Shown here piece by piece: positions 1-64,000 of a stretch of DNA of 64,000 nt (position 1 is the stretch's first letter; every line of letters begins with the position of its first letter). Below the pieces are notes generated by a model, which was not told where the DNA came from, did not search any database, and saw only the letters and a list, made by a program, of their open reading frames with translations. Source of the stretch: Cryomorphaceae bacterium (GTDB lineage Bacteria > Bacteroidota > Bacteroidia > Flavobacteriales_D > Sanyastnellaceae); contig WGNM01000001.1 in the NCBI GenBank assembly GCA_016124575.1, positions 62,001-126,000 of the forward strand, read 5' to 3'. A program made the translations under genes and the position numbers.

Positions 1-337
1 TGTTTTGGGTAATCAGCTTCGATGAATGGCAGGCGGTGCATGATGCTTTCACTTGTTCAAAGCCATCGTCAACTATCAGTCCGGTGGCCATGTGTATGCC
101 ATCAACAACCAGGGTGTCTGAAATTGTAGACTCCATGGCTACCATCAAACTGTCGGCATTGGCGCTGCTTGTATCAGCTTGAAACAGCCTTTCCATGGTT
201 TGTGGTGCCATGATGTTCAGCAAGGCAACTACAACGATGAAGCCTGTAGCGTAGACGAGGATGTTGGTTCTGCGCACCACTTGTGCGAGAATCTGCTCCT
301 GTTCAGGGGTTAAATCTGGCTTCTCTATCTCGCTCAT
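1..337 (-). CDS. monohaem c-type cytochrome, sulfite dehydrogenase partner (3' end cut by window edge)
   Basis: Reading leftward from an ATG at 337, the frame gives a protein starting MSEIEKPDLT. It has one hydrophobic segment (about residues 22-40) and then a CTACH haem-binding motif (CxxCH) near residue 105; the rest lies beyond the edge. The single transmembrane or uncleaved signal segment suggests anchoring to the inner membrane with the haem in the periplasm. The ATG overlaps the TGA of the molybdenum enzyme upstream (ATGA, 4 nt), so the two are translationally coupled. In sulfite:cytochrome c oxidoreductases of the SorAB type, a small monohaem cytochrome accepts electrons from the Moco subunit. 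That role is inferred from the neighbour and the haem motif. The haem ligand on the far side cannot be seen. Confidence 0.75.
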   Translation of the reverse strand, partial: MSEIEKPDLTPEQEQILAQVVRRTNILVYATGFIVVVALLNIMAPQTMERLFQADTSSANADSLMVAMESTISDTLVVDGIHMATGLIVDDGFEQVKASCTACHSSKLITQN

Positions 338-1644
338 TGTACTTTAATGGCAATGCGATGTGTGGCGTTGTTGAGGTACCCTTTCGGATTCCAACCTGGT
401 ACTACCATGGGTTGTGAGATCCCTTCACTATCTGTTGCTTTGGCCCATACTTCGTAGTATCCTTTCTGTGGGAATTTGACGTCGGCTGTCCAACGCTGCC
501 ACGCCAAGCGGTTATGCGGTGCTTTTAAAACACATTTCTGCCATGTGGCGCCAAAGTCGATGCTGACATGCATGTCTACAACTTCTTTGTCCCCCGCCCA
601 CGCATGTCCGCGCAGCTTCAACACTTTATCCGAAGTAATCATGGCGCCGCTTTTCGGATAGGTAATGAGCGATTTCACTGGCATCGATTCGATGATGCAC
701 ATGTCTTCATCTTTCACTGTCTCTCCTGGAGCCACGGGCTTACATGGAACGCGGTACGATGGCGATTCCATCTTGGGTCCGTCGTGCACGATGTTCCGCA
801 CCGACAGGCGTGTAAGCCACTTGCCACTCACTGATGCTGGCCATCCTCCTATGATCATCCGCAAGGGATGTCCGTTCATCAGGGGTATGTCTTTGCCGTT
901 CATCGCAAACGCTATCAGGCTTTCGTCTTCCATGGCTTTTGCAATGGGAACTCCGCGTGAGATAACGACTTTGTTGGGGTCGTTGTTGAGGTGTTTGTCT
1001 TTGCCGTAATACCCGACGTACACGGCGTCTTTCTTCACTTTGGCGTACTCCAGGAGGTCGCGCAGGCGGACACCAGTCCACTCCGAACAGCCTACTGCTC
1101 CATTCGCCCATTGGTTTCCTTTGGCGGGTGGATTGAACTCTGCTCTGCTATTTCCTCCGCACTCAAGAGTAAGGCGGTATGTGTAATGTTTGAACTTCGA
1201 TTTTAGGTCGGCAAGGGTAATGACCACTGGCTCTGGAATGGATTCTCCGTCTAAGGTCAATGTCCATGCTGCTACGTCTATTTTTTCAGGAGCTAAGCCA
1301 TTGTTGCGGACAAAAAGTTTATCGGCTGGGGTTACTTCATCGTCTAACAAATGCGCCGGTGTTTCAATGTTCCACGGTTTGTCGTTGAGTACGATTAAAT
1401 CGGGATGCTTACCCGGTATGGGCGACCCCTGAGCCAAATCAAGCAATCCCGCCGGAATCAATCCTGCAGGCATATTCTCAGCAAAAACCACTGTACCGCC
1501 AAGCACCATGCCCATGGCTGCCAGTCCAGACTTTTTTAAAAATCCGCGTCGCGAGTCCGGGTCCGATTGTCGGCCCCATACAAGTTCATCAGCCTTTACA
1601 GGGTCTTCACTATACAGTTGATGTATCCCAATTTTCTTTTTCAT
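334..1644 (-). CDS. Tat-exported sulfite oxidase-family molybdopterin enzyme (SorA-like sulfite dehydrogenase)
   Basis: This 436-residue protein oxidises sulfite to sulfate in the periplasm, by family. A twin-arginine signal (SRRGFLKKSG, residues 31-40) is followed by a hydrophobic stretch. The signal sits unusually far from the N-terminus, but no internal Met offers a later start. The oxidoreductase molybdopterin domain covers about residues 85-290, with the Mo-ligating cysteine in LECGGNSR (Cys162). The dimerisation domain follows at about 310-430 (an Ig-like fold with VSIDFGATWQ). The gene overlaps the cytochrome gene downstream by 4 nt, forming a SorAB-like pair. Related Moco enzymes such as the SoxC type share this fold, so the exact substrate is inferred. 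No sox or dsr genes are nearby, which favours simple sulfite detoxification or energy gain. Confidence 0.85.
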   Translation of the reverse strand: MKKKIGIHQLYSEDPVKADELVWGRQSDPDSRRGFLKKSGLAAMGMVLGGTVVFAENMPAGLIPAGLLDLAQGSPIPGKHPDLIVLNDKPWNIETPAHLLDDEVTPADKLFVRNNGLAPEKIDVAAWTLTLDGESIPEPVVITLADLKSKFKHYTYRLTLECGGNSRAEFNPPAKGNQWANGAVGCSEWTGVRLRDLLEYAKVKKDAVYVGYYGKDKHLNNDPNKVVISRGVPIAKAMEDESLIAFAMNGKDIPLMNGHPLRMIIGGWPASVSGKWLTRLSVRNIVHDGPKMESPSYRVPCKPVAPGETVKDEDMCIIESMPVKSLITYPKSGAMITSDKVLKLRGHAWAGDKEVVDMHVSIDFGATWQKCVLKAPHNRLAWQRWTADVKFPQKGYYEVWAKATDSEGISQPMVVPGWNPKGYLNNATHRIAIKVQ

Positions 1645-1746
1645 CGTTCTTTGGCGTCATTTCGCAACACAAGAAACAAAAATCAATACGAATCATTGGT
1701 GACAAAAGTCGCAAACAGAAAAGGAGTTGTGCACGCTAAGTACTCG

Positions 1747-2151
1747 TCACCACTCTTTGTCGCTGCGGTATACGCTGCCTTTGAAATGGGCGACATCGAC
1801 ATCAAACTGATTGCGGATGGTGATGTGGTATATGCCTATTTTATTGGTGAGCGATATCTCTTCTACAAAGGTTGTGAGGGTGTCGCCTTCGCGCACTTGC
1901 TGCACGTGCGAGATGCTCGTTTCTACAGACACGCATTTTCTTCCGTGGGCGTTGGCTGAAAAGGCCAGTGCACTGTCTGCAAGTGCATAGGTTATTCCGC
2001 CGTGGGCGATATCGAAGCCATTCAACATTTCTTTGCGAACGGTCATGCGCAAGGTGCACTTCCCCGGCTCTTCTTCAATGCGTTCAATGCCCAACCATTT
2101 CGAAAAAGGGTCGTTGTTGTACATGGCATCTATGATCTGGGTAGCGTTCAT
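1747..2151 (-). CDS. PaaI-like hotdog-fold acyl-CoA thioesterase
   Basis: A 134-residue single-domain hotdog protein. The motif IAHGGITYALADSALAFSAN (about residues 48-67) matches the PaaI family pattern HGGxxxxLADxA, where the loop and helix carry the catalytic acidic residue and the CoA-binding backbone. PaaI-type enzymes hydrolyse (hydroxy)phenylacetyl-CoA or other aberrant acyl-CoAs. No phenylacetate-degradation gene is visible here, so the substrate is unknown. Its ATG shares one base with the stop codon of xseB (TGATG), indicating coupling to xseB. The pairing is probably transcriptional convenience rather than shared function. Confidence 0.8.
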   Translation of the reverse strand: MNATQIIDAMYNNDPFSKWLGIERIEEEPGKCTLRMTVRKEMLNGFDIAHGGITYALADSALAFSANAHGRKCVSVETSISHVQQVREGDTLTTFVEEISLTNKIGIYHITIRNQFDVDVAHFKGSVYRSDKEW

Positions 2152-2396
2152 CAGAAAGGTTCGTCTTTATCGTCAGGAGCAACCGGGCCGGCGTCTTCCA
2201 TCTCGCGGATAATCTTTTGCACTGCCGATTCTGTATCGCGCAATTTTCCAGAACAAAACTGAATGAGAAATGACGCGCGTTTCATCTTCTCGGCCAAATC
2301 ATCAATCGTTACTTCTTCATCTTCTAGCTGAGCAACAATTTCATTCAACTCGGCAGATGCGGCTTCATAGGTCAATTCATCTTTCTTCGCTGCCAT
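2151..2396 (-). CDS. xseB: exodeoxyribonuclease VII small subunit
   Basis: An 81-residue, acidic, all-helical protein with the family pattern TYEAASAELNEIVAQLE near the N-terminus, then an EVTIDDLAEKMKRA helix. Length and pattern fit XseB, which binds XseA in many copies to form the cytoplasmic nuclease that degrades single-stranded DNA to oligonucleotides. The large subunit gene lies at 3694-5193 on the same strand, but a PLP decarboxylase gene is inserted between the two. The stop codon overlaps the start of the thioesterase gene by one base. A possible -7 element (TATCTTTC) lies roughly 20 bases before the ATG. Confidence 0.88.
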   Translation of the reverse strand: MAAKKDELTYEAASAELNEIVAQLEDEEVTIDDLAEKMKRASFLIQFCSGKLRDTESAVQKIIREMEDAGPVAPDDKDEPF

Positions 2397-2431
2397 GATT
2401 CTAATTTATTGCAGAAAGATAGAAAATGTAA

Positions 2432-3652
2432 TTATACAGCAGGCAGTGCTGATGCCAATGCCGACAGTATTTCAGGATTTACGTGATCCATGACCACTAC
2501 TTTGTACCATTTTGGCTGGTGGTGGTTATCGGGCACGAGGGTAAACCGCTTGGCTACTTCTTTTGGTATATCGTCGGCCCGCATGGTGATGATATTCGAA
2601 CTTGGCTGACGGAAATAGCGGATATTCTTGTCTTTCAGCGCCGCCTCCAATTGATTTGCTCTGTAGGTTAGAACGTGCACTTTCTCTTTCCAACCGAGGT
2701 AGCCGTAAGTCATCAAGATCATCCAAACGGCTATGGCATTGGCTCCTGATCGCGATCCTATAAGGGTTGTATCTTCTCCTTCCACATAGCTGGCCTGCTG
2801 CGTACGTGCATATTTCATCCATCCTTTCCGCGCCAAAAAGATGCCTGTCCCATAAGGTGCTTGTACCATTTTGTGCGCGTCCAAGGTCACACTATCAATG
2901 GCAGGATTCCCAAAATCGAGGTGCTGCTTTTCATCGGTAAACGGAAAGAAAAATCCGCCGTAGGCGCCATCTGCGTGCATCTTAAAATCAACTTGCGCTG
3001 CTTTCAGAACGCGCTCATATTTGGCGGGGTCGTCAACACTGCCGAACATGGTGGTCATCATGTTGGCGTATACAATAAAATGGACAATTCCACGTTCTAT
3101 GCAGCTTTCTACTGTTTGTTTGAGGACTGCTTCATCAATGCTTCTGGATGCCTCATCAACGGCAACGGTATGTATTTGAATACCGAGTAAATTGGCTGCT
3201 TTGTAGACAGAATAATGTGCATCCGACGAACATAAAATGCTGATATTTTGTAGGTTAGCCCCATTCTCAATGAAGTAATTTCGGTAAATCCATGCTGCTT
3301 GAATGTTGGCTTCGGTGCCACCTGAGGTCACGTATCCGTCGCATGAATGTGGTTCGGCGTTCAAAATATCCACGCTGCACAGTTCAATCAGTTCGCGCTC
3401 AATGGCATGGGTGCCATCAAAGAACGATTCGCTTTTTCCTGAAGTATGACAACCGATGTGGTTCGGATTGTGCACCAACGCCGAAAGAAACGGGGCATCT
3501 TCTAAAAACGGAGCATCGGCATAAAACACCTTCGGATCGAGGTGTGAACCTGGAATACCGATTATTTCAGTATCGTAAAAATTGACATTCTTTGCGAGTG
3601 CTTCGAACACGTGTTTGCGAATGTCTTCCCTTCGCATCTGGCTCCACTTCAT
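2432..3652 (-). CDS. group II PLP-dependent decarboxylase-like enzyme (histidine/aspartate decarboxylase-like)
   Basis: A fold-type I PLP enzyme of 406 residues from the ATG at 3652; a TTG 30 bases earlier is less likely because a promoter-like element lies inside that extension. Numbered from the TTG, visible features are TSGGTEANI (about 119-127, phosphate-binding loop), HADGAYGGF (about 236-244, with the Asp that contacts the pyridine nitrogen) and the Schiff-base lysine in LDAHKMVQAPYG (Lys271). These match pyridoxal-dependent decarboxylases of the histidine, glutamate and tyrosine decarboxylase group. Single-domain proteins of about 400 residues in this group act on histidine or other amino acids; the substrate cannot be read here. 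It sits between xseA and xseB, an unexpected place for a metabolic gene. Confidence 0.75.
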   Translation of the reverse strand: MKWSQMRREDIRKHVFEALAKNVNFYDTEIIGIPGSHLDPKVFYADAPFLEDAPFLSALVHNPNHIGCHTSGKSESFFDGTHAIERELIELCSVDILNAEPHSCDGYVTSGGTEANIQAAWIYRNYFIENGANLQNISILCSSDAHYSVYKAANLLGIQIHTVAVDEASRSIDEAVLKQTVESCIERGIVHFIVYANMMTTMFGSVDDPAKYERVLKAAQVDFKMHADGAYGGFFFPFTDEKQHLDFGNPAIDSVTLDAHKMVQAPYGTGIFLARKGWMKYARTQQASYVEGEDTTLIGSRSGANAIAVWMILMTYGYLGWKEKVHVLTYRANQLEAALKDKNIRYFRQPSSNIITMRADDIPKEVAKRFTLVPDNHHQPKWYKVVVMDHVNPEILSALASALPAV

Positions 3653-3666
3653 AAAAAAGTTTTCCG

Positions 3667-3674
3667 CGAAAATA
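3667..3674 (-). promoter_or_regulatory. -7-like element before the PLP decarboxylase
   Basis: On the minus strand this reads TATTTTCG, one mismatch from the Bacteroidota consensus TAnnTTTG, 14 nt before the ATG at 3652. It gives the decarboxylase a possible promoter of its own downstream of xseA and argues against the earlier TTG start. Confidence 0.4.
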
Positions 3675-3693
3675 GGCAACAAGTGATTGCCTG

Positions 3694-5193
3694 CTATTGA
3701 GATTTATCAGCTTTCTTGGTTGTTTTCTGATACAAAACTTCCAATTGTTCGTCGTAAAGCTGGATGTCTAGCTGCTCACCCGCTTTCAGTTTTTGTCCGC
3801 TACGCACTATCCTACCTTCCTGATAAACAATCGCATACCCTCTTTTCAGAAGTTTTTTCGGGTCTGATAAGGATACGAGTTTAGCGTTGTTCTCGAGTTG
3901 TTTCTTTTCATTTTCCACTATCCTGCCAGCGGCAGGGATGATGAATCTTCGTGTCTCGAACAACCGTTTGTCTTCAGTTTTCAGCATTCGCTCAACAAGG
4001 GGGGGCAACTGCTTGAGGGTATTGGCGAGTTGAAATGATTGCTGCTGCAACATCCGTTCTCCTGAACGAATAAGTTGAACATTGGCAAGGCGGGCCAGCT
4101 TTTCTTTCTTTCGTGCTATAAGTGCTGTTGTGGTGCGATCGAGTTTGTTGCGAAGACCTGTCAGCCGCATGTCTTGCACGTGCAACATATTCGGGACTTT
4201 CGACTGCAGAATCATTGAGGCATGTCGCAAGGCACCGCGGTGCATGTCCAACAACTCTTTGGCGGCTGCGAAAACGGCATCGCTTTGCTCCAACAAGGAT
4301 TGCTCGAAGTGCATGTTCTGACTAATGATTGCTTCAGCAACGGCAGTAGGTGTTTTGAGGGAGGTGTGGCAAAACAAATCGGCGATGGTTTGATCGCGAA
4401 GGTGCCCAATACCTGTCCATATCGGCACTTCACAACGTGCTATTTCTTTGTTTAGCGCAAAGTCGTCATAAACGAATAAATCGGTTTGTGCACCACCACC
4501 GCGCACCAAAACAACGAGGTCATAGGGTGTTGAACGATGTCTGACAGCTATTTCTGCCAACCTACGCGACATCATGCGCGCAGCGTCGTTTCCTTGCACC
4601 CTGCAAAAAAAGTAGTCGATCGAAAATGCATATCCATACCGATTGTGCCTCAAGGTGTGTTCAAAATCTTGAAATCCAGCGGCTTCTTTTGAGGTAATGA
4701 GGGCGATACGGCTAATTACTGGGGGTACAAGTACTCCCTGATTGAGGGTGATGTACTTGCCATTGATGAGGCGAATGAAGGTCGGACATTGGGCAACCAG
4801 TTTTTGGAGAGTCTCCCTGCGTTTGCGCTCCATTTGTCCGATTGTAAAACTCGGATCCAGGTCTTCAACGGTTAGCTTTAATCCGTATTGTTCTGTAAAG
4901 CCTACCCGCACCTTAACTAGCACTTCAATTCCGTTTCCTAGCTTTTGTCCTGTTACATTCTCAAATTTCCTTACCGATTCTTGGGTGTTGGCCCACATGA
5001 CAGCTGAAAACTTCGCGATGGGCGTATCAGAACTCTGGCCTTTTTCAATCAAATCGAAGTAGTGGTTCCTACCTCCGTATACCTTGTAGCTGCTTATTTC
5101 ACCTGTAACCCAATATGTTTTGTCTCCAAAATGATGGTCGAACATGCGACGCACGGAGGCGGCTAATTTTGAAAGTGAAAGGTGCGTAGCCAA
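3694..5193 (-). CDS. xseA: exodeoxyribonuclease VII large subunit
   Basis: A 499-residue protein. The N-terminal OB-fold (about residues 5-120) begins with LSLSKLAASVRRM and contains YWVTGEISSYKVYGGRNHYF. The catalytic domain contains VVLVRGGGAQTDLFVYDD and GIGHLRDQTIADLF, corresponding to the family motifs RGGGS.eDL and GIGHexD. A long charged helical region and a C-terminal segment with KRGYAIVYQEGRIV follow. The start is a TTG at 5193, because the OB-fold strand pattern needs these residues and no ATG precedes it in frame. Together with XseB it forms the cytoplasmic single-strand exonuclease used in mismatch repair and drug-induced DNA damage. The two subunit genes are about 1.3 kb apart. 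Confidence 0.88.
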   Translation of the reverse strand: MATHLSLSKLAASVRRMFDHHFGDKTYWVTGEISSYKVYGGRNHYFDLIEKGQSSDTPIAKFSAVMWANTQESVRKFENVTGQKLGNGIEVLVKVRVGFTEQYGLKLTVEDLDPSFTIGQMERKRRETLQKLVAQCPTFIRLINGKYITLNQGVLVPPVISRIALITSKEAAGFQDFEHTLRHNRYGYAFSIDYFFCRVQGNDAARMMSRRLAEIAVRHRSTPYDLVVLVRGGGAQTDLFVYDDFALNKEIARCEVPIWTGIGHLRDQTIADLFCHTSLKTPTAVAEAIISQNMHFEQSLLEQSDAVFAAAKELLDMHRGALRHASMILQSKVPNMLHVQDMRLTGLRNKLDRTTTALIARKKEKLARLANVQLIRSGERMLQQQSFQLANTLKQLPPLVERMLKTEDKRLFETRRFIIPAAGRIVENEKKQLENNAKLVSLSDPKKLLKRGYAIVYQEGRIVRSGQKLKAGEQLDIQLYDEQLEVLYQKTTKKADKSQ

Positions 5194-5206
5194 GGAGTGT
5201 GCGATA

Positions 5207-5596
5207 TTATATCTGGTCGAATTCTTTTTTTAAGACCTCGAGGGTTACCGGCTTCACAAGATAGCCTTTTACATTGTTGTAAGTCAATGCACGCGCTGCA
5301 TCTTCTGGATTGTTTGAACTCGATAATACGAAAATAGACACTGGCTTCTGTGAATTCAATTTGGCAACTTCATCTAAGAAATCCCATCCGTCCCAAATGG
5401 GCATATTGATATCTAAAAAGTACACTTCAGGTAAGGCTTCATCATTCTTACACAAATTCATCAAACCGTCATAGGCTTCTTTTCCGTCGCTGTACGTGAG
5501 CATAAAACCCTGAGAATCAATCAGATTCAACAACGCCTTTGTGATCAAGACATTCGTAGGGTCATCATCAATAATACAAATGCTTTTCTTGATCAT
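5207..5596 (-). CDS. single-domain response regulator (CheY/Rcp-like)
   Basis: A 129-residue stand-alone receiver domain with no output domain. The acidic pocket is in CIIDDDPTN (residues 7-15), the phospho-acceptor in FLDINMP (Asp62), the switch Ser in VLSSSN and the conserved Lys in GYLVKP. Its ATG overlaps the TGA of the histidine kinase (ATGA), so it is the likely cognate partner. With no output domain it should act by protein contact or as a relay phosphate carrier. Confidence 0.88.
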   Translation of the reverse strand: MIKKSICIIDDDPTNVLITKALLNLIDSQGFMLTYSDGKEAYDGLMNLCKNDEALPEVYFLDINMPIWDGWDFLDEVAKLNSQKPVSIFVLSSSNNPEDAARALTYNNVKGYLVKPVTLEVLKKEFDQI

Positions 5597-7074
5597 TTTT
5601 TGAATTTAAGTTTAAAGGTGGTTCCTTCATTCAAAACACTGTCAACAAATATTTCACCTCCAATTGCCTCCACTTGGTTTTTGGTGATGAACAATCCCAA
5701 ACCCCGTGCTTCAGGATGCCTGTGAAACGTTCTATACATCCCGAATAATTTGTGCCTATTCCTTTCCATATCAATACCTTGTCCGTTATCGGTAATCTGA
5801 ATTTCAACAAAATTTTGATCTTCAAAAGAAGAAATAACCACCTCTCCAGGTTGACTCAATTTACGATATTTCTGCGCGTTTGAAAGGAGATTCAATAAAA
5901 TACTGTCGATATAAGCTGGTATGGCCTTCACTTTGACCTCTTTCTCAATCTTATTTACGAAACTATAATTGTCTGTGTTGTTCAGGTTAAGGGTATTGAT
6001 AATCGATTCTGCGACATCAAATAATCTCACTTCAATGAGTTCATCTCCAACCGTCGCGTTCATCATGGCGACATCTGTGAGGTTATCGATGGTTTCGAGC
6101 AAATTGCCTGATGTCGACCTCAAGAGTCTCAACATCTCTGATACTTCAATTGCTTCGGGGTTGGAAGATTGGAGGTCTAAAAGCGACTTTATGTTACCTG
6201 CATGGGTTCTGAGGTTGTGCGCTACGATGTAAGAGAAATTCTTAAGGCGATCGTTTTGTTTCTCATACACCTGAAGCATTTCGTTCAGATGTTCTTCTGC
6301 TTTTTGACTTTTGGTGATATTCTGAAATGTGCCGTACATTCTCACCGGTCGACCCTCATGCAAATCGGCCTTTCCGAGCGAGCGCACCCATTTTTTCTCA
6401 CCATTGAAGGTTTTAATTTGAAGTTTCAAATCATAACCCATCCCATCTAAAATCGATTGTTCTACCGCTGCAGATATCTTTTCTCTGCTTTCGCCTTCGA
6501 CATAAAATTGGATGGCTTGTTCAACATTGGGTTCAAAATCATTAGGCACTTCGTGGATTCTGCGTGTAACTTCGCTCCAGTATAATTTCCCACTTACAAT
6601 ATCTAAATCCCAATACCCAATATCAGCAGCTGAATTGCACGCATCTAAAATGGAGTTTTTGTCCATCAACTCGGTGATATCGGTGTGAATCCCCAACATA
6701 CGGATTGGCTTTCCAGCTTCATTCCGTATTGCCGTTCCTCGAAAGCGAATCCATGAAACGGTGCCTCTGAAATGCCTGTACCGCACTGTTAAGTCGTACG
6801 AAACATGGGGATCGGCTAAATGCGCTTGCAGTAGGTTTTTTGATTGGATCAAATCTTCCGGAAAAATTAATCTCTGCCACGATGATGATGCATGTGGCAT
6901 GGTTGCAGGGTCATAGCCTAAATTGATCCAAAATCGCTTGTTCATCCACTCATCTTCAGGCTTTTCAAGATTCCAATACCATACGCCATCGAGCACTGTA
7001 TCGCCAATGAAGTCGAAAATACTTCCATTGGTTTTTATCAAATCAACAAGCTCGGATTCGAGGTAATGCATCAT
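5593..7074 (-). CDS. PAS-PAS sensor histidine kinase, cytoplasmic
   Basis: This 493-residue kinase has no transmembrane segment, so it probably senses a cytoplasmic signal. PAS/PAC domains lie at about residues 20-135 (ending MLGIHTDITE) and 145-255 (ending MYGTFQNITK). The dimerisation helix carries the phospho-acceptor in FSYIVAHNLRTHAGN (His286). The ATPase domain has the N-box LLSNAQKYRK, the G1 box TDNGQGID and the G2 box RGLGLFI. The H-box form HNLRxHxxN is common in Bacteroidota PAS kinases. Translation begins at one of two consecutive ATG codons (7074 or 7071). It is coupled to the receiver gene by a 4-nt overlap. No ligand can be inferred. Confidence 0.87.
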   Translation of the reverse strand: MMHYLESELVDLIKTNGSIFDFIGDTVLDGVWYWNLEKPEDEWMNKRFWINLGYDPATMPHASSSWQRLIFPEDLIQSKNLLQAHLADPHVSYDLTVRYRHFRGTVSWIRFRGTAIRNEAGKPIRMLGIHTDITELMDKNSILDACNSAADIGYWDLDIVSGKLYWSEVTRRIHEVPNDFEPNVEQAIQFYVEGESREKISAAVEQSILDGMGYDLKLQIKTFNGEKKWVRSLGKADLHEGRPVRMYGTFQNITKSQKAEEHLNEMLQVYEKQNDRLKNFSYIVAHNLRTHAGNIKSLLDLQSSNPEAIEVSEMLRLLRSTSGNLLETIDNLTDVAMMNATVGDELIEVRLFDVAESIINTLNLNNTDNYSFVNKIEKEVKVKAIPAYIDSILLNLLSNAQKYRKLSQPGEVVISSFEDQNFVEIQITDNGQGIDMERNRHKLFGMYRTFHRHPEARGLGLFITKNQVEAIGGEIFVDSVLNEGTTFKLKFKK

Positions 7075-7114
7075 TAGAACGGTTAGATTTTGCTAATATA
7101 GATAGCCAAAATCA

Positions 7115-10100
7115 TTACCGCAACAAATGAATGTGCCCACTGTACTCGTAGGCATTTTGATCTTCTCCTTTTACCTTTAGAAGATAGCTATATGCGCCGT
7201 TTGGAGCGAAGTAATCACCTCCCTGCACGTTTCCTAGCCAAGGCTCTCCGATGGTATTGCTTTTAAAAACGGTTCCTCCCCATCGATCGAAAACAACAAA
7301 TTCATATTCACTGGCTCCAATAATACTCGGAATGATGACTTCGTTGACGCCATCACCATCCGGCGTGAAAGCCGTAGGAACGTACACTCTTAGGTTTTCA
7401 AGAAGCTCAATATCGCGACAATACAAATCTATACACCCTGAGCCATTGGTAACCTGCAGACAAACTTGAACTGGATTTACGTTGGCGGTTAATATGTTCA
7501 TGGTTGGGTTCGGAAGGGTTGATTGGACATCTCCCTCTAACGTCCACACATATTGTATGCCCCCCACTGATTCATCAATAAAATCAACAATTGGCTCATC
7601 TGTTGTCGGGGTAATTGGGTTGTAAATGAAATACGCATTCGGTAAGGCTAGTCCGCAAACGATGTCGTTGTAAGCACGCGTGGCTGTGCACCCTTGATAA
7701 CTCGTTACTGTTAGCGAAACATCGTAGCACCCCGGGCCTGTAAAGGTGTGCGCTGCTGTGCCAACGCTGGTTCCATAATTACCGTCGCCGAAGTTCCACA
7801 GACAAAATACCTGCTGGGTGCTATCTTGCACAAAGCCCGTTGTGAAAGGGACACATCCTTGAAAATTTGTGGCTGTAAAATCCGCATTCGGAATGCCAAA
7901 AACACTCACTTCTTCGGTGTCTGCCCCGCCACAAGAACCAGGAATGGTATACGTTATGGTGTGTTCTCCCACTCCAGCCTCTCCTGGAGCGAAAAATCCA
8001 GAAGGGGTGATGCAGGTTCCACAGGTGGCACTCCAAAATCCACCCGGTGTGGCAGCAAACATCTGCTGCAAGGGCGCATCCACACAAAAACCATTTACAG
8101 AGGTGATGGTTGGGTCGAAGTTGTCGACAATTTCTATGATTCTGGTATCGCTATCTCCACACAATCCACCGAAGGTGTAAATGATTTGATGCAATCCACT
8201 GCCCGCTTCTAACGTGTTAAAAACACCTGTTGATGGGTCGATACATGTCCCGCAACTGGCACTCCAAACACCGCCTGATTGAGACGCTGTAATTTGGATA
8301 TCGCCGTATCCTTCGCAGTATTCTGCTACAGGATTTATGCTTGCTACATCACTAAAATCTACTACAACTGTTTCTTGAAATGAATCACCACAAAGACCTG
8401 GTATTGAATATGTTATGTTATACATCCCAGGACCTGCAATTTGTGGATTAAATGATCCTGTTGAAGTGTTGATACACGACCCACAACTGGCATTCCAGCT
8501 GCCTCCTAAATCGGCAGGCGGAAAGGTTAGCGCCGCTGCAGCCGAACAAATGGTGTCGGGAACAGAGAAGATTGCCGACTGCTGTGTTTGTACGTTAGCG
8601 GTTACATCGGCAGACACTGCACACTGGGCTCCAACGGTGTAAGTCAATGTATAACTGCCAGCTCCTGCTGATGGATCGAAGGTAGATCCAGACAAGCATC
8701 CAACGCACGTTGCCGACCAACTGCCACCTGCAGGTGTGGCTGATAAGGAGTAAGGATCTGAAGAATCACAGAAATTCGGAGGGGTGGTGAGGACTGGCAA
8801 TTCAACATTTATAACCTCGATGGTTGTGTTTGTCTGATCCGGACAATTCCCTGTAAAGGTGTAGATCAACGTGTGGGTTCCATCACCTGCGGTGGATGGG
8901 TTAAAAACACCTGTCTCGCTATTGATGCAGTTGCCACATGAAGCCGACCAAATACCGCCTGCATTGCTTGGTGACAAAGCCACGGGAGCAGCATTCTCAC
9001 AAATGTTTGTCGGCGCTGTAAAAGCTGCGTCTTGTTGGTCATCTATGGTGATGTTGATGGTGCTGCTAACCGGACAATACCCTGCGATAGAATACGACAC
9101 CCAAAATGTCCCAGCTCCCGCGACACCTGGGAAAAATTCTCCGGTAGCTGGATTCAGACAGATGCCACATTCAGCTTCCCACACACCTCCAGCCGTTGCC
9201 GTCTGCAATGTTATTGCATTTTGAGATGTGCACAAAACACCCACCGCAGTAATGGTTGGATCGGGATCTTCAATCACATCGAAGTTTACTGTTTCTTGTA
9301 TCGGCCCACAACTCGTGATCACCTCGTAAGTCACATTGAAACTACCTGCTCCTGATAGCGATGTATCGAATACGCCGTCAACATCCAAACAAGCACCACA
9401 GTCACTCGACCATGTCCCCCCTGGATCAACAGGCACCAGCGCGTATTGACCTTGACTCAAGCACAAATCCTGTGCATTCGTGATGGTTGCTTCGGGATCA
9501 AGAGGGTCGACGTCGGAAATTACAATGATGTCATCAGATACCGTGTTAGAGCCTCCACAAGATGAATAGGTGGCTGATGCGGTGTAGGTGGTTGTCTGAG
9601 TCGGACATACGGTAATACTCGGCCCAGTGCCTATTAAACTCCCGTTTTCGAACCAATTGATAGACACTACTGAACTGCCACTGTTCGGTGTAAAGCGCCA
9701 AGCCTCATTTGTTGCCGACCATACGCCTGTGTTTCTTCCTGGAGGAGCATAACCCAAAGTACCCGCAGCATTGAGAATACCAACCAATGAACGTCCGCCA
9801 TTCCACCCTGAACAAATGGGCTTGTTTTGAATATAAATCTCAATAATGTTGGTTGCTTCGTACAGTACAATTTGTGAGGTCGATGTTTGAGAAGTGCAGC
9901 TGAACTGACAAACCCCATTGAAATTTAAAACAAATGTCCGACATGGCGCAGTTCCCAAAACTTGCCAGCGGACGTTTCCACAGGTCGCCGGATTTATATC
10001 TTGATAAACACCGAAAATTGCATTTGTTTCGAGGGCCGGACTGGGGATTGAGGCAGTGAAATTCCACGGACAATAGCCACCAGCGTTCGACATATCGAAG

Positions 10101-10534
10101 GTCAACATACCATTTGACCCGACTACCAATTGAGTGTAGTTCACACCAAAAAAACAGAAGTTAAAAGGAATGTTTATCGCCGCGCTGTAAATATCATCCG
10201 TATTGATCGGAATGACTGTGCCCAGGTTGTAGGCAAAAGGCGGACTATACGGAATGCTACCAACAGAATAAGTATTGGTTGCAGCAACCGAAAATGGAGT
10301 TGCGCTCAATTCGATACACGGCTCACTGCATGTCACCGATCCAGATGCTTGTCCGTCGAAAGTTACAGCCGTCACCTGCGGACATCCCGGTTGGGCCGAA
10401 ACACGCAGTACACTGAGAAAAAATAAAACGAAATAACAAAGCTGACGTGCGGTCAATTTCGAGATGTTTTGGTATTGAAAGATGCTAAGAAAAAATGAGA
10501 AACGGACTTCTTTCGTCGAAAATAATGTCGACAT
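7115..10534 (-). CDS. large secreted protein with seven Cys-rich repeats, PKD domain and T9SS type B (CHU_C) sorting domain
   Basis: An 1139-residue protein. The signal peptide is unusually long (hydrophobic core about residues 31-46, probable cleavage after VSAQ, residue 48); an in-frame TTG at residue 27 would give a normal length. Residues about 50-285 form a Cys-containing beta-rich domain. Seven repeats span about 345-880, each with a GGxW motif, CGxC-type cysteine pair and flanking cysteines. A PKD domain (LWNFGDGNYG) lies at about 885-970. The C-terminal CHU_C domain has the hallmarks VPTAFTPDGDGVNE and FDRWGGTVF and ends in GHIHLL-R. It should be exported by Sec, crossed over the outer membrane by the type IX system and attached to, or released from, the surface. 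The function is unknown; an adhesin or structural role is plausible. Confidence 0.85.
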   Translation of the reverse strand: MSTLFSTKEVRFSFFLSIFQYQNISKLTARQLCYFVLFFLSVLRVSAQPGCPQVTAVTFDGQASGSVTCSEPCIELSATPFSVAATNTYSVGSIPYSPPFAYNLGTVIPINTDDIYSAAINIPFNFCFFGVNYTQLVVGSNGMLTFDMSNAGGYCPWNFTASIPSPALETNAIFGVYQDINPATCGNVRWQVLGTAPCRTFVLNFNGVCQFSCTSQTSTSQIVLYEATNIIEIYIQNKPICSGWNGGRSLVGILNAAGTLGYAPPGRNTGVWSATNEAWRFTPNSGSSVVSINWFENGSLIGTGPSITVCPTQTTTYTASATYSSCGGSNTVSDDIIVISDVDPLDPEATITNAQDLCLSQGQYALVPVDPGGTWSSDCGACLDVDGVFDTSLSGAGSFNVTYEVITSCGPIQETVNFDVIEDPDPTITAVGVLCTSQNAITLQTATAGGVWEAECGICLNPATGEFFPGVAGAGTFWVSYSIAGYCPVSSTINITIDDQQDAAFTAPTNICENAAPVALSPSNAGGIWSASCGNCINSETGVFNPSTAGDGTHTLIYTFTGNCPDQTNTTIEVINVELPVLTTPPNFCDSSDPYSLSATPAGGSWSATCVGCLSGSTFDPSAGAGSYTLTYTVGAQCAVSADVTANVQTQQSAIFSVPDTICSAAAALTFPPADLGGSWNASCGSCINTSTGSFNPQIAGPGMYNITYSIPGLCGDSFQETVVVDFSDVASINPVAEYCEGYGDIQITASQSGGVWSASCGTCIDPSTGVFNTLEAGSGLHQIIYTFGGLCGDSDTRIIEIVDNFDPTITSVNGFCVDAPLQQMFAATPGGFWSATCGTCITPSGFFAPGEAGVGEHTITYTIPGSCGGADTEEVSVFGIPNADFTATNFQGCVPFTTGFVQDSTQQVFCLWNFGDGNYGTSVGTAAHTFTGPGCYDVSLTVTSYQGCTATRAYNDIVCGLALPNAYFIYNPITPTTDEPIVDFIDESVGGIQYVWTLEGDVQSTLPNPTMNILTANVNPVQVCLQVTNGSGCIDLYCRDIELLENLRVYVPTAFTPDGDGVNEVIIPSIIGASEYEFVVFDRWGGTVFKSNTIGEPWLGNVQGGDYFAPNGAYSYLLKVKGEDQNAYEYSGHIHLLR
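7895..9502 (-). repeat. seven tandem repeats of about 231 bp (77 residues) inside the CHU_C-type secreted protein
   Basis: The repeat tryptophan of GGxW falls at residues 375, 452, 529, 606, 680, 757 and 834, so the spacing is 77 residues except one step of 74. Each unit has four cysteines at fixed places (for example 358, 379, 382 and 409), 28 in all, suggesting two disulfides per unit. The fourth unit has CVGC where the others have CGxC. The unit also contains a TGxFxPxxAGxG turn and a TYT-like strand. Confidence 0.85.
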
Positions 10535-10544
10535 ACAAGGAAAC

Positions 10545-12368
10545 TCAATCGTTCACGAACTGCAATTCGAACAGACGTTTATAAGCTCCATTTAAGGCAA
10601 GTAGCTCTTGGTGATTACCTTGTTCAACAATACGACCCTGATCCATAACAATGATACGATCTGCCTGTTGAATGGTACTCAATCGGTGGGCAATAACGAT
10701 AGACGTTCGGTCTTTGGTGAGCTTATCTGTTGCCACGCGAATCATCATTTCGCTTTCTGTATCGATAGACGAGGTAGCCTCATCCAATACCAAGATGCGC
10801 GGCTGGTATACGTACGCGCGAATAAATGCGAGCAATTGCCGTTGTCCGGCACTCAACATCCCCCCTCTTTCTTTCACGTCGTAATCGTAATCACCGGGTA
10901 ACTTCATGATAAAATCATGCGCCCCCACAGCTTTTGCAGCATCTATAACTTGCTCGCGGGTGATGTTTTTGTCGTAAAGGGTAATGTTGTTGTAGATCGT
11001 ATCACTGAACAAAAACACGTCTTGCAATACCACTGCAACGTTTGTCCGCACCGCACCCAAACTCAGCGTCTTCAATTCCTTGCCATCAATAAAGACCTCT
11101 CCTTTTTGAAACTCGTAGAATCGACTCAAGAGATTGATGACAGATGACTTTCCTGCTCCTGTTGCGCCAACAAAGGCAACAGTTTCGCCTTCTTTCACTT
11201 CAAATGAAATGTCTTTCAAAACCCAATCCTCATCTTGATACGCAAACCATACATTCTGAAAAGAAATTTTCCCTTTCATGTCCACCAAAGTGCCTGTGCC
11301 TTCGTCTGCTATTTGATCTACCGTATCGAAAACTTTAAACACCCGTTCCGCGTTCACAATGCCCATTTGCAGCACATTGAATCGATCAGCGAGCTGGCGG
11401 ATTGGGCGGTACAGCATAAAAACGTACAAGATGAATTCGAGGATGACGCCGAGTGTCATGGTTCCCGCCACAGCTTCATGCACGCCCCACCAAAGTAGCA
11501 AAGCCACACTGCCCGCAGAGAACAGTTCTACAAGTGGAAAAAAGATGCTAAACGCCCAAATGGAGCGAATATTCGCATCGCGGTGTTCCTTATTGATCTT
11601 CCGAAACCGACGTTCTTCGTGCGATTCGCGATTGAAGATCTGAACGATATTCATTCCGGTAACGTGCTCTTGGATGAAGACATTGATGCGATTCACCTCA
11701 TTTCTCGCCTCGATAAAGGCTTTCTTAATGGCCTGCTGGAAAATACGTGTTGCCCACAGAAGAAGCGGAATCGGAATCAAAACGATCAGTGTCAAACGCC
11801 AATCTATCGATAGCATGATGGCAATTACAACCACCAAACGCAAAATATCCCCAATGATACTGAGGATACCATCGGAAAAAATCTGAGCCACTCCGTCGAT
11901 ATCCGACACCAAACGCGTTACAAAACTACCAACTGGATTCTTATCGAAATACTGCAAGCGAAACCGCAAAATGTGTTTATACAATTTCGAACGCATATCG
12001 AGCGTAACGCTTTGGGCGACAAAATTTGCAAGGTAGGTTTGGTAAAACTGCAATACGGCTTCAAAAAGCAACACCACAATGACCAATATTGTGATCAATA
12101 AAAGCGCCTTCCCATTGGTATCAGCATTGCGCATTACAAAAGGGTCGATAGAATGAGCAAATGCGCCCAACTTATCGAGCTCAACACCCTTTACTTTGGA
12201 GTCGATGGCATAGGATATAAGGGCTGGTCGAATCCAAATGGTTCCAGCTAAAATCAGGACAAGTAACGACGTGATAAAGAACGGTACTTTATAATCACCA
12301 ACCTGCCATAACAGGCGGCGAAAAATACCGGCATCGAAAACATTACCTTGTTTATTGGATTGACTCAC
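10545..12368 (-). CDS. ABC exporter, fused permease-ATPase (MsbA-like)
   Basis: This 607-residue half-transporter should act as a homodimer in the inner membrane. Residues about 20-340 form the type 1 exporter transmembrane domain with six helices. The ATPase domain (about 365-600) has Walker A GATGAGKSS, the signature LSAGQRQ, Walker B ILVLDEATSSID and the switch His in IAHRLST. The family includes lipid A flippases and multidrug exporters; the substrate cannot be assigned. The start is a GTG at 12368. A perfect TAATTTTG element lies 16 nt upstream, inside the end of truA, so the gene may be transcribed separately from truA. Confidence 0.85.
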   Translation of the reverse strand: MSQSNKQGNVFDAGIFRRLLWQVGDYKVPFFITSLLVLILAGTIWIRPALISYAIDSKVKGVELDKLGAFAHSIDPFVMRNADTNGKALLLITILVIVVLLFEAVLQFYQTYLANFVAQSVTLDMRSKLYKHILRFRLQYFDKNPVGSFVTRLVSDIDGVAQIFSDGILSIIGDILRLVVVIAIMLSIDWRLTLIVLIPIPLLLWATRIFQQAIKKAFIEARNEVNRINVFIQEHVTGMNIVQIFNRESHEERRFRKINKEHRDANIRSIWAFSIFFPLVELFSAGSVALLLWWGVHEAVAGTMTLGVILEFILYVFMLYRPIRQLADRFNVLQMGIVNAERVFKVFDTVDQIADEGTGTLVDMKGKISFQNVWFAYQDEDWVLKDISFEVKEGETVAFVGATGAGKSSVINLLSRFYEFQKGEVFIDGKELKTLSLGAVRTNVAVVLQDVFLFSDTIYNNITLYDKNITREQVIDAAKAVGAHDFIMKLPGDYDYDVKERGGMLSAGQRQLLAFIRAYVYQPRILVLDEATSSIDTESEMMIRVATDKLTKDRTSIVIAHRLSTIQQADRIIVMDQGRIVEQGNHQELLALNGAYKRLFELQFVND

Positions 12369-12384
12369 GGAAAATTTGTTGCGG

Positions 12385-12392
12385 CAAAATTA
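12385..12392 (-). promoter_or_regulatory. -7 element before the ABC exporter
   Basis: The minus strand reads TAATTTTG, a full match to TAnnTTTG, 16 nt before the GTG start at 12368. It overlaps the truA stop codon. No clear -33 TTG was found. Confidence 0.45.
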
Positions 12393-13124
12393 CAAAAATG
12401 GGTACTGCACATTCGTTAAAAAAAGCGCTTTTGCCGACATCGACTGCCCGGCTTCTGATCGGGATTTAGATTCTAGTATTTTTTCAAACTCTGTCATGGT
12501 AATTTTCCCTCGCCCTACGTCAAGCAATGTCCCAACAACTGAACGCACCATATTACGCAAAAAACGATCTGCCGTGATGGTGAATACCAGTCGTGAGCCT
12601 TCCTGCTCCCACTTTGCTGTGCGGACGTCGCACAAGGTCGTTTTATTGTTGCCACCAGACTTGCAAAATGCTGCAAAATCATTGATTTCCATCAACTTCA
12701 ATGCTGCAACATTCATCAGGCCGACATCAGGAATGTAGTTCAACTGCAATGAATGGACGGCAAATGGATCTTTATGCAAGTGGCAGTGATACTGATACGA
12801 CCTGCTGGTAGCACCAAATCGGGCATGCGCCTCATCATCAACAGCCACCGTTCTGAAGACTGCTATTTCAGCAGGCAAGATATGATTCAGTTTGTAGGTC
12901 AAATGCTCGCAATCAACCTTGTTTTCGGTATCGAAATGGACAAAAAACTGAGCAGCGTGCACCCCAGTGTCGGTTCGCCCACAACCTATCGTGTCGATTT
13001 CTTCCTTTAGCAGCATGCCAAGTGCTTTATTGACCTCTTCTTGCACGCTGGGCTGACCAACTTGAATTTGCCAACCACAAAAGGGTGTTCCATCGTATGC
13101 GATTTCTAAAAAGTACCTTGACAT
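12390..13124 (-). CDS. truA: tRNA pseudouridine(38-40) synthase
   Basis: A 244-residue enzyme that isomerises uridines 38-40 in the anticodon stem-loop of tRNAs. The N-terminal strand FLEIAYDGTPFCGWQ and the catalytic motif GCGRTDTGVHAAQ (the Asp is the nucleophile) are diagnostic. FLRNMVRSVVGTLLDVGRG near the C-terminus is the second family signature. The start is the ATG at 13124; the TTG 18 bases upstream is rejected because a GATATTTG promoter-like element lies between them. Length is normal for the family. Confidence 0.92.
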   Translation of the reverse strand: MSRYFLEIAYDGTPFCGWQIQVGQPSVQEEVNKALGMLLKEEIDTIGCGRTDTGVHAAQFFVHFDTENKVDCEHLTYKLNHILPAEIAVFRTVAVDDEAHARFGATSRSYQYHCHLHKDPFAVHSLQLNYIPDVGLMNVAALKLMEINDFAAFCKSGGNNKTTLCDVRTAKWEQEGSRLVFTITADRFLRNMVRSVVGTLLDVGRGKITMTEFEKILESKSRSEAGQSMSAKALFLTNVQYPFL

Positions 13125-13129
13125 GGATG

Positions 13130-13137
13130 CAAATATC
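13130..13137 (-). promoter_or_regulatory. -7-like element abutting truA start
   Basis: The minus strand reads GATATTTG (one mismatch from TAnnTTTG), then CATCC and the ATG. With only 5 nt between element and start codon, transcription from here would begin at or next to the ATG and give a leaderless mRNA. Confidence 0.4.
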
Positions 13138-13200
13138 GACAACTTTTCACCGTCAAAGGTCCATTGTAGCGATAAACCGATTGAGGAAAAGAGATTTCAT

Positions 13201-13227
13201 AAAAAAAGGAGACCGAAGCCTCCTTTT
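13201..13227 (-). terminator. intrinsic terminator after the alpha-oxoamine synthase gene
   Basis: On the minus strand an 8-bp stem (AAAAGGAG with CTCCTTTT, 13220-13227 with 13204-13211) encloses an 8-nt loop and runs into a T tract. It lies just below the stop codon at 13251 and separates this gene from truA. Confidence 0.75.
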
Positions 13228-13250
13228 CTATATCATAACACATCACGAGC

Positions 13251-14495
13251 TTAGCTCCATGAAGCGATTTTTTCTGATACATACTCTCCATTCTCAAGCT
13301 TTTCTTTCACTTTGGTGAACGTTTCGATGGTGTAATGAACATCTTCTAACGTATGCACCGCAGTAGGAATCAAGCGCAACATGATGGTATCTTTTGGTAC
13401 AACAGGGTAAACCACGATTGAGCAGAAGATACCATAATTTTCACGCAAGTCGAGCGTCAAATTCGTCGCTTCTCCCAAACCTCCGCTCAAGAAAACAGGC
13501 GTTACCGCTGAGTTGGTATGACCGATGTTGAATCCTGCTGCTGTCAAACCTGTTTGCAAAGCGTTGGCAATGTTCCAAAGGTTTTCTTTCAGTTCTGGAC
13601 GTGTGCGCATCATTTCCAGACGTTTTAAAGCACCAATAACGATAGGCATTGGTAGCGATTTCGCGAAGGTTTGTGAACGCATGTTGTAACGCAAGTACTC
13701 GATTACGTGCTCGTCGGCAGCCACAAAAGCCCCGATGGTCGCCATCGACTTAGCGAAGGTACCGAAGTACACATCGATGTCTTTATGAACACCTTGGAAA
13801 TCTCCTGCTCCACGTCCCATTTCACCAATGGTTCCGAAACCGTGGGCGTCATCGACAAATAAACGGAAACCGTATTCTTTCTTGAATTTTACGATCTCTG
13901 CCAACTTACCTTGGTCACCGGCCATGCCGAAAACACCTTCCGTCATCACCAAAATACCACCACCGGTTTTGTCAGTCAGGTTTTTTGCGTTGCGAAGCTG
14001 CTTCTCAAAGCTCTCCATGTCGTTGTGCTGGAAAACGAAACGCTTACCATGGTGCAAACGCACGCCATCAACCATGCAAGCATGTGATTCAGAGTCATAT
14101 ACAATTACGTCATGACGATCTACCAAAGCTTCCACAGCACTCATGCACCCTTGGTAACCGAAGTTCAGCAAGAAAGCGTCTTCTTTCTGCATAAAATCAG
14201 CCAATTGTGCTTCAAGTTGCTCGTGGTACTTGGTTTGTCCCGACATCATACGCGCACCCATTGGGTAACCCATTCCCCACTCTTTCGCCGCATCAGCATC
14301 AATCTGACGCACCTCCGGGTGGTTGGCTAATCCTAAGTAGTTGTTGATGCTCCAAACAAGCAATTCCTTTCCACGGAAAGTCATGCGGTTTGAAATAGGC
14401 CCTTCCAATTTCGGGAAGGTGAAATAACCGTGTGATTCTTTTGCGTGTTGCCCAAGTGGTCCGCGGTTGTTCTTGATCCGTTCAAAAATGTCCAA
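13251..14495 (-). CDS. alpha-oxoamine synthase family acyltransferase (serine or cysteate palmitoyltransferase-like)
   Basis: A 414-residue fold-type I PLP enzyme. VWSINNYLGLANHP (residues 48-61) and MGARMMSGQTKYHEQLE are typical of the family, VDDAHGFGTIG carries the Asp contacting PLP, and TFAKSMATIGAF carries the Schiff-base lysine. The family (SPT, KBL, BioF, CFAT) condenses an amino acid with an acyl-CoA or acyl-ACP. The full-length group found throughout flavobacteria is thought to make the long-chain base of sphingolipids or, with cysteate, of sulfonolipids (capnine); that assignment is inference. No ATG exists upstream in frame, so translation probably starts at the TTG at 14495. A 19-codon ORF (14482-14541) overlaps this start in another frame. 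Confidence 0.8.
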   Translation of the reverse strand: MDIFERIKNNRGPLGQHAKESHGYFTFPKLEGPISNRMTFRGKELLVWSINNYLGLANHPEVRQIDADAAKEWGMGYPMGARMMSGQTKYHEQLEAQLADFMQKEDAFLLNFGYQGCMSAVEALVDRHDVIVYDSESHACMVDGVRLHHGKRFVFQHNDMESFEKQLRNAKNLTDKTGGGILVMTEGVFGMAGDQGKLAEIVKFKKEYGFRLFVDDAHGFGTIGEMGRGAGDFQGVHKDIDVYFGTFAKSMATIGAFVAADEHVIEYLRYNMRSQTFAKSLPMPIVIGALKRLEMMRTRPELKENLWNIANALQTGLTAAGFNIGHTNSAVTPVFLSGGLGEATNLTLDLRENYGIFCSIVVYPVVPKDTIMLRLIPTAVHTLEDVHYTIETFTKVKEKLENGEYVSEKIASWS

Positions 14496-14553
14496 ATCGT
14501 AAGTTTTTAGTGATGTCCTCCTCTGGCGAGAACCCCTCCATTAATTAGTCGCG

Positions 14554-14561
14554 CAAAAATA
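14554..14561 (-). promoter_or_regulatory. -7 element before the alpha-oxoamine synthase
   Basis: The minus strand reads TATTTTTG, a full TAnnTTTG match, 58 nt before the TTG start. This leaves a leader of about 50 nt, longer than most in this window, containing purine-rich GGAGGGG and GAGGAGGA tracts and a short upstream ORF. Confidence 0.4.
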
Positions 14562-14668
14562 CAGTTTTTCGACAATACGGTTGCGCATTTATGGCAGCGA
14601 AGGTACAGTGAATCGTCTTACTATGAGCGGGTTCACCTAACGGTTTGTTAACATCGTCGGTTGAAATC

Positions 14669-16321
14669 TTAGTCTTGCAGCAACTCTTTTGCATGCTTTC
14701 GGGCTGAATCGGTAATGTTTTCGCCTGAAAGCATCCCAGCCAATTCTTCCACACGCTGCGCTTCGGTGAGCGATATCAACCGTGTAAATGTCTGCTCGCC
14801 AATTGTTTCTTTAAAAACTTTATAGTGGTGCTGAGCCTTGCCTGCTACCTGAGGCAAATGACTGATCGCAATCAATTGCATCTCCCCGCTCATACCGCGC
14901 ATTACTTCTGCCATCCGAGCTGCTACTTCTCCCGACACTCCGGTATCAACTTCATCGAGAATAAGTGATGGCAACGATAAAAATGAAGCGGTAGTGGCTT
15001 TTAAAGCAAGCATTAAGCGTGATAACTCTCCTCCACTAGCAGCTTTTTCAAGCGGCTGAGGGTCCAATCCTTTGTTGGCTTGGAAAAGCAGCTCTACACC
15101 TGTTTGACCGAACTGATTCAACTCTTCTGTAACGCTGAAAACAAATTGCAACTTGGCGTCGTTCATCTTCATCAATGCCAGTTTCTCTTTGACATTTTTT
15201 TCTAGCAAGCCAGCGGCTTGGATGCGGCCTCCGTGAATCGTTTTTGCCAATTGAAACAGGACTTCCCGTGACGATTCTACTTCTTTCGTGAGCGATTCAA
15301 TCTTTTCGGTTAGTCCTTCAAAATGTTCCAACTTCGTTCGCAAACCCTCTCGCAAGTCGATGAGTTCAACGGCGTTGTTCAATCGGTGTTTGTGACTTAG
15401 TGCATAGAGTTTATCGAGTGTGTCTTCCAAAACTTTCAATCTTCCTGGATCGCCTTCGATGCTATCTCTTTCGCGACTAGCCTCAGCTGCTATGTCTACT
15501 AGCTCAATATACACGCTCTTCAACCGATCGCGCAGCTGCACACCGCTTTTATGCATATTCGCTAAGGCGTCTAAGCTTTGCAGTGCTGTCTTCAAAGCTG
15601 GCAAGGTGGCCTCGTCGGCCTCTTCCAATCGGTAAACCAATGCACTGAGATGTCCGATTATTCCTTCTGCATTTCTATGCATTTCAGCCTCTTCTTCCAT
15701 GCTTGCGATGTCGATACTTTCGAGCCCTGCAGCATCCAACTCGTTGAGTTGAAAAGAAATAAAATCAGCTTCAGCTTTACTTTTCGCGTCTTCTTCGATC
15801 ATTTGCTCGAGATCAGCCTTCAATGCTTGCCATTTTCTAAACTGCTTCTTGAAGGTGATGGCCTGTTCGAATTGTCCGGCTGCGGCATCAAGCAAGTTCA
15901 TTCTGAACTCTTTTGAACGGAGGTTTGAGGTTTCGAATTGAGAGTGGACGTCGATTAACTTCCCACCCAGTTCTTTGAGGAGTTTTGCACTTACAGGAGT
16001 ATCGTTGACGAATGATCTCGACTTTCCACCTACGGCGATTTCGCGTCGGATAATGGTTTCTGCTGCGAAGTCGAGGTCGTTTTCTTCGAAGAATGTTTTG
16101 TACTCTTCAGAAACTTGAAAAGTGATTTCGACAACGCATTTTTCTGCTTTGTTTCGCAGCACTTCAGCAGCGCCGCGCTCTCCCAAAGCTAGTCCGAGAG
16201 CACCTAAAAGTATTGATTTTCCAGAACCCGTTTCTCCTGTTATTACCGACAAACCGCTGGTAAAATCAACATCCAACTGCTCTATGAGCGCGTAGTTCCG
16301 AATATTAAGACGCTGCAGCAT
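14669..16321 (-). CDS. recN: DNA repair ATPase RecN
   Basis: An SMC-like cytoplasmic ATPase of 550 residues that acts in double-strand break repair. Walker A is GETGSGKS (residues 30-37) near the N-terminus. A long central coiled-coil region spans about 160-370 and includes a degenerate hinge. The C-terminal half has the ABC signature SGGELSRLMLALK and Walker B LILDEVDTGVSGEVA, with an ISHLPQVA switch. It lies 3 bases below porD and follows coaBC, an order conserved in Bacteroidota. Length is normal. Confidence 0.93.
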   Translation of the reverse strand: MLQRLNIRNYALIEQLDVDFTSGLSVITGETGSGKSILLGALGLALGERGAAEVLRNKAEKCVVEITFQVSEEYKTFFEENDLDFAAETIIRREIAVGGKSRSFVNDTPVSAKLLKELGGKLIDVHSQFETSNLRSKEFRMNLLDAAAGQFEQAITFKKQFRKWQALKADLEQMIEEDAKSKAEADFISFQLNELDAAGLESIDIASMEEEAEMHRNAEGIIGHLSALVYRLEEADEATLPALKTALQSLDALANMHKSGVQLRDRLKSVYIELVDIAAEASRERDSIEGDPGRLKVLEDTLDKLYALSHKHRLNNAVELIDLREGLRTKLEHFEGLTEKIESLTKEVESSREVLFQLAKTIHGGRIQAAGLLEKNVKEKLALMKMNDAKLQFVFSVTEELNQFGQTGVELLFQANKGLDPQPLEKAASGGELSRLMLALKATTASFLSLPSLILDEVDTGVSGEVAARMAEVMRGMSGEMQLIAISHLPQVAGKAQHHYKVFKETIGEQTFTRLISLTEAQRVEELAGMLSGENITDSARKHAKELLQD

Positions 16322-16324
16322 ACA

Positions 16325-17218
16325 TCAACCGAGTGAGGCATCATATTTCTTGATATTCCCTGGGTCCAGCTCTTTCAAGATGGGCAAGATACGCTGGCGT
16401 TCAGCTTCCGAAGCGGGAGTAAACAACTTAACCAATTCATTCCCTTTGGTAGAGAAGAAAAGTTGAACATTGTATGACGACGGACGAACTTTGTGGATGT
16501 TGCGCAGTTCGATAATGGCATCCGCGATTTCTTTTCGAGAGGTCTCGGCATTCGCGTACAACTTATCGAAACCTTGGCGATGGTAGAGATAGAGGCACGT
16601 GCGCAGAGGACGGAATGTTTGAGAAATTACATTCTCAACCAGCCAGTAGCGGTTTCTTTGTCCTTCACTCGCCTTCCATCCTGATTCAGGCGCATTTTGA
16701 GCATTGGCCACCACTGTTTGAGCTTTCAAGTAGTGGTTTGTGCCACCTTCCAACGCAAAAGTGTCGTAATCAGTAGCAATTACCATGTAGGCGTAGTAGG
16801 CAAGCACACTCGACAAATTATCTCTGTGTTGGTCGAGACTAAATTGAATGATTTGATTGTCTAGAAACGTGAAATCGAAATCACCGTCGTTGACCGTAAA
16901 AATTGGCGTTTTGTAGTCGCTATTGTATACTGGCCTGCTGCTTTGAACCATTATAGACCCAGAAAAGCTGGTCTGCGAAGGAGCAGTTGATATGGTAATC
17001 AAAATGCTTACCTCGATGCGCTCCATCAAATCGAAATCATCGGTTGTCCACTTCCTGGCATTCATGAACTCTTTGATCTGCTCTTCCATTGTTTTGAAAC
17101 GAGCGGGGTCAACGTTTGAAACGGTAGGCGCAACAACTTGCACGGTGCAGTTTAACTCTTGGGCGACAATGGCCAAAGGAGCAAAAAGAAGAAGAAAGAG
17201 AGCTAGTTGTCTTAACAT
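16325..17218 (-). CDS. porD: DUF4835 family protein, type IX secretion system protein PorD
   Basis: A 297-residue exported protein. The signal peptide (about residues 1-19, ending AIVAQ) precedes ELNCTVQVVAP, the conserved start of DUF4835 proteins. The body is rich in aromatic and polar residues (YNSDYKTPIF, DFDFTFLDNQ), with YLVENVISQTFRPLR-like conserved segments. Some databases name the family PorD and place it in the type IX secretion/gliding set; its exact role is poorly known. The ATG overlaps the end of coaBC by 7 nt and recN begins 3 nt after its stop, so the three genes are likely co-transcribed. The secreted cargo in this window (7115-10534, 40715-44176, 53970-55625) would depend on this pathway. 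Confidence 0.75.
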   Translation of the reverse strand: MLRQLALFLLLFAPLAIVAQELNCTVQVVAPTVSNVDPARFKTMEEQIKEFMNARKWTTDDFDLMERIEVSILITISTAPSQTSFSGSIMVQSSRPVYNSDYKTPIFTVNDGDFDFTFLDNQIIQFSLDQHRDNLSSVLAYYAYMVIATDYDTFALEGGTNHYLKAQTVVANAQNAPESGWKASEGQRNRYWLVENVISQTFRPLRTCLYLYHRQGFDKLYANAETSRKEIADAIIELRNIHKVRPSSYNVQLFFSTKGNELVKLFTPASEAERQRILPILKELDPGNIKKYDASLG

Positions 17219-18411
17219 AGTGCGATAATCTTTTCTACAACGTCGGCAGCGACATCTGTCTTTGATTTCAGTTCAAAATTACTGATATTATCATTTCGGT
17301 CGATCAAGGTTACTTGATTCGTATCAAACGCAAATCCTGCGCCTTCATTGTTCAGGGAGTTCAAAACAATGAGATCCAAATTTTTGCGTTTCAGTTTTCC
17401 CTTTGCATTGTCGAGCTCATTGTCGGTTTCAAGGGCAAAGCCCACCAACAATTGATGCTCTTTCTTGCTGTCTCCCAGCGTTTTTAAAATATCTGTGGTC
17501 CGTTCTAACTCAATAATCAGTTCGTCATCCTTCTTTTTGATTTTCTTTTGAGCTATGTGTTTGGGGCGGTAGTCAGCCACTGCTGCCGACATTACAAAGA
17601 TGTCTGCATCGGCAAATGCTGCTGTGCATGCGTTGAGCATGTCTTCGGCTGAAACGACATCAATGCGACGAATGGATTTATCGGCTAGAGATACGTTTGA
17701 GGGACCTGCGATTACTGTCACATCCGCGCCGTTGGCGCGCAGTTTTTTAGCCAACTCAAAACCCATTTTTCCAGAGCTGTGGTTCCCAATAAAGCGCACC
17801 GGATCAATGGCTTCATAGGTTGGCCCGGCAGTAACAACAGCTTTTTTACCGCGCAAGGGCGCATTGGCAAGGAAAAAGGCGTTCAGGGCATCAACAATGT
17901 GCTCCGGTTCAGCCATCCGGCCTTGTCCGACCAGCCCACTCGCCAACTCACCATGCTCAGCGTCAATAATATGCACTCCGCGCTCTGAAAGCGTTTCAAG
18001 ATTTGAACGCACTGCGGCATGAAGGTACATATCGAGATCCATGGCGGGGGCTATAAATACCGGACAGCGAGCGCTGAGAAAAACGGTCAGCAAGAAATTG
18101 TTTGACTCACCAGAAACCATGTGTCCGATGCTGTTTGCCGTTGTTGGTGCAACAAGCATCAGGTCTGGCCAAAGACCGTATTCGACGTGGTTGTTCCACA
18201 CGCCGGCGTCTTTGTCTTCAGTGAAATCAGACGTGACAGCATTTTCAGAAAGGGTAGCCAGCGTGAGCGGCGTGATGAATTCGGTTGCTGAGGGGGTCAT
18301 AACGACACGGACATCCGCGCCAGCTTTTTTGAGCAGGCGAACTAAAAAGGCAGATTTGTAGGCAGCAATACCTCCTGTAACGCCAAGTAAGATTTTTTTT
18401 CCGTGCAACAT
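17212..18411 (-). CDS. coaBC: bifunctional phosphopantothenoylcysteine decarboxylase/phosphopantothenate-cysteine ligase
   Basis: This 399-residue cytoplasmic protein catalyses two consecutive steps of coenzyme A synthesis. The N-terminal FMN-dependent decarboxylase (about 1-180) has GVTGGIAAYKSAFL, the active His in NHVEYG and the substrate-clamp motif PAMDLDMYLH. The C-terminal CTP-dependent ligase (about 185-399) has VVTAGPTYEAIDPVRFIGN and SSGKMGFELA, then KIKKKDDELIIEL, which holds the catalytic lysine region. A hairpin terminator separates it from rpoZ upstream. Downstream it overlaps porD. Confidence 0.93.
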   Translation of the reverse strand: MLHGKKILLGVTGGIAAYKSAFLVRLLKKAGADVRVVMTPSATEFITPLTLATLSENAVTSDFTEDKDAGVWNNHVEYGLWPDLMLVAPTTANSIGHMVSGESNNFLLTVFLSARCPVFIAPAMDLDMYLHAAVRSNLETLSERGVHIIDAEHGELASGLVGQGRMAEPEHIVDALNAFFLANAPLRGKKAVVTAGPTYEAIDPVRFIGNHSSGKMGFELAKKLRANGADVTVIAGPSNVSLADKSIRRIDVVSAEDMLNACTAAFADADIFVMSAAVADYRPKHIAQKKIKKKDDELIIELERTTDILKTLGDSKKEHQLLVGFALETDNELDNAKGKLKRKNLDLIVLNSLNNEGAGFAFDTNQVTLIDRNDNISNFELKSKTDVAADVVEKIIALC

Positions 18412-18423
18412 ATCTTGCGAAGC

Positions 18424-18457
18424 AAAAAAAAAGATGGCACACGACCATCTTTTTTTT
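18424..18457 (-). terminator. intrinsic terminator between rpoZ and coaBC
   Basis: AAGATGG and CCATCTT arms flanked by A and T runs form a stem of up to 13 bp with a 7-nt loop (18438-18444). It would end bamD-rpoZ transcription before coaBC and could act in either direction. Confidence 0.7.
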
Positions 18458-18486
18458 CAATCATTTTGCCGATGACGGCTAATATT

Positions 18487-18816
18487 TTACAGTTGATCGT
18501 TTTCTGGGCGACGGATGTATACGTTCCCTTCCAACAATTCTTGCATTGCGATAGATTGTGGCTTAGGCAAGCGCTCGTAGAATTTTGAAATTTCGATTTG
18601 CTCGCGGTTTTCAAAAACTTCTTCGAGATTGTCTTGTGACGTTGCAAACTCTTCCAACTTTCCAGTCAATTCTTCTTTCATTGACTTTTGAACTTGGTTC
18701 GCGCGCTTGGCAAGTACTACCAATGTTTCAAACAAGTTACCTCCTACTATCTCGTCAAGCTCAAATGTGTTGCGAGTGATGGTAGTGCGTTCTGCTTTTG
18801 AATTTTTAAAACTCAT
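18487..18816 (-). CDS. rpoZ: DNA-directed RNA polymerase omega subunit (Bacteroidota type)
   Basis: A 109-residue protein with the Bacteroidota omega pattern: TFELDEIVGGNLFETLVVLA (residues about 17-36), a short alpha-helical KRANQVQKSMKEEL segment matching the Rpb6/omega core, and a charged tail. Omega assists folding of the beta-prime subunit. The ATG overlaps the TGA of bamD (4 nt), so the pair is translationally coupled as in many relatives. Confidence 0.85.
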   Translation of the reverse strand: MSFKNSKAERTTITRNTFELDEIVGGNLFETLVVLAKRANQVQKSMKEELTGKLEEFATSQDNLEEVFENREQIEISKFYERLPKPQSIAMQELLEGNVYIRRPENDQL

Positions 18817-19676
18817 GATGCTGTTTTCTGTAGTCGTTCAACCTCTTTCCGGCTATTTACAAAGTACCCTTCGGCTTCTTTGAGAAATTTACTATCCGGG
18901 AAATAAGCTACAAAGTTATAATAAGATTCGATGGTATTGTTAAAACGCTCCAATTTCATTTCAACTACGCTGCGATTTGCGTACAAATAGTTCGCGCGGA
19001 CGATTAAAAAGAGCATTTCTTCCTTGTAAGGAGAATTCGGGTATTCTTTGATAGCACTGTTCAAAGCGAGCACTGCGCTTTTGTAATGCTGCGTTTTTTC
19101 GTACAGACGTGCAATTTCAAAACTCTTGCGCTCCAACTTCTGATTCAACTCTGTAATAAGCAGGTTGCAGGTGTCGCGCTTCGCCGAATTCGGATAGCGA
19201 TCCATGAAAAGTTGCATCTCATTGATGGCCAATCGTGTATCTGTTTGATCGAGGCTTTGCTGGGGCGATAGATTGTAGCTGCACATGGCTGCTAAAAACT
19301 GACATTCTTCGGCATAGCCTGAATAGACAAACGTTTTCGTGAAATTGTTGAAATAGTAATTTGCTAGGTAGTAGTCTCCAATACAATAGTGACATTGAGC
19401 GTAGTGATAGTATACGCCTTCAGCCAATTGGGTTCCGCGTACCATACCAATGAGGTCTTCAAAAATTGGCAATGCCTGCATACAACGTCCATCGTTGTAG
19501 TATTCTACCGCTTTCTCATATTTATATGCAGGGTCTTCGCTTTTTAGCACCTTGTTGTACTCGCCACAAGCTGTAAAAATACCAGCAGCTAGAACGAACA
19601 AAAATCCGTACAGCACCGCGCGAGAAACACGGCTGACGGGAGCTAGAGAGAAAAGCACGAAATTTTCAAACTTCAT
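18813..19676 (-). CDS. bamD: outer membrane protein assembly factor BamD, lipoprotein
   Basis: A 287-residue lipoprotein of the BAM complex, which inserts beta-barrel proteins into the outer membrane. The hydrophobic segment ends in a lipobox FTAC (Cys37), followed by GEYNKVLKS and five TPR-like helical pairs (YEKAVEYYNDGRCMQALPIF, VYYHYAQCHY and others). The N-terminal leader is long (36 residues), but no internal Met is present. A perfect TATCTTTG element 8 nt before the ATG implies an almost leaderless transcript and supports this start. It leads the bamD-rpoZ pair. Confidence 0.9.
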   Translation of the reverse strand: MKFENFVLFSLAPVSRVSRAVLYGFLFVLAAGIFTACGEYNKVLKSEDPAYKYEKAVEYYNDGRCMQALPIFEDLIGMVRGTQLAEGVYYHYAQCHYCIGDYYLANYYFNNFTKTFVYSGYAEECQFLAAMCSYNLSPQQSLDQTDTRLAINEMQLFMDRYPNSAKRDTCNLLITELNQKLERKSFEIARLYEKTQHYKSAVLALNSAIKEYPNSPYKEEMLFLIVRANYLYANRSVVEMKLERFNNTIESYYNFVAYFPDSKFLKEAEGYFVNSRKEVERLQKTAS

Positions 19677-19684
19677 AATGGGTG

Positions 19685-19692
19685 CAAAGATA
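19685..19692 (-). promoter_or_regulatory. -7 element before bamD
   Basis: The minus strand reads TATCTTTG, a full TAnnTTTG match, then CACCCATT and the ATG. The predicted transcription start would lie within about 3 nt of the start codon. Confidence 0.5.
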
Positions 19693-19748
19693 CATGTTTG
19701 AACGGTGAAATCTGAATTCCATTGTGTGACGGCTCACTCGCCGGATGG

Positions 19749-20225
19749 TTACAGGTCTGTATGCCTTAATATTTCTATTCCACGCTGAGGTAAGATTTCT
19801 TTCATTACAAATGAGCTTTGGACATTCCCTATGTTCTCAATAGACGCTAGTTTTTTCGAAATGAAGTTCTGGTACGCTCGCATGTCAACGACTCGTATTT
19901 CAAGCAAATAGTCGAACATGCCGGCGATGTGGTGACAAGCAATTACTTCATAACATGCCGTTATCTCTTGCTCAAAATTTTCCAGATACTTCTGGGAATG
20001 CTCTTTGAGCGATACATTGCAAAATGCATGGATGTCGAAACCAACAATCGCAGGATCTAGCTTTGTCTGATACGCCCTAATTGCTCCCGACTCCTCTAAC
20101 TTCTTCAATCGCTCATGAACCGGTGTGCGCGACAGTCCGCACTTCTCCGAAAGTTCCGAAATGGTCAGCTTCGCATCGTCTTGCAAACTGCTTAATATGC
20201 ACCTGTCGAACTTGTCGATCTTCAT
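19749..20225 (-). CDS. Lrp/AsnC family transcriptional regulator
   Basis: This 158-residue protein has an N-terminal winged HTH (FDRCILSSLQDDAKLTISEL, then CGLSRTPVHERLKKLEESG) and a C-terminal RAM/effector domain (HAFCNVSLKEH, HHIAGMFDYLLEIRV). Family members sense amino acids and act as dimers to octamers. It is divergent from the PLP gamma-family gene at 20369, with a very AT-rich 143-bp gap between them. The gamma-family enzyme is therefore a likely target, with a sulfur amino acid as a plausible effector; that is inference. Confidence 0.88.
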   Translation of the reverse strand: MKIDKFDRCILSSLQDDAKLTISELSEKCGLSRTPVHERLKKLEESGAIRAYQTKLDPAIVGFDIHAFCNVSLKEHSQKYLENFEQEITACYEVIACHHIAGMFDYLLEIRVVDMRAYQNFISKKLASIENIGNVQSSFVMKEILPQRGIEILRHTDL

Positions 20226-20355
20226 TTTTTTGGGATAAAGTACCTATTGAAGGTTAAAAATAAGGACTATAAAGGACATACTATCCATCTTCAATAAATA
20301 AAAAGAATTTTATTCTATTCTACCGAACTATATAACACAAATATTCTCAATAATG

Positions 20356-20363
20356 TACATTTG
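20356..20363 (+). promoter_or_regulatory. -7 element abutting the gamma-family PLP gene
   Basis: TACATTTG is a full TAnnTTTG match only 5 nt before the ATG at 20369. Either the mRNA is leaderless or translation begins at a later Met (codon 8). The upstream AT-rich stretch could hold Lrp-type sites. Confidence 0.45.
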
Positions 20364-20368
20364 GCAAC

Positions 20369-21628
20369 ATGAAAAGAGATCCACAAAGCATGCACCCTGA
20401 ATCGCTGATGATGTCGCACGGTTATGAACCGTCGTGGTCTGAAGGCGCTATAAAATGTCCGATTTTCCAGACTTCTACCTTTGTCTTTAAGACAGCCGAA
20501 GAAGGAAAGCGATTTTTTGAGGTGGCATATGGACTGAGGACACAGGAGCCAGATGAAAAGATGGGGTTGATATACAGTCGTTTGAACAACCCTGATTTGG
20601 AGATCTTGGAAAACAGACTTTGTTTGTGGGACAAAGCAGAGGAAGCGGCAGTTTTCGAAAGCGGAATGTCGGCAATCACCACTACCCTGCTCTGCTATCT
20701 GAGTCCTGGTGATATATTGTTGCACAGCAACCCGTTGTATGGTGGCACCGATCACTTCATCAACCATGTCCTTACCCGCTTTGGGATCAAGGTTATTGGC
20801 TTCAGTCCAAATGATGATTGCGACCGCATCCACCAGATCATTCAAGAGGCGGGTGCAGGCGATAAACTGAAAATGATTTTCATTGAAACGCCAGCAAACC
20901 CAACCAATGCGTTGATCGATATTTCTTGTTGTTCAGGCATTGCAAAGCACTACTCTACCGAAGAAAAGCAGGTATTGCTTGCCGTCGACAACACATACAT
21001 GGGACCTATTTGGCAGCACCCACTGCAGCATGGTGCTGACTTGGTGCTTTATTCTGCGACCAAATACATTGGCGGACATAGTGATGTAATAGCAGGTGCT
21101 TGTTTAGGAAGTAAGCACGTGATGGGACCTGTTAAAACATTGCGCACCTTCTTGGGCAGCATGGCAGGTCCGTGGACAGGTTGGTTGTTGATGCGCAGCC
21201 TGGAGACACTCAAAGTGCGCATGGAGCAGCAAGCCTTGAACGCCAAGCACGTTGCCGACTTCCTCAGATCGCATCCAAAAATTGAGAAAGTGCACTATTT
21301 GGGACACCTCACGCCTGAACACGGGAGGCAATATGAGATTTATAAGAAGCAATACACCAGTGCAGGAGCCATGCTTTCGTTCAATGTGATAGGTGGTGAA
21401 GCTGAGGCATTTCGCTTTTTAAACGCTCTGCAATTGGCGCATTTGGCCGTTAGCCTGGGAAGCACTGAATCGCTTGTTGAGCATCCAGCAACAATGACCC
21501 ATGCCGATGTTTCGCTAGAATTGAAAGAGGAAATGGGAATCACTTCAAACCTTGTCCGCCTTTCGGTTGGCGTTGAACACTATGAAGATTTGATTGCCGA
21601 CATTTCGCAGGCCCTCGAGAAGATATAA
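20369..21628 (+). CDS. cystathionine gamma-synthase/lyase-family PLP enzyme
   Basis: A 419-residue Cys/Met-metabolism PLP enzyme. IYSRLNNP carries the Tyr and Arg that bind PLP phosphate of the adjacent subunit (Tyr69, Arg71). LAVDNTYMGP holds the Asp contacting the pyridine nitrogen, and YSATKYIGGHSD holds the Schiff-base Lys232. The segment YGGT (124-127) has Gly where methionine gamma-lyases carry a catalytic Cys (YGCT), so cystathionine gamma-synthase or lyase chemistry is at least as likely as methionine gamma-lyase. The chain is slightly longer than E. coli MetB because of insertions such as RTQEPDEKM. It is divergent from an Lrp-type regulator and ends in a bidirectional terminator. 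Confidence 0.8.
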   Translation: MKRDPQSMHPESLMMSHGYEPSWSEGAIKCPIFQTSTFVFKTAEEGKRFFEVAYGLRTQEPDEKMGLIYSRLNNPDLEILENRLCLWDKAEEAAVFESGMSAITTTLLCYLSPGDILLHSNPLYGGTDHFINHVLTRFGIKVIGFSPNDDCDRIHQIIQEAGAGDKLKMIFIETPANPTNALIDISCCSGIAKHYSTEEKQVLLAVDNTYMGPIWQHPLQHGADLVLYSATKYIGGHSDVIAGACLGSKHVMGPVKTLRTFLGSMAGPWTGWLLMRSLETLKVRMEQQALNAKHVADFLRSHPKIEKVHYLGHLTPEHGRQYEIYKKQYTSAGAMLSFNVIGGEAEAFRFLNALQLAHLAVSLGSTESLVEHPATMTHADVSLELKEEMGITSNLVRLSVGVEHYEDLIADISQALEKI

Positions 21629-21639
21629 GGAAACAGAAA

Positions 21640-21699
21640 AAAGAATTGCGCACACCCAAATCAGAAATAGTCTTTTTGAATAGAGTGTGCGTTTTTTTT
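21640..21699. terminator. bidirectional terminator between convergent genes
   Basis: CGCACAC (21649-21655) pairs with GTGTGCG (21685-21691). An A-rich tract lies on the left and eight T residues follow on the right, so the hairpin can end both the plus-strand PLP gene and the minus-strand receptor gene. The loop is long (29 nt). Confidence 0.6.
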
Positions 21700-24025
21700 A
21701 GAACGTTAGATCAAACCCTAAACTCGGTAGGAAAGGAAGTTGATTTACTCTTTCTCCGGTAACACGGTTGATGTAGAAGACGTTTTCACGGCTGTACAAA
21801 TTCGTAACACCAGCGTTTATTTCCAACTTCACATTTTTGCTAAACTGTTTTGTCTTGCGGAAATTGATATCCATACGGTGATAAAACGGTAGACGTCCCG
21901 AGTTCAAATCAGCATATAAAATTGAAAGTTCACCATTGTTGGTGACGATATAATCAGTGCCGACGCCTTGATTCAAGTTTGGCGATTGGTAGTATCCTTG
22001 AGTTTGGGTGAATGGCAAACCAGAACCCAGGTTCCAACGGGTGCTAAACTCCCAAGAGTGATCTTTACCAAAGGCTTGAGAAGCGACAAAGTTTACGTTG
22101 TGATGACGATCAAACACTGGGTCGTACCAACGAATACCATCCCAGCGGTCGACATTTGCAAGTGAATAAACCAACCACACAGAACGGTGTTTTTCTTCGT
22201 ATTTAAGCAAGAAATCAAGTCCTTGCGCGATACCTGTTTCAACAATAAAGTCTTTCTTCAGATAATCAGGCACTTCAGGATTGTTTCCATCATCAGGGAA
22301 TAGTTTGTTTCTATTGATGTTTGTCAGTTGATTGAAGTCTTTGACATATCCTTCAACATTCAGATTCATCCGATCAGTAATGTCCCACTCAAAACCTGCA
22401 ATGAAGTGACGTGCCGTTTGAAGGGCATGTTTCACATCTCTTGTATTGCCGTTTGGCAAGATCAATTCATCTTGTAAGTTCTGAGGTGCTGTTAAGAATC
22501 CGTAGAATAGGTTGACGACATCTCGGTCGCTATTGGCGCTAATTAAGTTTTGGGAGTATAGTCCACCTGCCATTTTCACGCGGAAAACCGGACTAGCTTT
22601 GTATTTCAAACCAAAGCGAGGTTCAGGAGAAAAGCGCGTTTGATCGCTGTAATATTGGATTCGCAGACTTGGTTCAATGATCCAATTGCCTTTGCTGATT
22701 TTGTAATCGAAATACCCCCCAAACTGCGTCGAGTTGTCTGTTTGTTCAATCTTCACACCAAGTGGATTGAAGGTTTCAAACTCGGTTCTTAGTCCAATTA
22801 CTTGAATACCATATTTCAGATCATTCTCACCTTGTATGTATTTGAAATCCAATCCGAAGTTGAATCCATTTACAGCGCTGAAGCGATCAGGAAGATTGTC
22901 TTCTTTTAGTGTTACTTCGTATTTCGAGCTGGCGAAATTACCGTTAATCAGCACTGCTGATCCGCTTGGGACAACTACAAAGTTACCACCAGCGCCATAG
23001 TTTTTCCAGTTCAGGCGCGACAGTGCTTGGTATTGAACGTCATCGCTAAAGCTAAAACCGAAAAGGTTAAACTTACTACCCCCGTTTCCTCCAAAAGATA
23101 TTTTCCCGTAGAGATCGGTGAAGTTGAAAGGCAGGCCAGCAGAATCGATGTATGTATAAAACAGTTTCGAACTTTGTTCAAGGTAGCTTCTCTTACCGGA
23201 AAGGATGTAGCTAATTCCGCCCTTTCCTTCTGCCGGCTTGCGCAGCGGACCTTCCAGAAGCAATTTCGCGCCAAAAGGTGAGGCTCCTATTTTTCCGTGA
23301 TGTTCTTTTTTATTTCCATCGCGTGTGGTAATGTCCATAACTGAACTTACACGTCCGCCGAACTCAGCACCAAACCCACCGCTATAAACATCCGCGTTAG
23401 CGATAATATCAGAATCAAATACCGAGAATAGTCCGATGCTGTGAAAGGCATTGTAAACGATCATTCCATCCATCAACACCATGTTTTGAACAGGTGAGCC
23501 TCCACGAATATAGAGCTGTCCGCCTTGGTCACCAGTGCTCACAAAACCAGGCAGCACTTGCAAAACCTGCACAAGATCCGCTTGTCCGCCAAATGATGGA
23601 ACGCGTTTGATATCTGTCGGACGTATTGTTTCGACTGAAATGCGCACTTGAGATTCTTGATCTGCTTTATCAGCACTGATTTCTGCGCTTCCAAGCTCGA
23701 TTATTTTGCTGTTCACCTCAAAATTTCGGGTAAATACCTTTCCGTTTTCGACGGTAACTTTCAGGGAAGCATCTTCATACTCAAGACTTGACACTTTGAT
23801 GGTGTATTCGCCGGCAGGTATTTTGGAAAGGGTGTAATAACCACTAACATCGGTAGACACGCCGTAGCTGGTTCCCACGAGCACTACAGAAGCGAAAATT
23901 ACAGGCTCTCCGGTAGACTTATCTTTAACAAACCCCTTTACTGTTCCTTGTCCTGTAGCTGCTATTGCAGCAAGAAAAAAGACAAAAAACCCAACACTTT
24001 TTAAAAATCCTTGCACGGTATACAT
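21698..24025 (-). CDS. TonB-dependent outer membrane receptor with CarboxypepD_reg-like domain
   Basis: A 775-residue receptor from the ATG at 24025. The longer frame starting at 24085 lacks a proper signal peptide and contains a promoter-like element. The signal peptide ends about IAATGQG. A carboxypeptidase-regulatory-like domain (GTVKGFVKDKSTGEPVIFAS) is followed by a plug domain (FGGQADLVQVLQVLPGFVST, LYIRGGSPVQNMVLMDGM) and a 22-strand-type barrel ending in SLGFDLTF. It takes up an unknown substrate using TonB energy. No SusD partner is next to it, which argues against a classical polysaccharide locus. Confidence 0.88.
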   Translation of the reverse strand: MYTVQGFLKSVGFFVFFLAAIAATGQGTVKGFVKDKSTGEPVIFASVVLVGTSYGVSTDVSGYYTLSKIPAGEYTIKVSSLEYEDASLKVTVENGKVFTRNFEVNSKIIELGSAEISADKADQESQVRISVETIRPTDIKRVPSFGGQADLVQVLQVLPGFVSTGDQGGQLYIRGGSPVQNMVLMDGMIVYNAFHSIGLFSVFDSDIIANADVYSGGFGAEFGGRVSSVMDITTRDGNKKEHHGKIGASPFGAKLLLEGPLRKPAEGKGGISYILSGKRSYLEQSSKLFYTYIDSAGLPFNFTDLYGKISFGGNGGSKFNLFGFSFSDDVQYQALSRLNWKNYGAGGNFVVVPSGSAVLINGNFASSKYEVTLKEDNLPDRFSAVNGFNFGLDFKYIQGENDLKYGIQVIGLRTEFETFNPLGVKIEQTDNSTQFGGYFDYKISKGNWIIEPSLRIQYYSDQTRFSPEPRFGLKYKASPVFRVKMAGGLYSQNLISANSDRDVVNLFYGFLTAPQNLQDELILPNGNTRDVKHALQTARHFIAGFEWDITDRMNLNVEGYVKDFNQLTNINRNKLFPDDGNNPEVPDYLKKDFIVETGIAQGLDFLLKYEEKHRSVWLVYSLANVDRWDGIRWYDPVFDRHHNVNFVASQAFGKDHSWEFSTRWNLGSGLPFTQTQGYYQSPNLNQGVGTDYIVTNNGELSILYADLNSGRLPFYHRMDINFRKTKQFSKNVKLEINAGVTNLYSRENVFYINRVTGERVNQLPFLPSLGFDLTF

Positions 24026-24039
24026 ATTTAATAGGATGG

Positions 24040-24047
24040 CGAAAATA
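24040..24047 (-). promoter_or_regulatory. -7-like element before the TonB receptor
   Basis: The minus strand reads TATTTTCG (one mismatch from TAnnTTTG), 14 nt before the ATG at 24025. It sits inside the 20-codon N-terminal extension of the open frame and so argues for the shorter start. Confidence 0.4.
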
Positions 24048-24139
24048 CCAAATAAACAGCGGTCAGCAACAGCGAAGAGATTCAAAATCTTCGTCGTATT
24101 TCATTTCTAACGAACAAATTTGAGCCTTTCGGGGCCAAA

Positions 24140-26590
24140 TCAGCGTTCATATTGCAGCGTCATTTTAGCGATTCGATCGTCTACAGACTCCGACGTAAGC
24201 CCAGCGCGCAGTCGATCGACCATAATTGGGAAAGCCAACGGTGTCGGCTTTTCAGGATGCATAATCACCAATTCTTGCTTCGCTATTCGTTCGAGCACAG
24301 AACGGAAACGATTTATTTCCAACTGGTGATCAATCATTTCATCAAAGGCTTGTCGGAGCAGCAAATTGTCGCTATCGTAATCTTGAAAAACCTCATACAC
24401 CAGCGACGACGACGACTGCAGGTGCCGATCTTTTACTTGTTTACCGGGAAAACCTTGGAATACCAGCCCTGAAATCACTGCAATGTCTCTAAATTTTCTT
24501 CTCGCCATTTCGGCTGAATTTATTGAAGCTTCAACATCTTGCACCAAGTATTCGGGCGAAAGGACATTGTTATCCAAAGCATCTTGCAGCGGAATAGGCT
24601 GATCAGAAAGCAATTCCAACCCATAATCATTGAACGCGAGAGAAAAGCTTATCGGCCGAAGCAGGCTCATGCGATAGGCGATTAAAGACGCAAGTCCTTC
24701 ATGCACCAAGCGCCCTTCGAAAGGAAAGAAAAACACGTGGTAGCCCTCATCGGTTTGGATTTGTTCAATGAGTAACTGATCCGTTGTAGGCAGGGCAGAA
24801 CGCGAACCTTGCAATGCGAGTAAGGGAGCTAGTTTTAGCATTTCAACGTCATCGACCTTGCCATTTGCGAAATCAGAAAGTTTTCTTTTGATGACATCCG
24901 ACATTTTCGACGACAACGGCATGCGACCGCCTCCCCACGAAGGGATTTTTCCTTTTGGCTGCGATGAATCTACAACTTGAACCGTATTGTCTTTGATTTG
25001 AAGCACTTGCAAAGCACGTCCGGCGAACCAAAAAACATCACCTTCGCGCAGGCTCGACCCGAAATATTCTTCTACATGACCGAGCATACCTCCCTTTTTG
25101 TATTTCACCTGCATCAGTTGATCACTCACGATTGTTCCGATACTCATTCGATGTCGACGCGCAATGCGCGCATTGGTGACCTTGAAAAGTCCGTCAACCT
25201 GCCCCACTTTTTGATATTCTGGATATGCAGAAAGGGACTTCCCACCTGTCGTAATGAATCTCAGGCACCACCCCCATTCTTCATCGCTCATTGATTGAAA
25301 AGAGAATGTCGACCGCACCTCATTGAGCGTGGCATCAGCAAAAAATCCGTCGGAGACGGCGAGGGTAGTCAGGTATTGCACGAGGACATCGAACGAACGG
25401 ATGTACGGCACACGCTCTTCCATTTGTCCTTCTACCACTGCCAGCCTCAGGGCAGCCGCCTCAACCAATTCAAGAGCATGTGTTGGCAAAAAAAAGATTT
25501 TACTTTCAGCACCCGGCTGATGTCCGCTTCGCCCCGCCCGCTGCACAAATCTTGCAACACCCTTCGGTCCGCCAATTTGAACAATGGCATCTACCGGAAG
25601 GAAATCGACGCCCAAATCTAGCGACGACGTGCACACTACCGCTTGAAGCTTGCCTTCAGCCAAAGCATCTTCAACCCAGTGGCGCAGATCTTTGCTTATG
25701 GCAGAGTGATGCATACCCATTGCACCTGCCAATTCAGGGTACTTATCTAAAAGAGCATGGTACCATATTTCAGATTGAGCGCGCGTATTTGTAAAAATCA
25801 GTGTGCTTTTATGTCTGAAAATCACCTCTGCCACTTTATCAATAAGGCGCAACCCGATGTGACCTGCCCAAGGGAGCGTCTCCACCTCATCGGGCATTAG
25901 ACTTTCGACACTTAGTTTTTTAATTATTTCAGCACGAATAATTTGAGCATTCTGGGAGCGGTCATAACCCAAAAGCACCTCCAAAGCTTCATCCATGTTT
26001 CCAATCGTAGCTGAAATTCCCCATATCCGCAAGTGCGGAGAAAGGTTTTTCAAGCGCGACAAAGCAAGTTCCATTTGGACACCACGCTTCGACCCCATGA
26101 GTTCATGCCATTCATCTACTACGACGGTTGACAGTCCGTTAAAAACAGAACCATAATCTTTCGATGCGAACATCACATGTAAGCTTTCAGGTGTCGTTAT
26201 CAGAATTTCCGGCATCTTTTTTTTCAACTGTTTTCTTTCTTCAGCCGAAGTATCACCAGTGCGGATAGCCACCTCCCAAGTGGAGTTTACCCCTTCAATT
26301 AGTTTTCTTGCCGCACCTTCAATTTCTTTAGCTAGGGCACGAATGGGAGCGATCCAAATTACACGCAGATTACCAGAAGCGCTGTTGGACAGTCCTTCGG
26401 TGATCAAAGGCACCAACAGTGAATATGTTTTTCCGCTTCCAGTTGGGGCGTTTACGATGCCATCGCCGCCATTGAGAACTGCTTGCCAAGCCTCCCGTTG
26501 AAAATCGAAAGGTGTCCATTTCTTCTCACCGAACCAATTCAATACAGGCAATAAACGTTCGTCAGACGCATCAGAATTGGTCATTTCCAC
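24140..26590 (-). CDS. Lhr-like DEXH-box helicase (ligase-associated DNA damage response type)
   Basis: This 816-residue superfamily 2 helicase has FQREAWQAVLNGGDGIVNAP leading into Walker A APTGSGKT, the DEXH box VVVDEWHELMGSKRGVQ, motif III SATIG and motif VI QRAGRSGHQPG. A winged-helix-like and Lhr C-terminal region follows, with WFAGRALQVLQI and KIPSWGGGRMPLSS. Length and motifs match helicases found with an ATP-dependent DNA ligase and an MBL-fold exonuclease in a bacterial repair set. Neither partner is adjacent: one neighbour is a TonB receptor and the other is a divergent TPR-like gene. The partners may be elsewhere in the genome. Confidence 0.85.
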   Translation of the reverse strand: MEMTNSDASDERLLPVLNWFGEKKWTPFDFQREAWQAVLNGGDGIVNAPTGSGKTYSLLVPLITEGLSNSASGNLRVIWIAPIRALAKEIEGAARKLIEGVNSTWEVAIRTGDTSAEERKQLKKKMPEILITTPESLHVMFASKDYGSVFNGLSTVVVDEWHELMGSKRGVQMELALSRLKNLSPHLRIWGISATIGNMDEALEVLLGYDRSQNAQIIRAEIIKKLSVESLMPDEVETLPWAGHIGLRLIDKVAEVIFRHKSTLIFTNTRAQSEIWYHALLDKYPELAGAMGMHHSAISKDLRHWVEDALAEGKLQAVVCTSSLDLGVDFLPVDAIVQIGGPKGVARFVQRAGRSGHQPGAESKIFFLPTHALELVEAAALRLAVVEGQMEERVPYIRSFDVLVQYLTTLAVSDGFFADATLNEVRSTFSFQSMSDEEWGWCLRFITTGGKSLSAYPEYQKVGQVDGLFKVTNARIARRHRMSIGTIVSDQLMQVKYKKGGMLGHVEEYFGSSLREGDVFWFAGRALQVLQIKDNTVQVVDSSQPKGKIPSWGGGRMPLSSKMSDVIKRKLSDFANGKVDDVEMLKLAPLLALQGSRSALPTTDQLLIEQIQTDEGYHVFFFPFEGRLVHEGLASLIAYRMSLLRPISFSLAFNDYGLELLSDQPIPLQDALDNNVLSPEYLVQDVEASINSAEMARRKFRDIAVISGLVFQGFPGKQVKDRHLQSSSSLVYEVFQDYDSDNLLLRQAFDEMIDHQLEINRFRSVLERIAKQELVIMHPEKPTPLAFPIMVDRLRAGLTSESVDDRIAKMTLQYER

Positions 26591-26644
26591 CGTTTAAAGT
26601 TGAATACATTTTGCATCCTATAGGAATCCTAGTAATTTAGGCAT

Positions 26645-26652
26645 TAAGTTTG
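26645..26652 (+). promoter_or_regulatory. -7 element before the secreted helical-repeat protein
   Basis: TAAGTTTG is a full TAnnTTTG match followed by CG, 28 nt before the ATG at 26681. It gives a leader of about 20 nt. Confidence 0.45.
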
Positions 26653-26680
26653 CGTAACTGACAGCAGAAAAAAAAGCACA

Positions 26681-27406
26681 ATGAAGAATTTGATACCTAT
26701 CACCTTACTACTTGTTTCAGGACTGTTCGCAGGAGCACAAAGCAATTATGATGATTTGCTAGAGCTTTTGGTGGATGAAAAGTACGAACGTTGTTTGTAC
26801 AAAGCAATGAAATACACCGAAGAGGAAAAGACCACAAAAGAAGCTTTACCATATTTATATGTGAGTATGGCTTATTTCAGAATAGACCAATCGGAAGATG
26901 AGACCTTGAAAGTGAAGTACGACAAAGCCTTCAAAGAGTCGTTGAAGTACGCGGTAAAGCACCGTAAGAAAGATAAAGAGAACACTTACTTCGCTGAGTT
27001 TGCAGATTATTTTTCTGAATTGAGAACAGTAACAATGTCGCTAGCAGAAATGGAGATGGGTGAAGAAAAGTACACCCGATCAAAGGGGACGTACAAATAT
27101 TTGTGCGACATAGATGCCAACGACGTAGGTGGTTGGTTGATGAAAGGCTACAGTGAGTACATGTTGAAAGCCAAGAAAGATGCTGAGTTATCATGGACCG
27201 AAGCGAAAAAATTAATTTCGGAAGGTGCTGTTGCAGGTTTAGCAGAAGAGCAGATGAAACTCTTCAAGAAAGGTATCATCACCATTTCTGAGAAATTAGA
27301 TACCGAAGGATCACGCAGTCAGGCTGTGGAGTGGTTGAATCTTGCACAACCCTTCTTTGGTGAAGACAAAGAGTTCAACGTTACATACCGCAATATTGCG
27401 GGGTAA
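26681..27406 (+). CDS. secreted helical (TPR-like) protein of unknown function
   Basis: A 241-residue protein with a clear signal peptide (MKNLIPITLLLVSGLFAGAQ, cleavage after about residue 20). The mature chain is almost wholly helical and highly charged. It has repeating units such as EALPYLYVSMAYFRID and SKGTYKYLCDIDANDVGGWL that look like degenerate TPRs. It is not recognised as a named family. It is a single gene with its own promoter-like element and a strong terminator. A periplasmic scaffold or assembly role would be typical of such proteins, but this is not shown. Confidence 0.7.
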   Translation: MKNLIPITLLLVSGLFAGAQSNYDDLLELLVDEKYERCLYKAMKYTEEEKTTKEALPYLYVSMAYFRIDQSEDETLKVKYDKAFKESLKYAVKHRKKDKENTYFAEFADYFSELRTVTMSLAEMEMGEEKYTRSKGTYKYLCDIDANDVGGWLMKGYSEYMLKAKKDAELSWTEAKKLISEGAVAGLAEEQMKLFKKGIITISEKLDTEGSRSQAVEWLNLAQPFFGEDKEFNVTYRNIAG

Positions 27407-27432
27407 TGTGTAATTCATATTGGATTGTCAAT

Positions 27433-27456
27433 AAAGGAGCTTCGGCTCCTTTTTTT
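27433..27456 (+). terminator. intrinsic terminator with UUCG tetraloop
   Basis: AAAGGAGC and GCTCCTTT form an 8-bp stem around a TTCG tetraloop, followed by T residues. It closes the gene ending at 27406 and isolates it from the signalling block. Confidence 0.9.
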
Positions 27457-27496
27457 CGCATCATATTTAAGGTAAATTACTTCCAAATTCACTTCC

Positions 27497-27940
27497 ATGA
27501 CTGAGGCCCAGCCAGAAATACTATTGATTGAAGACAATTCAAACGACGCCGAACTGAGTCTGTTAGCTTTGAAGAAAGCAGGAATCAACAACGTCGTGAA
27601 GATTTTAAAAGACGGTGCGGAAGCTTTGGACTTTTTATTCAGCGAAGGCATGTATTCTGGCAAACAATTGCAATTTCAATTGAAGGTCGTTTTTCTAGAT
27701 TTAAAAATGCCTAAGATCAGCGGCTTTCAGGTTTTAGAGCGCGTGCGTTCAGCAGAGCAATTTAATAGCCTGCCCGTTGTAATTCTAAGTTCTTCTAATG
27801 TTGAGTCAGACATTATCAAAGCCTATAAACTTGGGGCAAACAGCTTCATTGTGAAACCTATCGATTATTCAAAACACGCAGCAGCTTTAAGCGGCGCAGC
27901 CCACTATTGGGTAAGAATCAATCAAACATTACTAGGATGA
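27497..27940 (+). CDS. Rcp-type single-domain response regulator
   Basis: A 147-residue stand-alone receiver. The acidic pocket is LLIEDNSNDAEL, the phospho-acceptor is in VFLDLKMPKISGF (Asp68), the switch serines are in ILSSSNVESD and the conserved Lys is in FIVKPIDY. The long insertion before the phospho-acceptor (FSEGMYSGKQLQFQL) is typical of the Rcp1 group that partners phytochrome-like and hybrid kinases. Its TGA overlaps the ATG of the hybrid kinase, so it is the first gene of a coupled pair. Confidence 0.87.
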   Translation: MTEAQPEILLIEDNSNDAELSLLALKKAGINNVVKILKDGAEALDFLFSEGMYSGKQLQFQLKVVFLDLKMPKISGFQVLERVRSAEQFNSLPVVILSSSNVESDIIKAYKLGANSFIVKPIDYSKHAAALSGAAHYWVRINQTLLG

Positions 27941-29505
27941 GTCAGGAAGCCGAGAACCCAATCGAGAAATTTGACAACGAATACCTGTACATCAATCAAG
28001 AAGATGGTGTGTTGCGTGTATTGTTGTTAGAAGATCTTTTGAGCGATGCTGAATTGATAAAGCTGCAGTTACGGAAGTTGCAGTTGGAAAAGCGCGTAGA
28101 ACATGTCACCAACAAAACAGACTTTGAATCGGCGTTGCTTCGTTTCAAGCCGCACCTAATACTTTCTGACTACGCCCTACCCCAATTCACGGGGATGGAT
28201 GCCTTGAAAATGATTCAATCATTCAACCCGTACATCCCGGTAATAATTTGCACTGGTTCTGTGAATGAAGAAACAGCGGTTGCTTGTATTAAGGCCGGGG
28301 CTGATGACTACATTTTGAAGGATTCAATGGGAAGGCTAACTTCAGCCATTGAAATTGCCGTGTCAGCAAAATCGAACCTCGTTTCGCGCGACAGAGCCAG
28401 CAATGACCTTTTGAAAAGCGAAGAGAATTTTAGGGCATTGGCACAGAATGCTCCTGACAACATATATAAGATAGCTCGGGATGGCGAGATATTGTATGTG
28501 AATTGCGACATCGACGGCATACCGAAAGACCAAGTAATAGGCAAAACCATTTACAGTTTCGTAAACCAGGAAAATGGCAAGAAAATGCGGAAGGCCATTG
28601 AAACTGCGTTTGATGGTGCCTTGACCGTGAGTGTTGAAATAGAGGGAAATCCTGACGACCCAGAATCACAGTGGTACTTCTGCCGAATTGGCCCTGTTAT
28701 GGAACATGATCAAGTAAAATCATTGGTTTTCATTTCGAGTAATATCACCGAGCGGGTAAAAGCCGAACGTGAGTTATATGACTTAAACCAAAAATTACAT
28801 CACCTTACCCAGCATCTCGAGAACATACGCGACGAAGAAAAAAAGAAGATTGCGATGGAGATTCATGACCAACTCGGTCAAGAATTGACAGGCAATAAGT
28901 TGGGCTTATTTTGGATCAAGCAACAATTGCAGTCTGAAGACCTAAAAAGTCAAAATGTAGAGCCGATAGTTGAGAAAGTCGACTATTTGGTTGACCTAAC
29001 TACACAAACCATTCAAACAGTAAGAAGAATAGCCCATGAATTGCGGCCAGTTGTGCTTGATGATATAGGCTTGATACCCGCCATTGAATGGCACGTGGGC
29101 AATTACAATAAAAACCATGAATCAACCACATGTCATCTCAACATTGAAATCGGTGATTTCACTTTTGAAAAGGAGTTTTCAACTGGATTGTACCGGATCA
29201 TGCAAGAGGCATTGACGAATATTAATCGCCATGCAGAAGCAAGCAATGCATGGGTAACCATGAAAGCTGAGAATAATTTATTCATTTTTAGCATAGAAGA
29301 CGATGGGAAGGGTATAGATATAAAGAGTGCCTTAAAATCAAAGAGTTTAGGTCTTTTTGGAATGCGTGAACGCATAAAAAAATGGAATGGTCATTTTGAT
29401 TTGAAAGGAAAGAAGGGAGAAGGAACCTCTATTACCTTATCTTTTGATATGGAATACCTTCAGGAACATAAGATTATAGAACAAGAGATAAATTATCGGA
29501 CATGA
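27937..29505 (+). CDS. REC-PAS-histidine kinase (HisKA_3, NarX/LiaS type)
   Basis: A 522-residue soluble kinase beginning at the ATG at 27937, which overlaps the preceding stop (ATGA). The N-terminal receiver (about residues 20-140) has LLLEDLLSDAEL, the phospho-acceptor in LILSDYALPQF and the Lys in DDYILKDS. A PAS domain follows (about 160-280). The HisKA_3 motif IAMEIHDQLGQELTGNKLG holds the phospho-acceptor His, and the ATPase domain ends with DDGKGIDI and SLGLFGMRERI. HisKA_3 kinases normally phosphorylate NarL/FixJ regulators, two of which follow directly. The N-terminal receiver suggests input from another kinase or from the adjacent receiver protein. Confidence 0.87.
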   Translation: MSQEAENPIEKFDNEYLYINQEDGVLRVLLLEDLLSDAELIKLQLRKLQLEKRVEHVTNKTDFESALLRFKPHLILSDYALPQFTGMDALKMIQSFNPYIPVIICTGSVNEETAVACIKAGADDYILKDSMGRLTSAIEIAVSAKSNLVSRDRASNDLLKSEENFRALAQNAPDNIYKIARDGEILYVNCDIDGIPKDQVIGKTIYSFVNQENGKKMRKAIETAFDGALTVSVEIEGNPDDPESQWYFCRIGPVMEHDQVKSLVFISSNITERVKAERELYDLNQKLHHLTQHLENIRDEEKKKIAMEIHDQLGQELTGNKLGLFWIKQQLQSEDLKSQNVEPIVEKVDYLVDLTTQTIQTVRRIAHELRPVVLDDIGLIPAIEWHVGNYNKNHESTTCHLNIEIGDFTFEKEFSTGLYRIMQEALTNINRHAEASNAWVTMKAENNLFIFSIEDDGKGIDIKSALKSKSLGLFGMRERIKKWNGHFDLKGKKGEGTSITLSFDMEYLQEHKIIEQEINYRT

Positions 29506-29546
29506 TGTAATAAAACCAATTGCCACACCAACCTCCCAAATACCCT

Positions 29547-30194
29547 ATGAAAACAATAGCAATATGTGATGACCATAAAATTGTTCGCGAAGGCTTGAAG
29601 CAAATCATTTCTTCGTTTACAAATTTTGAAATTATTGCAGACGTTGAAAGCGGTGAAGCGCTTTTTCACGCTTTGCGGACCAAAACTCCGGACATTATTA
29701 TACTGGACGTCTCGTTACCAGGACGCAGCGGACTAGAAGTATTGAAGCAAGTAAAGGCATTGCGACCTCAAATAAGTGTTCTTGTTTTGAGCATGTATCC
29801 GGAAGATCAATTTGCCATTCGTATGCTAAAGGCTGGAGCGTCGGGCTATTTGCACAAAGACTCAGAACCGGGGATACTTTTAGAAGCGCTGAATGTAATT
29901 TCAAAAGGTGGGGAGTATTTGAGTCCAAAAATCACACAACTACTATTCAAAGAAATGAGTGGCAATGGAGAGGCGCTGCCGCATAAAAGTTTATCTGATC
30001 GAGAATATGAAGTATTGCTTTATATAGGTGAAGGTAAAACCATCTCGGAAATAGGCGACCGTTTATCGTTAAGTGTTAAGACAATCAGCACGTACAGAAC
30101 GAGAATACTTGAGAAGATGAACTTGGATAACAATTCAGACCTTGTAAAGTACATCTTGTTGCACGAATTATCTGCAGGACAAACGAGTGCCTGA
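29547..30194 (+). CDS. NarL/FixJ-family response regulator (first of tandem pair)
   Basis: A 215-residue protein from the ATG at 29547. The earlier TTG at 29520 would add nine residues before the receiver begins. The receiver has AICDDHKIVREGLK and the phospho-acceptor in IIILDVSLPGRSG. The C-terminal LuxR HTH has LSDREYEVLLYIGEGKTISEI and KTISTYRTRILEKM. It is very similar to the next gene, with long identical runs such as VLSMYPEDQFAIRMLKAGAS, so the two arose by tandem duplication. The HTH recognition regions differ more (KTISEIGDRLSLS against KANNQIASQLSLS). Confidence 0.88.
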   Translation: MKTIAICDDHKIVREGLKQIISSFTNFEIIADVESGEALFHALRTKTPDIIILDVSLPGRSGLEVLKQVKALRPQISVLVLSMYPEDQFAIRMLKAGASGYLHKDSEPGILLEALNVISKGGEYLSPKITQLLFKEMSGNGEALPHKSLSDREYEVLLYIGEGKTISEIGDRLSLSVKTISTYRTRILEKMNLDNNSDLVKYILLHELSAGQTSA

Positions 30195-30263
30195 CAGACC
30201 AAGTAGGAATCATCCTACAAATTCTGCGTCCTACATCCTATATTATCTGACAGATTGATAGAA

Positions 30264-30271
30264 TAGTTTTG
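30264..30271 (+). promoter_or_regulatory. -7 element before the second NarL-type regulator
   Basis: TAGTTTTG is a full TAnnTTTG match, 27 nt before the ATG at 30299. It overlaps a TTG that would otherwise be an earlier start and so supports the ATG. The second regulator may be expressed independently of the kinase operon. Confidence 0.45.
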
Positions 30272-30298
30272 GCTAAGAAATCAATAAAACTGTCTATT

Positions 30299-30940
30299 AT
30301 GATTAATGTAGTTATTTGCGACGATCACAAAATTGTTAGAGAAGGCCTGAGCAAAATCATCTCAAATTTCCCGGATATCTCAATCATGGCGGATGACATT
30401 GCCAGTGGAGAAGAATTACTTCAACGCCTGCGTAATGGACAACCTGACATTATCATTCTCGACGTATCCTTACCTGGACGAAGTGGTTTAGAAGTTCTAA
30501 AGCAAATAAAAATATTCTATCCCGACATCAAAGTCCTCGTTCTGAGCATGTATCCAGAAGATCAGTTCGCTATTCGCATGTTGAAAGCAGGAGCTTCAGG
30601 ATACTTACATAAAGATTCGGCACCGGAGGTACTCATAGAAGCTATTCGCACCATTCAGCAAGGAGGAGAGTATTTAAGTCCCGCGATTACCAAGTTGCTT
30701 TATCGCGAAATGAACAACAAGAATCAAGAACTTCCTCACAAGCAGCTTTCGGACCGTGAATACGAAGTTTTTCTTGCCATTGGTGAAGGGAAAGCCAACA
30801 ATCAAATAGCTTCTCAATTGAGCTTGAGTGCCAAAACCATTTCAACTTACCGATCAAGAATTTTGAGTAAGATGAGTATGGAAAACAACTCAGACATGAT
30901 CAAGTACATCTTGCTGCACAACTTACTGCCATCTGCGTAG
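30299..30940 (+). CDS. NarL/FixJ-family response regulator (second of tandem pair)
   Basis: A 213-residue paralogue of the preceding regulator. The receiver starts VICDDHKIVREGLSK and has the phospho-acceptor in IIILDVSLPGRSG. The LuxR-type HTH has LSDREYEVFLAIGEGKANNQI and KTISTYRSRILSKM. The phosphorylation face is almost identical to its twin, which implies the same kinase, while the DNA-binding helices diverge, which implies different or overlapping targets. It has its own promoter-like element at 30264. Confidence 0.88.
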   Translation: MINVVICDDHKIVREGLSKIISNFPDISIMADDIASGEELLQRLRNGQPDIIILDVSLPGRSGLEVLKQIKIFYPDIKVLVLSMYPEDQFAIRMLKAGASGYLHKDSAPEVLIEAIRTIQQGGEYLSPAITKLLYREMNNKNQELPHKQLSDREYEVFLAIGEGKANNQIASQLSLSAKTISTYRSRILSKMSMENNSDMIKYILLHNLLPSA

Positions 30941-31005
30941 CAAAATAGAAAAGCACTTACAACATTGTAAGACATTGCCTTTCAAAATATGTCTCAAGGC
31001 TGATT

Positions 31006-31013
31006 TACCTTTA
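31006..31013 (+). promoter_or_regulatory. possible -7 element before the REC-PP2C gene
   Basis: TACCTTTA (one mismatch from TAnnTTTG) lies 10 nt before the TTG start at 31024. It would produce a leader of only a few bases and fits the TTG as start. Confidence 0.3.
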
Positions 31014-31023
31014 AGAGAAAAAA

Positions 31024-32793
31024 TTGACAACAAGTTTACTCACCGAACAAGAAGTTGACATCCGTATTCTGCTGTTGGAAGATTATCAGCTTGACGCCGA
31101 ATTGATTACAATTCAGATCAAACGAATTCATCCACGATGGGAGATTCGGCATGTTAAATCTAAAACCGACTTCAAACGCGAGTTAGTATCGTGGAATGCA
31201 GACATCGTTGTTAGCGATTATTCCCTTCATAACTTCACAGGAATAGAGGCGCTGCATTTGATGAAAGAAATGGATTCTCATGTTCCATTCATACTTATCA
31301 CCGGTGACATTTCTGAGGAGAAAATTCTTGAGTACACCAACGAAGGGGTTGATGATTACATCATGAAATCGTCGTTGCTTCGTCTTGAGTCAGCAATCAA
31401 AAATGCCGTCACAAGGAAGAATGCAGAAATCGAGAAGAAAACTGCCGTTGAGCGCTTGAATGAAACATCGAAACGATATAAAACCATTTTCGATAGAGCT
31501 GCCATTGCACTTATTGAGTTCCAGTTGGTTGTTGATTTTGAGATAAAAGACGCACAGTACAATTCTTACGTAAAAGACAACGCCTTCGTAAGTCACATGT
31601 TGAGTATACTGCACATCTCCGCTGCAAATGAAGAAGCAATAAATCTCTTTGATGTATCTGGCATTTCACAATTGGAAGAACATTTTAAGCATGTATTTCG
31701 AAGCGAGGGGGCATGTGTAATAAATGCTGTTATTGGTTCTTATTTGAAGAATAAGGCAGTTGCCGAAGTTGAATTCCAAACCGAGAATCTGGGTGGTACG
31801 AAATTGTTCTTGAAAGTACGCACAACAATTAACAAAGGACGACACCCTTCATTTACTGCCTCATTTATTGATTTGACCGCAATAAAAAAATCAGAGCGGG
31901 AAGTAAGAGAAATGATGGAGAAGTTGGAGATTACTGTTGGTGAACGGACATCTGAGTTGTCGAATGTAAATAACCTCCTCAAGTCAGAAGCAGAGGCCAA
32001 AGAGCGCATCAACAATGCTTTGCGAGAAAACTACATTCAGATGACAGAGAGCATCATTGCTGCGAAACGTATTCAACAGTTGCTACTTCCACCTCCAAGC
32101 TCAGTCGTTCAACGATTTAAAGACGCTTTTATCTATATGCGTCCAAAAGACATCGTGAGTGGTGATTTTTATTGGTTTCATCAACAAGACAACGAATGTT
32201 GGATAGCTTGTGTAGACTGCACAGGGCATGGAGTACCAGGCGCGTTTATGAGTATGATAAGTGCCAAGTTGCTGACACAGGCTATTGTTGAGAATAAAGA
32301 GACAGACCCTGGAATGGTGCTTGAGGCTATAGACGCTTATGTAGTAAGTGAATTGAAGCAGCACGACACCAATACACAGGTTAGTACAGGCATGGATATT
32401 TCGCTTTGTCACTTTAATTTCGATACCAATGAATTAAAATTCTCTGGTGCTTTCCATCAATTGTATCACATTCATAACCAGCACTTGGCCGTACACCGCG
32501 GCGATAGATACTCGCTTGGCGGCACCTTTGTGATGGCTAAAAAATCGTTTAAAACCCATCACATCACATTTAAAGACGGAGATAGTTTTTACATGTCCAC
32601 CGACGGATACGTAGATCAATTTGGTGGCGAAAAAAGTAAGAAATTCACCAAACGCCGATTTCAGGAATTGCTTGTACAAATGCACGGACTTACCATGTAC
32701 GAGCAAGAATTGAGAATCAAAAGTGAACTGCAAGACTGGAAGGGGGCAAATGCCCAAATTGATGATATACTTGTGATAGGGTTGCAGTGTTAG
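31024..32793 (+). CDS. receiver-linked PP2C (SpoIIE/RsbU-type) serine phosphatase
   Basis: A 589-residue protein starting at a TTG; the receiver begins only 13 residues later and the next in-frame Met would delete its acidic pocket. The receiver (about 12-135) has LLLEDYQLDAEL and the phospho-acceptor in IVVSDYSLHNFTG. It resembles the receiver of the kinase at 27937 more than it resembles typical regulators. A PAS-like region (about 150-290) and a coiled coil (about 295-345) lead into the PP2C domain (370-589), with RPKDIVSGDFYWF, the metal-binding VDCTGHGVPGAFMS and DGYVDQFGG. Phosphorylation would control dephosphorylation of an unknown target. No anti-sigma factor or STAS protein is nearby. 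Confidence 0.85.
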   Translation: MTTSLLTEQEVDIRILLLEDYQLDAELITIQIKRIHPRWEIRHVKSKTDFKRELVSWNADIVVSDYSLHNFTGIEALHLMKEMDSHVPFILITGDISEEKILEYTNEGVDDYIMKSSLLRLESAIKNAVTRKNAEIEKKTAVERLNETSKRYKTIFDRAAIALIEFQLVVDFEIKDAQYNSYVKDNAFVSHMLSILHISAANEEAINLFDVSGISQLEEHFKHVFRSEGACVINAVIGSYLKNKAVAEVEFQTENLGGTKLFLKVRTTINKGRHPSFTASFIDLTAIKKSEREVREMMEKLEITVGERTSELSNVNNLLKSEAEAKERINNALRENYIQMTESIIAAKRIQQLLLPPPSSVVQRFKDAFIYMRPKDIVSGDFYWFHQQDNECWIACVDCTGHGVPGAFMSMISAKLLTQAIVENKETDPGMVLEAIDAYVVSELKQHDTNTQVSTGMDISLCHFNFDTNELKFSGAFHQLYHIHNQHLAVHRGDRYSLGGTFVMAKKSFKTHHITFKDGDSFYMSTDGYVDQFGGEKSKKFTKRRFQELLVQMHGLTMYEQELRIKSELQDWKGANAQIDDILVIGLQC

Positions 32794-33722
32794 AACTCTG
32801 GTTTTCCCTTCCAACGGAGCAGCGGACTGAGCCAATATGGAGCTTTTGAAATCGTGAAGTACGGCGTTAAATTTCCACCAAAGCTCCTGAAGAACAGTTC
32901 GACGCCAGGAATCATGCTACCTTCGAAATCGAAAATTTTCAACCCCTTCATCTCGGCCTCGCACATAGAGCGGTAAATGATTGCACTCAAAGCCCCACCG
33001 TTTGCATTTCTATCGGCACCGCCAAAAAGATAATAACGGGATTTTTCATCATCGACAAATAGTGCAGAAGCAATTGTTTCACCATTAGCAGTTGCCTTGT
33101 AAGCTACTCCAGTAGTAAGAATTTTTGCTATCGCCTCATCATTTACAGCGAAACCCTTTGATTGTCCGCTAAAGTGCAGCCCCGTTAACAATTCCTTCAA
33201 ACCGCATTTTTCAACTACAACCCCATCTTTTTCAGCACTTCGAATTAAGTTCCTGCGTTTCGATGAAATACGGCTTAGCACCTCATCATCAGAGAAATGG
33301 AAACGGTACGTGTATTTAACTGCAGATTTGAATCCACCCCAAATAAACGGTTGGACATCTGTGATTTCAGGAGGAAAGGAAATGGTGAAGATTTTTGCTG
33401 GTTGTATTTTTAGCCAATTGCAGATCGCATCGAGGTATCTTTTTAGGCTTTCAGAATCATTCGAGCTGGGGACAAAGAACAGAGAACAATGCGGGTGATA
33501 GGCAGGATTTGCGATTGTTGGAATGCCCTTAAGTTTTATCCGTTGTACCAGGAAGCCACCACAAATGGCATCACCTTCAAAAAGAGCGAGTTGTTCAACA
33601 TCCGCGCCAGCGCCGGCGATTAAACTCGGTGTAAAGAACACCCCACCGTATTTCGCTGAAAGCAACTCAAACGACTGCCGATCAGGGAGATCAGCGACAC
33701 GCTTCACCCCTATTTCTGCCAT
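32790..33722 (-). CDS. FemAB/GNAT-like acyltransferase of the glycan cluster
   Basis: A 310-residue protein whose C-terminal half fits the GNAT-like FemAB fold: ISSKRRNLIRSAEKDGV, TIASALFVDDEKSRYYLFGG and FDFEGSMIPGVELFFRSFGG are characteristic. Such proteins transfer amino acids or acyl groups to peptidoglycan precursors or sugars. It is the last gene of a minus-strand cluster with a glycosyltransferase, flippase and dehydrogenase, so it may decorate a glycan. It overlaps the glycosyltransferase gene by 13 nt, and its 3' end overlaps the REC-PP2C gene tail to tail by 4 nt. Confidence 0.7.
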   Translation of the reverse strand: MAEIGVKRVADLPDRQSFELLSAKYGGVFFTPSLIAGAGADVEQLALFEGDAICGGFLVQRIKLKGIPTIANPAYHPHCSLFFVPSSNDSESLKRYLDAICNWLKIQPAKIFTISFPPEITDVQPFIWGGFKSAVKYTYRFHFSDDEVLSRISSKRRNLIRSAEKDGVVVEKCGLKELLTGLHFSGQSKGFAVNDEAIAKILTTGVAYKATANGETIASALFVDDEKSRYYLFGGADRNANGGALSAIIYRSMCEAEMKGLKIFDFEGSMIPGVELFFRSFGGNLTPYFTISKAPYWLSPLLRWKGKPEF

Positions 33723-34855
33723 ATTACATCTTTGTAGAGGTCAAAAAGCACCTGTTCTTCTTTCTCCCAATGCAGATCATTCTGGGCCTTAGTAAGTCCG
33801 CCATTGAAGACATGAAAATCTTTCCCCTTCAAATCATTCACAGCCATTTTCAAAGATTCGGCAGTAAATTCATTGAGCACCCAGCCGATGTTGTAGTCTT
33901 CGATAATTTTCCTGCAATCGGGCAAATCGTTAGAAAGAATCGGGATACCTGCTTGTATATACTCGAAAAGTTTATTTGGCAGGCAGAAAAGGTAGCTCAG
34001 GCAAGTTGGACGAACCGAGAGCAGACCAACATCCGCGCTAGCCGTGTGATCAAGCACCTCATGGTAAGGTACAGCGGGCATGAAATGTATATTTTCAAAA
34101 TCCCTTGCTGATTCTTCGACTAGATTCTGAAAGATTCCATACCCCATGCAAACCAAATGCGCACCAGAAATTTCCTTGAACGCTTGCAGCGCCTCTTCTA
34201 GTCCGCGGTTATAAGTAAAAGCCCCTTGATAGAGGAAAACAGGTTCATCATTGGGGATATTGAAACGCATTCTGAAGATATTCTTTTTGTCGGGAGACAC
34301 CAATTTGTGTGGCACATTTCGAACCAGCCAAACAGGGTCAACCCCATACCTTTCAGTATAAGCCTTTGCAATATTCGGACTAACCGTTATTACTGCTTTA
34401 GCGCGATGGATGAACAACTTTTCGAACCAGCGCACCAAGCGGCGTTCGAAAGAAGAGCGACCATTTCGTTCGCCTTCAAATTCATGACAATCGTATACCA
34501 GTTTTAGTTTAGGTCGAAAAAAGCGTGCTACCACCCCTATTCCGAAAGCTTCGATATCGTTGCAGTGCCAGACATCATATTTTCTATAATTCTTCACGAT
34601 TCTGAAGATGATCTCCATGAATTTGATCAACCCCCAAAAAGTTCCTTCAGGAAGGTTGATAGACTTCAAGGCAATTCTGTTCACCTCAATACCATCTTTC
34701 ACTTCAGATGCAGGTACATCGCCCTTCAACAAAGCAACAACTACGACTTCATAATTGGCATCTTGCAGCGATTTCGAGATTTTGTACACGCGATTATCTG
34801 TTGTGAAGTTATTCAGTACAACATTGGCAACACGTATTTTCTTATCTGAAATCAT
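33710..34855 (-). CDS. GT4-family glycosyltransferase
   Basis: A 381-residue GT-B enzyme. The N-terminal acceptor domain has RVANVVLNNFTTDNRVYKIS and YDCHEFEGERNG. The C-terminal nucleotide-sugar domain has FLYQGAFTYNRGLEEALQAF and a CLPNKLFEYIQAGIPILS segment that carries the donor-binding acidic residue. It is retaining by family, and donor and acceptor sugars are unknown. It overlaps the flippase gene by 4 nt (ATGA), so it probably acts on the lipid-linked glycan exported by that flippase. Confidence 0.85.
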   Translation of the reverse strand: MISDKKIRVANVVLNNFTTDNRVYKISKSLQDANYEVVVVALLKGDVPASEVKDGIEVNRIALKSINLPEGTFWGLIKFMEIIFRIVKNYRKYDVWHCNDIEAFGIGVVARFFRPKLKLVYDCHEFEGERNGRSSFERRLVRWFEKLFIHRAKAVITVSPNIAKAYTERYGVDPVWLVRNVPHKLVSPDKKNIFRMRFNIPNDEPVFLYQGAFTYNRGLEEALQAFKEISGAHLVCMGYGIFQNLVEESARDFENIHFMPAVPYHEVLDHTASADVGLLSVRPTCLSYLFCLPNKLFEYIQAGIPILSNDLPDCRKIIEDYNIGWVLNEFTAESLKMAVNDLKGKDFHVFNGGLTKAQNDLHWEKEEQVLFDLYKDVIWQK

Positions 34856-36114
34856 AGTTTCTCGGGAGATAGAAAGCGCAAGGTAATAAGAACATTAAAA
34901 ATGAAGTAAACGACCTTTGCGGCGACAAATACAACCATTGCTTCAAGCGGTTCGAGACCACTCCACCATGCGGCGTATAAAGCGACGAGGATAAGAACAA
35001 AATGCAAAGCATCGAGTTGGAAAATCAATTTTTGGCGGTGAATGCGATGAAGAATGAACGACAAAGCCGATGCCGTGAAATTTGCAGCAAACCAAAACAC
35101 CAAGATCCGCAGGTACTGCATAACATCGTACCATTCACTTCCAAAAACGAGCGCCATAGAATTGTCGGGTAAAATCCAAATGAAGACAATCATCGCCAAG
35201 CCAATGAGAGTGAAACGCCACAAGCTTTTTAGGTAATACGCTTTTAGATCGGCATCATCGATTTCGGTAATTCTTTGAAAATATACCTGAGAGAACGAAG
35301 TTGCAAGCATACTCAACGGCGCCATGATGATTCGTCGGGAAAGACCTAAAAATCCAATTGAAACAAGACCAGCCGGGCCGTACAAGTAGCCAAATATGGC
35401 TATGTGAGACCACTGAGAAAGTCGATTTAAAAGCGTTCCGAACATCGAATACCGTGGGTAATCTTTGTACTCCCGTGCCAGCGACCGCATTAACTTTTTG
35501 TCTATTCCCTTGAACTTTTCAGGAGTAATTGTAGTGAACCTCCACCACGAGTACGTAGCAGCGACAAAATGTGCGATGCCAACGCTCCAGACCAGACCAG
35601 CCCCGCCTAATTTAAACTTTGCGAAAAGGACTTTGAACGGCTCACTGACGACAGAAAACAGCGTTTTTCCGGTTGCTACAGGCTTGTACTGCTTTTGACG
35701 ACTAAACCAATACCCCAAACCTGTTGTCACGATAAAAAAGAAAACCGACGGACCGATTAACCATGTCAGACCTTTTAGCCCCTCATTCCCTAACCAACTG
35801 ACAATGAGGTCTTCGGCAAGAAAACAAACCACAGTTAGCGCCAAAGAGAACCAGAAACCGATTCGCATTACAAGCGCTAATAGATGTCGGGCATCGGTAT
35901 TTGATTTCGGCAACATGATAGCTGCCTCGTATCTTGCACCGGCAATAACACCTAGCACACCCAGAATCATTGCAAACTGTTCAAGCGTTGCAAATTCAGT
36001 TGGAGAATACAGCCGAGAAACGACAACAGAAAAGGCAAGAGCGATCAACTGACCGAGAGCCGTCCCTGTCATCAGGGTCAGAACATTTTTAACGAACGTT
36101 GATTTCAAGCGCAC
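34852..36114 (-). CDS. Wzx-like polysaccharide flippase
   Basis: A 420-residue polytopic membrane protein with about 12 hydrophobic segments. The N-terminal stretch VLTLMTGTALGQLIALAFSV and VSRLYSPTEFATLEQFAMIL are typical of MATE/oligosaccharide flippases that move lipid-linked glycans across the inner membrane. The start is a GTG at 36114, one base after the stop of the dehydrogenase gene. No wzy polymerase or wzz length regulator is visible in the cluster, so the glycan may be a single unit or the rest is elsewhere. Confidence 0.8.
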   Translation of the reverse strand: MRLKSTFVKNVLTLMTGTALGQLIALAFSVVVSRLYSPTEFATLEQFAMILGVLGVIAGARYEAAIMLPKSNTDARHLLALVMRIGFWFSLALTVVCFLAEDLIVSWLGNEGLKGLTWLIGPSVFFFIVTTGLGYWFSRQKQYKPVATGKTLFSVVSEPFKVLFAKFKLGGAGLVWSVGIAHFVAATYSWWRFTTITPEKFKGIDKKLMRSLAREYKDYPRYSMFGTLLNRLSQWSHIAIFGYLYGPAGLVSIGFLGLSRRIIMAPLSMLATSFSQVYFQRITEIDDADLKAYYLKSLWRFTLIGLAMIVFIWILPDNSMALVFGSEWYDVMQYLRILVFWFAANFTASALSFILHRIHRQKLIFQLDALHFVLILVALYAAWWSGLEPLEAMVVFVAAKVVYFIFNVLITLRFLSPEKL

Positions 36115-36115
36115 C

Positions 36116-37159
36116 TTATTGCACTGCAGTTTTATTGCGTTGTTTTAGCGCACGATCAGAGCAGCTATAAATACGTTCAATGATATCAACAACCTTCAGA
36201 CCTTCAAGCGCATTGGTTGTGATTTGGTTTCTACCAGCTAGGGTATCGATTACATTTTCAATAACATAACCATGATTTGCGGCAGAACCTTTATAATGTC
36301 CGTAATCATTCGCCGGATTTGACTCTTTCAGCACCGGCATCTCATAATCGCGAATGTCTACATACTCAACCTCGTTCATGTATTGTCCGCCTATTTTCAC
36401 TGTACCTTTTTCTGCCACAATCGTCATCGAGCTTTCGTAATTTTTACGGTCAACCGCAGTAGAAAAACTGATGCTACCCATTCCACCATTTACAAAATCG
36501 AAGCTAATGAAACCACTGTCTTCGAACTCAGTATTGTGTTGATGGCGGAAATCTCTAAATCGCGCTTGAATGTTATCGATATCGCCGAACAGCCAGTACA
36601 TGATATCGACGAAATGGGAGAACTGCGTGAACAGCGTACCACCATCGAGGGCAAGGTCGCCTTTCCACGGAATTTTCCCATAATAGTTGTCGTCACGATT
36701 CCAGAAGCAATTGATCTGCACCATGTAGATACTTCCCAGGATTCCTGAGTCTACCACCTCCTTGATCCATTCACTTGGCGGCGAGTATCGATTTTGCATC
36801 ACGGCAAAAACCTGACGAGAAACATTGAGAGAGGCGTAAATTATTCTTTCACAATCGGCTTTAGACAAAGCCATTGGCTTTTCAATGATCACATGCTTTT
36901 TAGCGTTAAGCGCAAGAAGAGCAAGTTGAGCGTGCAGACCATTTGGAGTGCAGATTGACACCACATCCAATTCAGGGTGGTTTGCCAACAGTTCTTCAGT
37001 AGATGCATAGAACGGAACATCCCAAGTAACACCGCATTCTTCACGAGAGCGGGGTTCACAAATCGCTATTAATTCAGCCTCATCATGGCGGATAACCATT
37101 TCAGCATGCCGTTTTCCGATATGACCTGCACCAATAACTCCAAAGCGCACTTTACTCAT
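36116..37159 (-). CDS. Gfo/Idh/MocA-family NAD(P)-dependent sugar oxidoreductase
   Basis: A 347-residue enzyme from the ATG at 37159. The Rossmann domain starts VRFGVIGAGHIGKRHAEMV, and HVIIEKPMALSKADCE holds the family EKP motif. The C-terminal domain has GDLALDGGTLFTQFSHFVD, with the likely catalytic His region. Relatives such as WlbA oxidise UDP-sugars, for example UDP-GlcNAcA, for surface glycans. It leads the four-gene cluster dehydrogenase-flippase-glycosyltransferase-FemAB and probably makes a modified sugar for it. The start is chosen because a TACCTTTG promoter element lies in the upstream extension. Confidence 0.82.
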   Translation of the reverse strand: MSKVRFGVIGAGHIGKRHAEMVIRHDEAELIAICEPRSREECGVTWDVPFYASTEELLANHPELDVVSICTPNGLHAQLALLALNAKKHVIIEKPMALSKADCERIIYASLNVSRQVFAVMQNRYSPPSEWIKEVVDSGILGSIYMVQINCFWNRDDNYYGKIPWKGDLALDGGTLFTQFSHFVDIMYWLFGDIDNIQARFRDFRHQHNTEFEDSGFISFDFVNGGMGSISFSTAVDRKNYESSMTIVAEKGTVKIGGQYMNEVEYVDIRDYEMPVLKESNPANDYGHYKGSAANHGYVIENVIDTLAGRNQITTNALEGLKVVDIIERIYSCSDRALKQRNKTAVQ

Positions 37160-37174
37160 GTTACATTTTTGCGG

Positions 37175-37182
37175 CAAAGGTA
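37175..37182 (-). promoter_or_regulatory. -7 element before the glycan cluster
   Basis: The minus strand reads TACCTTTG, a full TAnnTTTG match, 15 nt before the ATG at 37159. It is the likely promoter of the four-gene glycan operon running to 32790. Confidence 0.5.
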
Positions 37183-37198
37183 ACAAAAGTGGAAAGAC

Positions 37199-39481
37199 TT
37201 AGTCGTTCCTAACCGACCTGTTGAAAATCAAATATCCGAAATTAAAAACGAGGCTCCATGGCTTCTCTTTTCCTTGATAATAGTTTGTCGCGAGGCTTAT
37301 TGGGCCAATGGGACTTTCGAAAACCAGATTCGCCGAACCGATGTAGTAAGGCTTCCACTCAGCCTTATATTCAGGTTGCAGCAGCTCATCTTGTTTAATT
37401 TGACGCAGCGCATTGAACACATAACCTTCAATTCGGAGATCGAGAGACTCGCTAAAACTGGTTATAAACATAAATCCCAAAGCGGCATAAGAATGGGCTC
37501 TGAATTGCGGCATGAAAAACGTCTGAGACTCCGGAATAGGTTGAAAGACTGGTGCAGAAATTACCGAAGCAATGTAATTATCGAAGAAAGGTTGATCAGA
37601 CAGCACCCCTTCGAGCATAAAGCCCGTAGTAAACGGACCAAATTTTGAAAAATAGTTGACATATGACACCTTCGCATTGAGCCAATTGTGGTAGATGTAG
37701 GTGGTATCATTCACCAAAGACGTGGACCCTGGAAGCGTTTTTTCTTCGCCCGTTACCAGTTTTGCTCTCAGCTTGAGAAACGTACCTGAATTGGCAAAAA
37801 CCTTTCTATTGAAAGTATTTCTAACGTAAGCAAGATCGAAGACACCAGCGTCTAGTCGTGTGCGGTCAGCAGTATCTGTGGCTAAGAAATTCTCTATTTG
37901 GTAGTATTCATCTTCGATTCGAGCATAGTTCGAGTGCATTTCAAGGCGCCCTTTATTGTTGACAGGAATTTTTATTTTCAATCCCCCGTATCTTTCATTG
38001 ATAACGATAAAAGAAGGCTTTACCTCTTCGAAGAACGTAGCGAAAGATCTAAAATAATCCCACCTATTAAATGTGAACCCCGGCTCTATGGAGACGGGGA
38101 TACTAAATGGAAAATCGAAACGCATATCGGCATGTGCGGAGCCATAAAACTTCCCGAAGTAAGAGTTCGCATGAATAGACGAGCCTACTCGACCGAAAAA
38201 GTTGTATCTCAAACCAATGTAACCCACATTTATTGGACGAGAAGAGAAGTTTCCTCCAGCGGTTAGGCCAATGTTTTTTTCCTTGCGGATATTGAGATTC
38301 AAAGAATAGTACTCATCCTGTTTGTTCAAAGTAGCAGAGGGAAATGCTGATTTGATTTGATCATCGGCAAGCACCCGGAAGTACGTTCTTCTCATCTTGT
38401 TGATCGAGATCGTTTCTGACTTTCGTTCAAAGAACTGCTTCACATAAACCTTCTCTGATTTCTCGACACCTGTGATGGTTACATTATTGAATACCATTGG
38501 CTTAAACCTCGACCGGAAACGTTTTCTGCTTTCACTCCGCTCTTCTTCCGAGATTCTTCGATCGGTAGCTGCCAAAATGGTATCCATTTGGACAAGCGCT
38601 TGCATGTATCCTGCCCGAATGGCTTCTCCCGCATCTACAAAATCGAATGTGCCGATTACGAGATCCGGCTCGATGATTATCATTTGATCGCAAATGGCGT
38701 CGAAATTCGTTTCGTACATCACCATGCTTTTAAACTGGGAGAGGATGTCATCTTCATCGGGAGGTTCTTCATTGTTCGACACATTGCTACCGATGATGAT
38801 ATCAGGCATGAATTCATGGTACATGACATTTGACGGGAAGTTGTTGTAGAGCCCACCATCAAAAAGCAAACGACCATCCACCCTGATGGGTGAAAGGTAA
38901 AAAGGGTATGTCATAGAAGCCCTCACCGCCGTTGCCAAGTGTCCCTCTTTAAAAACCACCTCACGCTTTTCTTCAACATCCGCCGCCAGGCAGCGAAAAG
39001 GGACGAATAGGCTATCGAAATTGTAGTTTGCAGCAGCATCGGCTGAGCTTAGGTCTCTCATGAGGTTAAAGTCGAGAAGCCCCGTGCTAATAAGATTAGT
39101 AGGCAAAGATGAGTTGATGAATTTTCCGCTTGCGAATTTTAGCGTCCCCATGCCAGCATCTTGCTCATATTCTTTGAAGAAGTACCTCATTTCTTCATCG
39201 ATATTGCCTTGAGCCATGCGCACATACTCATCGGATCTGATTAACGAATCGATTTCAGCGATAGAATAGCCTGAGGCGTATAGTGCGCCGATCATGGCCC
39301 CCATAGACGTACCCGTAATATAGTCTATGGGCACATTGTTTTCTTCAAGTGCTCGGAGCACACCGATGTGCGCTGCCGCTTTCGCTCCACCGCCGCTCAG
39401 CACAACCCCTATCCTTTGAGCTTGCGAGGATAGCGAGATCAGCAGAATGCAGAAAAGGAAGACTTTGATCAGATGATTCAT
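37199..39481 (-). CDS. patatin-like phospholipase fused to an outer-membrane barrel (type Vd-like)
   Basis: A 760-residue protein with a signal peptide (about 1-22, SLSSQAQ). The patatin domain has the oxyanion hole GGGAKAAAHIG, the nucleophile elbow GTSMGA (Ser59) and the dyad Asp in LLFDGGLYNN, so the catalytic pair is intact. A POTRA-like region (about 330-395) is followed by a 16-strand-type barrel with many aromatic-ended strands, ending in FNFGYLIFNRS. The arrangement resembles PlpD-type autotransporters, in which the barrel exports or displays the lipase. It probably acts on phospholipids or fatty-acyl esters at or outside the outer membrane. It is a single gene upstream of the glycan cluster, on the same strand. 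Confidence 0.85.
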   Translation of the reverse strand: MNHLIKVFLFCILLISLSSQAQRIGVVLSGGGAKAAAHIGVLRALEENNVPIDYITGTSMGAMIGALYASGYSIAEIDSLIRSDEYVRMAQGNIDEEMRYFFKEYEQDAGMGTLKFASGKFINSSLPTNLISTGLLDFNLMRDLSSADAAANYNFDSLFVPFRCLAADVEEKREVVFKEGHLATAVRASMTYPFYLSPIRVDGRLLFDGGLYNNFPSNVMYHEFMPDIIIGSNVSNNEEPPDEDDILSQFKSMVMYETNFDAICDQMIIIEPDLVIGTFDFVDAGEAIRAGYMQALVQMDTILAATDRRISEEERSESRKRFRSRFKPMVFNNVTITGVEKSEKVYVKQFFERKSETISINKMRRTYFRVLADDQIKSAFPSATLNKQDEYYSLNLNIRKEKNIGLTAGGNFSSRPINVGYIGLRYNFFGRVGSSIHANSYFGKFYGSAHADMRFDFPFSIPVSIEPGFTFNRWDYFRSFATFFEEVKPSFIVINERYGGLKIKIPVNNKGRLEMHSNYARIEDEYYQIENFLATDTADRTRLDAGVFDLAYVRNTFNRKVFANSGTFLKLRAKLVTGEEKTLPGSTSLVNDTTYIYHNWLNAKVSYVNYFSKFGPFTTGFMLEGVLSDQPFFDNYIASVISAPVFQPIPESQTFFMPQFRAHSYAALGFMFITSFSESLDLRIEGYVFNALRQIKQDELLQPEYKAEWKPYYIGSANLVFESPIGPISLATNYYQGKEKPWSLVFNFGYLIFNRSVRND

Positions 39482-39549
39482 GAAAAACAGTGGGACACAA
39501 AGGTGGTATTTTTCTGTTGAAAATTTCGCGAACAGACATCAATGAATTG

Positions 39550-40320
39550 TTAGAAAAGCGATGCGATGTATGGAGCAGCTAGTTTCATGCGGGAACCGTA
39601 CCATGAAAACATTTCACCATCGACAAGTTTTACAGACGTGTTTGGAAAAAGGGCACGATAGCGAGCTGCGTGTTTTTCGACAAACGGGAAAGGTTCTGAT
39701 GCCAGAAGGATGTGATCGGGGTTTAGCGATTGGAGGCGTTCGATAGATACTTCCGGGTATCTCGTTTGATTATCCGCAACGTTACCATAGCCACAAAATC
39801 TGAGCACATCGCCGATGAAAGTGTCGTTTGCAGCTAACATTTCCGGGTGTTGCCAGATGAGGTAGGCGACTTTTTTGCCTGCGGCGATGTTTTTGATTGG
39901 AGCCCAATTTCGCATTATTTCCGACACCAAATTCTCAGCTTCTTCCTGCTTATCCGCAAAGTTGCCTACGACACGAATCATATCAAAGGCTTCATCTAAC
40001 GTATGAATATTGCTCATCCAGACAGGAAACTCAGCCGCCAGTGCTTCGATCTGATCTTTGGTATTCTCTTCTTTGTTTGCGATGATTAAATCAGGCTGCA
40101 ATCTGCGGACATTGTCTAACCTCACGTTTTTTGTCCCCCCTACCCTTGCAACTTCTTTCCATTTGAGATTTGGGTGGATACAGAACTTCGTTATACCTAC
40201 AACTTCTTTGTCTAAGCCCAAGTCGAACAATAGCTCTGTTTGGCTGGGCACGAGGGATACAATGCGTTTAGGGGGTGATTGCAGCTGCTGTTCTTGACCA
40301 AGAGGATCGATGAAATACAT
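39550..40320 (-). CDS. BtuF-like periplasmic-binding-fold protein without a signal peptide
   Basis: A 256-residue helical-backbone metal receptor fold: RIVSLVPSQTELLFDLGLD near the N-terminus, VGGTKNVRLDNVRRLQPDLI, and a C-terminal ALFPNTSVKLVDGEMFSWYG. These match cobalamin or corrinoid-binding proteins (BtuF, YvrC). The chain starts MYFIDPLGQEQQ with no signal peptide or lipobox, and no ABC permease or ATPase is nearby. It may be cytoplasmic, or the family may be repurposed. It sits 1 nt below the TerB-like gene and is probably cotranscribed with it. Confidence 0.7.
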   Translation of the reverse strand: MYFIDPLGQEQQLQSPPKRIVSLVPSQTELLFDLGLDKEVVGITKFCIHPNLKWKEVARVGGTKNVRLDNVRRLQPDLIIANKEENTKDQIEALAAEFPVWMSNIHTLDEAFDMIRVVGNFADKQEEAENLVSEIMRNWAPIKNIAAGKKVAYLIWQHPEMLAANDTFIGDVLRFCGYGNVADNQTRYPEVSIERLQSLNPDHILLASEPFPFVEKHAARYRALFPNTSVKLVDGEMFSWYGSRMKLAAPYIASLF

Positions 40321-40321
40321 A

Positions 40322-40678
40322 TCAATTTAGAAGGTCTGAGATTTGTTTTGCGGAAAGATCAATTTGTCCGTTTTCAAGCATTTCGATTGCCTTCTCTTGA
40401 TTATCCGCATTGATACCCAATTTTTTTCCCAGCCCCTTCAAAAAGTCTATTTCACTTAAGCTTAGCTCACCATCGACAGCTGCGAGCAACATGCATTGGT
40501 AAAAGAGGCGTACCTTTTCAGAGTCAGCAAGGTTATGCAAACTGCCTGGTTCACCTATCTCACTAACATCAATCCCTGCATTTCGAGCAATTCGATTGAT
40601 TATTATTTCTTCGGCATCATCAATAACACCATCGATTTTAACAAGTTGCACAAGCCAACTTAACTGCAAAACATTCAT
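40322..40678 (-). CDS. TerB-like protein
   Basis: A 118-residue all-helical protein. VQLVKIDGVIDDAEEIIINR and LAAVDGELSLSEIDFL are the two acidic EF-hand-like segments typical of TerB/DjlA-type domains, which bind metal in tellurite-resistance and related proteins. No terC, terD or other tellurite gene is nearby, so a resistance role is not implied. It leads a two-gene unit with the BtuF-like gene. Confidence 0.7.
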   Translation of the reverse strand: MNVLQLSWLVQLVKIDGVIDDAEEIIINRIARNAGIDVSEIGEPGSLHNLADSEKVRLFYQCMLLAAVDGELSLSEIDFLKGLGKKLGINADNQEKAIEMLENGQIDLSAKQISDLLN

Positions 40679-40714
40679 ACAAAAATATTACGCAGCGAAG
40701 GTACAACGAATGTA

Positions 40715-43700
40715 TTAATCTGTTTTCACAAATCGCATCGAACGTGTCCGCTCGCCATTCACAACAACCATGTAAACACCTGACTCTAAATGACTTACCG
40801 AAATTTCATTGATACCAACTCTTGATTGTCCGCATACGTGCACCAATCGACCTTGCGCATCGAAAATTTCCATACCCGAGGCATTGCTGCCCAATCTTAC
40901 AGTCAACGCATCGCGCGCTGGATTCGGGAAAAGGTAATCGCCAAAAGCGTTTAGCTCAGTTACATTATCGATTGTTTGATCACAATCAGTAACCAGGAGC
41001 GTATCAGTCGCAAAACACGGTGTATTTGATGTTACATATACAATTCCAGCTTCATAAGCGGTAAAGAACTGACCCGATGTACCATCATGCCACACATACG
41101 CATCGAAGTTGGGGCCTGCATCAATAATGGCTATTTCACCATCGCATAAAAAGACATCTGGACCGAGGTCGATGTTTCCTGCGAAAGAGGGTCCAACAAC
41201 AATTTCATCAGCAGCTGAGCAGCCATTGAGTGAAACTTCTACGCTATAAACCCCCGGTTGATTAACAGTAAAAACTGGCATTGAGGAGCCATCTTGCCAT
41301 GTGTAATTGTCATATCCAGGTCCAGGGCTTAAAGTCAGAGATTGGCCAGCACAAAAACCCACATCGGAACCAAGATCGATTTCAATTCCTGGCATTACAA
41401 CCACATTCAACGTATCTGAAATCAATCCACACGTCAGTTCAGTGCTTACTATCAATTTTACGTCACCTGCTTGTGCAGCGGTGAAAGTTATTATCCCATT
41501 GGAAACGCTCACTAGCTCTCCAGAACCCTCAAGTTCCCAATTGATGTTTTGTGACGAACATTCAGATTGACTAACAGAATAGGTATGCGTTTCACCAGCG
41601 CATACTTGTATTGGACCTTGGGGATACAAGGTAGGACCGGTAGAATAAGCATGGTGGTAATTTGGGAAAGTGTTTATCATGGCACCAATAAACTCGAATT
41701 CAAGCTCAAAGTTTAATTCTGAAATATTTTCTTCTTCAGGATTTGTAACCGCGCTCAGCCACCCTGAAATTGATTCATAATAAACAATTCCATTTGGTGC
41801 AGCCATCATTCCTACGCCGAAATAATCGACAGTAGTATTCGCAAAATTTTCAACATTGTTCAGCCATTCGGATTGTGGTTGAGACAGATCTATTCTATAG
41901 AAGCCTGTATTTAAATAACCGGCTGCGAAATAGGCATATTTACCTGAATTAGAAAAACAATAAGCAAAAACCAATTCATCAAAAACAGTCTCTAAGGCCA
42001 GCTCAACTTCTCCTGTAGCTTGGTTAAAATTGAGAATGGCACCTCTAATGAATAGTCTAGACCCTTCATCATTCACCACAAGGGGGGCAGTTTGAACCTG
42101 TTCGAGATAAGACAGATCAATTTCACTCACTACTGGCTCTGAACTAATACCATCAGAATTTACCAAATGCGCATGAAATTCATTTTCTAATCCGTCGTAA
42201 TACACCAACCAAAAGTCAACCATGTTGCAATGCTGAATGCTTCTATAACACTCACTTCCAGTAACTTCAATAAACACATTTTTCACATCTGTCACGCCAC
42301 CTAATCCGTTATTCAAATTGTTATCGATAATCGAATACCTCAATCCTTGGGTCCACGGACTGGCTGCACTTGAAAAATAATAGACAAGGTCTTCGCTTTC
42401 AGGGACATTAATAAATAGAGACCCTTGATAAGCTGTTGGATTCGCAATAACATTTCCGTTTTGAAGCGGATCGAAATTTCTATCGTACAACAATTGACCA
42501 TCGGCATAGTACATCAACTCTCCCAATTCATTAGACAATGTTGCCCTATTGTGTCCTCCATTTGATTCAAAATCAGGCTGTTCTGAAATGTAAATTTCTG
42601 ATCCCGACTCATTGAAATTGAACCCAAATGCCTGTCCAGAACCATTGTTCCAATACATCAAATTGGACTCACGACCAGAAAAACAAGTACCGATCATAAT
42701 CGTGACTATATAAGTATCAGAGCACAGTCCATTGCTCACTGTATGAGAAACGATGTTTACGCCACTATTTGAGAACGTATAGTTAAGAGTAGTTGCGTTA
42801 CCAGCTGCCTCTCCATTTACTAACCATGTGTGGGTGGTGATACCATCGTTGCTACCTTCAAAAGTCAATGAAGTATTTGGAGGATAAGAATTGCCATCGA
42901 AAGGAAAAGTTGCGGTAATCGGACAATTCACTTCAATTGAAAAGACATGTTCTTGTTTGCAACCAGGTTCTGCATTTGTAAGTTCTGCAACGACTTCAAA
43001 AACGCCCTCATTGTCAGCAGGGAATTGGAAAATTTGAGAAGTGCTTGATTCTACATCATTAACATACCAAACCACCTGCACACCGGCGGGCACCACAGCT
43101 GTGAAAATAATGGGATCGCCAACAATAGTAGATTCATCAGAAGCAATTACTTGCGCAGCAAATGGAGTAGAACAAGGCGTTACACATCTATCACCCTCTA
43201 ACAAACTGGCTCTTGTAAGCTCGAGCACCGCAGTCATGCGTTCAGCTTGTCCCAAAGTAAAATCTCTAAAGCACCCGAGGTTTGTATAGTCCATGAAATC
43301 GTCTTGCTTATCAACCTGATCTCCGATTCCTCCCAGTGCTACTGGTCGAAAAGGGTTGTTCTCACTCAAGTCATCTTCATCGGTTGTGCAGGAGTTCGTT
43401 CCCCCGTAACATAAAAATGAAAATGTAACATTGTCTGGAGGAGTATCGCAAACACGATCGCCATTCAATAAACAATCGTTGTTCGGACAACCATCTTGAA
43501 ATGTGTGATACAGACCTAGGTAATGACCTGCTTCATGCGTATGCACCTTACTTTGGGTATCATCAATACCAAAATAAGCAGCTTCGCATACAATTCCATC
43601 TACATTGCTTCCATGAGCTGTGGGAAAAGTCGCATACCCAATTACACCGGCCTGATTCGGGTCTCGAATAATTTCTTTTACGACCCAGATATTCATGTAT

Positions 43701-44176
43701 TTCTCAGTATCCCAGCGTATTAAGTCCTTTAATTCGACATCATCTGATGGAACGTGCGTGGTGGTTAAGGCATTTTGGACACGGTTTATGCCCGTTGTAA
43801 AATCCCCATTTGGATCTGTACCAGCCAAACAAAACCGAATGTGGGTATCTATTCCCGTAGGAAGAAAATAAGGTCCCTCATTGGCGAAGGCATAATTCAT
43901 TTGTTCAATGGCAATTTCAACCTGCTCATCAGAAATGTTCTCATCACCATTTTGGTGGATAATGTGTACAACAACAGGAACTACAAGATCTTCAACCCTT
44001 GGAGAGTTCCTTCTGTTGAGGATAAATTGAGCTGTCCTGAAATTGAATTCATGCTCGGCTTCAGCATATCCAGGTATCGACAGTTGGTGTTCGTGGTAAT
44101 GATCAAATGCACAATTATCTTGCGCTTTCAAAACGCTGACAAGAAACAATAGCAATAGGGTAAAATTGGTTCTCAT
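40715..44176 (-). CDS. secreted M43 (pappalysin-like) metalloprotease with T9SS type A sorting domain
   Basis: An 1153-residue exported protein. The signal peptide ends near VLKAQ (residue 19). The zinc motif HEAGHYLGLYH (214-224) fits HExxHxxGxxH, and DFMDYTNLG provides the Met-turn. PKD/Ig-like domains follow (about 340-490), then a long beta-rich region and further Ig-like repeats with LxPGPGYDNYTWQDGS-type motifs (about 970-1065). The last 80 residues (AFGDYLFPNPARDALTVRLG, ending SMRFVKTD) are the type A sorting domain. It should be secreted through the type IX system and digest extracellular protein. The TerB-like gene follows on the same strand. Confidence 0.87.
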   Translation of the reverse strand: MRTNFTLLLLFLVSVLKAQDNCAFDHYHEHQLSIPGYAEAEHEFNFRTAQFILNRRNSPRVEDLVVPVVVHIIHQNGDENISDEQVEIAIEQMNYAFANEGPYFLPTGIDTHIRFCLAGTDPNGDFTTGINRVQNALTTTHVPSDDVELKDLIRWDTEKYMNIWVVKEIIRDPNQAGVIGYATFPTAHGSNVDGIVCEAAYFGIDDTQSKVHTHEAGHYLGLYHTFQDGCPNNDCLLNGDRVCDTPPDNVTFSFLCYGGTNSCTTDEDDLSENNPFRPVALGGIGDQVDKQDDFMDYTNLGCFRDFTLGQAERMTAVLELTRASLLEGDRCVTPCSTPFAAQVIASDESTIVGDPIIFTAVVPAGVQVVWYVNDVESSTSQIFQFPADNEGVFEVVAELTNAEPGCKQEHVFSIEVNCPITATFPFDGNSYPPNTSLTFEGSNDGITTHTWLVNGEAAGNATTLNYTFSNSGVNIVSHTVSNGLCSDTYIVTIMIGTCFSGRESNLMYWNNGSGQAFGFNFNESGSEIYISEQPDFESNGGHNRATLSNELGELMYYADGQLLYDRNFDPLQNGNVIANPTAYQGSLFINVPESEDLVYYFSSAASPWTQGLRYSIIDNNLNNGLGGVTDVKNVFIEVTGSECYRSIQHCNMVDFWLVYYDGLENEFHAHLVNSDGISSEPVVSEIDLSYLEQVQTAPLVVNDEGSRLFIRGAILNFNQATGEVELALETVFDELVFAYCFSNSGKYAYFAAGYLNTGFYRIDLSQPQSEWLNNVENFANTTVDYFGVGMMAAPNGIVYYESISGWLSAVTNPEEENISELNFELEFEFIGAMINTFPNYHHAYSTGPTLYPQGPIQVCAGETHTYSVSQSECSSQNINWELEGSGELVSVSNGIITFTAAQAGDVKLIVSTELTCGLISDTLNVVVMPGIEIDLGSDVGFCAGQSLTLSPGPGYDNYTWQDGSSMPVFTVNQPGVYSVEVSLNGCSAADEIVVGPSFAGNIDLGPDVFLCDGEIAIIDAGPNFDAYVWHDGTSGQFFTAYEAGIVYVTSNTPCFATDTLLVTDCDQTIDNVTELNAFGDYLFPNPARDALTVRLGSNASGMEIFDAQGRLVHVCGQSRVGINEISVSHLESGVYMVVVNGERTRSMRFVKTD

Positions 44177-44269
44177 GTGTTAAGTATTTGATATGCAATA
44201 TATTTAAAAGCACAATCAATGTCACGGTGTCAGTAAAAATTCTTAAAAACATGCCGTTTCTGCCATTAA

Positions 44270-44351
44270 ACCTGTCAATATTTCACATCAACAGGTCATT
44301 TCATGCGATGGCATAAGTGTTGACACGGACGGGTCAAAACAAGCATATAAC
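44270..44351. promoter_or_regulatory. two inverted repeats and a possible non-canonical promoter upstream of dnaK
   Basis: ACCTGT (44270) faces ACAGGT (44291) across 15 nt, and TTGAC (44320) faces GTCAA (44333) across 8 nt. TTGACA (44320) and TATAAC (44346) are 20 bases apart. No TAnnTTTG element and no CIRCE element (TTAGCACTC-N9-GAGTGCTAA) is present. The repeats could be regulator sites, but each is short. Confidence 0.25.
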
Positions 44352-44360
44352 ATCAAAAAT

Positions 44361-46253
44361 ATGAGCAAGATAATAGGCATCGACCTCGGGACAACCAACT
44401 CATGTGTATCAGTTATGGAGGGTAATGAACCCGTTGTAATTGCAAACAGCGAAGGAAAACGCACTACACCCTCTATGGTGGCGTTTGTTGACGGAGGAGA
44501 ACGTAAAGTTGGCGATCCTGCGAAACGTCAGGCCATCACCAACCCAACAAAAACAATCTATTCGATTAAGCGATTTATGGGTCAGAGCTACGACGAATGT
44601 AAAAACGAAGCCACCCGAGTTCCTTATAATGTTGTGAAAGGCGATAACAACACCGCGCGTGTAGATATCGACGGACGCATGTATTCAGCCCAAGAGATTT
44701 CTGCAATGATTTTGCAGAAGATGAAGAAGACCGCAGAAGATTACCTCGGACATGAGGTTTCGGAGGCGGTGATTACCGTTCCTGCATACTTCAATGATGC
44801 GCAGCGTCAAGCAACAAAAGAAGCTGGTGAGATAGCCGGATTGAAAGTGAAGCGCATCATCAACGAGCCAACTGCTGCGGCATTGGCTTACGGATTGGAT
44901 AAGAAAACAGTGGATCAGAAAATCGTAGTTTTCGACTGCGGTGGTGGTACACATGACGTATCAATTTTGGAGCTTGGAGATGGCGTTTTCGAAGTCCTTT
45001 CTACCGATGGAGACACACACCTTGGAGGTGATGACTTCGACCAAGTCATTATCGACTGGTTGATAAGCGAGTTCAAAGCTGAAAACGGAAACATCGACAT
45101 CAGTCGTGACCCGATGGCAATGCAGCGATTGAAAGAAGCGGCTGAAAAAGCCAAAATTGAGCTTTCAAGCACTACCTCTTCTGAAATCAACTTGCCTTAC
45201 ATTATGCCAGTTGACGGCATACCGAAACACTTGGTTCGCAATTTAACACGAGCGAAATTCGAGCAATTGGCTGACAGTTTGATTAAGCGCACCATCGCAC
45301 CATGCGAAACAGCTATGAAGGCCAGAGGTTTGAGCAAGTCAGACATCGATGAGATTATCCTAGTAGGAGGTTCTACCCGCATCCCTGCTGTGCAGGATGC
45401 CGTAAAAGCGTACTTTGGAAAAGAGCCTTCAAAAGGAGTAAATCCGGATGAAGTGGTAGCTGTTGGTGCAGCAATTCAAGGAGGTGTGTTGACTGGTGAA
45501 GTGAAAGACGTATTGCTTCTTGATGTTACACCACTCTCATTGGGTATCGAAACCATGGGAGGTGTATTCACCAAGTTGATAGATGCGAACACTACCATTC
45601 CAACTAAGAAATCTGAAACATTCTCGACTGCGTCGGATAACCAACCCTCTGTAGAAATCCACGTATTGCAAGGTGAACGCGCCATGGCCAGAGACAACCG
45701 CACCATTGGCAGATTTCACTTGGATGGCATTCCACCAGCGCCAAGAGGAATTCCACAGGTGGAGGTAACTTTCGACATTGATGCAAACGGTATTATCCAC
45801 GTAAGTGCTAAAGACAAAGCATCGAACAAAGAGCAATCGATACGCATTGAAGCCTCTTCTGGTTTGACAGACGACGAAATCAAGCGTATGAAGCAAGAAG
45901 CAGAAACGAATGCTGAAGCCGATCGCAAGTTGAAAGAAGAAGCAGACACGATCAACAAAGCGGATAGCATGATTTTCCAAACGGAAAAGTCGCTGAAAGA
46001 ATACGGCGATAAGATTCCTGCTGAGAAAAAGCAGCCAATTGAAGACGCTTTGGCTGAATTGAAAGCTGCGCATGAATCGAAAAATGTACCTGATATGGAA
46101 GCAGCAATGGAAAAAGTGAACACCACTTTCCAAGCAGCAAGCCAGGATATGTACAGTGCTGCGCAAGGACAACCAGAAGCTGAAGGTCAAGCAGAAACTG
46201 CAGATCAAGAAGTAACAGATGTTGACTTTGAAGAGGTGAAAGACGAAAAATAA
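44361..46253 (+). CDS. dnaK: molecular chaperone DnaK (Hsp70)
   Basis: A 630-residue Hsp70. The ATPase domain begins [19 protein letters not shown] and has [20 protein letters not shown] and [14 protein letters not shown]. The substrate-binding domain has [20 protein letters not shown] and [21 protein letters not shown] helical lid and an acidic tail ([12 protein letters not shown]) end the protein. It folds nascent and stressed proteins with DnaJ and GrpE, which are not adjacent. It stands alone with a strong terminator. Its promoter does not show the usual element of this window, which may mean a stress-specific factor. Confidence 0.97.
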
Positions 46254-46270
46254 TTTTCTCATACTAAAGA

Positions 46271-46300
46271 AAAGGTCATCATTGCGGTGACCTTTTTTTT
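46271..46300 (+). terminator. intrinsic terminator after dnaK
   Basis: AAAGGTCA (46271-46278) pairs with TGACCTTT (46288-46295) across a 9-nt loop, then runs into further T residues. Confidence 0.85.
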
Positions 46301-46375
46301 TGTCCTCGTCTAAAGTCGTGAAATGAACTATTCTTTTGTCAGAACTTATTGATATCGAAATAAGAATTTCAAAAG

Positions 46376-46383
46376 TAATTTTG
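46376..46383 (+). promoter_or_regulatory. -7 element before mscL
   Basis: TAATTTTG is a full TAnnTTTG match, 36 nt before the ATG at 46420, giving a leader of about 30 nt. A TTG lies 24 bases upstream, a little far for the usual -33 spacing. Confidence 0.45.
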
Positions 46384-46419
46384 TTTATTTGAGCACTTTA
46401 ACCAATTAAATAACCCTTT

Positions 46420-46830
46420 ATGCTAAAAGAATTCAAAGCTTTCGCAATGCGTGGCAACCTAATCGACATGGCAGTTGCCTTTGTGATGGGTGTTGCTTTT
46501 GCTGCAATTACAAACTCCTTCATCAATGGTGTTGTTATGCCGTTGATCGGACAGATTTTCCAAGTTGGAGATTTGGCTCAAGCTAAATTCGTTCTATCTG
46601 ATGCTGTACTTGGCGCAGATGGTTCGGTTGTTACACCAGAATCTGCTGTAATGTACGGTGAATTCATTGGTGCTGTTATCAACTTTATCATCGTGGCATT
46701 CGTAATGTTCATGGTTGTTAAAGGAGTTAACTCAATGAAAAAGAAAGAGGAAGAAGCTCCGGCTGCGCCTCCAGCACCTACTAAAGAAGAGGTTTTGCTT
46801 GGCGAAATCCGTGATCTTTTGAAAAAATAA
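46420..46830 (+). CDS. mscL: large-conductance mechanosensitive channel
   Basis: A 136-residue inner membrane protein. LKEFKAFAMRGNLIDMAVAF is the N-terminal amphipathic helix and start of TM1. GVAFAAITNSFINGVVMPLI contains the pore helix and hydrophobic gate. TM2 (FIGAVINFIIVAFVMFMVVK) and a charged C-terminal bundle (APTKEEVLLGEIRDLL) follow. It opens under membrane tension to release solutes after osmotic down-shock. It is flanked by its own promoter-like element and terminator. Confidence 0.95.
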   Translation: MLKEFKAFAMRGNLIDMAVAFVMGVAFAAITNSFINGVVMPLIGQIFQVGDLAQAKFVLSDAVLGADGSVVTPESAVMYGEFIGAVINFIIVAFVMFMVVKGVNSMKKKEEEAPAAPPAPTKEEVLLGEIRDLLKK

Positions 46831-46846
46831 TCACTCACATGTGATC

Positions 46847-46879
46847 AAAAAGAGGCTGCATTTGTAGCCTCTTTTTTTT
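46847..46879 (+). terminator. intrinsic terminator after mscL
   Basis: AAAAAGAGGCT (46847-46857) pairs with AGCCTCTTTTT (from 46866) across an 8-nt loop and ends in T residues. Confidence 0.88.
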
Positions 46880-46925
46880 GTCTAAAAAGTGAGAAATATG
46901 CGATGATTTGCCCATCGCGATAAAC

Positions 46926-46933
46926 TAACTTCG
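46926..46933 (+). promoter_or_regulatory. -7-like element before the RND transporter
   Basis: TAACTTCG (one mismatch from TAnnTTTG) lies 21 nt before the ATG at 46955. The same TTCGC variant recurs at other starts in this window. Confidence 0.35.
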
Positions 46934-46954
46934 CCTCTCATTGTTGTAGACAGC

Positions 46955-49201
46955 ATGGAAGAGAGAAAATTTCGGAACATCAGTAAAATAGCACTCCTTG
47001 TGTTGTTCATAATCACTGCCATAAGTGGTTTTTTGGCCTCTCGCCTCGGTTTCGATTACGACTTCGAAAACTTCTTTCCACAGAACGATCCCGAAACAGA
47101 GTTCTTCCGCTCGTTCCGATATCATTTTGAAAGCGACAACGACTACATTATAGTTGCTATAGACAACGAAGCTGGGGTATTCAACAGCGCATTTCTGACC
47201 AAGGTAGACTCGATGAGTCGTGTTTTTGATGGACTGGAAAATGTAGACACCGTTGTTTCACCTACCCGCATGACACAGCCGCTGAGGGATCCTTTTGCAG
47301 GCAACTTGTTTCAAAAGCCACTGCTCAGGATCGACAACACATCTGATCTCAAGTCGGATAGTGCTATGATTTGGGAAGAGGGGCGCTTGATTGGCATATT
47401 CTTTAGTGAGGATGGGAAGTCTGTAGGTTTGCAAATCAATCATCAGCAATACCTCTCGAAAGAAAATTGCGATAAACTGGCCTCAGATGTCATGACCAGT
47501 CTGGCGGCAGCAACATTCGACGGCAGCCATGCCATAGGAAGATCAATTGGACAGGAATACTACGTCTCACTCATGCAAAGAGAGCTTATACTGTTCATGA
47601 GCATCTCCATTGTATTGATCATCATTTTCCTATTCATTGCTTTTCGCTCTGCTTGGGGGATTTGGGTACCGATATCAGTCGTTTTGTTATCGGCCGTTTG
47701 GATATTAGGCTTTATGAAGCTCACGGGCAAAGAGATAGACCTCATGCTCATCATACTCCCAACCATTATTTTCGTTGTGGGCATGAGTGATGTAGTGCAT
47801 TTGCTGACCAAGTATTTTGATGAATTGCGACAAGGGAAATCGAAGATAGAAGCCATTAAGACGAGCTTCAAAGAAATAGGGCTCGCCACATTTCTTACCT
47901 CCCTCACCACTGCTGTTGGATTTTTGACCCTTCTTACCTCGAGTATTCAGCCAATTGTAGACTTTGGATTGTATACCGCAGTAGGAGTCTTCATTGCTTT
48001 CGCTTTGGCCTTCACTCTTCTACCTTCTGTGTTGGTTTTGAGCAAAGCACCTAACATCCGCGAGCGAGCGACCTTTTGGCAACGCATACTGCGAAAGACA
48101 TTTTCTTATGTGCTTAAGAAGCGGGTACCTATAGTTGTAATCTCTGTATTGACAACAGCTTTGAGCGTTGTGGGCCTCATGCAATTGGAAGTTAACAACT
48201 ACCTTTTGGAAGACCTGCGAGAAGGCGATTTTTTGAAAAAAGAATTCAGGTACTTCGAAAACAAATTCTCTGGTGGACGTCCGTTTGAAATGGCTGTTTT
48301 ACTCAAAGAAAATGAAAGCATTTGGGACATCGACGTCCTTCGTCAGCTCGACACCATTGAAACCCACCTCACCAGCCAATACGAAGTTGGGTCGTTGTTC
48401 TCACCCCTGCAAGTGTTGAAATTGGCTAACAAAACGATGCATGGCGACGATTATTTTGCGATACCAGAAACTCAAAAAGAAATAGATCGCATGGTGCGGC
48501 TTGTGCGCCGGATGGACAAAGACAGCATGATTCAGCTCTTTGTTAATGAAGAGATGCACATGGCTCGTGTGCAAGGCAAGGTAGGCGATTTGGGTGCACG
48601 AGAATTTGAGCAGCGGAATGAGAAACTTATGGCGGTATATGGCGGACTAGAAAATCCAAAGTTCGACATCCGAGTAACAGGCACGGCAACATTGATTGAT
48701 TTGAATAACGCCTACCTCGCCACTGATATGACAATAGGGCTCATCATAGCATTTTTGGTTGTTGCCATCATTATGGGACTGATGTTTAAAAGCGTGAAGA
48801 TGGTACTCATCTGTTTGATACCGAATATCTTACCCTTGCTTATGATTGCAGGCATTATGGGTGCTTTGGGTATTGATTTAAAAGTAAGTACCAGTATAAT
48901 ATTCACCATCGCCTTTGGCATTGCCGTAGACGACACCATACATTTCATGAGCAAGTTAAAATTGGAGTTGAGCAAAGGGAAAAGTTTGCTTTATGCGCTA
49001 AAGCGGACATATATAAGCACAGGAAAGGCCATCATCATCACCTCAATTATTCTCAGTGGAGGATTTTTCACCTTGGTCTTTTCATCCTTCCTCGGAACAT
49101 TTTACGTAGGACTTTTAATAAGTCTGACATTGTTGTTTGCCGTGTTGGCAGATTTAACCTTACTTCCTGTTTTGATTTTACTTTTCTTCAGAAAGAAATG
49201 A
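46955..49201 (+). CDS. RND-superfamily (MMPL/HAE3-type) transporter
   Basis: A 748-residue inner membrane protein with two related halves, each with one TM helix, a large periplasmic loop and a five-helix bundle like the sterol-sensing domain. The first half has DLMLIILPTIIFVVGMSDVV and TSLTTAVGFLTLLTSS; the second has TSIIFTIAFGIAVDDTIHFM. The paired Asp residues (GMSDVVH, AVDDTIH) are the family proton-relay positions. Members move lipids, hopanoids or pigments. No membrane-fusion protein or TolC homologue is next to it, which fits the HAE3/MMPL group rather than tripartite drug efflux. Its last 24 nt overlap the MFS gene tail to tail. Confidence 0.85.
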   Translation: MEERKFRNISKIALLVLFIITAISGFLASRLGFDYDFENFFPQNDPETEFFRSFRYHFESDNDYIIVAIDNEAGVFNSAFLTKVDSMSRVFDGLENVDTVVSPTRMTQPLRDPFAGNLFQKPLLRIDNTSDLKSDSAMIWEEGRLIGIFFSEDGKSVGLQINHQQYLSKENCDKLASDVMTSLAAATFDGSHAIGRSIGQEYYVSLMQRELILFMSISIVLIIIFLFIAFRSAWGIWVPISVVLLSAVWILGFMKLTGKEIDLMLIILPTIIFVVGMSDVVHLLTKYFDELRQGKSKIEAIKTSFKEIGLATFLTSLTTAVGFLTLLTSSIQPIVDFGLYTAVGVFIAFALAFTLLPSVLVLSKAPNIRERATFWQRILRKTFSYVLKKRVPIVVISVLTTALSVVGLMQLEVNNYLLEDLREGDFLKKEFRYFENKFSGGRPFEMAVLLKENESIWDIDVLRQLDTIETHLTSQYEVGSLFSPLQVLKLANKTMHGDDYFAIPETQKEIDRMVRLVRRMDKDSMIQLFVNEEMHMARVQGKVGDLGAREFEQRNEKLMAVYGGLENPKFDIRVTGTATLIDLNNAYLATDMTIGLIIAFLVVAIIMGLMFKSVKMVLICLIPNILPLLMIAGIMGALGIDLKVSTSIIFTIAFGIAVDDTIHFMSKLKLELSKGKSLLYALKRTYISTGKAIIITSIILSGGFFTLVFSSFLGTFYVGLLISLTLLFAVLADLTLLPVLILLFFRKK

Positions 49202-50404
49202 TCGACTGTTTTCTTTTCGTTCCATCGAAATCACTACCAGCAGCAAAGCCACACAAATCATAGCTAAGATTACTGTACCGTACCATGTGGTTTCGTAGCC
49301 GTATTCATCAATAGCATGGAATCCGGCATTGTGAGCAAAAATGTGAGATATAGAAAAGGCGATAGAATAGAGCGCCATATAGGCACCTTGTTTCCCCCTT
49401 TTCGCGCGATCCATGGCAAAGGCATTTGAAAAAGGGAATGCCACCATTTCACCGATGGTTAAGAATAAAATACTAACAGTTAACACCCCAAAAACCGCTG
49501 AAACATTGAGTAAAAAGTAGCTTACAGCTACGAGAAGCGTCCCCATGACAATAAGCCACATTTTACTTTTCCCAGGTTTCTCGAGGTATTTGATGAGGGG
49601 CATTTCAAAGACGAATATAAAGAGTCCGTTGATGGCCATTAAGATACCGATTTCATATTCAGACAATCCACCGACTTGGTTGTAGAACACAGGAACGGTG
49701 GAGAAAAACTGCAAGAATACCACACCAAAGAGCGTCATGGCCAATAAGAACACCAAGAACAATTTATCAGAATACGGTGATAGAGGCAGGTCTACTTTGT
49801 TTTCGTCAATAACTTTCGAATTGCGTGGACTTAGCATTTTCAGCAGAATTACACCGGCTATCAAGCAGGTCAAACCATCGATCCAAAACAACCCAGCGTA
49901 TCCGACACCTGCTATGATCAATCCTCCTACCGCCGGTCCGGCCGAAAAACCCAGATTGATAGCCAAGCGAATCAGCGTCACAGAGCGTGTCCGATTTTCT
50001 GGTTTGCTATACGATCGCAGCGCAACAAACATGGCAGGACGGAACATATCGGCGACAGCCATCAAGAAGAAAATCCCTATGCGTATTGCTTGAACACCAT
50101 CGAGGTATTGCAAAACGACAAAAAGCACAGCAGAGCCCAACAAGCTCGCAGCCATTACTTTGTATGCTCCTAAGACATCAGTCAACTTCCCTCCTAGCCA
50201 AGATCCGGCTACCGAACCTAGTCCAAAAAAGGTCATAACCCAACCTACTTCATCGAGCGAAAATCCTTGATCATTGGTAAGATACAGAGACAAGAAAGGA
50301 ATCACCATCGTTCCAGCACGATTGATGAGGGTAATGAGTGCCAACACCCACACTTCGCGCGAGAAGCCCTTGTAAGAAGACAAATATTGGTTAAGCCACG
50401 TCAT
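49178..50404 (-). CDS. MFS transporter
   Basis: A 408-residue, 12-TM protein from the ATG at 50404. The open frame continues upstream to 50500, but that part overlaps the divergent glycosylasparaginase gene and carries a promoter-like element. The family motif region SWLGGKLTDVLGAYKVM (loop 2-3, a variant of GxLaDRxGrr) and LIRLAINLGFSAGPAVGGL (TM5) are recognisable. The resemblance is to drug or small-molecule exporters of the DHA1 type; the substrate is unknown. Confidence 0.8.
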   Translation of the reverse strand: MTWLNQYLSSYKGFSREVWVLALITLINRAGTMVIPFLSLYLTNDQGFSLDEVGWVMTFFGLGSVAGSWLGGKLTDVLGAYKVMAASLLGSAVLFVVLQYLDGVQAIRIGIFFLMAVADMFRPAMFVALRSYSKPENRTRSVTLIRLAINLGFSAGPAVGGLIIAGVGYAGLFWIDGLTCLIAGVILLKMLSPRNSKVIDENKVDLPLSPYSDKLFLVFLLAMTLFGVVFLQFFSTVPVFYNQVGGLSEYEIGILMAINGLFIFVFEMPLIKYLEKPGKSKMWLIVMGTLLVAVSYFLLNVSAVFGVLTVSILFLTIGEMVAFPFSNAFAMDRAKRGKQGAYMALYSIAFSISHIFAHNAGFHAIDEYGYETTWYGTVILAMICVALLLVVISMERKENSRSFLSEEK

Positions 50405-50408
50405 AGCG

Positions 50409-50416
50409 CGAAGGTA
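50409..50416 (-). promoter_or_regulatory. -7-like element abutting the MFS start
   Basis: The minus strand reads TACCTTCG (one mismatch from TAnnTTTG), then CGCT and the ATG at 50404. A 4-nt gap implies a leaderless transcript and fixes the start. Confidence 0.4.
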
Positions 50417-50481
50417 AAGATTCGTATCAGTTGGTAGTGTGATTCGCAAAGATTTCACATCTTCGCCAAAATGCCCGCCCG

Positions 50482-51456
50482 ATGAAGAACAGAAGAACAT
50501 TTTTAAAGCAAGGAATGGCAGCTGCAGCTGCTGGAATTTTACCTTGGAATAAGATCTTAGGTAGTCCGAAAAATGACACCCGCACTTACAAAGGCGGACT
50601 AGTTGTTAGTACCTGGATACATGGACTGGAGGCCAACGACGCCGCATGGGAAGTGATTAGCAAAGGAGGCACCGCCGTTGATGGCGCTGAGATGGGTGTA
50701 CGCGTAGTTGAAGCCGACCCAGAAGGACAGAGCGTAGGCATTGGTGGACTTCCAGATCGCGATGGCAACGTTACCCTTGACGCATGCATTATGGACCATA
50801 CGGGAAATGCAGGTTCGGTGTGTTTTCTTCAGAACATATTGCATCCAATATCGGTAGCACGAAAAGTAATGGATGATACACCCCATGTTATGCTTGCTGG
50901 CGAAGGAGCGAAGCAATTCGCGATAGCAAATGGGTTTGAGACAGTAGATTTGTTGACACCAAAATCGCGCGAAGCGTGGGAAAATTGGAAAAAAGAATCG
51001 CAATATAAGCCCATAATAAACATTGAAAACCACGATACAATAGGTTTAATAGCTATGGATTTGGGAGGAAATCTATCTGGTTCATGCACCACTAGCGGAC
51101 TTGGTTTTAAAATGCACGGGAGAGTTGGTGATAGTCCGATAATTGGCGCCGGGCTGTTTGTAGACAACGAGATTGGGGCTGCAACGGCTACAGGTCTTGG
51201 CGAGTTGGTTCTCAAAACCCTCGGATCGTTTTTGATTGTTGAATTGATGCGTCAGGGGCGCACTCCTCAGGAAGCTTGTGAAGAAGCCATTCGACGGATC
51301 GTAAAGAGAAACGATGTAAAAGACATGCAGGTTGGTTACTTGGCTGTATCGAAAAACGGTGAAATTGGTGCGTATGCGATACACAAAGGATTCAACTATG
51401 CTGTGCACAAAAATGGAAAGAACATCCTCATAGATGCCCCATCACTTTTGCAGTAG
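50482..51456 (+). CDS. Tat-exported glycosylasparaginase (Ntn hydrolase, isoaspartyl peptidase/asparaginase 2 family)
   Basis: A 324-residue precursor. The N-terminus NRRTFLKQGMAAAAAGIL is a twin-arginine signal. STWIHGLEANDAAWEVISKG and GVRVVEADPEGQSVGIGGLP match the flavobacterial glycosylasparaginase alpha subunit. Autocleavage is expected before Thr186 in NHDTIGLIAMD, making it the N-terminal nucleophile of the beta subunit; GRVGDSPIIGAGLFVDN follows as the substrate pocket. The enzyme removes asparagine from N-linked GlcNAc-Asn in the periplasm. This suggests feeding on glycoproteins, in line with the secreted proteases. The 3' end overlaps the next gene tail to tail by 29 nt. Confidence 0.88.
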   Translation: MKNRRTFLKQGMAAAAAGILPWNKILGSPKNDTRTYKGGLVVSTWIHGLEANDAAWEVISKGGTAVDGAEMGVRVVEADPEGQSVGIGGLPDRDGNVTLDACIMDHTGNAGSVCFLQNILHPISVARKVMDDTPHVMLAGEGAKQFAIANGFETVDLLTPKSREAWENWKKESQYKPIINIENHDTIGLIAMDLGGNLSGSCTTSGLGFKMHGRVGDSPIIGAGLFVDNEIGAATATGLGELVLKTLGSFLIVELMRQGRTPQEACEEAIRRIVKRNDVKDMQVGYLAVSKNGEIGAYAIHKGFNYAVHKNGKNILIDAPSLLQ

Positions 51457-51763
51457 GAAGTGCTTGGCGCACCTCGTCTAATATAGTCGCTGGTCCACCA
51501 AAATGTTCAATTACTCGAATGTGAGGTTTGTTAGATTGGATATACTCGAGAAAAGAGATTCGGGAGTGTGGTGAAACACCGCCACCGATGAGCAGTGCAT
51601 CAAAATCGTTTTGCATCAGCATTTTCACGACTGCATCTTCTTCCAAAGCACCATCAGTTTCGAAACCACCATTTCGCAGAATAGATTCTACTTTTTCTAG
51701 AATATAGTCGTGTTTACCGATTACTAGTATTCGAGTGGCTTTATCTATTTGTTCAGCTTGCAT
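51428..51763 (-). CDS. atypical receiver-like protein lacking phosphorylation residues
   Basis: A 111-residue protein from the ATG at 51763 (a TTG lies two codons earlier). The order of strands and helices (RILVIGKHDYILEKVESIL, FDALLIGGGVSPHSR, IRVIEHFGG) follows a CheY-like fold. However, the acidic pair is GKHD, the phospho-acceptor position reads GGG, and the conserved Lys is absent. It is either a phosphorylation-independent receiver or a different Rossmann-like protein. It is a single gene whose end overlaps the asparaginase gene by 29 nt. Its function is unknown. Confidence 0.6.
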   Translation of the reverse strand: MQAEQIDKATRILVIGKHDYILEKVESILRNGGFETDGALEEDAVVKMLMQNDFDALLIGGGVSPHSRISFLEYIQSNKPHIRVIEHFGGPATILDEVRQALPTAKVMGHL

Positions 51764-51894
51764 AATCAAACATCCTTTGGGTCAAAATTCTACCTGCAAG
51801 GTACGTTTGAACTTCAACGTCTCATTTAAACACAGGCAATCAAAAAACACATTTTTTCAACATTTGATTAACGAATTGATTGTCGGACAGCTAT

Positions 51895-51902
51895 TACTTT
51901 TG
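51895..51902 (+). promoter_or_regulatory. -7 element before the UbiA-family gene
   Basis: TACTTTTG is a full TAnnTTTG match, 14 nt before the ATG at 51917. It overlaps the GTG at 51902 that would otherwise extend the frame, so the ATG is preferred. The leader would be about 8 nt. Confidence 0.5.
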
Positions 51903-51916
51903 TGTACGTTTGTTTT

Positions 51917-52894
51917 ATGACAGCACTGGTAGCTTTTTTCAAATTACTTCGTCCGATTAACCTTCTCATCATAGCCTTCACCATGTATGCTATGCGATGG
52001 GGGGTTCTTTATGGATTGCTTGAAAAGAAGCAATATTACCCTGCCTTGCAGTACTCCGAATGGAAGTTTGCCTTGGCCGTATTGATGATGGTCTTGTTGG
52101 CGGGAGCTGGCAACCTCATCAACGATTACTTCGACGTTCGCGTTGACCGAGTAAACAAACCGAACCGTGTTTTGGTTGGTCGACAGATAAAGCGGCGAGT
52201 TGTTATTGTGGCGCATCATGCACTCAACATCATAGCGACATTGATAGGGCTATACCTCGCCTACGATTTGCAGTATTGGCCCCTGGTAATTGTCCCCATT
52301 GGCATAGCAGCAATGCTCTGGTATTACTCCTTAAAGCTCAAGAAAAAAGTCTTCACAGGCAACTTCTCAATTGCTTTAATTGTGGCTATCGTTCCATTGT
52401 GGGCAGGCATTTTTGAGATCCCTAAAATCAGTCAACTATTGCATTTGACAGGCGGAAGCGAAGACAACTTACACAACGAAATGTGGATCTGGATGCTTGG
52501 TTATTCCATTTTCGCCTTTTTGCTAACCTTATTGCGCGAAGTCTTTAAAGATTTAGAAGACATTGAGGGCGACAGCAAAGAAGGATTTAAGACCATTCCG
52601 ATAGCTTGGGGACTGAAGCGAACGAAAATTTATATCGGCATCCTCTTTTTTGCTGTGCTCACAATGATTTTAGTTTCGACCTACTATATATTGACTGCTC
52701 TGACATCCGCCGAATGGCGAACCATATTTATCACCGTACTAACAATAGGAGTGCTGATACCCTTGATCATGAGTTGGAGAGTGATATATAAAGCTGCTGA
52801 GAAAGATGGATTTGGCAAGGCAAGTAGGTTAGCAAAGTTAACCATGGCAGGTGGAATTCTCATAGGTGCACTTCTACCCTTTTGGTTTCATTAA
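51917..52894 (+). CDS. UbiA-family prenyltransferase
   Basis: A 325-residue, nine-TM enzyme. The first aspartate-rich motif is NLINDYFDVRVDRVNKPNR (fits NDxxDxxxD), and the second is VFKDLEDIEGDSKEGFKTI (DxxDxxGD-like). Both bind Mg-prenyl diphosphate. Members make quinones, haem O or, in many Bacteroidota, geranylgeranylglycerol-type lipids. The absence of menaquinone or haem genes nearby leaves the acceptor open. An LpxH-like hydrolase follows 133 nt later with its own promoter-like element. Confidence 0.82.
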   Translation: MTALVAFFKLLRPINLLIIAFTMYAMRWGVLYGLLEKKQYYPALQYSEWKFALAVLMMVLLAGAGNLINDYFDVRVDRVNKPNRVLVGRQIKRRVVIVAHHALNIIATLIGLYLAYDLQYWPLVIVPIGIAAMLWYYSLKLKKKVFTGNFSIALIVAIVPLWAGIFEIPKISQLLHLTGGSEDNLHNEMWIWMLGYSIFAFLLTLLREVFKDLEDIEGDSKEGFKTIPIAWGLKRTKIYIGILFFAVLTMILVSTYYILTALTSAEWRTIFITVLTIGVLIPLIMSWRVIYKAAEKDGFGKASRLAKLTMAGGILIGALLPFWFH

Positions 52895-53004
52895 AAATTG
52901 AGCGTAACCGCTCGATGACAACTAGTTAACATTATCATTGATTTCGGAGAGATTCGTTAAACCACATATAATGTAAAGGGCACGATAGAGTCATACCGAC
53001 TGAG

Positions 53005-53012
53005 TAAGTTTG
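53005..53012 (+). promoter_or_regulatory. -7 element before the LpxH-like gene
   Basis: TAAGTTTG is a full TAnnTTTG match, 15 nt before the ATG at 53028. It includes the TTG at 53010 that could otherwise be read as an earlier start. Confidence 0.5.
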
Positions 53013-53027
53013 ACAAACTTCGACGGT

Positions 53028-53825
53028 ATGAAAAGGCAGGTGGACATCCTTGTACTATCAGACATTCATCTTGGGACATTTGGTTGTAAGGCACGCGAGC
53101 TTAGTCGCTACCTCAGCAGTGTTGACCCAGAGATGATTATTTTGAATGGCGACATCTTCGACATTTGGAACTTCAAGAAAAGCTACTTTCCAGACACACA
53201 CATGCGTGTTGTTAAGCAGATCATACGTTTTTCGGAGCGGATTCCGGTGTATTACATCACAGGCAATCACGATGAAGCGCTGCGGAAATATGCACGTTTT
53301 TCAATCGGCAACCTGCACCTTGTGAATCACCTTGAATTGGAGATCAACAATGAGAAATACTGGTTCTTTCACGGAGACATATTCGACGCCAGCATGCATT
53401 ACGCCAAATGGCTTGCAAAGCTCGGAGGATGGGGTTATGACTCATTGATCGCCACCAACCACTTTGTAAACAAAATCCTCGACTTTCTCGGACAACCTAA
53501 GATGTCGTTCTCAAAACGCATAAAAAACAGCGTTAAGAAAGCCGTAAAATACATTGGTGATTTTGAGCAAACCGCTGCAGAGATCGCGATTGAAAACAAC
53601 TTTGACTACGTAGTTTGCGGACACATTCACTCGCCACAACTGCGTGAAATTAAGTGCGGTCAGAAAGAAGTGAAGTACATGAACTCAGGCGACTGGATAG
53701 AAAACTTAACATCGCTAGAACTTCGTAATGGGAACTGGAAACTCTTCACCTACAACTCTGAAGAGTTTGCTGAACAAGAGATTATAGACCGTTGGTCGAC
53801 ATTTTTGAAACGGGTACCTGCCTAA
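53028..53825 (+). CDS. UDP-2,3-diacylglucosamine pyrophosphatase-like metallophosphoesterase (LpxH-like)
   Basis: A 265-residue calcineurin-like enzyme with all metal motifs: VLSDIHLG, LNGDIFDIWN, TGNHDE, WFFHGDIFDA and VCGHIHSPQ. This set, with the FFHGD motif and length of about 265, fits the LpxH-like group that makes lipid X in lipid A synthesis in Bacteroidota. A broader role in another cytoplasmic phosphoester hydrolysis cannot be ruled out. The start is the ATG at 53028; the TTG upstream lies inside the promoter element. It precedes the repeat array at 53841 but has no such array of its own. Confidence 0.78.
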   Translation: MKRQVDILVLSDIHLGTFGCKARELSRYLSSVDPEMIILNGDIFDIWNFKKSYFPDTHMRVVKQIIRFSERIPVYYITGNHDEALRKYARFSIGNLHLVNHLELEINNEKYWFFHGDIFDASMHYAKWLAKLGGWGYDSLIATNHFVNKILDFLGQPKMSFSKRIKNSVKKAVKYIGDFEQTAAEIAIENNFDYVVCGHIHSPQLREIKCGQKEVKYMNSGDWIENLTSLELRNGNWKLFTYNSEEFAEQEIIDRWSTFLKRVPA

Positions 53826-53840
53826 AACATAGCAGATTTA

Positions 53841-53910
53841 TTAACCTCAAGTTAGCTTTCAACACATCCCGTTAATCGTTCTTTAAACGACAGGTAACAT
53901 TGACCTAACA
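53841..53910 (+). repeat. 11-bp periodic TTAACA-like direct repeats (candidate regulator array 1)
   Basis: Four hexamers are spaced at exactly 11 bp: TTAATC (53872), TTAAAC (53883), GTAACA (53894) and CTAACA (53905). Two more, TTAACC (53841) and TTAGCT (53852), also lie 11 bp apart but are 2 bp out of phase with the block. The arrangement is that of a winged-helix (OmpR/PhoB-type) dimer array on one face of the helix. The last unit ends 20 nt before the -7-like element at 53931. Confidence 0.65.
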
Positions 53911-53930
53911 CCCGTGAAGAGAATGAAAGT

Positions 53931-53938
53931 GAATTTTG
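53931..53938 (+). promoter_or_regulatory. -7-like element GAATTTTG before the beta-helix gene
   Basis: GAATTTTG followed by CACC differs from TAnnTTTG only at the first base. The same GAnnTTTGCACC occurs at 55724 before the TonB receptor. It lies 31 nt before the ATG at 53970. Confidence 0.45.
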
Positions 53939-53969
53939 CACCATTAATTCTTACGCAAACTTTTTAAAG

Positions 53970-55625
53970 ATGAACAAAATTTTACGCTTCGGTGCGCTTG
54001 CTTTGGCAATTGCATCTTTCAGTGCTGTAAATGCAGCCGACATTATTGTTTCAGACGACGGGTCAGGAACGGGAACAACAACATGGACGAGTGATAACGT
54101 GTACTTCCTTGACGGATTTGTGTTCGTAAACTCAGGTCAAGCGCTTACCATTCAGGCAGGGACGGTGATTAAAGGAATGCCAGGAACTGGTGCTGTTGCA
54201 TCGGCATTGGTTATAGCGCGTGGCGGACAGCTTTTTGCTCAAGGAACTGCAGCAGCTCCTATCATTTTCACAGCTGAGAGTGACCCATTGGATGGCTCAT
54301 TGCCATTTGACTCACGTGGATTGTGGGGTGGTTTGATCGTTTTAGGAAACGCTCAATTGAACTCAACTCCAGGAGAAACTCAGATTGAAGGAATTCCGGA
54401 TACAGAACCACGCGGATTGTACGGTGGTACTAGCAATGGTGATAACAGCGGAACACTTACATACATTTCAATTCGCCACGGTGGTACAGACATCGGTGCT
54501 GGGAACGAGATAAACGGTCTTACCTTGGGCGGTGTTGGTTCTGCTACTATTATTGATTATGTTGAAGTAGTATCGAATGCTGACGACGGCATCGAATTCT
54601 TCGGAGGAGTTGCACAAGTTAAGCACGCAGCCGTTGCTTTTTGTGGAGACGATAGTTTTGACTACGACGAAGGTTTCAAAGGAAAAGGACAGTTTTGGTT
54701 TACCATTCAAGATGCAGCAGGTGGCGAAGGCGATCGTGGCGGAGAGCATGATGGTGGTACAGATCCAGAAGATGGTAACCCATTTGCTACACCTACAATT
54801 TTCAATGCTACCTATGTTGGACGTGGGCTTTCAGCTGGAAACCGCGCATTGACATTCCGTGATAACGCAGGAGGCTCATACAACAACTCTATTTTCACCA
54901 ATTGGGCTCGTGGAATTGATGTTGAGAGACTTGTTAGTGGAGAAGACAGCTATGCACGTTTTATTGCTGGTGATTTGAGCTTCAACAACAACTGTTTTTA
55001 CGACGTTGCTTCTGCGGGAATAGGCGCTACAGCTTCTGACTTGTTCAAAATTGCAATGGGTTCAGGATGGGCATCAACTTCTGACTCAACAGCTGCATTG
55101 ACTTCGAGCAGCGCCGCATTGCAAGCATCTTTTGCAGCTAATGGCAACGAAGTAGCGAATCCGGGAATTGTTATCGAACTAATAGAAGGTTCAAACGGTT
55201 TGATCCCAGTACCTACTAATGATGTAAGTGCATCACCATCATCAGACACCTGGTTTACTGCTGCTGGATACAAAGGTGCTTTTGACCCAAGTGAGGTATG
55301 CACATGGTTGACAGGATGGTCATTCCTTTATCAGCGTGGTTTCCTTGGATGTTTAGAGAGCATTGATGAACTAGCGGTTGAGACTCAATTGAACGTAATG
55401 CCTAACCCAAGCAACGGTACCTTTGAAATATCAATGGACTCAGACTTGACCAACGGTACCATTGAAATCGTAGACCTTACAGGACGAGTTATTTTCTCTA
55501 AGAATATCAACTTCCTTTCTGCTGGCAGCCGCATGCAAGTTGAGCTAGACGCCCCTACAGGCATCTACCTTCTTCAGGTTCGCCAATTGAACAATCTCCG
55601 CACAACACGCATTGTTGTCCGCTGA
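53970..55625 (+). CDS. secreted beta-helix protein with T9SS type A sorting domain
   Basis: A 551-residue exported protein. The signal peptide ends about AVNAA (residue 22). The body is a right-handed beta-helix-like chain with repeated turns such as TIQAGTVIKG, GLIVLGNAQLN and GTLTYISIRHGG, and an acidic region rich in Gly and Asp (GGEGDRGGEHDGGTDPEDGN). The C-terminal domain (LNVMPNPSNGTFEISM, ending TRIVVR) is the type A sorting signal. No enzyme motif was recognised. The gene shares a regulatory array with the TonB receptor downstream, so it probably captures or processes the ligand of that receptor. A terminator follows, so the two genes are separate transcription units with matching promoters. 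Confidence 0.8.
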   Translation: MNKILRFGALALAIASFSAVNAADIIVSDDGSGTGTTTWTSDNVYFLDGFVFVNSGQALTIQAGTVIKGMPGTGAVASALVIARGGQLFAQGTAAAPIIFTAESDPLDGSLPFDSRGLWGGLIVLGNAQLNSTPGETQIEGIPDTEPRGLYGGTSNGDNSGTLTYISIRHGGTDIGAGNEINGLTLGGVGSATIIDYVEVVSNADDGIEFFGGVAQVKHAAVAFCGDDSFDYDEGFKGKGQFWFTIQDAAGGEGDRGGEHDGGTDPEDGNPFATPTIFNATYVGRGLSAGNRALTFRDNAGGSYNNSIFTNWARGIDVERLVSGEDSYARFIAGDLSFNNNCFYDVASAGIGATASDLFKIAMGSGWASTSDSTAALTSSSAALQASFAANGNEVANPGIVIELIEGSNGLIPVPTNDVSASPSSDTWFTAAGYKGAFDPSEVCTWLTGWSFLYQRGFLGCLESIDELAVETQLNVMPNPSNGTFEISMDSDLTNGTIEIVDLTGRVIFSKNINFLSAGSRMQVELDAPTGIYLLQVRQLNNLRTTRIVVR

Positions 55626-55650
55626 GAATCATAGTAATTCTTTGAATCTG

Positions 55651-55684
55651 CAGGGCGTTCTCATCGGAGGGCGCCCTGTTTTTA
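55651..55684 (+). terminator. intrinsic terminator after the beta-helix gene
   Basis: CAGGGCG (55651-55657) pairs with CGCCCTG (55672-55678) across 14 nt, followed by TTTTT. It separates this gene from the receptor that carries the matching array. Confidence 0.8.
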
Positions 55685-55686
55685 TG

Positions 55687-55714
55687 TTAGCTTTCCCTTA
55701 ACACACACCTAACA
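55687..55714 (+). repeat. 11-bp periodic TTAACA-like direct repeats (candidate regulator array 2)
   Basis: TTAGCT (55687), TTAACA (55698) and CTAACA (55709) are exactly 11 bp apart, separated by 5-nt spacers. The last unit ends 9 nt before the GACCTTTG element. The last hexamer is identical to that of the array at 53905, and TTAGCT also occurs at 53852. Confidence 0.65.
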
Positions 55715-55723
55715 TTACCATTC

Positions 55724-55731
55724 GACCTTTG
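55724..55731 (+). promoter_or_regulatory. -7-like element GACCTTTG before the TonB receptor
   Basis: GACCTTTG followed by CACC matches the element at 53931 in its unusual first base and in the following bases. It lies 26 nt before the ATG at 55758. Confidence 0.45.
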
Positions 55732-55757
55732 CACCCGATTCAAGGATTATTATTTAC

Positions 55758-58700
55758 ATGAGACAGATTCTCGCTTTAGCTGTATTCGCACTCATTAGTG
55801 CGACGGCTTTTTCACAAGGAATAATTCGCGGTAAGGTTACCGACGGTATTACTGGTGAAGCCATGATTGGCGCTAACGTGCTTATAGAAGGCACTTCAAA
55901 AGGGGCCATGGCCGATTTGGACGGTAACTTCAGTTTAGAAGGACTTTCAGCAGGCACCTACAATGTTGTATGCAGCTTTATTAGCTATGAGAAAGTTTTG
56001 GTAACAGGAGTTGTTGTCAATAACGGCAAAGTAACCATCATCAACATCGACCTTAAGCCAGTAACTTTTGTGATTGAAGACGGAGCGGAGATAGTTGTAA
56101 AAGCTGATCGCGCCAAAGACAACTACATGGAGAATGTGAAGAAGAAAGATGCAGCCGTGATGGACTACATTTCTTCTCAACAGATCAAGAAAACAGGAGA
56201 TTCAGATGCTGGAAGCGCCCTTAAACGTGTAACTGGTGTTTCTACCGTAGGAAATTATGTTTTTGTCCGTGGACTTTCAGACCGCTACATCAAAACCACA
56301 TTGAACGGCGCTGAAATTCCAAGTTTAGATCCGAAGCGCAACTCTGTGCAGATGGATCTATTCCCTACCAACCTCATCGACAACCTTGTTGTGATGAAAA
56401 CAGCCAATGCAGATTTACCAGCCGACTACAGCGGAGCGTATATCAACGTCATCACCAAAGATTTCCCTGAAGAATTCATGTTTAACTACAGCGGTTCTTT
56501 TGGGTACAACACGAACGCTACTTTCAACAACGACTTCTTATCGACGACACAAAGCAGCACCGATTGGATGGGTTTTGACAACGGCATGAGAGACATCCCT
56601 TCAGCTGTTTCATCCGCCAACGGCGTCCCACAGCAAGACTTCTCAAACTATTACGACGCATTGGTTTATGCCGGTTATGAGGACGACCTAACAAATTTGG
56701 GTATCACCTCAGCATCAGACATTGGCACTGGTGCCGGTCAGACATCAATTGGAAGCATTGTCAATCAGATTGATGGCATTACTTCTGTATCTCAAGTGAA
56801 CAACGAGTTATTGCCGGCTGTGCGTGAAGCAAACAACCAGGAGCTTTCAAACATGACGAAATCTTTCGCCAATAACTGGACCCCGGTGAAACGAGCACCA
56901 ATCTTCGACCTTTCACAATCTATCAGCTTTGGAAATCAGACCAAACTTTTCGGCAAGCCACTCGGATACCTATTTGGTTTTCAATACAAGCGCACCAACC
57001 GCTTTTACAACGACGGTGTAACAGGACGTTACAAACTAACTGGAACAGAAGAAGAAGTAACATCATTGAACACCGAGCGTTTGTTGTCGGACACTCAGGG
57101 AACCGAGTCTGTATACACCTCGGCGCTCATCAACTTCAGCTATAAGTTAAGCGACAATAACAAAATCGGTATTGCCTACATGCCGAATATTAGTGGTGTG
57201 AACAACAGCCGCTACCAAGACGGTATTAACCCAAGTGATGAAGTTGGATTGGGTCAAGAGCAGCGCATGCAGCGTTACCTTGAGCGTAACATGAGCGTTT
57301 ATCAGCTGCGTGGAGAGCACTTTTTACCATCATTCTTCAAAGCTAAGGTAGATTGGTTGGGGTCATATACCCGTGGCCGACAAGAGACACCAGATTTGCG
57401 TGTGTTTATAAACAGCTACCGCGATAAAGATCCACAGACCTTTTACTTCGACGCTGAAGGGAACAACGTTACAGACGAAGCCTTGAACATCCTCGCTGAG
57501 GGCGAGAACTTGAACGACTATTTCCCAGGATACAGCACACAATTGGAGACAAATCCTGGTGTTGAGTATAACGTGTTCGACAACCTTTATCCATCGCCTA
57601 CGCGCTACTACCGCAAAATGATTGACAATACCCTCGATTTGAAATTGAACATCGAGTTTCCTTTTGAGAACAAAACAGGACTGCAGAACAAAGTTAGGTT
57701 TGGTGGTTCATACGTAGCAAAAACGCGTGATTACACAGAGCAACGTTACAGTTTTATTGCTAACAACGTTGACTACAATGGCGTTCCTGACGAATATTTC
57801 GCTGCTGAGAACATGAATGTCGTTCCAGGTTCTGGAACAGGGTACATCTATTTACGTGATGACACAGAGATTCAGAACAGCTATTCTGCGTACCAGAACG
57901 TTCTAGGGGCTTATGGAATGTTGGATATAAATGCCACAAGCAAGCTTCGCATTAATACAGGAGTGCGTTTAGAGACTACAGACATGTTATTGGAATCAGA
58001 CAAGTTAAAAGACACCGATCTTGACGCAGCTTCTGCTGATGAATTCCGCGGTAGTTTGAACTTGGTAGACGTACTTCCTTCATTAAACATGACCTACTTA
58101 CTCCGTCAATACGATCTTCAGACAACGAATTTACGTTTTGCTGCGAGCCGTTCAGTTGCTCGTCCGATGTTCCGTGAGAAAGCCCCTTATTCAGTTTTTG
58201 ACTTCGAAGTGCAGGAGCAACAAACAGGTAACACCGATTTGGATCGCACCTTGATTTCGAATTTGGACCTCCGATTGGAGCACTATTCACGTCCGGGTGA
58301 GATACTATCAGCTAGCTTCTTTTACAAAGATTTCACCAACCCTATTGAGCAAGTTATCCTTTCTACTGCTTCGAACGTTGAGATCACTTGGGTAAACGTT
58401 GAGCAAGCGCAGGTTTGGGGTGCTGAATTTGAAGTCCGCAAATCACTTAGCTTTTTAGGTGAGAATTTCTCTCCTTTTGGTTTTGGGTTCAACGTTACTT
58501 TGGTTAAATCTGCCACGACCATTTCAGCTGATGAGTTGGAGTTGATAAGAGCGACAGACCCTGATCATGCTGACACACGTCCGATGTATGGACAGTCGCC
58601 ATACGTTATCAACAGCATTTTGACTTACGACAACGATTCACTCGGATTGAATGGCGCATTGAGCTTTAACATACAAGGACCACAATTGGTATTGGTTACC

Positions 58701-58916
58701 AAAGGAGGAACACCGGATGTATATGACCAGCCGCGCGGCAATCTTGACTTCACGGTTAGCAAGCGTTTGGGTGACCGATTTAGCTTAGGATTTAAAGCCA
58801 ACAACTTACTGAATCCAGTGTACAGACAAACATATGTATTCAAAGGAACAGAGTACGATTTCCAAAGCATGACTTGGGGAAGAACCTTCTCTTTAAGTTT
58901 CGGATACCGCATTTGA
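55758..58916 (+). CDS. TonB-dependent outer membrane receptor
   Basis: A 1052-residue receptor. The signal peptide ends near ATAFSQG. A CarboxypepD_reg-like domain (IIRGKVTDGITGEAMIGANV) is followed by a plug domain (ALKRVTGVSTVGNYVFVRGL, then LNGAEIPSLDPKRNSVQMD) and a large beta-barrel. The last strand is TFSLSFGYRI, an aromatic/hydrophobic end recognised by the BAM complex. No SusD lipoprotein is adjacent, so it is not a SusCD glycan transporter; the upstream partner is the beta-helix protein under a matching promoter. The substrate is unknown. Phosphate-ester or organophosphate uptake is one testable idea, based only on the promoter architecture. Confidence 0.85.
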   Translation: MRQILALAVFALISATAFSQGIIRGKVTDGITGEAMIGANVLIEGTSKGAMADLDGNFSLEGLSAGTYNVVCSFISYEKVLVTGVVVNNGKVTIINIDLKPVTFVIEDGAEIVVKADRAKDNYMENVKKKDAAVMDYISSQQIKKTGDSDAGSALKRVTGVSTVGNYVFVRGLSDRYIKTTLNGAEIPSLDPKRNSVQMDLFPTNLIDNLVVMKTANADLPADYSGAYINVITKDFPEEFMFNYSGSFGYNTNATFNNDFLSTTQSSTDWMGFDNGMRDIPSAVSSANGVPQQDFSNYYDALVYAGYEDDLTNLGITSASDIGTGAGQTSIGSIVNQIDGITSVSQVNNELLPAVREANNQELSNMTKSFANNWTPVKRAPIFDLSQSISFGNQTKLFGKPLGYLFGFQYKRTNRFYNDGVTGRYKLTGTEEEVTSLNTERLLSDTQGTESVYTSALINFSYKLSDNNKIGIAYMPNISGVNNSRYQDGINPSDEVGLGQEQRMQRYLERNMSVYQLRGEHFLPSFFKAKVDWLGSYTRGRQETPDLRVFINSYRDKDPQTFYFDAEGNNVTDEALNILAEGENLNDYFPGYSTQLETNPGVEYNVFDNLYPSPTRYYRKMIDNTLDLKLNIEFPFENKTGLQNKVRFGGSYVAKTRDYTEQRYSFIANNVDYNGVPDEYFAAENMNVVPGSGTGYIYLRDDTEIQNSYSAYQNVLGAYGMLDINATSKLRINTGVRLETTDMLLESDKLKDTDLDAASADEFRGSLNLVDVLPSLNMTYLLRQYDLQTTNLRFAASRSVARPMFREKAPYSVFDFEVQEQQTGNTDLDRTLISNLDLRLEHYSRPGEILSASFFYKDFTNPIEQVILSTASNVEITWVNVEQAQVWGAEFEVRKSLSFLGENFSPFGFGFNVTLVKSATTISADELELIRATDPDHADTRPMYGQSPYVINSILTYDNDSLGLNGALSFNIQGPQLVLVTKGGTPDVYDQPRGNLDFTVSKRLGDRFSLGFKANNLLNPVYRQTYVFKGTEYDFQSMTWGRTFSLSFGYRI

Positions 58917-58933
58917 TTTCACTATCGATACTT

Positions 58934-58965
58934 AAAAAGGGCTGCATTTTGCAGCCTTTTTTTTT
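58934..58965 (+). terminator. intrinsic terminator after the TonB receptor
   Basis: AAAGGGCTGC pairs with GCAGCCTTTT across a 5-nt loop (ATTTT), followed by a T run. The rest of the gap to 59122 holds a short inverted repeat (AAGTCC-N14-GGACTT) and no gene. Confidence 0.88.
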
Positions 58966-59121
58966 GATAAACGCACGGACAAAATTCCGACCTATAAGTG
59001 CATTAGCAGGGGAAGTCCATATTTTTTTCAGAGGACTTAATGAGTTTGTATTAAGGCCGTTGGTAAAATAAAGAGCTGCGTTTAAGAAAGTCTTGAGCAA
59101 ATTTGCGGACACCCGAAGGGA

Positions 59122-60852
59122 TTATCCCAGTTGGTTGAATTCGTGCTGCAGATTATCAATGGTTTCCTGCGGCAAATTATGCAAATCCAACAGCATCATC
59201 CCATCCAAAGCATTATTGAACTTCGGATCAACATTAAATCCCAGAATCTTTGCATTCTGATGCAAATACTTCTTCAACAAAACTGGCATCGTGAACGAAC
59301 TGGGCTCGATATCTGAAATTATCTTGTCCAATTTCTTCAAGTCATTATCCGTCGCGCTGAGCAAGGCCTCGCTATCAACATTACCGATTTTTACAGTGTA
59401 AGCCTTCCTAGGTGTTACATACTGCGATAATTCTTGATCAAAATAATAGCGCTTGACAAACTCCATAATCAAGCCTTTCGATATCTCCTGATAACTGCCA
59501 CTAATGGTCACTGGCCCTATCACATAGCGATGATGAGGCTCCGATATCAAAACCATTAAAATCCCTTTCCACAGCATGAAAAGTGGCAACCGATGGCGTT
59601 GATAAGACTCAACTATAAAAGACCTTCCCAACTCTATCGACTGATCTAGAATGGGATTCATCTGAGCACTCATGCGAAACAATGAATGGGTATAAAACCC
59701 TTTCGACCCATATTTCCGCATAATCTCATGCCCTTTGCCTATTCTATAAGCACCAGCTAAAGCTTTCTCTTTGCGATCCCACAAAATAAGATGCTCGTAA
59801 TAAAAATCGTACTCGTCTATGTCCATCGACTTATTCGTCCCTTCTCCAACTCCCCTGAAAGTGATCTCTCGCAATCGACCAATCTCTCGAAGCAAATGAG
59901 GGATCTCGCCGCTGCGTGCTATATAGCAGACAAATTCTGCTTGTTCGAAAAGAATCTTTCCCTGCAATAGCGACAAATCTTTCTCCAATAGCTCGGTAGG
60001 CACTGGAGGTATTATATCATCTGGCTTTTTGGGGAATGTAAGTTTTCCGAAATATTCTCTTTTAACTTCAACCGATGAACCCAAAGCATAGGTCTTTGCG
60101 CGTAAAAACCTCCCCAACTGCTCCAAAGTCTCAAAACCATCCAAATCTTTGGGCGGGATGGGCTTCCCTATGCGCAATCGCATGGTCTTGCCTTTTTTAT
60201 TCATAAACTCTGCGGGAAGGCGAAGGGTGCGTAAGGATGGATGAATAACTCCAAGTAAATGAAACAACCTGCTGTTCTTTCCATCAAAATAAATTGGGAC
60301 AACCGGTACTCCAGCTTTCTTAATTAACTTCAGACTGGCGGTGCTCCATTGTGAATCGGTCACCGTGCCCAGATCGCGGTTAAATGCACTCACCTCTCCT
60401 GCCGGAAAAATCCCCAATGGCTTACCTTCCGACAAATGCCGAAGTGCTTCTTTCATACCTCGAAAACTAGACATGTTCGTTTGACCTTCTTCAAATGGAT
60501 TTACTCCGATGAAGTACTCACCCATTTGTTCTACCCGTGACAATAAAAAGTTTGCCATCACACGAAAATCTTTCCTGCGCTTTGTAACTACGCTGATAAG
60601 TGAAATTCCGTCGATGGCTCCAAATGGATGATTCGAAATGGTAATAAATGGTTTGTCTTCGGGTATTCGCTTCAATTCTTCCTCATCAAACTCTAGCTGC
60701 AAATCCAGCAAATCCAAAGATCCTTCAATGAACGACTCCCCTTTAAGGTGATTGATTTGTTCATAGAATCGATTGACTTTTTCTACACCTGATATGCGAT
60801 ACATGATCCCTACCAGTGGATTCCGACTGTCTAAGTTCACAGCCTCGGCCAT
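59122..60852 (-). CDS. OlsF-like double acyltransferase (PlsC-type plus GNAT-like N-acyltransferase)
   Basis: A 576-residue protein from the ATG at 60852 (a TTG lies nine codons earlier). The N-terminal half is a PlsC-type O-acyltransferase with TISNHPFGAIDGISL (His and Asp of the catalytic motif, five residues apart), FRGMKEALRHL and GIFPAGEVSAF. The C-terminal half (about 310-575) resembles the GNAT-like hemolysin/N-acyl amino acid synthase family (YYEHLILWDRKEKALAGAYR, FIVESYQRHRLPLFMLWKGI). This order matches OlsF, which makes ornithine or glycine lipids by adding both acyl chains. It may therefore make aminolipids of the outer membrane; the amino acid used is unknown. Confidence 0.75.
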   Translation of the reverse strand: MAEAVNLDSRNPLVGIMYRISGVEKVNRFYEQINHLKGESFIEGSLDLLDLQLEFDEEELKRIPEDKPFITISNHPFGAIDGISLISVVTKRRKDFRVMANFLLSRVEQMGEYFIGVNPFEEGQTNMSSFRGMKEALRHLSEGKPLGIFPAGEVSAFNRDLGTVTDSQWSTASLKLIKKAGVPVVPIYFDGKNSRLFHLLGVIHPSLRTLRLPAEFMNKKGKTMRLRIGKPIPPKDLDGFETLEQLGRFLRAKTYALGSSVEVKREYFGKLTFPKKPDDIIPPVPTELLEKDLSLLQGKILFEQAEFVCYIARSGEIPHLLREIGRLREITFRGVGEGTNKSMDIDEYDFYYEHLILWDRKEKALAGAYRIGKGHEIMRKYGSKGFYTHSLFRMSAQMNPILDQSIELGRSFIVESYQRHRLPLFMLWKGILMVLISEPHHRYVIGPVTISGSYQEISKGLIMEFVKRYYFDQELSQYVTPRKAYTVKIGNVDSEALLSATDNDLKKLDKIISDIEPSSFTMPVLLKKYLHQNAKILGFNVDPKFNNALDGMMLLDLHNLPQETIDNLQHEFNQLG

Positions 60853-60901
60853 GTTCTCTCTTGAAACTAGTTTACTCAATGCACCCGTTTTGTGGTTATC
60901 C

Positions 60902-60909
60902 CAAATTTA
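60902..60909 (-). promoter_or_regulatory. -7 element before the double acyltransferase
   Basis: The minus strand reads TAAATTTG, a full TAnnTTTG match, 22 nt before the TTG at 60879 and 49 nt before the ATG at 60852. Both starts remain possible. Confidence 0.45.
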
Positions 60910-60971
60910 ACGGATAAGGGCTATGAGTTTTCATTTTTGCAACAATAATATCAACCTGATTTCAACCCAAA

Positions 60972-63900
60972 TCACACGCGGATCCCAAATAGCAAAATGT
61001 CGTCAACTTGATTCTGATCTCCTTTCCAACTGACAAAGTGCTTATGTATAATTTGCTGCTGCTTCTGCATCTCTAAATGATGTACCTCATCGAGTATCTT
61101 AATAAGACCGCTCTTCTTTAGTTTCTTCCCATCAGTTCCGCCAAATTGATCCGGCAGTCCGTCTGTAAAATGATAAAAACTATCTCCTGCTTCCAGTTGG
61201 ATGGAGTGCAAACTAAACGTCTTTTCACCTTCAAAGTTCTTATCTCCGCCAATTGAATGTCGATCTCCTTTGATCTCAATACGTTGTCCATCTTTGTAAA
61301 CTATAATCGGTCTTCGTGCACTGCTCGTGCGCAAAACACCAGTTTTATAATCGTATTCAGAAATCGAGATATCCATACCATCATCCACAGCGAAATTACC
61401 GTGCTTGTTGTGAAGCAATTCTGTTATCTGTGTATTCAAATCGCGCAAAGCGGCCGACGGATCCAATACGGTGGGTTTGAAGGATACGTCTTTCAAAATC
61501 ACTGTACCAATCATCGACATAAATGCTCCCGGAACACCATGTCCGGTGCAGTCAGCACAAGCAACAATAACTTTACTCTCATGTCTGAAAATCCAATAAA
61601 AATCGCCACTTACTATATCACGAGGTTTATATAAAACGAATGACTCAGGGAACATGCGTTCAAACATGCTCGGATCGGGTAACATAGCACGCTGTATATT
61701 TTTTGCATAAAGAATACTGTCGGTAATGTCTTTGTTCTTTATCTCCAAGAGTTCTTTTTGGACAACCACCTCTTTGGTGCGGGCGTCCAATTCTGTTTGC
61801 AAATATTCTTGGTTGGCCCGCAAGAGTCGCTCTCTTCGATTGATGAAAAACCAAACCGTTAGAACCGTACCCGCGATAGCTAAGAGATAGAACCACCACT
61901 TTTGCCAAAATGGTGTGCTAACAATGATTCGGAGACTTTTTATTCGCTCTCCTCCTACTCCATTCTCATGATAGGCTTTGACCTTGAAGGTATACTCGCC
62001 TGGATCCAATCTGTTGTAGCGTGCATTGGTTGCCGAAGCTTGCTCTGACCAATCGAGATCATAATTTTCAAGGAAGTAACTGTATTTGACTTCTTCGGGA
62101 TCTTTGAAGGTGATACCTATGAAATTAAACTCTACGCGATAGGTATTAAATGGCACTTCAACCAACTTATCAGCCGATTGAATACTATCTCCTACTATAA
62201 CATTATGTAGGTTAATAGAGGGCTCAAGGTGTTTTTGCAAACGGTTATTGCCATGGTAAACTAGCAATCCCTTGCTGGTTCCGAATAACAAATCTCCGAA
62301 TGGTGTCATCTTCGACTGATCCTGGATAAAATCCAACTTCGAAAATGGTTCGTTGTCGAGTTTTTCTATGCTAAAATCATTGATGTCTATTCTCGACATA
62401 CCACCTCTGTGTCCAACCCAAATCTGTCCGAACTGGTCGGCTTCTGTTAAGTAACAATAGTCAGAAAGCAATCCGTCTTCACTGTTGAATGCAACAATCT
62501 TATCTCCCTCCATCATCACAACTCCAAGTCCGTCAGTTCCAATCCAAATACGGCCTTTGGCATCTTCTGCGAAGGATGTAAAATCAATGAGTCGATCACC
62601 AAAGGGCATCGATAATGTCATAATGTCTTCTCCGAAAATCAATGTTACCGAAGAAGTTTGTGTCCCAATAAAAACCCTATCGTTGCTATCTCTAAACAAG
62701 GTGCGGATGCGGTTGTGTGGCAAACCTGATTGCATCGATAAATGCTGGGCCACTTCGCCATCACGGATGATGTATATTCCGTAATCTGTCGCAACCATGA
62801 TTCGATCTTCTATCTCCAGAATCTTGTTGATGCGGTTACTGAGTTGGTCGTCACCAAAGGTGATGGACTGAAAATCGCTCGAGCCGAATTCCCGATAAAA
62901 CAAGCCTTGACCTTCGGTTCCGACCCATAAATTACTATCGGCATCAACGCAGATTGAGGTAAAGGGTCCTCCGCGAAGTCCGTTCTCATGCTGTAATATA
63001 TCATCCGACTGATTCAGCTTGCCAGTAAAATGATACAAGTGATCATCTGTTCCCAACCAATACTCTCCATTGCAAAATTCCATGGAGCGGACTTTCTCAG
63101 GCTCAAATTGATTTCCTATGTTATAAAACGAAAAATCGTCGGGTGTAAGCAAAATCAACCCTCCTCCTTTCGTAGCCAACCAAATGTTCTCCTCATTGTC
63201 CATAAAGAGTTTTGATACACTGCGAATCTCAAATTCCTGCCCTGGATCAGGGTTCAAGGAACGTTGATAAATGTCTCCTTTTCTATCGGTGAGTCGATAT
63301 GCACCATTTCGATTTGTTGCTATCCATAAACTGCCACTTTTCGATTCGAGGATGTCGTTCACCAAAAAACGGCTCAAATCAATATCTGTTGCCGTAATTT
63401 GATGTAGCTCTTGGTTGTCTGACATGTATTGATAGACTCCGAACTCATCGGTCCCAACAAATACAGATGATTTGTCAAGCGATAAATTGAGCGAAGTAAT
63501 GGGCATGCCCTCCAAATCTGGAATCCATTCTACAGCGGGTGAGCCAGGATTGCCAGTGCCTATTCTTACAGCACCTAAATCTGTTCCTACCAACAACTGA
63601 TTATTCGATAACTTCAATATGCTACTTGGAATACCGCCAGAAAATAGATCTTCGTGAATACGCCACTCTCCACCTAACATGCGAACGGCTAGACGTCCGT
63701 CTTGCAACAAAGCCCATAAAGTGTAAGATTGTTGAGCTAAACCAAGGACTCGGACATTGGCAAAGCCCTTTGGAGTACCAGAAACAGCTTCTGTTGATCG
63801 AATGGCTAACTCCCCGTAATAATCGGCATACAATACTTCTCCATTGGAAAGTTGACTTGAGGAAGATACAAAGGTAAACTCGAGTTTATCGCTCGCTGTC

Positions 63901-64000
63901 GCCCGCTGCATGTGTACTCCATCAAATCGATAAACACCATTACCGGTGCCAATCATCAAATACCCCGAACTATCTTGATCGAGGGTATAGATAAAGCGCT
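60972..64000 (-). CDS. two-component-type propeller sensor with PP2C phosphatase output (5' end cut by window edge)
   Basis: At least 1008 residues are visible; the frame is open to the right edge, so the signal peptide and first propeller blade are missing. Propeller repeats (about 1-600 of the visible part) carry motifs such as IWIGTDGLGVVM and LWVGTEGQGLFY. A Y_Y_Y domain (KYSYFLENYDLDWSE) follows, then one TM helix (WWFYLLAIAGTVLTVWFFI), a coiled coil and a PP2C/SpoIIE phosphatase (DIVSGDFYWI, ADCTGHGVPGAFMS, FTDGLPDQFGG). It should sense a periplasmic signal and dephosphorylate a cytoplasmic target. The phosphatase is similar to that at 31024, so the two may share a substrate. Confidence 0.85.
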   Translation of the reverse strand, partial: RFIYTLDQDSSGYLMIGTGNGVYRFDGVHMQRATASDKLEFTFVSSSSQLSNGEVLYADYYGELAIRSTEAVSGTPKGFANVRVLGLAQQSYTLWALLQDGRLAVRMLGGEWRIHEDLFSGGIPSSILKLSNNQLLVGTDLGAVRIGTGNPGSPAVEWIPDLEGMPITSLNLSLDKSSVFVGTDEFGVYQYMSDNQELHQITATDIDLSRFLVNDILESKSGSLWIATNRNGAYRLTDRKGDIYQRSLNPDPGQEFEIRSVSKLFMDNEENIWLATKGGGLILLTPDDFSFYNIGNQFEPEKVRSMEFCNGEYWLGTDDHLYHFTGKLNQSDDILQHENGLRGGPFTSICVDADSNLWVGTEGQGLFYREFGSSDFQSITFGDDQLSNRINKILEIEDRIMVATDYGIYIIRDGEVAQHLSMQSGLPHNRIRTLFRDSNDRVFIGTQTSSVTLIFGEDIMTLSMPFGDRLIDFTSFAEDAKGRIWIGTDGLGVVMMEGDKIVAFNSEDGLLSDYCYLTEADQFGQIWVGHRGGMSRIDINDFSIEKLDNEPFSKLDFIQDQSKMTPFGDLLFGTSKGLLVYHGNNRLQKHLEPSINLHNVIVGDSIQSADKLVEVPFNTYRVEFNFIGITFKDPEEVKYSYFLENYDLDWSEQASATNARYNRLDPGEYTFKVKAYHENGVGGERIKSLRIIVSTPFWQKWWFYLLAIAGTVLTVWFFINRRERLLRANQEYLQTELDARTKEVVVQKELLEIKNKDITDSILYAKNIQRAMLPDPSMFERMFPESFVLYKPRDIVSGDFYWIFRHESKVIVACADCTGHGVPGAFMSMIGTVILKDVSFKPTVLDPSAALRDLNTQITELLHNKHGNFAVDDGMDISISEYDYKTGVLRTSSARRPIIVYKDGQRIEIKGDRHSIGGDKNFEGEKTFSLHSIQLEAGDSFYHFTDGLPDQFGGTDGKKLKKSGLIKILDEVHHLEMQKQQQIIHKHFVSWKGDQNQVDDILLFGIRV

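Follow-up and report, generated by a model that had tools for sequence, protein, structure and literature searches.

What are the 11-bp repeats that precede a TonB-dependent receptor gene in this stretch of DNA, and which protein would read them? Judged from the sequence, the arrays are very probably (about 85%) the Bacteroidota form of the Pho box, that is, predicted targets of a PhoB-type regulator that would activate transcription upon phosphate starvation.

Repeat arrays and promoter cores

The window, as the whole 64-kb stretch is called here, carries on its forward strand the gene of a T9SS-sorted, β-strand-rich secreted protein (sec, 53970–55625), followed on the same strand by the TonB-dependent receptor gene (tbd, 55758–58916). 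In the 132-bp gap between the two lies a forward-strand array of the form TTAGCT-N5-TTAACA-N5-CTAACA (55687–55714), a candidate Pho box for the receptor gene, in which the units TTAGCT (55687–55692), TTAACA (55698–55703) and CTAACA (55709–55714) form the direct repeats of 11-bp period that a Pho box should display. The last unit is separated by 9 nt (55715–55723) from GACCTTTGCACC (55724–55735), the first part of which is the predicted promoter core GACCTTTG (55724–55731, forward strand). The upstream promoter, that of sec, has an array in the same 11-bp steps and on the same strand (53872–53910), with the units GTAACA (53894–53899) and CTAACA (53905–53910) preceded in register by the weaker TTAAAC (53883) and TTAATC (53872). 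Here 20 nt lie between the last unit and GAATTTTGCACC (53931–53942), with the predicted forward-strand core GAATTTTG at 53931–53938. The three units, the gaps of 9 and 20 nt and their difference of one period, as given in the first-pass annotation, are all exact on re-reading. The features that it took as the signature of a shared core fared less well, as orthologous promoters carry TAATTTTG, TAGTTTTG or TAGCTTTG in place of the sequence with the "unusual G", and the CACC following the core varies among them (CATC, CAGC). Relative to the Bacteroidota −7 element TAnnTTTG, both cores in the window have a G in place of a T that is frequent in the orthologous promoters.

Within the window, the pattern TARC-N7-TAAC-N7-TAAC occurs once, at the receptor array, against 0.01 occurrences expected by chance, and a two-unit array with a core at gap 9 and zero mismatches likewise occurs once. 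Two-unit arrays alone are unremarkable (4 in the window versus 1.4 expected), and the weight is therefore carried by the third unit, the core and the conservation. Across the genome, three perfect TAAC units in an array gave zero matches, and the strict TTAACA-N5-TTAACA is found at two sites, not above a control pattern.

A terminator-like hairpin followed by a T run is located after sec on the forward strand (55650–55683, z −4.2), and since it is strong, tbd plausibly has a promoter of its own. By eye, terminator-like hairpins are also seen in the sec-tbd gaps of most orthologues, including gaps without a second array. The AlphaFold model of the sec product is confident (pLDDT 84) and abundant in β-strands; its long Foldseek matches are all weak, to tailspikes and pectate lyases, while the C-terminal domain clearly matches T9SS sorting domains. 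Some relatives have tandem copies of the sec domain within one long open frame of up to approximately 2,484 residues (G038:C6:97459–103983, G070:C156 and G042:C2:602687–607000). Upstream of the sec-tbd pair, the window encodes an LpxH-like metallophosphoesterase (53010–53825), which is found in the same place with 72–80% identity at three related loci (L049–L051). A second cluster in the genome (G000:C43:196371–209343, L152) combines a sec paralogue (44% identity) with T9SS proteins and a receptor-like gene, and has arrays at gaps of 19 and 31 before two genes.

Conservation of the spacing rule

Homologues of sec were gathered from 131 of 150 related genomes, plus 34 named loci. In the extracted upstream regions, the distance from each TTTG near the start codon to every TAAC unit was taken blind to phase, and these distances pile up at 9, 20, 31, 42 and 53 nt. 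Upstream regions were then dereplicated for four families, namely sec (the T9SS protein), tbd (the receptor), phoB and Na/Pi-PhoU (a transporter). Of the 87 TAAC units in them, 65 share one of the eleven phases, with 9+11n nt to the NANNTTTG core that follows, a number reached in none of 20,000 random-phase trials. The rule is followed by 25 of 30 units in sec, 16 of 19 in tbd, 16 of 21 in phoB and 8 of 17 in Na/Pi-PhoU, the last being the weakest family (matched in 278 of 20,000 trials). The spacing between TAAC units equals exactly 11 in 49 cases, with every other value far lower. A fixed phase relative to the promoter core, a property sought in Pho boxes, is thus present. In 157 kb of DNA from elsewhere in the genome, a plain count gave a flat background (18 of 157 in phase), whereas a control set taken from the tested genes' neighbourhoods leans to the same phase (14 of 34), which counts against the Pho-box reading. 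The neighbourhood control may contain further regulon members; it was not taken as the null, and the plain background count was used instead.

Both the array and the core at the receptor gene are kept across four genera in which the flanks have diverged. The receptor has its own array in some genera only; elsewhere a short gap without an array separates it from the preceding gene, and this absence in many genera also speaks against the Pho-box reading. In the intergenic DNA of 13 same-order genomes with linked sec and phoB, 16 of 30 units are in phase, and spacings of 11 and 22 bp appear again. When nine relatives were scanned blind for a pair of units ahead of ANNTTTGC, 18 matches were obtained, 13 of them at a gap of 9, 20 or 31; besides sec and tbd, the matches include two phoB genes and one Na/Pi-PhoU gene, and with sec and tbd set aside 5 of 10 are in phase, compared with about one expected. 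The helical-phase rule of the first-pass annotation, which was to fall if orthologous promoters lacked both the repeats and the spacing, is upheld by promoters that keep both.

A PhoB-like regulator as the likely activator

Seven OmpR-type DNA-binding domains are encoded in the genome. The product of one gene, located on contig C46 (C46:109639–110313) and adjoining a histidine kinase gene, has the top PhoB scores among the seven proteins in both models; as these are below the curated PhoB cut-offs (221 versus 296 bits for TIGR02154 and 208 versus 270 bits for NF053854), the protein is named PhoB-like. The best models for the adjacent kinase are PnpS and PhoR, also below cut-off. The promoter of the regulator gene reads TTAACT TTCGC TTAACC, then 9 nt and TAGCTTTG, and for this gene together with its orthologues 29 of 36 upstream units are in phase in a set that was not dereplicated. 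Pho boxes are expected before phosphate-regulon genes, above all phoB, and arrays are found there. The common activator that had been proposed for both window promoters is supported, since the orthologues keep the array and the spacing and the same rule is found before phoB; the PhoB-like regulator is the most likely candidate for this role. The genome's own Na/Pi-PhoU gene has an array at gap 16, out of phase with any visible core. No PstS was recognisable in the genome, the sole match being sub-threshold and in an OxyR-like protein. Both observations speak against the Pho-box reading, as do the sub-cut-off scores of the regulator and the weak phase of the Na/Pi-PhoU family.

In relatives, sec is physically linked to phoB homologues. 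Among the 23 same-order genomes of other families in which both sec and phoB were listed, 22 have a phoB homologue no more than 5.2 kb from sec, with two qualifying via a second, more distant copy. At one locus (L057) sec and tbd are preceded by phoB and phoR in the same orientation, at another (L070) phoBR, sec-tbd and an Na/Pi-PhoU gene all lie within 13 kb, and at a third (L081) a phoB homologue is divergent from sec. By eye, a membrane gene between phoBR and sec at L057 resembles a phosphate permease gene, but no Pfam or NCBIfam model matched it.

In the proposed mechanism, phosphate scarcity would engage the C46 response regulator, a PhoB-type member of the OmpR family, which would bind head-to-tail on the 11-bp TTAACA units along one face of the DNA and assist RNA polymerase at the NANNTTTG core 9+11n nt downstream, thus presumably activating transcription and not repressing it.

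Alternative explanations

In the OmpR family, head-to-tail repeats of 10–11 bp are common; together with the sub-cut-off scores of the C46 protein, they leave room for the arrays being bound by another of the seven OmpR-family regulators. This is nonetheless an unlikely assignment given that arrays are found upstream of the PhoB-like gene, of its orthologues and of Na/Pi-PhoU genes, and that sec is linked to phoB homologues. TTAACA might also represent a form of the −33 promoter element that is read by RNA polymerase, the repeats being incidental. The gap-20 position approximates the expected place of the Bacteroidota −33 element, so a unit there is suitably placed, and viral promoters favour this very gap; however, the nearest unit stands at 9, 20, 31 or 42 nt depending on the promoter, the units recur at 11 bp, and the combination of array and core is rare in the genome, with 28 matches and no excess over 55 control matches, which renders a −33 element very improbable. 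Chance repetition in AT-rich intergenic DNA would readily supply two-unit arrays, expected about once per window, but not an array and core kept across genera despite diverged flanks, nor the same rule before unrelated genes; as the orthologous promoters keep the array, chance is already refuted and its probability is negligible.

Arrays in viral contigs

Array promoters of the same type are also found in viral DNA. A contig of the same genome (C12, L148), whose genes (VapE-like primase, amidase) mark it as a phage, has the array at gap 20 in four promoters, at 988, 2172, 4176 and 7630. Two genes of this phage (179–1006 and 4386–5081) are built of 66-bp tandem units encoding 22 residues, roughly "..VLVNDPDSDVRTAVAQQGYGLD", in 9 and 7 overlapping register copies. 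In a viral collection, a stricter form of the array was found at gap 20 in 24 contigs and at gap 19 or 22 in none, and a looser form in at least 120 contigs at gap 20 versus 6 at gap 19. Each array is followed by an A..TTTG core; a contig often has several of them, and the genes that they precede are diverse and mostly short. Across the 126 viral loci gathered (L202–L225 and L241–L342), the in-phase gap of 31, which was not selected for, was seen 70 times, two or more array promoters are present at 50 loci, and the genes directly downstream of them fall into 93 groups, mostly of short proteins among those listed. No PhoB-like gene was found in the first 25 viral loci, the named phages P12024L and RAP44, terminase relatives of one viral contig, gave no array signal, and none of the named phages matched a 69-bp viral promoter. 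Tentatively, and at somewhat less than even odds, many Bacteroidota phages may have adopted host Pho boxes as standard small-gene promoters with a strict 20-nt spacing, their expression then depending on host PhoB and phosphate; a precedent for phage use of host Pho boxes is known from cyanophages (PMC10976474).

Comparison with known phosphate regulons

Pho boxes are bound by regulators of the PhoB/PhoP type (reviewed in PMC4415409). The arrays resemble them in consisting of head-to-tail 11-bp direct repeats upstream of phosphate genes and of the gene for the regulator itself, and the TTAAC-type unit is shared with the cyanobacterial consensus PyTTAAPyPyT/A (PMC10976474); the differences lie in the Bacteroidota NANNTTTG-type core and in the nearest recognisable unit being at 9, 20, 31 or 42 nt. 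Within Bacteroidota, PhoB of Bacteroides fragilis binds the pstC promoter (PMC3547664), and PhoP of Riemerella anatipestifer, also of the Flavobacteriales, binds its own promoter and has a motif with the core TTTAACA (PMC9603813), a likeness to our case in motif and in the autoregulation predicted here. That study reports 583 peaks and likens its motif to that of ArcA; unlike here, neither an 11-bp array nor a spacing rule was found in the available part of its text.

In Flavobacterium johnsoniae, the phoBR cluster includes the TonB transporter Fjoh_0545 and the surface lipoprotein FII, Fjoh_0546; upon phosphate depletion both show strong induction, with listed log2 changes of roughly 8 and 10, respectively (PMC8115612). 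The window likewise pairs a TonB receptor with a secreted β-helix-like protein, but the latter has a T9SS sorting domain instead of being a lipoprotein, and the pair is not beside phoBR as it is in F. johnsoniae. FI–FIII have been reported as relatives of ElpS (PMC8115612), the phosphate-starvation surface protein of Caulobacter crescentus (cc0170), whose gene stands beside the TonB receptor gene cc0171 (PMC2996285). The arrangement of a surface protein gene adjoining a receptor gene is the same as here, whereas ElpS is released by the type II pathway and the window protein has a T9SS sorting domain. The likeness of sec to the FI/FII/FIII-ElpS proteins is seen in gene neighbourhood and in a weak β-helix fold match, and both window proteins may have a role in phosphate starvation; by analogy with F. 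johnsoniae (PMC8115612), the array promoters may depend on phosphate.

For the phosphate regulon of aquatic Bacteroidota, the literature offered a binding motif for one species, and a spacing rule was not found. The present analysis offers a concrete operator model, comprising the unit, its period and the 9+11n spacing to the core, for a large group of aquatic Bacteroidota, which can be used for sequence-based searches for regulon members. The model would tie a widespread pair of surface protein and TonB receptor to phosphate, and it brings to light promoters of this type in numerous viral contigs, where, if the proposed adoption of Pho boxes is true, phage gene expression would follow the phosphate status of the host via PhoB.
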